DNA of 38,210 bases from Prasinococcaceae sp. CCMP 1430 (taxonomy: Eukaryota; Prasinodermophyta; Palmophyllophyceae; Prasinococcales; Prasinococcaceae). Below the pieces are notes generated by a model. The model searched no databases. It had not been told where the DNA came from and saw only the letters and a list, made by a program, of their open reading frames with translations. Below, piece after piece: positions 1-38,210 of the stretch. The stretch spans positions 497,067 through 535,276 of the forward strand of contig RQSC01000002.1 of assembly GCA_013416795.1 (NCBI GenBank), written 5' to 3'. Positions within the stretch are counted from its first letter, which is position 1; each line of letters starts with the position of its first letter. Both the position numbers and the translations under genes were made by a program.

Positions 1-591
1 CTGTGCCGCGCCGCCCCGCGCCGGCGCGCTGCAGCGCACCGGCGGCTGCGGCAGCGCCGCCGCAGCGCCACATCAGCGCAAAGGAGCCAGGCGCAATGGT
101 AATTTTATCATTCTTTACTACGTCATAACTACCCACGGGAATGCACGGGAATGCACCGCATCGGATGGCGTGGTGGCGCTGCCCGAACGTGTGCTCGCAC
201 ATGTCAACACGCGCGCGCGGCTGCTGGCGGGCGAGACGTAACGCGGACGAGACACAACGCGGAGGCGACGGCGACCGTGCTGTTCAGGCGTTCCGCCAGG
301 AGTGAGGCTGCGCAGGCTGCGCGCATGCAGACATGACGCCCGGCACACGCGTGTGCTCAACGCTCGTCTTCCGCGTGCGGGCTCGCGAGGGCGGCGCCTG
401 GCAGGGGTTCCAGTGGGCCGGAGGTCGTTCGTGCCGCCGCGCACGACCACGTGGACGCGGGCGCGGAAAGTCGGGCGCATCCGCCCACACTCAGTCTCGA
501 GTTGGATGTGGAGGCAAAGCCCAAGCGTGAGCCAGAACCCGAGCCTGCGCCCGCACCCGCGGCCGCGCCTGCTACTGCTGCGTCGGCGGAG
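1..591. other. 5' flank of the Tudor/CID-like gene, no separate gene seen
   Basis: GC-rich sequence without a convincing independent gene. The downstream reading frame stays open upstream of 592 back to a GTG at 451 and encodes a plausible acidic, Pro/Glu-rich stretch. A 5' exon, for example beginning after the CAG at 492-494, is therefore possible. No ATG is available in that frame before 592. Confidence 0.4.
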
Positions 592-3500
592 ATGATGAAC
601 AGCCTCCCGCAGGCGGACGCGCGCCGAGGCGCCACATGCGACGCTGATACCCGAGCTGCGAAGGATGTGCCCGAGACGTCGCCCGAGCCCAAGCCTGCCG
701 TGGCTGCTGAGTCGCTGGAGCCCGAGCTGGTCCTAGCTGCGGTGCGCGTCGAGCACCTCAAGTCAACGGACGTAGTCACGAAAGGCCCTAAGGCGGACGG
801 GAAGGCGCTGCGCGGCCTGAAGCGCTTCTATATGAAGGAACGTTCCGGAGGGAGCGAGGAGCTCCTGCTCGAGGCACAGGACTCCGAAGCTGGCGATGGC
901 CACTGGAACTACGTCGCCGTGGGCCGCTTCGAGTACCTGAACGCCAAGTCTGGTCCTGGTATCATGGAAGGTGAGCGTGCACGGTTGAAGCGCCACCCCA
1001 CACACTCCCACCCCAAATGTGCTTACCTCGTGAATTCATACACGCACCTGTCCCCGCGCACACGGCCACGTGGTGCCCTGCGCGCATGGCGTGGCGATAA
1101 ACAATGCGCTGACGCCGCGGTGGCGCCTGGCCGGCCATCGGCGCATGCAGTCAAAAACAACGCCGATCTGTTGGAGTGGTTCAAGACGACCTTCACACGG
1201 ATCTCCGTACCGGATCTGCCGAAGGCGCTCAGAGCATTTGTGCGTGGCAAGCGAGACTTACCGTCGACGGATTCCAGCGTGGACGCGGTGCGCGCAAAGT
1301 GGGGTTTGCCGCGCGCCGCGCCGAAACCAAGGGCGGCCACGAAGCAGGCGAAGAAGGTGGCCGGCAGCAAGCCGCATTGGATGCACCCAGACTACCCACG
1401 CACGGGCAAGGCTTCGGAGCTCACAAAGGAGGAGCTTCTGCAAGGGTTGCCGGCCACGTTGAAGGAATCCCGATGGGACGAAGGTCACATGCGCAAGGTG
1501 GTCAAAGGTGCGCTCGCGCGCGCTGCGTCGCGCCGAACGCACGTGGTGGTGCGTGGCAAGTACTCTCTCCCGCGCGCTTTGACGACTCCATGTCCTGACA
1601 GCGCGTGCGCGTTCCTTCTTCCCGCGTAGGCCACGCGCGCGTGAGCGTGTACTGGTCGGCCGAGGGAGCGTGGTTCGATGGTTCGGTCTTGTCCATTGGA
1701 AAGGACGGGTACATGACCGTCTGGTTCGACGACGACGAGGGCTACGCATATGACCTCGATAAGTGGTCCAACTGTGGCGCTATCGAGTTCGCGTCAGCAG
1801 TGAAGGACAAAAGCGTCCCACCTAAAGCCCTACAATGCCGAGCAAGCGAGTATCCTGAGCTCCCGGACAGACAACTTTGGGTGCCAGGAGGGAAAAGAGC
1901 TCCACCGGCCGAGCAAGGCGATATCGACTCCCCTCCTTCGCGGCGCTCCTCGCGGCCTACTTCCCCTCCAACGGCCTACTGGGACGCCGCCACGAACAAA
2001 GGCAAGGTCACGCTGAAGGGAAAGTTCGGATCGCCCAAAGTCAAAAAGCGTGGACCCAGCGAGTCGGACGACACGGAGTTGAGCGAGGGCTGGGGGGAGG
2101 AGTTTTTGACGCCGGAGAAACGATCGAAGCGCGCAGGCGACGACGTCGCTGCGAGCGTTGAGGCCGCTGCCAGTGTCAAGCGGCGGAAGAAGCAGATTCG
2201 CAGGGACGGCGTGCACAGCAGAAATGTGACCGTGACAGGGGCCCTGGCTGCCGTGGGCAAGAAACCGGCGGGCGCGGCAGGGGCTCAAAAGGAGATCAGG
2301 AAGGCGGTGGACCCCCGCTCGCGTGGTGTCGGACACAAGCAGCTCAATCGTGCCCTTAAGGGGAAAGGCCCTGCGATCGAGTCTCGTATGGATGCGGGCA
2401 AGCCCAAGCAACCGACGAGGCCAGTTGCAGTGCCGCCCGAGCCAGCATCATTGAGGAGAGGGGAGAAGACGGCAGCGGAGGATGCCCCGCGCGCCGCCCT
2501 GCCCAAGCCCAAGCCCAAGCTGAAAGTCCTGCATGCAGCGAAGAAGACTTCTGTGCTCGGATTCCTCAAGAAGGATGCCACCACAGTGAAGTCAGCAGCG
2601 CGTATGCCAGCTCCGACTCAGAATCCGCCGGGCCCGGCGGCTGCTGCTGGTGGTTGGGACGAGTGGGGCGACCCGGGCTCTGGCGCCGGGAAGGAGACAG
2701 CATCGAGGAGCGCCGCGGACGGCGCAGTCGACCCAGCTTCGCTGAAGACCTCCAAGGAGGCCTTGCACACGCTGCTCACTCTCATGCAGCGCCCAACCGA
2801 ACTGAATGACGACTCTCGCCTGCCAGCTCTGAGCCGCGTAGCGGCGCGTGCGTACGCCCTCGGCTCCGAGACTGTGGTGGAACACATTCTCAAGACCATG
2901 GAGGTCGGCGCGCACCCGCGCACCAGGGTGCAGAAAATCAAGCTGATCGACCACATTCTCTTCCGCGCGTTCGAGGCGCTGTCGGCGCCCGGGGCCGGGA
3001 ACGTCGATCCTCCTGCTGCTGGGAATGCGAGTGAAGAGTGGGCGCTCGCCGCTGAACATGCGAAGGGGCTTTGCAAACGGATTGGCAAGGCGGTGGGGCG
3101 AATTGCCATAGCGGGCTGCCCCGAGGAGAAAGGCGGTTCTTATGGCAAGGTCCGCTCGCACACGCAGAAGGTGCTGACGAAGTGGATGAACGCGAAACCG
3201 CTGCTCGCTGCGATGTATCCCGACGCTGCGAGCGCGGACGAAACGGCAGGCAGCATCAAAGCGCTCGACGACGCCATTGTCCGGGTAGCCGCGATGGTCT
3301 CCAAGCTCGATGGCAAGCTGTGCACAGATATGCAGCGTGCGCAACGCGACCACCGGAAGAACGACGCGTCGGTGCTCGACATCTTTTCCGACATTGACCA
3401 ATTCGGCCGCAATGCCGCGCCGAGGCCCGACGCGGCCGGGGTGAACGGCGACGAGAAACTCATCCCCAACGATGATATCGCGGAACTCGGCAGGGCGCTC

Positions 3501-4736
3501 TGGGATGGCGAAGTCCCTGACGACCTCGGCGATGCGTACCTCTTTGAGGACGACCTCGGCGGGTGCGGCGTCGACGAGGAGGAGGCGGAGCGGCTCAGGG
3601 CGGAGGAGATTCGCGCGCTGGCAGAGAGCGACGCGGCGCCCAAACTGCAGGGAGCCCAACCGGCGCTCGTTGGCCCTCCCTCTCCACTCTCTCCGCAGAC
3701 CCAACCCACAGCTGTCCCGGGCATCGGGCCTTCAAACGCGCATCAGGCGAAGCCGGTGCAAACGTCAATCTTTCCGTCAGCCCCAGCGATGGCCCTGGCT
3801 CCACCCTCATCTGAGCAAGCGCCCGTTCCGCCTCCCGTACAGCAGCATCCACCTGCCTTTGTGGGGGCGCAGGCCGCCAAGGTAGCGCAGCCGAAGATGC
3901 AGATACAGCTGACCGTGCCAAAAGAGGCCGTGCACGCGGCGATAGCGCGAGAGGCCTCCAGGGGGGGCGATGCTGGCGCGCACTTGGAAGATGCCGGGCC
4001 TGCCGCCGCTGGCCGTGCGCTCGTGGACGCTCGGAGGGATAAGGAGGCGGCGCGCGAGTTTCGTCAGCACGAGCGCGAGGAGCTGCAGGTCGCGCGTCAA
4101 GGCGAGCGTGATCACCGCGGTCATGGCCGTGGCGAGGATCGTGACCCCCCTCGGCAGTCTGATGGCCACTGGCGGCAACGCGAGCGCGAGGACGGTCGTG
4201 GTTATGGTCGCGAGGGCGGACGCGATCGCTACGGCGGCGGCGAGTGGGATCGCGAGCGCGAGCGCGAGCGCGAGTGGGATCGCGAGCGCGAGCGCGAGCG
4301 CGAGCGCCGCGATGGTCGTGATCCTTACCGCAGGCACGACGAGCGCGAGCGCGTCGATGGCCGCGGCATTGTGCGTCACGAGAACAGGGAGCGTGGCAAC
4401 ATGTTCGGCGGAGGGCGAGGCAGCGGGCGTCCAGGGGGCGACCGCGGCCCTGGTCATTTCCCGAATGCCGGCCACCCTGGGGAGCGCGGCGGTGGTCGCT
4501 ACGACCGCTCGGCGCCTCGGCACGACGGGCCTCGCGCCAGCGACATGCGCGGTTGGGCCAGGCACGAGCACGAGCGCCGCCGTGATCAGGGCCCTGCGAG
4601 GTGGAGTCAAGGCGGCGACTTCGGCCGGCGCAGCAGCGACGGTGGCAGGCGCAGCAGCGGCGGCGGCAGCGGGCACGGCCCGGGAAGTCGCCCACCAGGC
4701 GCCTACGACCGCGGCGAATCCGCGCTCGGCCGCTAG
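592..4736 (+). CDS. Tudor-like / CID-like nuclear protein with RE- and RG-rich tail (3 exons)
   Basis: Inferred join 592-970, 1151-1507, 1630-4736, giving 1280 aa. Intron 971-1150 (donor GTGAGC, 180 bp) removes a low-complexity in-frame stretch. Intron 1508-1629 (122 bp, acceptor GCGTAG) is required by a frame change and joins VVKG to HARVSVYW. Residues about 247-302 look like a Tudor/PWWP-type barrel (YWSAEGAWFDG, DGYMTVWFDDDEGYAYDL). A Lys-rich region with candidate nuclear localisation signals follows. Residues about 617-775 are helical and resemble a CTD-interacting (CID/RPR) domain (IKLIDHILF, KVRSHTQKVLTKW). The last ~230 residues are Arg/Glu repeats then RG/GGR-rich sequence. Chromatin or RNA-reader plus CID plus RE/RG tail recalls plant HUA2-like and SCAF-type proteins that couple Pol II to RNA processing. 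That role is inference; the residues 592-1507 encode are unrecognised. The true start could be upstream. Confidence 0.65.
4242..4301 (+). repeat. 30-bp in-frame tandem duplication
   Basis: Two copies of a 30-bp unit beginning GAGTGGGATCGCGAGCGCG, each encoding EWDRERERER in the Arg/Glu tail of the preceding gene. The sequence just 3' continues with shorter GAGCGC units. The length is a multiple of three, so the frame is kept. Confidence 0.85.
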
Positions 4737-4842
4737 TCGGACTTCGAGCGCATATCACTCACACGCTCTGCCCTCCACTATAAGTATACTTTACAGAGGC
4801 ATTTCGATTGTCGGCACCTCTAAGCGTGCACCTTCCGTCGAA

Positions 4843-7247
4843 TCACGCCGTCCCATCGGCGATGATCTTGTAGATGGCGTGTGTTTTGTTGGCCTTGATG
4901 GCCGCGCGGCACGCGCTCACCACCTTCACCTTGTGCGCGCCGTTGCGCAGTTTGGCTGCTCGCTGGATCATCTGGTTGACCTCCTTGAGCGAGGCAAGCA
5001 GCTCTGAATGGTTTGTAGCGCGCTTCGTGTGCTCGAGCACGAGATCTCTGTTCGCGTCGCGCATGGCGCCATACATCTTGCACATGTGCGGCATGTTGCC
5101 CATCAGGCGCGCATCTTCGGCCTTCACGACGAGTGCCTTCACAGTGTTGGTGATCTCCGCCATCTCTGCTGTCATTCGCACGCGAGTGTCGTTGTACTGC
5201 TCGACGCGTGCGAGCACCTCAGCGAATGTATCCATCTGCGTGGGAAAGTCCGCCTGCGACTCGAGGTCGGTGATGTCAAGCACCGCACAGATGTCTTGCA
5301 CGATGTTGCCCGCCACATCCATATCCTCGCAACGCACCGTGACCTCCCCCACCGCAGCGTTCGCCCGGATGGCCAACGCGGAGCCGTCGCGCAAGCTCAC
5401 GAAGACCTCGTTGACGTTGCCAGAATCGTCAACCACTCTTGCCGGCGCCAAAGCCCCCTCTTTCTCCGCGCCCGATGCCAAGGAAGTACCAATCCAATGC
5501 GCAAGCATCGGTATGGCGCTGGGCGACAGTGAGAACGTGACGCCGGCGTTAGGCACGGGCACCTGGCCCGGCGCTGCACGCTTGTACATCGCGTACGCGC
5601 CCAGGGTCTCCTCAAGCTCGAACACGTGGTACCCCGCCGCGCCGGGCATGGACACAATGACTTTGCCGACGATGGCAACGGGCTGGTCCACCTTGGGGCG
5701 CAGCTGAACTCGGAACTCGGAGGCCGGCTGGGAGGGCACAGCATAGAGGCTCTCGTCGGTGAAGATGCGCTCGCCAAAAATCAGTGCCCCAGTGATGACT
5801 GCAGGTGGCGTGCAGTTCAGCACGAGGTCGATGGCGCCTGCGCGAACGTTCTGCTCGAGGCGGTGATCAAGGCGCGTTGAGACGGGGATGACCGACGATG
5901 TGTTGGAGGAGGCACCCTTGCCTACACGCGCGTCCAGCGCCTGCAGCTGGAAGAGCAGCTCGGCGCGAGTCTGGGCCAGCGATTGGATCCGCTCCTCGTT
6001 GGCGTCAGCGTCCATCAACGAGCCGGCGCCATCGCCACCGATGTTGTTCAAGCCTGCATCGTCTGCCACACGCTCGGCGGGCAGGTAGCCCTTGACCTCA
6101 CCGTTCACACTGCACACGATCAGCTCGTCCTTGCCGTCCATGCGATAGTCGGCCACATCTACCGCCGCCACCGCCGACCCGAGGTTGTCCTTGTACACAA
6201 TCTCGCCCGTGGACTCGAGGCGCACCTCAAGTTTGCCGTTGGACCATCCGGAGACAAGCTCAGGGACGCCATCGTCGTCGAGATCGTACGCGCCTAGCGC
6301 TTTCACCTGATATTTGGACTTCACGCGCCACGCGCGCGCCCCGCGACTGTAAACGCCAACCGTGCCGTTGCCTAGCGCGTAGCCGTAGGTCACGCCAGAC
6401 AGATCGGTCAGACCAACGATCCGCTCAGCTTCCGTGGTCTCGGCGATGACCTCCTCGCCACGGAAAACGCGGATGTCAAAGTCGTCCGAGCCCACCACAA
6501 GCTCCTTCTTACCGTCACCGTCCACGTCCGCAAGGCACATTGCGCCCACGTTATCCCCCGTCACCGTCCACAACGCCTCCTCGCCCGCCGCGTCGAGACC
6601 GATCACCGAGCAGTTGCCACCCACGATGGCGAGCGGCGCGCCATCGCCGGCGCCATGCAGCGGCCCCACCGCCAGCCGAGACACGCCATCCTGCATCTCC
6701 TTGAACCAGCTGTCGGCATTGCGGTGCACGTCATAGGCCAGCAAGTTGGACGCGGTCCCGACAAGCAGTACGTCGCGCCCGCCGGCCGCGCTCGCCGCTT
6801 GCACGCCCGCCCCACCGCCACCCCCACCACCCCCGCCGCCGAGCGACCCCGCCGCTAGCGCTGTCACTGCCGCCGCCGCGTTCAAGTAGCTCACATCCGA
6901 GCCCGCCGCAGCAGCAGCAGCGTCGCCGTTCGCCACCTATGCTCCCCGCCGCGACGGACACGTCGGGGATCGGAGATGGCAATGCGGGCGCAGTGGTTAG
7001 CACACACTGCGCGCTCAGAGTCGTTCGCGGGCACGCACCCGGAGGCGCAGGGGCGCCGCCACGCGCGCGCGCGCACGCTGGCACGCGTCCGCTGCTAGCA
7101 CGCTGCGCACCTGGCGCGCGCGATGTGGGTTGTGTACGAATATCTTGCCGCCGGTGGTCGCGGCCGTCAGGCAGGGGTGCTCGCCGTCATACTTGCCGAC
7201 CGTCGCCAGCCCAGGCTGGATGGAGTCGCTCAGATGCAGCTGGAACG
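4843..7247 (-). CDS. BBS2: Bardet-Biedl syndrome 2 protein, BBSome subunit
   Basis: BBS2 is a subunit of the BBSome, the coat-like complex that carries membrane proteins in and out of cilia. Exons on the minus strand: 7247 (approximate) to 7111, then 6936-4843. Intron 7110-6937 (174 bp, donor GTGCGC, acceptor ATAG) is phase 0 and joins HNPHRARQ to VANGDA. It restores the conserved order GKYDGEHPCL, KIFVHNPH, SDVSYLNAAAAV, LLVGTASNLLAYDV. Downstream are the family blocks WTVTGDNV, DVDGDGKKELVVGSDDFDI, YALGNGTVGVYS and GWSNGKLEVR of the N-terminal beta-propeller, then the GAE/coiled C-terminal part. Total is about 740 aa, close to the usual ~720. A Gly/Ala insert sits near the second exon start. 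The initiator Met lies in a further 5' exon that I could not fix; the 7247 boundary rests on a CAG acceptor. It faces SPCS3 divergently. Confidence 0.93.
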
Positions 7248-7695
7248 CTGCGGTCGGGTGGGCGCGCAGGCAAACGCAGGTGAGCACGCGCGGAGGGGGG
7301 AAGCGGCGCGGCGCAGCCACGCAGGCGCATAGTCGGGCGCCACTGCGGTCAGCGCGCGCCCTCGAGCTCGGTCGCGCGGACGCGCTCACATGCATCCACG
7401 CGCTCCCTCGCGCTCTCTCTCTCCCTCTCTCTCTCTCCATTCACAAGCACGCGTTTGAACGGGGCGTGCCGCCGCACGCGCTCGAGCGCACGCCGCGCCC
7501 CGCCCCGAGCGCGCGCGCGCGCTGGGGGCGGAGCCGGGCGGGGCTGCTGCGGCCGGGCGGGGCCGAGCGGCCGCACCTTGCGCCCACGCACGGGCGGAGG
7601 CGTGGGCGGGCGAGAGGGAAAGAGGGCGCACGGGCTGCGGCCGTCGCGGCGAACGGCCGCAGCGAGAGTTGGGGGTGAGTGGGGGGAGCGCAGCC
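7248..7695. promoter_or_regulatory. BBS2 / SPCS3 divergent intergenic region
   Basis: About 450 bp between divergent genes. It should hold both promoters and the missing first BBS2 exon. It contains a CT-rich run near 7411-7439 and GC-box-like GGGGCGGAGC / GGGCGGGGC motifs around 7530-7565. No TATA-like element is visible. Candidate BBS2 start codons on the minus strand lie at 7440 and 7395, but no splice pairing is compelling. Confidence 0.4.
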
Positions 7696-8438
7696 ATGTA
7701 CTCCTTCCTCAATCGCCTCAACGCGCTCGCGACCTTCGGGGTGTTCGGTCTGCTTATCCTCACGACGCTTGCGAGCCTCAGCGACTACATGCATGAGCCC
7801 AAGGTCCGCGGCCCGGCCGCGCGCGCGATGCTGCCGCGCGCCACCAGCGGCCCCTGCGATCTGCGCGGTGCGAGACGCCCTTCTGACACGCCCCCTCCCC
7901 GCCCGTCCGCCCTGCGCTTGCGCTCCTCCGTCCGAGCGCTGCGCAGCCCCAGGTCACGCTCACGCTGCGAGGTGTCGACAGATTGAGTCGGCTCGGCGCC
8001 GAGCGCGGCTCGGGGGGCAGCGGCGCCGACGAGGCACAGCTGAGCATGGCGCTGCAGGCGGACATGCGCTCGGTGTTCTCGTGGAACACCAAGCAGATTT
8101 TCATGTTCGTGCAGGCGGAGTACGCCACCGAGGACAACAGGCGCAATCAGGTGAGCGTATGGGACCGAATCATCGAGCACAAGGAGGACGCCGTGCTCAA
8201 CCTGCCGCACGTGCGCAACAAGTATCGCTTCATCGACGCCGACGCCGACCTGCGCGGGCGGCCCTTCAACCTGACGCTCACATGGAACGTCATGAACAAG
8301 GTGGGCGGCACGTACTTCGACTCGCACACCGTGCCCGATCTCGTGCTACCGACGGAGTACGATACCGCGCCGCCGCCGCGGAATAGCCCGGGGCGCGGCC
8401 GGCGCGGCGTGCGCGGCGGGAACGGGGCTCTGCGATAG
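7696..8438 (+). CDS. SPCS3: Signal peptidase complex subunit 3
   Basis: Non-catalytic subunit (SPC22/23, yeast Spc3) of the ER signal peptidase complex, which removes signal peptides from secretory proteins. Exons 7696-7803 and 7953-8438 give 197 aa. Intron 7804-7952 (149 bp, GTCCGC...CCCCAG) is phase 0 and joins SDYMHEPK to VTLTLRGVDRLSR. The N-terminal hydrophobic segment (LATFGVFGLLILTTLA, about residues 11-26) is the single type II membrane anchor. The lumenal domain shows DMRSVFSWNTKQIFMFVQAEY, NQVSVWDRII and FNLTLTWNVM, all diagnostic of the family. The last ~20 residues are Arg/Gly/Pro-rich and not conserved. The ATG at 7696 directly precedes YSFLNRLNAL, matching the family N-terminus. 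The gene converges on the mitochondrial carrier 170 bp away. Confidence 0.93.
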
Positions 8439-8609
8439 TAGCGGCGGAGGAGCCTTCGGCGCTCGCAAGCGGGCGCGCGCACGCTGGCTGGCGCGCGTGC
8501 TGGTACCCGCGCTCGGCTGCGTGGGTCCGACGCGCGCGTCGTGGCGTGCCCGGCGGGCTCGCTCTGCGAGATCGGTGCTAAGCTAGGACTTGTTCTTTAT
8601 CTCGCGGCG

Positions 8610-9512
8610 TCACAGTCCCACCTTCTTCTGCAACTTGAGGAACTCCTCGAGGATGACCCAAGTGAGCGCGATGGTGGGCGCGATGCGTGAGACATACACG
8701 GGGTAGCCCGAGTAGAACTGCAGCGGCCCGCCGGTCTTGAGCGCGTGGCGCGCGCACTCGAGGCTCGAGCTGAACTTGGAGCTCGCCTGCATCTGCGTCT
8801 TGACGTAGTCGAACGGCAGGCTGAAAGTCGCGCCCACCACGCCACTCACGAGCGACGCCGACACCACGGCGGTGCGCGAGCCGCTCGTGCCCATCTGCGC
8901 GTCCACGATCTCCTTGACCTGGTCATAGCTCGCGAGGCTACCCGCGTTGAGCGCCATCGCGCGCGCGATGGTGGGCCCGACGCCCGTCCACAGGCTGAGG
9001 ATGCCGTCGTTCCTCACCGCCGACGCCACCACGCCACCGAGCGACGCGCCGCCGCCGGCCGCCTGCAGGCGGATGAGCGCGACCTCCGCAGGGCAGCCCA
9101 CCGTCGCGCCGAACGCACCCGCGACGAGACCGCAGCCGGCCTTGGTCGCGAGCGGCAGGGGAAGCGCCTTGCCCGTCTTTGGGTCGCGCTCGGCGACGCG
9201 GTCGGTGAGCGCGCGGTACGCGCCGAGGCGGCCCGTGGTGTACGTCGCCTGGCGCAGCAGGCCCGCGCTGAGGCCCGCCCACATGCCACCGACGCCGCGC
9301 GTGGCGATGATTTCCTTGACGATAGCGAACGGGGAGGTGCCGCCGGTGGCCCCCGACGCGGCCGCCAGCTGCAGCCGCGTCTTGACGACGTCGACGGGCT
9401 GCATGAAGCACATCGCCGTCATGCCGCTCGCGCCGCCGTTCACGAAAGGCTTGACCGCCGCCCACACCGACGCGAGCGCCGACGGCTGCGCGGCGCTGGC
9501 ATCGGCCGCCAT
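8610..9512 (-). CDS. Mitochondrial 2-oxoglutarate/malate (dicarboxylate) carrier, SLC25 family
   Basis: An inner-membrane antiporter of the SLC25 family; 300 aa, intronless, the normal length. Three repeats carry signature motifs: QPVDVVKTRLQ, CPAEVALIRLQ and LPFDYVKTQMQ. The block LSAGLLRQATYTTGRLGAY and the second-repeat variant PAEVALIR (instead of PxDxxK) are characteristic of the oxoglutarate/malate and plant dicarboxylate-tricarboxylate carriers (SLC25A11 / DTC). The exchanged substrate is therefore probably 2-oxoglutarate for malate, but subfamily choice is inference. The start was chosen at the ATG beginning MAADASAAQPS. The open frame extends upstream through low-complexity Gly/Arg codons with no other ATG. 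Confidence 0.93.
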   Translation of the reverse strand: MAADASAAQPSALASVWAAVKPFVNGGASGMTAMCFMQPVDVVKTRLQLAAASGATGGTSPFAIVKEIIATRGVGGMWAGLSAGLLRQATYTTGRLGAYRALTDRVAERDPKTGKALPLPLATKAGCGLVAGAFGATVGCPAEVALIRLQAAGGGASLGGVVASAVRNDGILSLWTGVGPTIARAMALNAGSLASYDQVKEIVDAQMGTSGSRTAVVSASLVSGVVGATFSLPFDYVKTQMQASSKFSSSLECARHALKTGGPLQFYSGYPVYVSRIAPTIALTWVILEEFLKLQKKVGL

Positions 9513-9834
9513 CGCGGGCGCCGGCCGTCGCTCGGCGTCGCGGGAGTGGCTACGCCCGCCACTATCCCCTCCCTTCACGCCCCCTCCTCCCCGTGTCCCC
9601 CCCCCTCCCCCCCTCGCTCCCACGCGCGCGCGCGCGGCACGCGCCGCAGCCCAGCCGCCACGGCCGATTCCCCCCCGGCTGCAGCGGATCGCGCCCGGCG
9701 CAGATAGATAATGTGGCGAATCGGGTTCGAAACGGTATCGATGCCGGAAGAGACCGAACCCTAACCATCATCGACGCAGGAGGAGACCGAACCCTAACCA
9801 TCATGGTTTTTTACGGTGGTGTTCAGTGCACAGA
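9513..9834. other. Carrier upstream region
   Basis: Upstream of the carrier and downstream of the small membrane protein, both on the minus strand. It contains C-rich tracts (about 9560-9620) and the 33-bp tandem repeat listed separately. No gene seen. Confidence 0.5.
9737..9802. repeat. 33-bp imperfect tandem repeat
   Basis: Two copies (9737-9769 and 9770-9802) sharing GAGACCGAACCCTAACCATC. They lie 225-290 bp upstream of the carrier start codon, so a promoter role is possible but unproven. The embedded CCCTAA resembles a telomere unit but is not tandem. Confidence 0.8.
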
Positions 9835-10309
9835 CTACGCACGTACGTCGGAGGCACCTGTACCTGTACCTGTGCTCTCATCGACGTCGAGGCCGCCCTC
9901 TCCGTCCTCGCTCTTCTCCTGCGGCGCCTGCACGCCCTCGCTGGCCTGGGCTGTGGCAGCCGGCGCTGCGGGGGCCTCGGCGGACGCTCCGCTGTTGCGC
10001 GCGCGGCGCGAGGTGCGCCCAGGCGGCGGGACCGCGCCGGGCGCGCCGAGGGCCTGATAGGATGTGATGCTCGCGGCGATGAAGAACGCGCCGGCGAATA
10101 CTATCTCGGCCACGATCTGAGCAGGGTGAGCAAAAGAAGCGTCAGTGGCGAGTGGGTGGCGGGGAACCAGCGAGGAGCGCCGGCCCGGGGCGCATCGGGG
10201 AGGCTACTCTGCGTCGCGCGCGCGCCGTCACCTTCCCCTCGAAGCTCGCAAGCCCCGCGACGAGCCCCATTAGCAGCACCTGCCAGTGTGTAGCGCAGTC
10301 GCCGGGCAT
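9835..10309 (-). CDS. Small two-exon membrane protein, unrecognised
   Basis: Minus-strand exons 10309-10232 and 10116-9835 give 119 aa. The intron 10231-10117 (115 bp, donor GTGACG, acceptor CTCAG) is phase 0 and joins GLASFEGK to IVAEIVFAG. The ATG at 10309 opens MPGDCATHWQ. Residues about 10-22 and 30-45 are hydrophobic (VLLMGLVAGLAS; IVFAGAFFIAASI), suggesting a membrane hairpin or two membrane spans. The C-terminal ~70 residues are Ala/Pro/Glu-rich and look disordered and acidic. The pattern F-x-G-K-I-x-x-E-I vaguely recalls the C-terminal half of KRTCAP2, a small oligosaccharyltransferase subunit, but the match is short and I would not assign it. More 5' exons could lie toward the assembly gap. 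Confidence 0.5.
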
Positions 10310-10625
10310 TTGAAATTCCGACGCGGCGCGGAGGTGGCGCGGCCAGCCAGTCCAGTCAGCACAGGCACTGCCAGTGGCAGCGCACGAAGCGAGCACTCCT
10401 TCGAGCGAGGGGACTTCGAGGGGTTCTACACCTGCGCGCGCGCAGAGGGCGCGCATAGACATCTGTGGAGCGCACGCGTACCGCCGAGGCCATCGCGAGC
10501 GCGGGCGCGCTCTCCAGCTCGTCCAGGTGGTGGAGCGCGTGCTGCAGGCTCCTTTGTGCGCCCTTGGACAGCGGAGCGCCGCTGGGGCCGCCGCCGCTGC
10601 TGCCGCCGCCGCCGCGCGCGCGCGG
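10310..10625. other. Sequence abutting the assembly gap
   Basis: GC-rich sequence of about 316 bp running into the gap. Open frames exist on both strands but none resembles a known protein. Upstream exons of either flanking gene may lie here or in the gap. Confidence 0.4.
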
Positions 10626-11567
10626 NNNNNNNNNNNNNNNNNNNNNNNNNNNNNNNNNNNNNNNNNNNNNNNNNNNNNNNNNNNNNNNNNNNNNNNNNNN
10701 NNNNNNNNNNNNNNNNNNNNNNNNNNNNNNNNNNNNNNNNNNNNNNNNNNNNNNNNNNNNNNNNNNNNNNNNNNNNNNNNNNNNNNNNNNNNNNNNNNNN
10801 NNNNNNNNNNNNNNNNNNNNNNNNNNNNNNNNNNNNNNNNNNNNNNNNNNNNNNNNNNNNNNNNNNNNNNNNNNNNNNNNNNNNNNNNNNNNNNNNNNNN
10901 NNNNNNNNNNNNNNNNNNNNNNNNNNNNNNNNNNNNNNNNNNNNNNNNNNNNNNNNNNNNNNNNNNNNNNNNNNNNNNNNNNNNNNNNNNNNNNNNNNNN
11001 NNNNNNNNNNNNNNNNNNNNNNNNNNNNNNNNNNNNNNNNNNNNNNNNNNNNNNNNNNNNNNNNNNNNNNNNNNNNNNNNNNNNNNNNNNNNNNNNNNNN
11101 NNNNNNNNNNNNNNNNNNNNNNNNNNNNNNNNNNNNNNNNNNNNNNNNNNNNNNNNNNNNNNNNNNNNNNNNNNNNNNNNNNNNNNNNNNNNNNNNNNNN
11201 NNNNNNNNNNNNNNNNNNNNNNNNNNNNNNNNNNNNNNNNNNNNNNNNNNNNNNNNNNNNNNNNNNNNNNNNNNNNNNNNNNNNNNNNNNNNNNNNNNNN
11301 NNNNNNNNNNNNNNNNNNNNNNNNNNNNNNNNNNNNNNNNNNNNNNNNNNNNNNNNNNNNNNNNNNNNNNNNNNNNNNNNNNNNNNNNNNNNNNNNNNNN
11401 NNNNNNNNNNNNNNNNNNNNNNNNNNNNNNNNNNNNNNNNNNNNNNNNNNNNNNNNNNNNNNNNNNNNNNNNNNNNNNNNNNNNNNNNNNNNNNNNNNNN
11501 NNNNNNNNNNNNNNNNNNNNNNNNNNNNNNNNNNNNNNNNNNNNNNNNNNNNNNNNNNNNNNNNNNN
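10626..11567. other. Assembly gap (942 N)
   Basis: A run of 942 unknown bases. Open frames that appear to span it are meaningless. Confidence 0.99.
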
Positions 11568-11595
11568 CGCCGCGCCCGCGCGCGCGGCGGTGCGC

Positions 11596-12693
11596 ATGGC
11601 GGCCGCCGGCGGTGCCAACGGCGACGCCGAGCTGTCGGCCGCCCCCGTGGAGGCCGGATCGTCCAAGGTCAAGGTCGCCGCCGTGTCCGCGGAGGAGGAG
11701 GACAACATGCCCAAGGAGAAGCTCGTGCTCTTCGGCATCACCTGCCCCGACAACCGCGCCGCGCAGTTCGCCATCCTCACCGTGGGCTCGCTCGTCTGCT
11801 CGATCGGCTTCTCGGCGCTGCAGGAGGGCGTGACGCGCGTGCCGGGCTTCAAGTTCTCGGGCTGGATGACGCTCATCACCACCCTGTCCTACGCCGTGTG
11901 CGCGCTCATCGAGATGGTCGCCACCAAGGGCAAGCTCGAGAAGAAGGGCAGCTGGGGCAACTACGTCCTCCTGTCGACCCTGACGTTCGGCGGCATGTAC
12001 GCGACCAACTACGCGCTCAAGTTCCTCAACTACGCCACGCGCATCGTGGCCAAGTCCTCCAAGGTCATCCCGGTGATGCTCTTCTCGACCATCATCAACG
12101 GCAAGAAGTACAACTGGCGCGAGTGGGGCGCCGTCGGCCTGCTCGTGGCCGGCATCATCCTCTTCACGCTCGGCGACGTCGCCTCGATGCCCTCGTTCTC
12201 GCCGATCGGCATCGTGCTCATCACCGCCGCGCTCTGCATTGACGCCATCACCTCCAACTTCGAGGAGAAGGTCTTCTTCCGCGTCAAGAACCCCTCGAGC
12301 CACTCGGAGGTGCTGCTCTTCGCGTCGCTCTTCGGCTCCATCTGGTCGTTCGCCTCGGTGTACCTCACCGGCGAGCTCGCCCCCGCCATCGCGCACTCCA
12401 TGGCCAACCCCCAGGTCGTCCCCTCCATCATGGTCTTCTCCGTCCTCGGCTACGCCTCGGTGTCCTTCATCCTGGGCATGATCAAGTTCTTCGGCGCGAC
12501 CGAGGCCGAGATCGTCAAGTCGTGCCGCAAGGTGCTGTCGATCGTCATCTCGTTCATCCTCTTCCCCAAGGCGCTCAACTGGAAGTACATCGCGGGCTTC
12601 GTCACCGTGGTGGGCTCGATCGCGTGGACTTTCCAGCTCAAGCAGGAGAAGATCAAGGCGAAGGAGGCGGCCAAGGCTGCGGAGGCCGCGTAA
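11596..12693 (+). CDS. UAA-family (SLC35B2/B3-like) nucleotide-sugar or PAPS transporter
   Basis: A multi-pass ER/Golgi transporter of the drug/metabolite superfamily, 365 aa, about ten hydrophobic segments, intronless from the gap edge. Conserved blocks include KSSKVIPVMLFSTIINGKKY, LITAALCIDAITSNFEEK, and GATEAEIVKSCRKVLSIVIS followed by FILFPK. The S-K-V-I-P-V-M and the C-x-D-A-x-x-x-N-x-x-E-K pattern point to the SLC35B3/B2 PAPS-transporter branch, which imports 3'-phosphoadenosine 5'-phosphosulfate for sulfation; UDP-galactose/glucose (B1) is the alternative. A Lys/Ala-rich cytosolic tail (KIKAKEAAKAAEAA) ends the protein, reminiscent of a dilysine-type retrieval region, although not a canonical KKXX. 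The first ATG after the gap begins MAAAGGANGDAEL. The frame is open into the gap, so the true start could be earlier. Confidence 0.88.
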   Translation: MAAAGGANGDAELSAAPVEAGSSKVKVAAVSAEEEDNMPKEKLVLFGITCPDNRAAQFAILTVGSLVCSIGFSALQEGVTRVPGFKFSGWMTLITTLSYAVCALIEMVATKGKLEKKGSWGNYVLLSTLTFGGMYATNYALKFLNYATRIVAKSSKVIPVMLFSTIINGKKYNWREWGAVGLLVAGIILFTLGDVASMPSFSPIGIVLITAALCIDAITSNFEEKVFFRVKNPSSHSEVLLFASLFGSIWSFASVYLTGELAPAIAHSMANPQVVPSIMVFSVLGYASVSFILGMIKFFGATEAEIVKSCRKVLSIVISFILFPKALNWKYIAGFVTVVGSIAWTFQLKQEKIKAKEAAKAAEAA

Positions 12694-12763
12694 AGCAAGC
12701 ACCCATAGGCTGGCCGTGGGCGACGTCGCACTCATTTGTAATCTAAAGCGGATACGCGCCGTT

Positions 12764-12786
12764 CACACACACACACACACACACAC
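12764..12786. repeat. (CA)n microsatellite
   Basis: About eleven uninterrupted CA dinucleotides, 70 bp after the transporter stop codon, probably in its 3' UTR or just beyond. Confidence 0.95.
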
Positions 12787-12981
12787 CAGGGCCCCACGCG
12801 TGCGCGCGCGAGAGAGAGAGATAGAGAGACAGAGAAAGCAGGCAGGGAGTGGGCGGCATCGGGCCGCCGATGGTCCCGAGCGCAACATGTCGCGTCGCCG
12901 AGCCGACACAGCGCTGAGCTGACGTGCAGCGTGGGCTGCGCGGACGATGCACGCCGCGGGATCCACGGCAGGGCGCGCCGA

Positions 12982-13003
12982 GCGCGCGCGCGCGCGCGCG
13001 CGT
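12982..13003. repeat. (CG)n alternating tract
   Basis: About eleven consecutive CG dinucleotides between two convergent 3' ends. Such alternating purine-pyrimidine runs can adopt Z-DNA; no function is shown here. Confidence 0.9.
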
Positions 13004-13084
13004 GCCCTTCCGTCGTCGCCTTCAAATATCATTAACCGCCGCAACACACGCCCCGCCGTTTCTCGCACGTCCTCCCTCGCGCGC

Positions 13085-13648
13085 TCAATACAGCGCCTTC
13101 CTGGGCGTGAGCACATTGTCGATCAGGCCGTACTTTTGCGCCTCCTCCGGCGAGAAGAACTTGTCGCGCTTGAAGTCGTTGGCGACCTCCTCCTCCTCCT
13201 TGCCCGTCATCTGCGCGATCCGCTGCCACATGAACTGCCTCAGCCGGAGCAGCTCGCCAGCCTCCACCTGGATGTCGCTCGCCTGGCCGCGCGCCGCGCC
13301 GCCCGGCTGCCCCATGATCAGCCGCGTGTGCGGCAGCGAGTACCGCGAGCCCTTCTTGCCCGCCGCGAGCAGGAACAGCGCCATGTTGGTGGCCTGACCG
13401 AACGCGAGCGTGGCGACGGGGCTCTTCACGTGGTTCATCGTGTCGTACAGGCAAAGCGCAGGCGTGGTCTCGCCGCCGGGCGAGTTCACGTACAGCGTGA
13501 TCGGCTTGTCGGACTCGCTGTCCAAGTACAGCATGGTCGCAACCATCTTGTTACCGAACTCCTCGTCGATCTTCTGTCCGATGAAGATGATGCGCTCGCG
13601 GTACTGTGGAGACGCGTGCGCGGCGAGGAGCGCAAGTGGTGGCAGGAA

Positions 13649-13680
<32 letters not shown>

Positions 13681-14148
13681 TGGAAGGGGAGGGTGGAGGT
13701 ATGCGACAGGCGAGCGCACTCAGCGCGTCAGCGCGTTGCCTTCGGGCAGCCCGCACTCGGCGCGGACGCGCTGGCGGCACGCCGGACCCGCCATTGGCGC
13801 GCCGCGGGCCACCTAGCGAAGTAGTCAGGCGTTCTCGCGCCTCCGAGTGGCGGGAGCGCGCGTGCATGTGCCCTCCATCCCTCGCGGGCCGCGGGCGCAC
13901 CCGCCCCAGGCCAAACCCTAGGGAGGCCGGGTTGCGCGAGTGCGCCGGGCTTGCGCCGTGCTCACGCTCGGATTGCGAGCGCGCGCCTGTGCGTGGGGGC
14001 GCGGGGGCGAGCGCATGCGCGCGGGCGCGGGCGCGCGCGAGAGCTCGAAGCGTGCGCCGCTCACCAGGCAGTCCCAGAGGTCGGCCCACTGCCACAGGTT
14101 CTCCCCCGGCGACTTGACGGGCACTTTGGGCACGCCGACGGGCATCAT
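13085..14148 (-). CDS. ClpR-like, proteolytically inactive Clp core subunit (plastid type)
   Basis: Minus-strand exons 14148-14065 and 13603-13085. The phase-0 intron 14064-13604 (461 bp, GTGAGC...CACAG) joins WQWADLWDCL to YRERIIFIGQ, giving 200 aa from the MM at 14148. The fold blocks of Clp proteases are all there: YVNSPGGETTPALCLYDTM, then the region around GQATNMALFLLAAGKKGSR and HTRLIMGQP. In ClpP the catalytic Ser lies in the ASM motif and His in MIHQP; here these are ATNM and LIMGQP, so both are lost, while the Asp of RDKFFS remains. It also has the GAARGQASDIQVEA stretch typical of plastid ClpR proteins. The role is therefore structural, in the plastid Clp ring with ClpP subunits. 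No targeting peptide is visible at MMPVGVPKV, so an upstream exon with signal/transit sequence probably lies between 14149 and 14898. Confidence 0.85.
13652..13680. repeat. 29-base G homopolymer in the ClpR intron
   Basis: An uninterrupted run of 29 G (C on the coding strand) ending about 48 bases from the intron's 3' splice site. It may act as a pyrimidine-only tract or form a quadruplex on the other strand. The exact length is liable to sequencing error. Confidence 0.9.
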
Positions 14149-14898
14149 GCGCGCGGCGGCGCGGCGCGGCGCGCGTCGGCGGCGCGGCCGCGCGCCCCCA
14201 TCGCCACCGCCGCCATCGCTCCCGCCGCGGGCGCGGACAGAGGCGCGCGGGGAGGAAGGGAGGGAGGGGGCCAGGGAAAGAGGGCGAGGGCCGCCCGCTC
14301 GCGCGCGCGCACGCTCTGGCGCACTCTCCGCGACACCCCTCCTAAAAAAAAAACGCAGAAAAAAATCCTCGCGCCGAATTCGCGGAGCGCCCGGCCCAAA
14401 CCGCCCCCATCCCGTCGCCCCGCGCGCCCCGCCCCCGCCGACAAATCCAACCCCCCGAACCTCGCCCGTGGCCGCGCGCCGCCGCACGCGCCCCCGCTCG
14501 CCACCATCGCGAAATTCGTTCCGTAAAAACGCGTGCTTATCCGCGCCGGCGCCGCCGCCTCCCCCGGCGCTGCGCGCCCCACCGCGCGACCGCCCCCCCC
14601 CCACACACACGTGCGTTTTGACGTAGCCACTATCAAAACGCATGCGATGTCGCGCCCCGGGAGCGCCGGCATGGCACCATCAATCAAGGTGCACGCCGGC
14701 CGGGCGGAGCGAAGCGAAGCGAAGCGAAGCGGGTGATTGATGGACTGATCGCCGAGCGCGACGCCGGTTGCGCCGCGGCGCGCGCCGGTCGCGGATCCGT
14801 GTCGGGGTTCCGACGCGGGATCGGGGGGGACGGGGGCGGCATCGCGCGCGGGCGGTGCGGCAGCGCGCGCGCCGCCGGGCGGCGGCGGGGCGCGCGCG
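14149..14898. promoter_or_regulatory. ClpR / WRAP73 divergent intergenic region
   Basis: About 750 bp between divergent genes. It includes A-rich runs (14343-14370), a C-rich run (about 14590-14610), and GAAGC repeats (about 14708-14730, AGCGA/AGCGAAGC units). It should contain both promoters and probably the missing 5' exon of ClpR; an in-frame ATG exists at 14643 on the minus strand, but the intervening Arg/Gly-rich translation is unconvincing. No other gene seen. Confidence 0.4.
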
Positions 14899-16529
14899 AT
14901 GGACTTTTCCGAGTCGTACCAGCACAGCGGCGCGGTGGCGTGGAGCCCCGGCGGGACGCTGCTCGCGACGGCGGTGGACTTCCGTGTGGTGGTGCGCGAC
15001 GCGGACTCGCTGGCGGTGGAGCGCCTCTTCTCATGCCTCGACCGCGTGGCCGCGGTCGCGTGGTCGCCCGACGGCCAGTTCCTGATGGCGAGGCTCGCCA
15101 AGCGCGCCGTGCTGCAGGTGTGGTGCGTGTCGCGCCCCGAGTGGACGTGCCGCATCGACGAGGGCGCCGCGGGGCTCGGCCACGCCGCCTGGGCGCCGTG
15201 CTCGCGTCACATCATCACCGTGTCCGAGCTCGGCGTCCGCGCGACCGTCTGGTCGCTCGGCGACCGCGCGCGCGCGTCCATCGGCGCGCCCAAGCACGCC
15301 GACGGCGCCGGCATCAGCTTCGGTGGCGAGCGGCCCGGCGCGGGCGAGGACGAGCTGGGCGTCGCGGCGACGCCCAAGGTGGGCGCGTGGCTGGCGGTGC
15401 TCGAGCGCAGGGCGTGCAAAGATTACGTCGCTGTGTACGATGCGGGAACCTTCGAGCTCGCCGCCAGGTTCAAGGCGAGCACGGCGGACGGTGAGGGGCG
15501 CGCGCCCCGCCTCGCCGCCTCACGGCGCCGCGGCGCCGCCGCGACGCGGCAAAGCGCGTGCACGCGCCTTCCCCAGCCCCCACCGCGCACAACACGCGCT
15601 GACGACGACCATAACCACCTTCGCCTCCTTTCGCGCGCGCTGGTTGCTCGCGCATGCGGCCTCGCACGCCACGCCCGCCCCCGCGCGCGCGCGCAGCGTC
15701 GGACCTGGCGTGGTCCCCCGACGGGACGGCCATCGCCGTGTGGGACTCGCCGCTCGAGCACCGCGTATGCCTGCACGCCCCGGATGGGGCGCTGCTCGGC
15801 GAGTACAGCGCGTACAGCGGCGCCCTCGGAATCAAGTGCGTGCGCTGGGCGCCCAGCGGGCAGCTGCTCGCGGTGGGGTCGTACGACGAGCGGCTGCGCG
15901 TGCTCAACCACCTCACGTGGCAGCCGCTGGCGGAGTGCGCGCACCCGTCCAACGTACGCTCGCCCGAGGACGCGGTGGTGTACAAAGAGGTGGTCGAGCG
16001 CCCGCAGGTGGAGCCCGAGGAGGTGGTGGAGACGGAGAGGCACGGCGGCGACGGCGACGGCCTGGCGGCGGCGGCACGCCGCGGACGCTACGTCGTGTGC
16101 GCGCTGCCTGAGGCGGTGCCCGTCGCGCGGCCGCCGCAGGCGCGCGCCAATCCCAAACTGGGGGTGGGCACGGTGGAGTGGTCGCCCGACGGGAGCTACG
16201 TCGCGACGGTGAACGACAACATGGCGGGAGCGGTATGGGTGTGGGACATGCGCAGCCTCGCGCTGTCGGCGGTGCTGCTGCACGCCGAGCCTGTCGCGGC
16301 GGCCCGCTGGGAGCCATGCGCGGAGCGCGGCGCGGCGCCGCGACTCGCCATAGCCACGGGCGAGGGGCGGGTGGGCCTGTGGACGCCCGAGGGCGTCAGC
16401 TGCGTGCACGTCCCGCTGCCGGGCTTCAGGTGCAGCGACCTGCTGTGGAACCCGGCGCCGCCGGGTGGCGCGCCCAGCTTCGTGCTCATCGACCGTGGGA
16501 GCCTCACCGTCGCCTTCCTCGATGGCTGA
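14899..16529 (+). CDS. WRAP73: WRAP73/WDR8, centrosomal/spindle-pole WD-repeat protein
   Basis: WRAP73 (WDR8) is a WD-repeat protein that works at centrosomes, spindle poles and ciliary basal bodies, with SSX2IP-type and kinesin-14 partners in animals and fungi. Exons 14899-15490 and 15697-16529 give 474 aa (human about 460). Intron 15491-15696 (206 bp, GTGAGG...GCGCAG) is phase 1 and restores ASDLAWSPDGTAIAVWDSPL. Family blocks include MDFSESYQ at the start, RVVVRDADSL, PEWTCRIDEG, RRACKDYVAVYD, EYSAYSGALGIKCV, LLAVGSYDERLRVLNHLTW, RANPKLGVG and NDNMAGAVWVWDM. The ATG is fixed by similarity to the family's MNFSE start. A low-complexity Val/Glu/Gly insert lies near residues 300-330. Gene order and strand imply its promoter is shared with the ClpR-like gene. 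Confidence 0.95.
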
Positions 16530-16873
16530 CGAGTGACAAGGCGATCAGCCACGGGTTCCCACACGCATGGGGCGCGCACACACACACACAGAGACGCGCG
16601 CGCGCGCGTACACGTACGCGCGCGCACACGCACACGCGCACGCACACGCGCCTTCCATCGGTGGCGAGGCCGCGGCGTGCGCCTTCAGCCCTGCAGGCGC
16701 GGTACACCCAAGACGACCTCTCGTCCCGGGTAGGACACTGTCAATCCCTGATTGAAGGTACTGTCAGAATGAGATTGCCCACCCAAACTCGCGCGGGGGA
16801 ACGCACCGCAACGCGTTTCCAATTTGGCGTGCATTTCGAGCCTTTTGTGAAGGTAAAATGACACAAAATAGTG
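16530..16873. other. WRAP73-ORP intergenic spacer
   Basis: About 344 bp between two same-strand genes. The first half has a (CA)7 run (16577-16590) and alternating CG/CA/GTAC sequence (to about 16652). The second half is less GC-rich, with a small inverted repeat TCAATC-CCT-GATTGA (16741-16755). The ORP promoter is presumably in the second half. No gene seen. Confidence 0.5.
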
Positions 16874-19800
16874 ATGTTTCGTCGCGTCGATTCTGCCAAC
16901 GGCGCAGCGCGCCCGCTGGCGCGCCCGCTCCGGAGCGCCCCTCCCCCCGCGCCACACTCGCGCCTGCGGGCAGGGCACCGGACGCGAGGCGCGCCGCGCC
17001 TCGCGGACCGAGGGGAGCGGGCGGCGGAGGGGTCGAAAGGCGCCGCGTTGGCGCGGCGATGGGCCTGGCTCGGACGCCCGGCAGCACGGGCGGCCATGCC
17101 CCCCAACGTGCGCTCGCAGTCGGAGCCTGCCTCGCGGTGGCAGCGGCCGGCGGGCTCGAAGGGTGCGAACTCACCGGAGGGAGGCTCTGATGCTGCGCAG
17201 GCCGGCCCGGGGTCGGGGTCGGGGCGGGCCGGGCGCCGCTCGGCGTCGTCCTTGCTGCGCCGCGCGTTGTCGCCTTCTGCGGCCAAGCACTCGCGTTCGG
17301 CTCGCTCGACTTCGTCGCGCGAGCTTGCAGCAACGGCGCGTAGCAGCGGCGGTCGCGTGGGTCTGCCGCCGTGCGGGTGGCTTTATGTGTACCAGGGACG
17401 CGTGCGCCGCTGGCGGAAGCGCTTCTGCGTGGCGCTCACGCCGGGCGTGCTCGTGCAGTACCGCGACGAGACTCGCCGCTCCAAGCCGGTCACACTCAAC
17501 CTCGCGGGCGCCAAGGTGTTAGTCGACCACTCACGCAACGACAGGCAGTTCATGGTGGCCACGCCTCTCGACGCCTCGCTCAGAAGGAAAGGTTCGATGG
17601 ATGGTGTCGGCCCCGCAGTCGTGGGTGCCGGCGGCGGCGCGCACGCGCGCGTGACCTCAGACGGGACACAGCCTGCAGACGCGCGCCCCTCGCTGAGCTC
17701 GGCGGGTCCCAGTTCGCAGTCCCCCACACACGAGCGCGCCTCAACGTCCGAGTCGCAATCGAAGGCCATGGCCTCGGCCAACGTGGCCAACAGCTTCCAG
17801 TACTTTCGAGTACTCAAGCGCCCCGCAGGCCTGCGCGACGCGTGGACACGCTGCCTGCAGGAAAACGTCGCAGCCTTCGCAGAGGCGGAGGAAATTGCGG
17901 GTGGCGCTGCTGGAGCGAGCCACGGGCAAACATTGCAGGACCGCACTGCGTCCCGTCGCGCTCCCAGCGGTGACGAGGTCGCGTCGCCACCACAGGTGCT
18001 CCTCGACGCCGAGTTGGAGCGTGTGATGGCCCCAATTGAACAGGCGCAGGCGCGCGCCGAGGGTGCACTCGAGCGCACTCGCCGAGCGCTGGCGGAGCTA
18101 GGGCTGAGCGTCGTAGGCGGTGAGGGTGGCGAGGGTGGCGCGCAGAGCCGTGCCAACAGTTCCGACGAGGGAGTCAATGGACGGACCAATGGTGACGGTG
18201 CCCACTTGCGCGCTCCCGTCTTGACAGCCGCTCAACACGTGCTACGCGAGGAGGTGGCGCGCCGGCTCCGCCTGCAGACGGAGCTTGTTGTGCTGAGACG
18301 TGCCGTGAAGGAGCTCAGCACCGAAAACTTCGCGCTTCGCGAGTTCCGCAGACAGGTGGAGACGGGTGTAGGCGATCGCGCGGAAGGGTTGCAGTCGGCG
18401 GCGGGGCCCAACAGTGGCAATTGGATTGGGCGGCGGCGAGAGATTCTGGCCGGGGCGAGCGCGGGAAATAGCGCGACATCGGCTGTCTCCAGCATCGGAA
18501 CCGCAAGCGACGGTGCCGACGCCGAGGCGATCGATGCGCTCGAGTCGATAAGTGCGGTGGGCGATGGCGGTGACGCGCACTCACGCAAGGACGGCGCGTC
18601 TGTGCTTGGCGAGGGGGACGGCGCGCTTAAGCTGTTCGAGGCAATGAATGCGCTCGCACAGCGCGAGCACATGCTGCGGCGCGGCGGCTCGATGCTGGAC
18701 TCGGACATCGAGGGTGGTGACACGGGCTCAGACACCGAGCACTCCAATGACGAGTTGAGCAGCGCGTCGGACAGCTTTTCCGATGGCTCGGAGCAGTCGC
18801 ACGACTACCTGTCGCGCTTCGCCAATGTACGCAGCCGACTGCCGTCGGGGCCGCCGCCAAGCAGCCGAATCGCTTTCCCGCAGGCGCTGTTGCGGTACCT
18901 CGCCGGTGGCGACCTGTGCGCTTCGCGGCTCAATGGCGCGGCGGCTGCAATCAGCCTGCCCTGCCAGGTCAACGAGCCGCTTTCGCTTCTGCAGCGCATC
19001 GGCGAAGAGATGGAGCATGCGTATCTGCTCGACGCCGCGGCTGCCGCGTCAACCGTGGATGAGGCGGCCATGTGGGCGCTCCTCTTCGCTGTAGCGCCAT
19101 ACGGCGCGTGGGCGGCGCGCACGCGCGCACCGTTCTCACCGGCGCTCGGTGAGACATTCGAGTGGGCGAGCCCGGAGGGTGCGTGTCACTTCTACGCGGA
19201 ACACGTGGGCCGCGACCCGCTCACCTCTGCGTGGCACGCGGAGGGCCACTCGCGCACAGGCAAGCGCTGGCGTTACTACGGCAGCGGCTCGCTCTCGGGA
19301 TACTTCTCGGGCAAGGACATCGAGTTCGGTGTGCATGGCGAGTGCGTGCTTGAACTGTACGACTTGCCTGTGGCGGCGACGGCGCACGACACGGCCATAG
19401 GCCCGAACGGCGGAGGAGGTACCCCTGACAGTGACAGGCAGTCGTCGGCCGATGTCGTCGTGCTGCGCTGGAGCAGACTACGCGGCCGTCTACGGGACGT
19501 GATTTTCGGCACGGTCGCAGAGCGCGCTGATTTCACAGGGGAGTTGCGCGTTGAGAGCGAGTGCGGCGCAAGCGCGGTGGCCACGCTGCTACCCCCAGTC
19601 ACGGGCACGGCGAACGCCCAGGTCGCAGCCGGCGCTGGCGACATCGGAGGGCGCTCGCTCTCGATGCCGATGCGCGGCGCTGTGAGCGACGCCGCTGGTG
19701 CGACACAATACGAGCTGGTAGGCGACCTACGCGCCTCGATACGCTGCATGGACGTCGGGAGTGGAGAAAGCGAGCTCGACCCCTCGGCTGACTTTGCCGA

Positions 19801-20203
19801 AGGAGTGGGTGGGCTGGGTGGCAGCAGACGACCAACCCCATCGACTCGCCGGAACATAGGAGGCGGTGTGGAGCTTTGGCAGTCCTCGGCGCCGCCTGAG
19901 GGCTTGCGTGGAGACGACCAGTACTCGTTCAGTGCCTTCGCGATTGGGCTCAACGAGCCGCCCGCTGACGGGAGCGAACTTCCCCGCACGGACTCGCGCT
20001 TCAGGGAAGACATGCGCCTGATGGAGACTGGCGACTTCAACGGCGCCACGCGCGCGAAAGCAGCGTTGGAGCAGCGCGAGCTGGCCGCCGAACGCACGCG
20101 CGCGCAGCGCGGTGAAAAGTGGGCGCCGCGTTGGTTCGAATGCGACCCTGCCAGCGGCGCGTGGCGCTCCAATGGGAAGTACTTCGAGCAGCGCCGCGCC
20201 TGA
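16874..20203 (+). CDS. Oxysterol-binding protein-related protein with PH domain and atypical ORD
   Basis: A lipid-transfer protein of the OSBP/ORP family, intronless, 1109 aa from the ATG at 16874 (a later in-frame ATG at 17096, MPPNVRSQ, is an alternative). Residues 1-165 are basic and Ser/Ala-rich. A PH domain starts near residue 168 (GWLYVYQG, RRWRKRFCVAL) and its last strand/helix resumes after an insertion of about 70 residues (FQYFRVLKRPAGLRDAWTRCL, to ~330). A middle region has predicted-helical stretches and an acidic Ser-rich segment (DSDIEGGDTGSDTEHSNDE). The ligand-binding domain begins near 693 (ISLPCQVNEPLSLLQRIG), with FSPALGETFEW. The family fingerprint EQVSHHPP is replaced by EHVGRDPL at about 776-783. 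The C-terminus keeps LPRTDSRFREDMRLMETGDF and EKWAPRWFECD. The fold is clear; the ligand, especially PI4P, is uncertain. Confidence 0.9.
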   Translation: MFRRVDSANGAARPLARPLRSAPPPAPHSRLRAGHRTRGAPRLADRGERAAEGSKGAALARRWAWLGRPAARAAMPPNVRSQSEPASRWQRPAGSKGANSPEGGSDAAQAGPGSGSGRAGRRSASSLLRRALSPSAAKHSRSARSTSSRELAATARSSGGRVGLPPCGWLYVYQGRVRRWRKRFCVALTPGVLVQYRDETRRSKPVTLNLAGAKVLVDHSRNDRQFMVATPLDASLRRKGSMDGVGPAVVGAGGGAHARVTSDGTQPADARPSLSSAGPSSQSPTHERASTSESQSKAMASANVANSFQYFRVLKRPAGLRDAWTRCLQENVAAFAEAEEIAGGAAGASHGQTLQDRTASRRAPSGDEVASPPQVLLDAELERVMAPIEQAQARAEGALERTRRALAELGLSVVGGEGGEGGAQSRANSSDEGVNGRTNGDGAHLRAPVLTAAQHVLREEVARRLRLQTELVVLRRAVKELSTENFALREFRRQVETGVGDRAEGLQSAAGPNSGNWIGRRREILAGASAGNSATSAVSSIGTASDGADAEAIDALESISAVGDGGDAHSRKDGASVLGEGDGALKLFEAMNALAQREHMLRRGGSMLDSDIEGGDTGSDTEHSNDELSSASDSFSDGSEQSHDYLSRFANVRSRLPSGPPPSSRIAFPQALLRYLAGGDLCASRLNGAAAAISLPCQVNEPLSLLQRIGEEMEHAYLLDAAAAASTVDEAAMWALLFAVAPYGAWAARTRAPFSPALGETFEWASPEGACHFYAEHVGRDPLTSAWHAEGHSRTGKRWRYYGSGSLSGYFSGKDIEFGVHGECVLELYDLPVAATAHDTAIGPNGGGGTPDSDRQSSADVVVLRWSRLRGRLRDVIFGTVAERADFTGELRVESECGASAVATLLPPVTGTANAQVAAGAGDIGGRSLSMPMRGAVSDAAGATQYELVGDLRASIRCMDVGSGESELDPSADFAEGVGGLGGSRRPTPSTRRNIGGGVELWQSSAPPEGLRGDDQYSFSAFAIGLNEPPADGSELPRTDSRFREDMRLMETGDFNGATRAKAALEQRELAAERTRAQRGEKWAPRWFECDPASGAWRSNGKYFEQRRA

Positions 20204-20297
20204 GATGCCTCGCACCTCTGTGCGCTGTAGTTGTGACACATCGACTGGTCATTATTATTCGCCCGCGTCACTAGAGTGCCGGTCCGCGCGCCCTCCT

Positions 20298-22232
20298 TCA
20301 GAAATTTGAGAAGTTCCCGTAGCCGCCCGACTGCTTGCTCTTCTTCTGCGGCGGCGCAAAGGAGCCGCCCGCGCCCGCTCCTCGACCGGCCGCGGCAGCA
20401 GCGGCGGGAAGGTATTTACCCACGCCGCTGCCGCGCTGGGCCGGCGCCGAAACCTTAGGAACGCCAAGCCAAGACTGGCCATCGTCTAGATCGATCTGCG
20501 TGCGATGAGCTTGTTCGGCCTGCTCGCGCTGCGCGTCGGCGCTCGCTCGCGTCCGCGCCTCCTCTTCTTCCTTGATTTTCTGGTACGGGTCGACGAAAAT
20601 GGTCACCTTCTCGATGGTGACGGGTTGCGTTGGCCTGTCGCCCTCGCCCGTGGGCACCGCCTCGAGGGCGTTGAGCACATCTAGACCGCCCACCACTCGG
20701 CCGAAGACGCTGTGCTTGTTGTCGAGGTGGCGCGCCTGCCGGTACAGCACGAAGAACTGCGACTTGTTGGTGTGCGGCCCCGAGTTGGCCATTGACAGCA
20801 CGCCACGCGCGTCGTGCGCGAGGCGATTGTCGAACTCGTCTTTGAAGGGCTTCCCCCACATGCTCTCGCCGCCACGACCGCTGCCGGTGGGGTCGCCCCC
20901 CTGTATCATGAAGTTGCGGATAGACCGGTGGAAACCAACACCGTCGTAGTAGCCCTTGCGGCAAAGCCCCAGGAAATTCTCGCAGGTGCGCGGCACCAGG
21001 TCGCAGTGCAGCTCCACGTTCAGGTCGCCGTGTGACGTGTGCAGCCGCACGTAGCCCTTTTCCTTGGGCGTCTCCACCTTCCGAACAAGCACCAGCTCCT
21101 GCCCTCCCGCGATGGGCGCCGCGCTCGATGTGAAGCAAGCGCCAGCGGCGCCCGTAGCGCGACGCTTGAGCTCGTATCCCTCCGGCACGTTCATCTCCTC
21201 AAGCCTGGCGGCCTTGGAGGCCTTGGCGCCGCGCTTGTCTAGATGGTCAAGCAATACCGGCTGCGGGCGGTTGGGCCCCCCGTCGCCACTTCCGCCCCCG
21301 AAGACGATGACGTCCTCACCGCGCTGCGCGGCGAGCGCGGCGGCATGCTCCGCTGTGCCGGGAGCATTCCCACCGAGCGCGTTGCGCGCGCGAACACGCC
21401 GGCCTGCAATGACGATCGAATCGTCGTCGCCGTCGACGGCGTCGCGGCCCTCCGCAGCGCGCTTGCGCGCGGCGCGTTCGGCGGCGCGGCGCGTCTCCTT
21501 TGCGCCGCCAATGGTGCCAATGTCCAGGGGGATGGCAGCGGGGCGCTCGCCGCTGGCCGCCAACTTGGCTGCCGCTGCGAGCGCGGCGCGCTGCCGACGC
21601 GGCGGCGGAGGGCGGGCCGCCGCCGCCGCCGCCTCGTCCGTGCCGAGCGCGCCCAGCGCCGCCTTGACGTCGGCGCTCATGCCGCCGGCGTGAACCGTCG
21701 CCCCATTTTGCTGCGCGCCGCCGACGCCCGAGCCGAGCTTCTTGCGCACGTGGTAAAATGTGTCGGGCGCCGGCCGAGCGGCGAGGGGGTCGCGCAGCGT
21801 GATCACGTCGGCGCGCGTGAACTTTTCGTCGCTCAGGAGGTCGCGCAGGTTCTTGGCGCGCAGGTTGAGCTCCTCGACGGCCTTGTAGCTGAAGACGTTG
21901 CCCGTGGTGCGTATGGCGGCGATCTTGGTGTGCTGCGTGAACGCCTCTCCAAGCACCGGGCAGCAGAGCTCGCCACCGGCGTTGCGCGCGTAGGTAAGGC
22001 GCACCAGCTCCTTGACGCGCAGCGGCGCGCCGCTCACCGGGTCGACGCCGTGCGCGCGCACGAACGGCACGGCGTTAGAGAGGTCGTACACTGTGCCGTC
22101 CGCCGGGTTACAGCACGGGTCGCGGAAGGGCTGCAGCGACAGAGCGCAGCAGTCGAACGGCACGCCCGTCGCCGGCGCCGCGTGGTAGGTAGACACGCCG
22201 CCGCCGCCAGCCTTGCCGCCGCCGGACGCCAT
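20298..22232 (-). CDS. PPIL2: U-box cyclophilin PPIL2 (CYC4/Cyp60 family)
   Basis: A nuclear spliceosome-associated peptidyl-prolyl isomerase-like protein with an N-terminal U-box that can act as an E3 ubiquitin ligase. Intronless, 644 aa (human 520). The U-box region (about residues 22-130) contains VPFDCCALSLQPFRDPCCNP, CPVLGEAFTQHTKI, and AIRTTGNVFSYKAVEELNLR with AKNLRDLLSDEKFTRADVITL. An Ala/Arg-rich linker longer than in animals follows. The cyclophilin domain is residues ~392-550, with the catalytic Arg in FHRSIRNFMIQGGDPTG and the block ANSGPHTNKSQFF. The cyclosporin-contact Trp of CypA is His here (ARHLDNKHSVFG), consistent with the family's divergence from CypA. The C-terminus GYGNFSNF matches the conserved PPIL2 end. 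The ATG begins MASGGGKAG. The gene is divergent from GLRX3 and convergent with the ORP gene. Confidence 0.95.
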   Translation of the reverse strand: MASGGGKAGGGGVSTYHAAPATGVPFDCCALSLQPFRDPCCNPADGTVYDLSNAVPFVRAHGVDPVSGAPLRVKELVRLTYARNAGGELCCPVLGEAFTQHTKIAAIRTTGNVFSYKAVEELNLRAKNLRDLLSDEKFTRADVITLRDPLAARPAPDTFYHVRKKLGSGVGGAQQNGATVHAGGMSADVKAALGALGTDEAAAAAARPPPPRRQRAALAAAAKLAASGERPAAIPLDIGTIGGAKETRRAAERAARKRAAEGRDAVDGDDDSIVIAGRRVRARNALGGNAPGTAEHAAALAAQRGEDVIVFGGGSGDGGPNRPQPVLLDHLDKRGAKASKAARLEEMNVPEGYELKRRATGAAGACFTSSAAPIAGGQELVLVRKVETPKEKGYVRLHTSHGDLNVELHCDLVPRTCENFLGLCRKGYYDGVGFHRSIRNFMIQGGDPTGSGRGGESMWGKPFKDEFDNRLAHDARGVLSMANSGPHTNKSQFFVLYRQARHLDNKHSVFGRVVGGLDVLNALEAVPTGEGDRPTQPVTIEKVTIFVDPYQKIKEEEEARTRASADAQREQAEQAHRTQIDLDDGQSWLGVPKVSAPAQRGSGVGKYLPAAAAAAGRGAGAGGSFAPPQKKSKQSGGYGNFSNF

Positions 22233-22363
22233 TGCGCTCTGCGCCCGAGCGTTCCACCCCTCCACCACCACCACCGCCACCCTGCCGCCCGCCCCTCCGC
22301 ACGCCCGCGCGGGCGGGCGGNCACCGCGAGCGCGAGCGCCGGTGCTGCCGCGTGGGCGGCGCG
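22233..22363. promoter_or_regulatory. 131-bp bidirectional promoter region PPIL2 / GLRX3
   Basis: Only 131 bases separate the two divergent start codons. The stretch is Pro-codon-like CCACCACC plus GCGGGCGGGCGG GC-box-like sequence, with no TATA. One ambiguous base (N at 22321) lies in it, so its true length may differ. Confidence 0.55.
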
Positions 22364-23489
22364 ATGGCTCCCGCGCGCGTGGAGGTGGCGTCGGCGGCGG
22401 ACCTCGCGGCACGGCTGGCGGCCGCGCCGGCGGCCGCCGTGCACTTCTGGGCGCAGTGGTGCGAGCCGTGCGGCGCGGTCGACGAGACGCTCGCCGCGCT
22501 CACCGCGGACAGCGGAGACGCGGGCGCACTGCTGCGCGTGGAGGCGGAGGCGCACTCAGAGATCGCCGAGGCGCACGGGGTTGCGGCGGTGCCGTGCGTG
22601 CTCGTGTTCAAGGGCGGTAAGCGAGTGGCCACTATCGAGGGGGTCAACCCACCCGCCCTCGCCGCCGCTGTTGAGGGCGCGTTCGGCGCTGCGCCGCCGG
22701 CGGCCCCTGCCGAGCCAGCCGCCGCTCCCGCGGCGCCTGCAAAGCGTCCTGTGGACGACCTGGCGGGCCTCGTTCGCTCGCACGACGTGATGCTCTTCAT
22801 GAAGGGCAACCCCGACGCGCCACGCTGCGGCTTCTCGCGCAAGGCGGTGGAGCGCCTGCAGGCGACCGGACACAAGTTCGGCACCTTCGACATCCTCGAG
22901 GACGAGGACGTCCGGCAGGAGCTCAAGAAGTTTTCGCAGTGGCCCACCTACCCGCAGCTATACCTCAAGGGCGAGCTGCTCGGCGGCAACGACATCATCC
23001 AGGAGATGGCTGAGAGCGGCGAGCTGCAGAAGACATTTGATGAGGTGCGCATGCTCCTTGCGCCGGTGGCATCGTTCCTGCTCACGCGCCAAGCCGCCCG
23101 CCGCATGCAACCCTGGACCCGGACACGGGCGCGCTGACCCCTGTCATCCCGAACCCTCTCCGCTGCAGGCGCTCAAGCGTCCTGTGGACGACCTGGCGGG
23201 CCTCGTTCGCTCGCACGACGTGATGCTCTTCATGAAGGGCAACCCCGACGCGCCACGCTGCGGCTTCTCGCGCAAGGCGGTGGAGCGCCTGCAGGCGACC
23301 GGACACAAGTTCGGCACCTTCGACATCCTCGAGGACGAGGACGTCCGGCAGGAGCTCAAGAAGTTTTCGCAGTGGCCCACCTACCCGCAGCTATACCTCA
23401 AGGGCGAGCTGCTCGGCGGCAACGACATCATCCAGGAGATGGCTGAGAGCGGCGAGCTGCAGAAGACGTTCGACGAGGCGCTCAAATGA
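22364..23489 (+). CDS. GLRX3: PICOT/GLRX3-type monothiol glutaredoxin (Trx-Grx-Grx)
   Basis: A cytosolic/nuclear [2Fe-2S]-binding protein of iron homeostasis and cytosolic Fe-S trafficking. Exons 22364-23044 and 23169-23489 give 333 aa (human 335). The intron 23045-23168 (124 bp, GTGCGC...CTGCAG) is phase 0. Residues ~1-110 are a thioredoxin fold with motif WCEPC (Cys33, Cys36). An Ala/Pro linker leads to Grx1 (CGFS at ~155) and Grx2 (CGFS at ~258), each with the [14 protein letters not shown] glutathione/Fe-S site and [16 protein letters not shown]. The two Grx repeats are identical in amino acids, which is odd for this family. If the intron is retained, the frame runs to a stop at 23135-23137, giving a Trx-Grx form with an unrelated tail. 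A nested shorter model cannot be ruled out. Confidence 0.92.
22742..23034 (+). repeat. Grx-domain duplication, copy 1
   Basis: 293 bases read identically to 23175-23467, offset 433. It encodes the first glutaredoxin domain from KRPVDD to QKT. The following codons differ only at third positions (ACATTTGATGAG against ACGTTCGACGAG). Confidence 0.93.
23175..23467 (+). repeat. Grx-domain duplication, copy 2
   Basis: Second copy of the 293-base direct repeat, in exon 2 of GLRX3, immediately after the 124-bp intron. No third copy is seen. Confidence 0.93.
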
Positions 23490-23721
23490 GGCGGGCCACG
23501 GGCCATTGTAAAGTGTCAACAATTTTGGGGCTGCGCAGGAGTCTGCGTGTCTCAGAGCTGGAGAGAGGGGTATCAGTGGACCTAGGCTGGCCGCGCGCGT
23601 GGCGTCCCATCGAGTACCATGGTGAGCTTATTAATGGGGGTGGGTTTGGGGGGGAGGCCGCCGCTGCGGGCGCCCTTTGTGACCGGACCACAAGCGCCGC
23701 GCCGGCAGTCGTGGGTAGCAG

Positions 23722-24414
23722 TCAGATGAGCTCAATGTCGCCCGCCTCAACGAGGTGCCCGATCTTGTCGTGCTGCGTGATGCGCCTCATGCCCTGGCCC
23801 ATTTCGACGGGGTCCACACCCTCCTCCAGCTCGACCATGCCCAGGTCCCTGCGGACGTGACACCACACGTGCACGTCGTCCTTGGGGCTAGGCACGAGGT
23901 TCCACTGTCCCTCCCCCCTTCCGTCCTCGCCAACAGTCTCGTAGAGCATATGCCCAAAGTCTCGCGGCAGCGCGTCCAGCACGTTGGCCCCTACCAGCTT
24001 GGAGTGGCTCTCGAGGAGGCCCATGGCGAACGCTCGCTCGGGGTCGCACAAGAGCGGCGCCTCACCGGACTTTTGTCTGCCCAGGTCCTGCATGATGAAG
24101 TGGGCGGTGTACCTCTCGATCTTGCGCAGCCGGCAGCGCATGTACGAGTTGAGCGCAAACTTGTTGCGCTCGACATCCGCGTGCAGCTCGGCGTGGAAGA
24201 AGTTCGCTGCCACGCCCGTCGAACCCTTGGCCTTCCTCTCCGCCTCCTCCTGGTCGCGCACTGTGGCCCGCACGCTCTCAACGAGCTCCTCGTCGTACGG
24301 CAGCAGCCGCGGACAGAACTTTTCGTTGAGCCACGCGCGCTTGACCGCACGTCCCAGCGCCGCGAGCGCGGCGGATGGGTCCGACGGGTCAAGGATGTCG
24401 TCGAGCTGGCTCAT
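23722..24414 (-). CDS. SLD5: GINS complex subunit SLD5
   Basis: SLD5 (GINS4) is one of four subunits of the GINS complex, which with Cdc45 and Mcm2-7 forms the replicative CMG helicase. Intronless, 230 aa (human 223). The N-terminal A-domain has RAWLNEKFCPRLLPYDEELV and the strongly conserved FALNSYMRCRLRKIERYTAH. The C-terminal B-domain contains DDVHVWCHVRRDLGMVELEE and ends HLVEAGDIELI, like the family's GAVQLI end. The start ATG is at 24414 (MSQLDDILDPSDPS). The open frame continues upstream with Ala/Arg-rich codons and no supportable Met. Divergent from NUP160, convergent with GLRX3. Confidence 0.95.
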   Translation of the reverse strand: MSQLDDILDPSDPSAALAALGRAVKRAWLNEKFCPRLLPYDEELVESVRATVRDQEEAERKAKGSTGVAANFFHAELHADVERNKFALNSYMRCRLRKIERYTAHFIMQDLGRQKSGEAPLLCDPERAFAMGLLESHSKLVGANVLDALPRDFGHMLYETVGEDGRGEGQWNLVPSPKDDVHVWCHVRRDLGMVELEEGVDPVEMGQGMRRITQHDKIGHLVEAGDIELI

Positions 24415-25010
24415 GCTCGCCGGCAGGGCGCGGACCGGCAGCGGCCCGGCGCCCCGCGCCCCGCCCCGCCCGAAGCTGCCCGAAGCTGCCCGAAGCTGCA
24501 CGCGCGCGTTCGCGCGCGGTCGCCCGGCCTGCCGCCCTGCAGCCGAGCAGCCGAGCGGCGCAGAGCGAGCGAGCGAGCGAGGAAGCAAGCGCACCTGCCA
24601 CTCAGCGGTCGGGATCTCGCTCTCCCACGCGCGTGGATCACGCCACGGGCAGCGCGCTACCGCGCGGCGGGGCGCCCTGTGGCGCCAGCGCAAGCGCGCG
24701 CGCGCGCGCTCGAAAATCGCCCGATCGGAAGCGGCAGAGTCAAACCCGGATTCGCGCCCGATCGGCTGCAGCTTTTCCCCCGTCTGACCCGCATATTTGG
24801 GATGAATGCATCCGAATACCCCGGGTCATTTCAAATTAGACCCGGTCTCTTCACGCACATTTCCATCTCTGCCATCGCTCATTTGGCGCGCGCATTTTTG
24901 CGCCTTTTTTTTTGCGTGAGCCGGTGCGATTTGATGGATTCGCGAGTGCTTTTTCCCCACGAGTTTTTTATTTTTAGGGCGTGCGCCGCCCGCCGCCTGC
25001 GTGCGATTTG
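24415..25010. promoter_or_regulatory. SLD5 / NUP160 divergent intergenic region
   Basis: Nearly 600 bp between divergent genes. Near SLD5 are three tandem copies of an 11-base GAAGCTGCCC-type unit (about 24470-24502) and a GAGC repeat. The NUP160-proximal half (about 24780-24985) is clearly more AT-rich than its surroundings, with several T runs, and is the likely NUP160 promoter. No gene seen. Confidence 0.5.
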
Positions 25011-28000
25011 ATGGCCTCGATCGTCAACATCAGTGCGCGTTCGGCCTCGTGCCACAGCGTGCGCGCGCAGGCAGGGGGGCGGGCACCACCCCTGGCCGCT
25101 GGGGCGGCGAGGGGAGGGGGGGTGGGATCCCCATCCGCGGCGCTGCGCGAGGGGCGCGGAAAGGGAGGGGAGGACCAGACCGCGCCGCGCAGCGGCGGCG
25201 TTCGCGCGCGCGCGCGCGTGCGCGTGCTCGAAGCAAGCGAAGGCGGCGACAGGGGCGCAGCCGGCGGCGGCGGCTCGCGCGCGGTGTGCTGGCGCGTGCG
25301 CGCGGCGCTGCCGCACGTGATCGAGCTCGTGGAGTGGGCCCTTGGAGGCGCAGCGGAGCGCCCGTCCGCGCTGCGGCTAGCTCTTCCTGGCACCATCCTC
25401 CCCGGTGGCGTCGCGCTCGCGCCATCCCGCTCGCCGGGCGGCACAGTCGTCGCCGTCGCGTGCTCTGACGGTGCCGTGTACGTGCTCTCGCTCGGCGGAG
25501 GCGGCTCGAGCAGCCTAGACGAGGTGCAGCCCGAGTCCGTCGCCCGCATCGACCTGCCAGAACTGCTACACGAGGGCTTTGTTCCCACTGGCGTCGAGCT
25601 TGCAGGCGACACCCTGTGCCTCGGCGCGTACGGCGCCGATCGCGCCGGCGTGCTCTGCGTGCCGTTGGCGGGCGATGCCGTGGGTGCGTATGAGCTGCGT
25701 GGCTCGGCGCTCAACAAGGTGTGGGAGGGCCTGCGATCCTTCGCGCCCCAGAAACTCCTGGGCGCGGAGCCGCGCGTGGTTGCGCTCGCCGCGCGCGCGT
25801 TCGTGGGCGTCGCGCGCCCGCTCGTTCTCGCGCTGCACGAGGACGGCTCGCTGCGAGCGTGGGACGTGTCGGGCAGGCAGGTGGCGTTCACGGCGGCGAT
25901 GGACCCCACGGCGGTGGACCCGGACGTCCACGCCGACGGGCTGTCTCCGGCCGGCATGTGGGTAGACGCGCCGCCCGCCGCAGGCAATGCCTCGGCCATC
26001 GCGGTGGTGCATTACAGCAACGCGTCGGGCGGCGGCGCGCGCGACGTGTCCTTCGCGGTACGCACATCCGCGTCGGGCGGCGCGGTGAAAGGCAGCGCCA
26101 AAGCTGTTGCAGCTCTGCGCGGGGTGTCAGCGGGCGCGGCGGGCACACCGCTTGGCGTCGTTGTCTCGGACGAGAGCTGCTGGATGCTCGTGGAGCTCGC
26201 TGCGACTGGGGGGCACGAGGTGCGCTGTGTGGCCGTCGCGGGGAGCGCCGCGGCGAGGCGTTGCCATCTCCTCGGAGATGACGTCTGCGCGCTGGCGCTG
26301 TCTGGTGATGGAGAAGGTGACGGCGCTGATGACATTGGCTTCGCCGAGCGCATGCTCGACACCCTTGGCGCGACAGATGAGGCCATGGACGGAGATGGCA
26401 GCGTCGACGACGCACTCAAGGTGCAGCGGAACGCGCAGATCGCCGAGGTCTTCCTCGAAGGCCTTCTTTCGCCCGTGACACTGTGCGGGCGAGCGCTGCG
26501 TGCTGCGCTTGGCGGCACTGGCGCGAGCGCGGCAGAGCTTGGTCGCGCCGCCACGCGCGCGGAGCTGCGCGCCATTGTCATCGGAGCTGTGCGCGCCGCC
26601 GCCGCCGGACACCACGCGAGCGGGGGAGGGGCTGCCGCTGCTGAGCTCCACGCGTGGCGCGCACTGTGCCGGCGATATGCACACGAGTGGACGATGCAAC
26701 GTGCGCCATGTGGGCTCGTGGGGCTCGGATGCTACTCGGGAGGAGCGGTGGTAGTGTCCGCCACGGCGGTGTCGGTGTTGCGCCCGCAGGTCTTCCACGA
26801 GACCCTGCGTGACCTCGCGTCCGAAATGGCTGGCAGCGTGATTGCACCACGAGGCATTTCCGCGGGCGGGGCGGGCGCTGGGCGCACAGTCCTGCAGCGC
26901 CCTGCCAGCATGAGTGCTTCGGACTGGCAAGATGTGCAGACGGTGTGCGCGTGCGCTGCGGCAGCAGAAGCCAGCCTCGGCCCTCTGCCGCTCGCGGCGT
27001 TTGCACCGGCGCTCCTACGTGGTGCGGAGACGCCGGATCTTGCATGCGAGTACGCCCGCCTGCTGCTCAGTGGCCAGCTCGGTGGCACCGGCGCTGGCAT
27101 GCGTGTGTCGGGCACTGCCGTGAGCCGCGCGCGCGCGGCTGGCCGGCGGCTCGGCGTGGCGATCGCCGGCAGGCTTGCAGCGCTTCGTGACCCAGCCAGA
27201 GCCGTCGCGCTCGCGCTTAGATGCGCCGAGCTGCCCGTTCCTGCGGCTGGGGAAGACAACGATCAGGGCGCCAAGAGCTTTGTGGAGGCGCACGTCATGG
27301 CGGCGACGGCCGCTCAGGCCGCAGATGCGTCTCTGGCGCTCGGCCGGTCGCTGCTGCTCCTGTCGGCGTACGCGTGCTTGCTGCGCGGCACTCCGGGTGC
27401 GGATGCAGCGCCGGGGGTGACTGCCTCGGCGCGTGCGGCTGCGCTCCCCGAGGCACAGGCGCTTGTGGCGCGCCTGGCGCTCGTGCGCTGGCTGGCCACA
27501 TCGCCGTGCGTCGCACCTCCGGCAGGGAGCCCGGCCTCGCGCATGCTAATGAGCACCAGCGGCAAGCTGGGCGGTGCGACGATGATTTTGCCCCCTACGC
27601 TTGCGGCGCTGCTGGTGCGCGTCGGCCGCGGTGGTGCGGCGCTGCAGCGCACGCCGGCCTGCCGGCCGGGAGACCTACCGAGTGCAGCCATCGTCACTCT
27701 GGCCGTGCTGCGCTGGGGGGCGATGCCATCGGACGTTTCGATGGGGTCACAGTGCGTCGGCATTTCGACAGAGCTGTACGAGCTTGGTCAGGCCGCGGAA
27801 TTGCGTGACTTCATTGGAGCAGCGGTCCGCGTGCTGCCGCCCCCGCGTGGTTCCTGCCTGGGCGGTGGTGGTGAGGCTGCCGCGCTGCACTTCGTGCAGG
27901 GGCTGTGCCATCTCGCCAGCGCTGATGTCGGCGTGGGGCACGAGGCGGCCGCCGCGCGCTGCTTCTTCCGCGCGAGCGCCGCTATCGAATCCATCGACTC

Positions 28001-29750
28001 GGCTGCGGGGAATGTGCAGGGCGGTGCGAATGCCCCTGTCAGCAACGCGCTTGCCCTCGTTGAGCCGCTGCTAGCTGCAGCTGCCGGTGCCCCGATCGAC
28101 TCGCCCATCCCCGCGCTGCGGCGGCTCCAGTACTACGAGGCCTCGCTGCGTCTGTTCGAGCGGCGTGGGGCACAGCGCGGTGCGGCGGCGTTTGCGCGCT
28201 CTGCTGCGGGGGCTGTAGCGGCAGCCGAGCGCGCGGCGGCAGACGCGGGCGATGAGGAAGGCCTGGCGGCGGCGCGTTCCGCTGGCGAGCGCCTGTGGAC
28301 CTCAGCATTTCGGCATGCGTGCGATGTCGGCGAGTGGACGGACGCGTACGTAGCTGCGGCCGCAAACTCCAACCCTGAGCGGGCGGTGGAGTGCGTCCGA
28401 AGGCTCGCCAGCGTCATGGCGGAGGACACTCCTCGCGGCGCGGCTGAGGCGCTGGTTGCGCTGCCGTTTGCGCGACCAGGGCTGGCAGTGGCCGCCGCGG
28501 CTGCGGTGCGGCGGCGTGCAGAGGCGGCAGGCATTGAGGCGTGCCCGCCGCTCTTCGAGCTCGCGTACAAGCTGCTCATCCGGCGCGCGCAACGCCGGCC
28601 AGCCGCAAGTGCCGCGCTGCGCTGCGCTCGCCGCCTGGCGGTGGAGGCGCCTCAGCGCTCCGCCGAGCGCCTGCGGTTCCTCACGCTCGCAATCGATGCG
28701 CTCGAGCAAGTAGAGGAGGGCTTCCAGTGGCTCGATGAGGGCGAGAGCACAGAGCTGGATGATGCAGCGGAGGGCGGCGGAACGATGCGCGTGTCCTTGG
28801 GCGCAACTGCCGCGGGTGGCAGCGAGGATGACGCGATGGATCTGGGCGATCTGGCCGATGGGGCAATCGGTGGCATCGGTGCGATGCAAGCACTGGCGGC
28901 GGTCGTGGCGGGCGCGCCTCAGCCGACGACGCTGCCAGAGCTGCGGCGCGAGCGAGCGCGGGCAGCCGCTGGTGGTGAGGGCGCTGCGGCGCAGGACCTC
29001 GCTGGTGTCGCCGCGGCGCTGGCGCGTGCAGGCGACGTCGACTTGGCCTCGCACGCGGCCAGCGCGCTGCAGGCGCACTCGGAGCGGCCGGCCGCATTGG
29101 AGCGTGTCGCTGAGGAGCTCGCGCGCTCCGCCGTCGTGGCGCAGCTCTCGGGTGACTCAGCGCCCACCGCGCGCATCGCAGAGCGCGCGTGGAGCCGCCT
29201 GCGCGCTTTCCTGCGCTCCTTCGGGACCGCGCCCTTCGCGGCGGCGCTTGCTGCCGCGGCGCTCGAGGCCGTGCTCACGCTCGAGCCTCGCATCGTGGCG
29301 CCCGCGTGGCTCGAGTCGCTCGCGTCGGCCGATGTGGCCTCGCTCGTGCGCGTGCACATGCGCGCAGGGCGCCACGCGGCGGCCGCTCGTGCAGCCGCGG
29401 CCTCGCTGCGCACGTTTGCCGCGAGGACCGATGCGCGCGCGCGCTCGAGGCCGGCTGCGGCGGCATTTCCCTACACCGTCTTCGACGCGGCCCTCGAGGC
29501 AGTGCGCAGCGCGGATGGCAGCGAGAGCGGCGGCGCGCCGCGCGAGGGCAAGGCCGCGCGCGCCTCGGCGGCGACCGAGCTCGAGGCCGCGCTTGCCGAG
29601 CGCCTGCAGACGGCCGCTCGCGACCAGGAGGCGGCGCTCCGCGCGATGGGTGGCGCCTCGCAGCTCGCAGTGATGACGGGCGGCGGCCACTCGCAGCTCG
29701 CTATGGATGCTGCGAGCCCGGCCATGGCGCTCATGCCGGCCGTCGAGTGA
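25011..29750 (+). CDS. NUP160: Nucleoporin NUP160 (NUP120), Y-complex scaffold
   Basis: A structural component of the NUP107-160 (Y) complex that coats the nuclear pore. 1579 aa, intronless as read (human ~1436). After an Ala/Gly/Arg-rich N-terminus (about residues 1-90) comes a beta-propeller (PSRSPGGTVVAVACSDGAVY; LALHEDGSLRAWDVSGRQVA). A helical linker follows (EVFLEGLLSPVTLCGRAL; RALCRRYAHEWTMQRAPCGL), then the long alpha-solenoid. Its most diagnostic blocks are RRLQYYEASLRLFERRGAQR, LWTSAFRHACDVGEWTDAYV, PERAVECVRRLASVMAED and IDALEQVEEGFQWLDEGE, matching the animal NUP160 core. PAWLESLASADVASLVRVHM near the end corresponds to the family's LPxWL-x-AxELLRLYL. Start ATG is at 25011; the Ala/Gly stretch before residue 90 could conceal a short intron or be an extension. 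Confidence 0.85.
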   Translation: MASIVNISARSASCHSVRAQAGGRAPPLAAGAARGGGVGSPSAALREGRGKGGEDQTAPRSGGVRARARVRVLEASEGGDRGAAGGGGSRAVCWRVRAALPHVIELVEWALGGAAERPSALRLALPGTILPGGVALAPSRSPGGTVVAVACSDGAVYVLSLGGGGSSSLDEVQPESVARIDLPELLHEGFVPTGVELAGDTLCLGAYGADRAGVLCVPLAGDAVGAYELRGSALNKVWEGLRSFAPQKLLGAEPRVVALAARAFVGVARPLVLALHEDGSLRAWDVSGRQVAFTAAMDPTAVDPDVHADGLSPAGMWVDAPPAAGNASAIAVVHYSNASGGGARDVSFAVRTSASGGAVKGSAKAVAALRGVSAGAAGTPLGVVVSDESCWMLVELAATGGHEVRCVAVAGSAAARRCHLLGDDVCALALSGDGEGDGADDIGFAERMLDTLGATDEAMDGDGSVDDALKVQRNAQIAEVFLEGLLSPVTLCGRALRAALGGTGASAAELGRAATRAELRAIVIGAVRAAAAGHHASGGGAAAAELHAWRALCRRYAHEWTMQRAPCGLVGLGCYSGGAVVVSATAVSVLRPQVFHETLRDLASEMAGSVIAPRGISAGGAGAGRTVLQRPASMSASDWQDVQTVCACAAAAEASLGPLPLAAFAPALLRGAETPDLACEYARLLLSGQLGGTGAGMRVSGTAVSRARAAGRRLGVAIAGRLAALRDPARAVALALRCAELPVPAAGEDNDQGAKSFVEAHVMAATAAQAADASLALGRSLLLLSAYACLLRGTPGADAAPGVTASARAAALPEAQALVARLALVRWLATSPCVAPPAGSPASRMLMSTSGKLGGATMILPPTLAALLVRVGRGGAALQRTPACRPGDLPSAAIVTLAVLRWGAMPSDVSMGSQCVGISTELYELGQAAELRDFIGAAVRVLPPPRGSCLGGGGEAAALHFVQGLCHLASADVGVGHEAAAARCFFRASAAIESIDSAAGNVQGGANAPVSNALALVEPLLAAAAGAPIDSPIPALRRLQYYEASLRLFERRGAQRGAAAFARSAAGAVAAAERAAADAGDEEGLAAARSAGERLWTSAFRHACDVGEWTDAYVAAAANSNPERAVECVRRLASVMAEDTPRGAAEALVALPFARPGLAVAAAAAVRRRAEAAGIEACPPLFELAYKLLIRRAQRRPAASAALRCARRLAVEAPQRSAERLRFLTLAIDALEQVEEGFQWLDEGESTELDDAAEGGGTMRVSLGATAAGGSEDDAMDLGDLADGAIGGIGAMQALAAVVAGAPQPTTLPELRRERARAAAGGEGAAAQDLAGVAAALARAGDVDLASHAASALQAHSERPAALERVAEELARSAVVAQLSGDSAPTARIAERAWSRLRAFLRSFGTAPFAAALAAAALEAVLTLEPRIVAPAWLESLASADVASLVRVHMRAGRHAAAARAAAASLRTFAARTDARARSRPAAAAFPYTVFDAALEAVRSADGSESGGAPREGKAARASAATELEAALAERLQTAARDQEAALRAMGGASQLAVMTGGGHSQLAMDAASPAMALMPAVE

Positions 29751-30116
29751 TATCGCCCATTCGATGCCCAACGTGCGCGCGCGCGCGCGCAGCGCGAGTG
29801 TAACCACGGCTCGCTTCTCAACCCACGCGCACTAGCGTCCACGCCTCCCACAGCCCGTCGTCCTTGCCCGCCGCGCCGGTCCCCTCTTTCACGGCTCGCG
29901 AAGGCCCGCGGCGCCAACCAGCTGTGCATTCGGAAGCTCTCTTCGGTCCCCTTCTGTGCCGAGAAGCACCACAAAATAGTGGGACTTTTTCTGCGCGGAA
30001 AAATAGCGCGAGCGCGCGCACGGGACACACGGCGCGCGCGCTGAGCTGCCCATCCACCCGCCCCAAAAACCCGCGCGCGCTCACTCGCGCGCTTGGGGGC
30101 GTGGCGTCACGCGCGC
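29751..30116. other. NUP160-BAR gene intergenic spacer
   Basis: 366 bp between two same-strand genes: GC-rich sequence with CG runs near 29775-29792 and around 30010-30040, and an AT-richer patch near 29965-30005. This patch is the likely promoter zone of the BAR gene. No gene seen. Confidence 0.5.
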
Positions 30117-31591
30117 ATGGGCTGCTGCAGCAAGATGGGCGGAGGGATGGCCTCGTGGTTCTCTAAGGTAGGTGCTGGCGAGTTTATGCACGCAGAGGTG
30201 GCGACATTCTAATTAGCTTGGCACGCGATGGCAACACCCGCGGCCGGCACAGTGCCTGGACGCGCGCGCGAGCGAACAGACTGGCATGCACGGCCGCGCG
30301 CATGCGCTGACGGGCTGCTCGCTGCTCTGCGTGCGTCCCAGCTTGGTCGCCGCACGGGTGAGCGAATGCGCGGCAAGGGCGGTGGTGCGTCGGCCGGCGC
30401 GGCGGAGCCCATCGAGCGCGAGCTCAACGAGAAGAGTGTTGCTCTCGATCGAGTCGCTGTGGTTGTGAGGTGCGTTCATGCGCACGACGTGGGCGCCCGA
30501 GCCAGCGTCGCCAACAGCGCGCTGAAGCGCAGGAGCATCGCTGACATCACGTCGCACCGCGTCGGGACCTGACTGGGGCACTCGTTGTTCAACACAGGCA
30601 AGTTCTAAAGGACGCCCCTGCTCACAAGAAGGTGCTGCACGCCGTTGCGGGATCCGCCGCCGCGCTTGGTGGCCGCGAAGGGAGCGCGATGACCGACGCC
30701 GTGAAGTCGGACGCCGTGCTCGCAGGTCTGCCAGAAAGCCCACCAGGCTCCCCCGTTGATACCACGGTGAATGTCCGACGGCCGCCTAGTGGCCGTGGCA
30801 AGGAGCTCCCACAGGTCAGGAAGTTGCAAACCTGTCTGAAGCAGTTCGATGTGGCCGTCGAAGGAGATGTCACCAGGCCCCTGCAGGACTGGCTCCTGAA
30901 ACACAAGGCCCTGAAACCGAAGCTGGACAAGGTGCACAGAAAGCGCATCGATCGCGAGTACTTCAGGCGCCAGTATGCCGCCGCGCTCGCGAAGCACCCC
31001 GACGACGACAGCGCGCTAGCCCTGCACGCGCAGCGTCGCGACGACGCCACTGCGGCCGTCACGGTGCACGTGAACGAGGCGGCGGCGCTGGCATCGCAGC
31101 TGGCCGCTGACTTGCCCGCGGTGTACACCGCGGCGAGCGGCCTGATGTCGCGCTGGTCGACGACGCTCGCGGAGGTCTCCTCTGTGACGTCCTCCATGGC
31201 GTCCGACCGTGCGCGCGCGACGGACGCGAGCGCGCAGCACTCCATGCAGGAGTTCGCGGCCGGCGTATCAGACCTTGCGGCGCGAACGAGCCACAACGCA
31301 CAGCAGGCGGCCGCGGGGGTCGCGTCCCCCGGCGCTGCCGCCGGCGCTGCCGCTGCCGGTGGAAGTGGCGGCTCGCCTGGGGCGCCTGCCGAGGAAGAGT
31401 ACGTCGTTCGTGACGAGGAAGCAGAGCCGGTGCCTCTCTCCAGCCCCGCGACGCCCGTCGCCACCTACGTGCGGGAAGGGGCGCCCCCGAGTGGAACATC
31501 GCAGGCTGCCACGCGCGCCGGAGACTACCCCGCGTCAAACGCCCAGCTTGCGGCGTTCGCCAGGGGGGCGACACCCCCTCCACCACACTAG
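30117..31591 (+). CDS. BAR-domain protein with N-terminal MGCC acylation-type motif
   Basis: Three exons, 30117-30167, 30342-30469 and 30598-31591, give 390 aa. Introns 30168-30341 (GTAGGT...CCCAG, phase 0) and 30470-30597 (GTGCGT...ACACAG, phase 2) are required because the reading frames change, and the joins keep the frame. The N-terminus MGCCSKMGGGMASWFSK suits N-myristoylation at Gly2 plus palmitoylation at the Cys pair. A basic KLGRRTGERMRGKGG follows. Residues ~40-270 resemble an amphiphysin/BIN-type BAR domain (ERELNEKSVALDRVAVVVRQ; DVTRPLQDWLLKHKALKP; KLDKVHRKRIDREYF; AAALASQLAADLPAVY). These are crescent dimers that bind and curve membranes. The C-terminal third is Ala/Gly/Pro-rich and disordered, with no SH3 domain. 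Family assignment is by pattern; the membrane site and partners are unknown. Confidence 0.75.
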
Positions 31592-31959
31592 CGAATCAGA
31601 GTAGTGCTGGCCGAGAGGGACGCGGGTGCAGCGACGGCCCCCTCGCTCGGGGTGGCGCACACATGGAACGCTACATCATGCTTTACAGACGCACTGGGTA
31701 CCTCAGTGCAGTAGTACGAGGGGCGGCGGGCGCGACAGCAGCTGGTGCGCGCTGGGCGCGTCGATATGCAGGCGTCCATTCGTCGACGTTCTCTCTCTAT
31801 ACGTACTCACTATGTAGGTCTCTCTCGCTCTTGGTCTCTCGGGGCTTGGTTCGTTCGCTCCTCGAGTCCTTCGTTGCGGCGCCCCGATTTGCCTGGGGCG
31901 GCTCCGTGCATGCAGTCGTTGCAGTCGCCACGCGCCAGCTCGGTGCCGCTGCCCCTTCA
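31592..31959. other. Intergenic, no gene seen
   Basis: Between the BAR gene stop and a small minus-strand ORF. It has CTCTCT-rich patches (about 31790-31870) and no recognisable coding content. No RNA gene found. Confidence 0.5.
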
Positions 31960-32214
31960 TTACTTGGCGCCCGCGCGGTGGTCCGGCCACCACGTTCCCG
32001 ACATCCCGATATTCACCCACACGGCGAATGCCGCGAAGAGCAGGCCCTTTGCGCACATGGCGCTCGCCCGGGATGTGGGCGCCCACATGGCGTTGGCGGC
32101 GACGGTGGCGACGCTCCCCTCAGTCGCCACCTGCGTGGTCTGCGCGCTGGCGCCGCCGTTGCTGACGGTCGCGATGGGCAGCTCCGCCTTGGAAGCGGCG
32201 GCGCGCACGCGCAC
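31960..32214 (-). CDS. Possible exon of a small membrane protein
   Basis: An open frame ending at a TAA (31960-31962). It encodes up to 84 aa, with a C-terminal hydrophobic stretch (GLLFAAFAVWVNIGM) and the end SGTWWPDHRAGAK. Codons carry the strong third-position G/C bias of the genuine genes here, supporting translation. The only ATGs in frame are at the MWAPTSRASAM region, which leaves a short single-pass protein. Upstream frame residues (KAELPIATVSNGG) look coding but have no Met, so a 5' exon is likely. I do not recognise the family. Confidence 0.4.
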   Translation of the reverse strand: MRVRAAASKAELPIATVSNGGASAQTTQVATEGSVATVAANAMWAPTSRASAMCAKGLLFAAFAVWVNIGMSGTWWPDHRAGAK

Positions 32215-32446
32215 GCGGAGCGCTCACACACGGGCTCACGGGCACGCCACGTAGGCACGCGCGCATGCAGCACAGCACCGCACGCGCGTGGCGTGCTCGC
32301 CGGCTCCGCGCTGGCGACGTGTTGGTCCTCGGGCTCCCTATCCGCTCCGCCGCACCGCTCCGCTGCTGGCCTCTTCGCGCGCGGCCGGGCCAGCGCCGGC
32401 TGCGTAGACGACGAAGTAGGGCTTTGCCTCGGGGTGGCCGAGGGCA

Positions 32447-32447
32447 N
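32447..32447. other. Single ambiguous base, possible collapsed join
   Basis: One N between the minus-strand small ORF region and the IPT/TIG fragment. Coding-looking sequence starts right after it, so this may be a contig join rather than one uncertain base. Confidence 0.5.
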
Positions 32448-32939
32448 ACGACGTTCCGCGGTCTGGGCCTCGTCGAGAACATAATGAGCTGCCTCTACGT
32501 GTACCCCGAGCCGGGCGGGACGCGGGTGCCGGGCGTCGTCGACGACGACGGCGGCGGCGACGCTGCTGACGGCCACGGGGCGGTCGGCGCGGTGCGCTGC
32601 GCGAGCCCTGAGGGCGCGGGCGTCATCAACGTGACGGTCGAATGGGGCGTCGACGGCGCCTACGGCGTGGGGTGCGCGGTGACGGTGCCGTTCGTGTACT
32701 ACCAGCAGCCGCTCGTGAGGAAGGTGGCGCCGCCGGAGCTCACACGGTACGGTGCGCAGGATGTCACCGTGTACGCGAGCAACCTGCAGTACATGCCTGA
32801 GCACTCGACGCCGGTGTCACACGTGGGCGTCGTCCCGGGCAGCATCCGCGCGACAGCTGGCAGACCTCGCGGAAGAGGGCGCGGCCGTACCGGCGAGCCG
32901 CGCGGTCCGTGCCGCGAGCGAGCGCGAGCGCGTTGGTGA
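32448..32939 (+). CDS. IPT/TIG-domain protein fragment
   Basis: An open frame after the N at 32447 contains the pattern of IPT/TIG immunoglobulin-like domains: VRCASPEGAGVINVTVEWG, then VPFVYYQQP, VRKVAPPELTRYGAQ and DVTVYASNLQY. This is the end of one repeat and the start of the next, as in large multi-IPT extracellular or membrane proteins. About 490 bp survive, with no start and no credible end (the last ~40 residues are Arg/Gly-rich). It is a partial gene, cut on the left by an assembly join, or a decayed remnant. The tail could be an unspliced intron reading into a spurious stop. Confidence 0.5.
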   Translation, partial: TTFRGLGLVENIMSCLYVYPEPGGTRVPGVVDDDGGGDAADGHGAVGAVRCASPEGAGVINVTVEWGVDGAYGVGCAVTVPFVYYQQPLVRKVAPPELTRYGAQDVTVYASNLQYMPEHSTPVSHVGVVPGSIRATAGRPRGRGRGRTGEPRGPCRERARARW

Positions 32940-33375
32940 GGTAGACACACCACACACGCACACACCGCGCCCTCGCTCAGCAGCCAGCCAGCCATGCTTT
33001 CTCGTGTCAGAACCTGGCCCGCGCGCGGTGCGGCGGCACCCAGCGCCGCACCCAGCGCCGGTCACCGCCCGGCGCAGATCCACCGCGCGGCGACTCAGCG
33101 CAGGCGGTCACTGGCCCGTCTGGCCTGGGCCTGGGTCCTGCTGGCGGCCCGCCGGCAGTCGGTCGATGGTGATGATGAATAGTAGGACTACGCACAGAAT
33201 GATGCCTCTCCTGAAAAAATGGTATCAGGCCAGCTTTCATTCGTTCGCGGTTCCGTTTCGGATCGGATCCGGGCGCACGCGCGGGGGCGAGCCGGGAAAG
33301 CTCGCAACCGCCACGCCGCAAAAGGGCAAAACGCGCTTTTTTCCAGTTGAATTTGATACGACCAACGCAATTAGG

Positions 33376-33395
33376 AGTGACCTATCGAGGTCACT
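33376..33395. repeat. Perfect inverted repeat (hairpin)
   Basis: AGTGACCT, loop ATCG, AGGTCACT: eight-base perfect arms around a four-base loop in the AT-rich island. Confidence 0.9.
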
Positions 33396-33669
33396 TCGAA
33401 TGCGTGCTCGAAACAATGCGGAGGACGCACCGAGGTCAAAATACATTGCGCTTTCAAATACACTTCGAACGCTTTTGCCCCTTTGCTTGCGATCGAGTTT
33501 TTGGTCGTGCAGAGTGTGCTTTTTTACGTGCGTTGCATTCGTGTTGAATTGCATTCGATTCGGGCCGGCCGGCCGGCGTGCGAGTTGTAACGTCTCATCA
33601 AAATGCATCTGATTTTCGACGCCACGTGTGTCGTGATATATTCCGATCGAAGTGGTCTAGCTAGTACTG

Positions 33670-33680
33670 TATATATTTAA
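33670..33680 (+). promoter_or_regulatory. TATA-like element
   Basis: TATATATTTAA, conspicuous in GC-rich surroundings. It lies about 105 bp upstream of the ATG at 33785 and before the presumed TIP41 first exon, so it is a candidate core promoter. Confidence 0.4.
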
Positions 33681-33708
33681 TTTACTCACGGGCGAGTCGA
33701 AGTTGCGC

Positions 33709-33732
33709 GGCGCGCGCGCGCGCGCGCGCGCG
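33709..33732. repeat. (CG)n alternating tract
   Basis: About eleven to twelve CG dinucleotides between the TATA-like element and the presumed first exon of TIP41. It is a potential Z-DNA sequence in a 5' region. Confidence 0.85.
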
Positions 33733-34113
33733 GCACACGCCGTGGCGGCGAGCGCGCACGCACTCGAGTGCGGAAGCGTTCGCAATGGGCGACTCGCGGG
33801 CCGCGGCTGGCGCGCGCAGGCGTGGGTGGGCGGCGCCATCGCGACGTGGCCCGAGCTCGTGGCGCTGCGCGTGCGCACCGCCAAGGCGGTCTACCCCTGG
33901 TGGGTGGGCCCGTCCGCCCTCGGCGTGCCCACCCTCGCGGCCATCAAGTACTGCCCGCCGTGCGGGGAGGCGGGCGCCCGCGCTTGCGCGAGTGGGGGCT
34001 CCTTCGTCCGCGCTCGCCGCGCGCCCTCTGTCGGCGCCACCGCGCTAGGCCTGGGTCCCGCGGGGACCGCTGGTGGCAAGCCCGCGGGGAGAAGCGCGGT
34101 GCCGAGCGTGGTG

Positions 34114-34920
34114 ATGGCGTGCTGCCCGCCGGGCAAGCACATCCACACGCCCGACGCCGTCTTCCTCGAGCGCAAGCTGAGCTTCGTCCACGAGGCGTCG
34201 GGCCTTGCGCTGCACTTCGACCCGGAGGACGCCGTGCGCGGCTGCGTCTTCGACGCCGCCGGCGACGACCTCGCGCCGAAGGACATGATGCCACCGCACG
34301 TGCAGTCGCAGTACGCAGAGCGATGGAGGAGCATCAACCTGATCAAGAAGGAGATCGACTGGGCGTACGACTGGACGTACTCGACGCGGTGGTGGGGCTG
34401 CCCGGTGCTGGACGGCGTCGAGCTCGAGGGCGTTGAGGACCCCGATGGCGCGCTGCCTATGGCGCTGCTGGTGGCAAGGGACGAGATCCTGTGGTACGAG
34501 GAGCTGGAGCAGTACTACGACGACCTGCACGACGAGGGCACCGTGGCGTTCACCGTGCGCGCGCGCGTCATGCCCGGCTTCTTCTTCGTGCTGGCGCGGC
34601 TCGAGCTGCGCGTGCTCAACGTCGTCGCACGCCAGATCGACACGAGGTGGCTGCACGTCTACGGCTCCGGCGAGCTGGTGCGCGAGTGGAGCTGGCGCGA
34701 GCGCCCCATGTCGGAGCTGCGCCGGCGCGCGCGGCCGGGCGAGGCGGTCGGCCCGGAGCTGCTCGTGCCCATGGACACGCAGCGGCGCGCCTTCCACAGG
34801 TTCCGTATGCCTGAGGCGCAAGCGCGCTCAAACACACACACACACACACAAAATGACCTCTACTTCAGGTATGCTAGACTAGACTACTGTAGAGTTATTA
34901 GTCTGCTTCAGGCATGCTAG
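34114..34920 (+). CDS. TIP41/TIPRL-like regulator of PP2A-type phosphatases (5' end unresolved)
   Basis: TIP41 (TIPRL) binds PP2A-family catalytic subunits and acts in TOR-linked signalling. From the ATG at 34114 the frame gives 268 aa. Family blocks: TPDAVFLERKLSFVHEASG, DWAYDWTYSTRWWG, ILWYEELEQYYDDLHDEG, VAFTVRARVMPGFFFVLARL and DTRWLHVYGSGELVREW. The family's N-terminal Gly-Trp strand is missing from this start. A good match, GWRAQAWVGGAIATWPELVA, lies upstream in the same frame at about 33805-33864, without an ATG in that frame. The nearest ATG (33785, MGDSRAAA) is one frame off. So there is a 5' exon with an intron of about 260 bp before ~34135, plus either another intron or a sequence error. 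The C-terminal ~20 residues read through a CA microsatellite and are probably not conserved. Confidence 0.85.
   Translation: MACCPPGKHIHTPDAVFLERKLSFVHEASGLALHFDPEDAVRGCVFDAAGDDLAPKDMMPPHVQSQYAERWRSINLIKKEIDWAYDWTYSTRWWGCPVLDGVELEGVEDPDGALPMALLVARDEILWYEELEQYYDDLHDEGTVAFTVRARVMPGFFFVLARLELRVLNVVARQIDTRWLHVYGSGELVREWSWRERPMSELRRRARPGEAVGPELLVPMDTQRRAFHRFRMPEAQARSNTHTHTQNDLYFRYARLDYCRVISLLQAC
34832..34850. repeat. (CA)n microsatellite within the TIP41 3' coding end
   Basis: About nine CA units in the open frame, encoding THTHT. Length change not divisible by three would alter the last ~20 residues only. Confidence 0.9.
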
Positions 34921-35068
34921 AGGCAGGCCTCTCGCTGCTGTACTGTGGCTAGAGTAGCTACAGGGAGCCCCAAAAGAGCTCGCTTGCGACTGCAGCACGC
35001 GCGCAGGCACGCCTCCGCCGCCCGCGCCGCCGCCTCCCTCGCTCTAGCTAGCGACAGTGGCTTGCTGG

Positions 35069-37864
35069 CTAGCGCAGCACCCGGCGCTGCGCGTCGAAGA
35101 GCTGCGCGGCGGACTCGAAGCCGAGCGCGCGCGCGAGCGCGCGCGCGGCGGCGGTCTCGACGACGCCCATGCCGGCCGGCGCACCCGCGCCGTCGGCGCG
35201 CGCCCCTTGGATGTCGTCCATGAGCTCCTCCATGATGGCGCTCGGCAAGTTCTCCTCCGCGTCCTCCTGCGAGTAGTGCCTGCGCCCGCCGAACTTGGGT
35301 GGCGCCAGCAGCGCGTGCACGGCGTACAGCCGCGCGCGCGCGCGCGTCATGCCAACGTACGCGCAGCGAAGCTCCTCCGCCTCCTCGGTCGGCCCGGCCG
35401 AAGCCATGGGCAGCGTGCCATCAACCACGCCGACCATCAGCACCACGTCGAACTCCAGGCCTTTCGAGCTGTGCAGTGTCATGAGGCGCACTTTGTCGGC
35501 GAGCTCGGCGTCCTCCTCCTCCTCGCCGAGCACCGAGTCCTGCAGAAACAGCGACAGCCGCGAACGCGGTCCGTCCATATCGACCATGTCCTCTGCCTCG
35601 GCGGCATGCAGGGAGCTCGCCAGGGTGTCGGCTGCGCGCGAGTCAAACTGCCCGCAGAGCTCGATCAGCCGCGCGACGTTGTCGAGCCGATTGTCCAACA
35701 GGGCTGCATCCTTGCCCTTGGAGCGCTGCCTTGTGTACTCCTCGTACCCGACGTCAGCCACCACGCTCCGCAAAAGCTCCGACACGCTGCCAGGCGGCAC
35801 CTCGCCAGGCGGTGCCTCCGTCAGCGCGGACGCGCCCGCACGCCACCGCGAGGCGAGATCCGAAAGCTGCTCAAGCCCCTGGTAGGGCCTCTTAGTGGCA
35901 AACTTGTCGCCGAAGGCGCTCGCGGCGAGCGCCTCCAGCGCTTCGCCGCCAGCGCTCACGGCCCGCGCCACCGCCGCAGCTTCTCCGCCGGCGGCCGCGA
36001 CGAGCTTCTCGAGCGAGGCGTCGCCCACCCCTCGCTTCGGCACACCTAGGCAGCGTTTAAAGGCCGTATAGGCGGAGGGATTGTCGAGCCAAAGCAGGTA
36101 AGCCATCAGGTCTTTCACCTCCACGCGTTCGGCGAATGCCTTGCCCTGCGACACCGAGTACGGCACCCCCATTTTGAGCAGCGGCTGCTCGAGCTCCAAG
36201 GCCTGCATGTTCTTGCGGTAGAGCATCGCCACGCTGAGCCCACGGGCGTGCGCGTCCGCTGCGACGGCCGCCGCGAAGGCCGCCTCGTCGCGCGAGTCGG
36301 CCGCAAGCACAAGCGACACCGGCGGCGCGCGCGCCCCTCCCTGCTCTCGCGCCGCCGCGCGCAGCAGGAGCTGCGATCGCACGGGGCTCAGGCGGAGCGG
36401 CGCATCAGCGGCGCGCAGAATGGGCGCGGCGCTGCGGTAATTGAGCGGCAGCTCGTACGTGCGCGCCCCATCGAAGTCCGCCTCGAAGGTGCGCAGCATC
36501 AGTTCTGGCCTCGAGCCGCGAAAGGCGTAAATGGACTGGTCCACATCGCCTACCACGAAGAGGCTGCGCGCGCCGTCGCGTTCGTGCGCGTCGCCCACAC
36601 CCGCGCCCGCGTTCGCCACAGCGCGCTCGGCAGCAGCCGCCTGCGCGAGCGGGTCGTCGCCCAGCATGGACACGCTGGGTCCCATAAGCTCGGGTAGCGG
36701 GAGCGCGAGCAGACGCAGGAACTCGTACTGAGCCACGTTGGTGTCCTGAAACTCGTCCACCAGCACGTGCCGGAAGCGCGCGCGGAACCTGTGCAGCGCG
36801 GCGCTCGGCCTGGCGGCCTCGCCGTGAGGCGCCCCCCGAAGCGCCCACACGGCATGACCCAGCAGGTCGTCGAAGTCGAAGGCGTCCTGCGAGCGCAGCT
36901 CGTCCTCGTACGCGCCCGCAATGTGCTCGAACCAATCGAGCGGGGTGGGTGCAGCGGGGTCCGCAGGGTTGACGAGCGCGCCGCGCGCGGAGAGCGTCTT
37001 TGACCACCTTCGCCGGTAGCCTGCGCGCACGAGCGCTGCGTGCAGCTGCTTGGGGCTCGCGCCTGCGGAGCACTTCATGGCGTTCTTGGCGAAGCTCAGC
37101 TGCGCGCGCATGTCGGCGGCGTCGCACTCGTCCTTTGCGAGGCGCCCCTCCTTGACGAGGCGCGCGAGCACCGCGCGCATCGCGCCGTCCGCGCCCTCCT
37201 CGTCGAGGATGGAGAATGACCGCGTGCGCGTGCAGCCGGGCAGCTCGGCGACGGCCGAGCGCAGCACTCGCGCGCACACGGAGTGAAACGTCCCGACGTG
37301 CATCGCGGCCGCGCGGTCGCGCCCAGCGAGCGCCGCTGCGCGCCGCCGCAGCTCGCCTGCCGCGCGCCGCGTGAATGTGATGGCCAGGATGTGCCAAGGC
37401 GGCACGCGCTCCGTCTCGAGCAGGTGCGCCACCCGGCTGATGAGCACGCGCGTCTTGCCCGAGCCTGGGCCGGCGAGCACACGCACCGGTGGCACGAGCG
37501 GCGCAGCCGCCGCGGCCAGCTGCTGCACGTTGAGGGCATCGAGGTGCTGCGAAGAGGCGTCCTGCGGCGCGGGTGGGGCGGGAGCGCAGGGGACACCGAG
37601 GTGCGCGAGCAGCCATGTCAGCGCACGGCCGCCGCGAACATGGCGCACTCGCGCTCGCGACCGCAGCCACACCTCCTCGCCGACCGCTCGGTACCCTCGC
37701 GCGGCGTCGCCGCCCGGCCACGCACTGCCCGCCCGTGTCCCCGGCGCGCCCGCTCCCGCGCGCGGCGCGGCGCGGCGCAGCGCCTGGTAGTCGTGGCCCC
37801 TGTCGCGCCGTCCGCCCGCGCCAAGCATCGGCCGCAGCAGCGCCCATCCAGCGACCGCCTTCAT
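35069..37864 (-). CDS. UvrD/Rep-family superfamily 1A DNA helicase (SRS2-like)
   Basis: A 3'-5' ATP-dependent DNA helicase of the UvrD/PcrA/Srs2 group, intronless, 931 aa. It acts in recombination and repair. Motifs are complete: Q-like LNVQQ (111), Walker A GPGSGKT (132), Ia AITFTRRAAGEL, GTFHSVCARVLR, Walker B VDEFQDTN (369), III GDVDQSIYAFRGSRP (439), IV LNYRS (474), V LMTLHSSKGLEFD (about 794) and VI LRCAYVGMTRAR (832). A 35-residue Ala/Asp-rich insert (about 397-433) lies between motifs II and III. The first ~100 residues are Arg/Ala-rich with no acidic residues at the very N-terminus, which could be an organelle presequence; the compartment is unknown. The ATG at 37864 begins MKAVAGWALLRPMLG. 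It resembles the plant SRS2-like helicases; bacterial-type origin is an alternative. Confidence 0.92.
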   Translation of the reverse strand: MKAVAGWALLRPMLGAGGRRDRGHDYQALRRAAPRAGAGAPGTRAGSAWPGGDAARGYRAVGEEVWLRSRARVRHVRGGRALTWLLAHLGVPCAPAPPAPQDASSQHLDALNVQQLAAAAAPLVPPVRVLAGPGSGKTRVLISRVAHLLETERVPPWHILAITFTRRAAGELRRRAAALAGRDRAAAMHVGTFHSVCARVLRSAVAELPGCTRTRSFSILDEEGADGAMRAVLARLVKEGRLAKDECDAADMRAQLSFAKNAMKCSAGASPKQLHAALVRAGYRRRWSKTLSARGALVNPADPAAPTPLDWFEHIAGAYEDELRSQDAFDFDDLLGHAVWALRGAPHGEAARPSAALHRFRARFRHVLVDEFQDTNVAQYEFLRLLALPLPELMGPSVSMLGDDPLAQAAAAERAVANAGAGVGDAHERDGARSLFVVGDVDQSIYAFRGSRPELMLRTFEADFDGARTYELPLNYRSAAPILRAADAPLRLSPVRSQLLLRAAAREQGGARAPPVSLVLAADSRDEAAFAAAVAADAHARGLSVAMLYRKNMQALELEQPLLKMGVPYSVSQGKAFAERVEVKDLMAYLLWLDNPSAYTAFKRCLGVPKRGVGDASLEKLVAAAGGEAAAVARAVSAGGEALEALAASAFGDKFATKRPYQGLEQLSDLASRWRAGASALTEAPPGEVPPGSVSELLRSVVADVGYEEYTRQRSKGKDAALLDNRLDNVARLIELCGQFDSRAADTLASSLHAAEAEDMVDMDGPRSRLSLFLQDSVLGEEEEDAELADKVRLMTLHSSKGLEFDVVLMVGVVDGTLPMASAGPTEEAEELRCAYVGMTRARARLYAVHALLAPPKFGGRRHYSQEDAEENLPSAIMEELMDDIQGARADGAGAPAGMGVVETAAARALARALGFESAAQLFDAQRRVLR

Positions 37865-38210
37865 CGTGCCCGGCGTGCGCGGTGTGGCACACAGAGGCGG
37901 CGAGGAGGGGCTCGGGGAGGCAGAGGTGGCAACGGGGTGCTCTGGAGGTTGAAGGAGAGGAGATCAGCGTGCACGCGCGCGTGCGTCGTGCTGCGCCTCT
38001 GGGGGCGCCGCGCCGCGCGCTCCGGCGCGGCTGTGGTGCTCGGGGCGTGTTCGGCTCGTGCGGCCGCGCTCGCCACAGCGCGTGCGCGGAAACGCACGGT
38101 GCGCGTGGGTAGCCTCCCCAGGCGGCGGCACGTGGGGGGGGGGCGGCGGGGCAGGACCTGCGACGGCGCCATGTTTGCGCGCCGCGCTCCCTTCGCCGCC
38201 GCTGCCTCCG
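37865..38210. other. Upstream of the helicase; possible start of a divergent gene
   Basis: GC-rich sequence with a run of ten G near 38138-38147. At 38171 a plus-strand ATG begins MFARRAPFAAAAS and stays open to the window end. A short Arg/Ala N-terminus like this fits an organelle presequence, but 13 residues prove nothing. The minus-strand frame starting at 38172 is Arg/Pro low-complexity and not convincing. Confidence 0.3.

Follow-up and report, generated by a model that had tools for sequence, protein, structure and literature searches.

Identical glutaredoxin domains within an algal GLRX3-type gene: a candidate 433-bp module homogenized inside the gene

GLRX3 proteins of different eukaryotes carry one, two or three glutaredoxin (Grx) domains. 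A GLRX3/PICOT-type gene on the plus strand of the window analyzed here (the whole stretch of DNA under study, 38,210 nucleotides) carries two Grx domains that agree base for base over 293 bases, and this raises the question of how two domains of a single protein came to be, or to remain, the same in their DNA.

The coding sequence joins 22364-23044 to 23169-23489, a total of 1,002 nt specifying a product of 333 aa with the domain order Trx-Grx-Grx as assembled. The coding part of exon 1 (22364-23044; 227 codons, ending in phase 0) comprises a thioredoxin (Trx) domain, an Ala/Pro linker and Grx domain A, and exon 2 (23169-23489) encodes ALK, Grx domain B and TFDEALK, followed by the stop codon. 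Pfam recognized one thioredoxin domain in the product (PF00085; aa 18 to 102, 22415-22669, as also read from the sequence) and two glutaredoxin domains (PF00462), both with the CGFS motif (codons 22826-22837 in domain A and 23259-23270 in domain B). Pfam and the gene structure therefore agree with the preliminary description of this locus, which had proposed two CGFS Grx domains, one ending exon 1 and the other opening exon 2. Among solved structures the top PDB match was human GLRX3 (2yan), and the nearest structures overall, those of human and mouse GLRX3 and yeast Grx3, outranked E. coli GrxD, GrxS14 and GLRX5. With a Trx domain followed by CGFS Grx domains, and with GLRX3 proteins rather than the single-domain GRX5/GRXS14 proteins as its closest characterized relatives, the product belongs to the GLRX3/PICOT family.

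The Trx domain departs from the family in one respect. It has a WCEPC motif (22457-22471, aa 32 to 36) with both cysteines kept. In eukaryotic Trx-Grx fusions, by contrast, the Trx-like module has been described as being without WC[G/P]PC; the lack of a WCxPC dithiol active site is reported there as usual for the family but not as strictly required (PMC2679010). Upstream of the gene lies a divergent cyclophilin gene of the PPIL2 kind (20301-22232, minus strand), the two start codons being about 130 bp apart with a single N between them (22321, 43 bp upstream of the GLRX3 start codon, in a GC-rich stretch). This N resembles the mark that edges a piece of the same gene on another contig, described below. 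The light-harvesting proteins of the genome best match the poly-LHC chains of PDB entry 9vfj and green LHCs, and judging from these matches the source would be an alga with green-type light-harvesting proteins.

Extension of the repeat placed copy A at 22742-23034 and copy B at 23175-23467, both on the plus strand with a start-to-start distance of 433, and the two were identical at all 293 bases (97 codons), with no leftward extension; these are exactly the edges that the preliminary description had given. The pair is the only direct repeat of at least 40 bp in the 38-kb window. The first differences follow immediately on the right, at 23035 (A/G), 23038 (T/C) and 23041 (T/C). All three are silent third positions (ACA/ACG, TTT/TTC and GAT/GAC) with A or T in copy A and G or C in copy B, so that the changes right after the repeat are synonymous only, as had also been noted. 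Under the codon usage of the window, two identical proteins of this length would be expected to differ at 45 of 97 codons, and the probability of no difference is ~10^-29.8; we therefore rejected chance or codon bias as the cause of the identity (P ~ 10^-30). None of the ~65 synonymous sites has changed, which puts Ks between the two copies below ~0.046 (95%).

Outside the identical core, each copy keeps its own surroundings. The heads read GCA|AAG in copy A and CTC|AAG in copy B. The tail of copy A (23035-23044, plus strand), which carries the three silent differences and ends at the 5' splice site, reads ACA TTT GAT GAG and then enters the intron, while that of copy B reads ACG TTC GAC GAG GCG CTC AAA TGA. 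A simple assembly duplication is disfavored by these differing heads and tails, since a false copy would carry its borders too, and because the genome must contain both kinds of junction, it should have at least two Grx units. The left border of the core abuts a non-homologous linker, and differences are found at the other border only, where no change in 293 bp gives way to 3 in the 12 bp beside the intron; the probability that three differences in 305 bp would cluster in this way by chance is ~5e-5.

Between the two domains lies a 124-nt phase-0 intron of the GT-AG type (23045-23168, plus strand; GTGCGC...CTGCAG). A branch-point-like CTGAC motif occurs at 23134, its A lying 31 nt from the 3' end, and from these sequence signals we infer that the intron is spliced. 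Were it retained (23045-23137), an in-frame TGA at 23135-23137 would close the frame 30 residues after Grx domain A and would yield a Trx-Grx protein, the yeast-like one-domain form. Together with the exonic sequence that it separates, the intron makes up a 433-bp unit (22742-23174, plus strand) of 309 coding nt (103 codons) plus 124 nt of intron, and this unit recurs on a second contig, C125. No other occurrence of the intron was found in the genome. We considered whether it belonged to a mobile intron family and rejected the idea, since its only relative in the genome lies within the C125 unit.

The reading that we favor, with a probability of roughly 0.5, is that the gene encodes a Trx-Grx-Grx (or longer) GLRX3 built on a 433-bp Grx module, the cores of which are kept identical by intragenic recombination. 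The Grx domain would then be a movable module, consisting of 103 codons and a phase-0 intron, that is repeated head to tail, and the gain or loss of one unit would keep the reading frame (309 coding nt between phase-0 borders). Gene conversion or unequal crossing-over inside the gene would hold the unit cores identical. The homogenized stretch would stop at 23034, with the copies starting to diverge just before the intron, and the differences clustered there look like the edge of a conversion tract. We infer homogenization as the cause of the identity, with the reservation that there are only three silent changes, which could instead have accompanied intron gain or reflect selection on splicing signals.

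A second case in the same genome, seen in ~150 kb of sampled sequence, bears on this question. A NeuA-NeuB-NeuB fusion gene (minus strand, 5539-8322 of segment L034, G000:C100:1001-11000) encodes a cytidylyltransferase followed by two NeuB domains with SAF in one open frame without an intron. The NeuB domains, 1,128 bp apart (376 codons), are identical at 1,014 of 1,015 bp, and the one difference sits 4 bp from the border. Beyond the borders the flanks are about half identical, at 20 of 39 positions (p ~ 0.001) and 14 of 27 (p ~ 0.006), where the p values come from base shuffling on short stretches and ignore codon structure. This weak likeness of the flanks suggests, as far as such short sequences can, an old duplication with a homogenized core. 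Because of this second case, we read the GLRX3 identity as the product of a recurring, ordinary process in the genome and not as something specific to GLRX3. A search of viral contigs found no relative.

The leading alternative, which we regard as possible but unlikely, is that a Trx-Grx (or Trx-Grx-Grx) gene duplicated its Grx domain in tandem very recently and then acquired an intron where the copies meet (DE|AL), along with a few local changes, with no ongoing conversion. The low Ks of the core is what such an event would give, and so is the joint itself, GCGCTC-AAG, where the last domain's tail (GCGCTCAA, from the C-terminal EALK) leads into the next domain's head (AAGCGTCCT). In the protein this junction is EALK-RP, where the last domain's C-terminal EALK meets the KRP head of the next, as would be expected had this gene duplicated its own last domain in tandem; CAA is common to head and tail, a 3-bp microhomology of the sort that tandem duplication would leave. 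The explanation is weakened by the clustering of the only three differences at one edge and by its need for a second rare event, an intron gained so soon after the duplication, and one for which the genome offers no other relative to suggest a mobile origin. The preliminary description had offered recent duplication, gene conversion and assembly duplication side by side as origins of the identity. The last of these fares poorly in its simple form; recent duplication and homogenization both stand, with the edge clustering and the NeuB pair leaning toward homogenization. The same description had conjectured that the Trx-Grx-Grx form may have been regenerated here from a Trx-Grx ancestor.

How many units the gene has is a separate matter. 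When the repeat was searched against the full assembly, C125 proved to contain 745 nt of the 433-bp exon-plus-intron unit, amounting to 1.72 copies with zero mismatches (G000:C125 ~15290-16035, that is, ~3291-4035 of segment L017). This orphan piece of the GLRX3 array begins right after a single N at unit position 246, runs across one full unit to position 124 and breaks off sharply in unique sequence that lies upstream of a gene of the HlyIII family. Neither a start codon nor a Trx domain nor a terminal unit was found within the 745 nt. Free of mismatches even in its intron, the piece would fit an array longer than two units, and if it came from the GLRX3 locus, its two intron-linked units plus a third would imply three or more Grx domains. 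Gap filling that walks round a repeat would, on the other hand, give the same picture without a third unit. The array may thus exceed the two units of the window, or the C125 piece may be misassembled. Given this further array sequence, we treat the window's unit number as a minimum and regard the copy number as unsafe; the two units described previously are required by the distinct junctions, but the exact count is less certain, as further sequence of the array lies on C125.

The C125 piece could also be a real fragment of the GLRX3 array, recently transposed between two unrelated genes, although we consider this rather improbable. It does lie inside a contig of 234 kb with unique sequence on either side. 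However, a single N bounds it on one side, its intron and exon are without any change, and it has neither a start codon nor a Trx domain nor a terminal unit.

Least probable of the alternatives is that two or more real, slightly different Grx units were merged into one consensus, as a short-read assembler may have done. In that case assembly would account for the identity, the unit number and the C125 piece alike. The assembly has many long gaps (long runs of N are common) as well as occasional single Ns, the C125 piece with its 745 nt of cyclic unit, single N and abrupt end has the look of a contig end lengthened by cycling through a repeat, and the window holds no more units than are needed to use each junction a single time; yet the distinct heads and tails were kept separate, the NeuB pair retained its single difference so close to a border, and even a collapse masking every difference in 293 bp could happen only to units similar enough to merge. 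As a separate observation on the same assembly, kinase and light-harvesting genes occur in equal-score pairs across contigs (C43/C76, C62/C101, C3/C75 and C82/C84), which reflect either segmental duplication in the recent past or two haplotypes that were assembled separately.

An extension of homogenization within the gene, which we hold to be a long shot, is that this alga repeatedly duplicates whole enzyme domains in frame and that recombination keeps them identical, GLRX3 being a domain-counting locus at which the number of 433-bp units (Trx-Grx2, Trx-Grx3 and so on) varies between individuals.

Human GLRX3 (PICOT/Grx3) has the same domain order as the algal protein, Trx-GrxA-GrxB, and in each of the two proteins both Grx domains have CGFS. 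The algal unit is identical to human GrxB at 52 of 87 residues and to GrxA at 49 of 87. Within human GLRX3, GrxA and GrxB share 57 of 87 aligned residues (30 differ), whereas the algal pair is identical even in DNA. Plant GRXS17 (Trx-Grx-Grx-Grx) belongs to the same family and the green lineage and likewise has repeated CGFS domains after Trx (PMC3721309), but it has three Grx domains where the alga has two assembled, with the hint of more on C125. Yeast Grx3 and Grx4 (Trx-Grx) are also of this family, and the algal unit matches 5y4u, a yeast-type monothiol glutaredoxin-3; they have a single Grx domain only, the form to which retention of the algal intron would lead. Tandem domains known to be homogenized within a gene share with the algal pair identical cores, apparently sharp edges and a frame-preserving unit. 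Unlike them, the algal unit has its own intron and encodes Fe-S-binding redox domains in a housekeeping gene.

By analogy with its relatives, we predict an ordinary GLRX3 function for the protein, in cytosolic iron and Fe-S delivery. Each CGFS domain would be capable of holding a bridging [2Fe-2S] cluster together with glutathione, and the two should bind equivalently, position being the sole difference between them. Identical domains would fit a role in which the second Grx adds dose and not a new function; in HeLa cells, Trx and one Grx domain suffice (PMC12375892). Should the identity prove a mere effect of assembly, it would serve as a warning about domain counts taken from gappy assemblies. 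If real, a gene with identical Grx domains is a natural test in which effects could come from where the clusters sit and how many there are, but not from sequence. Plants and protists may have duplicated the Grx domains of this family independently, and a domain unit bearing a phase-0 intron offers a plain path for the repeated gain and loss of domains that the family's proposed convergence would need (PMC2679010).
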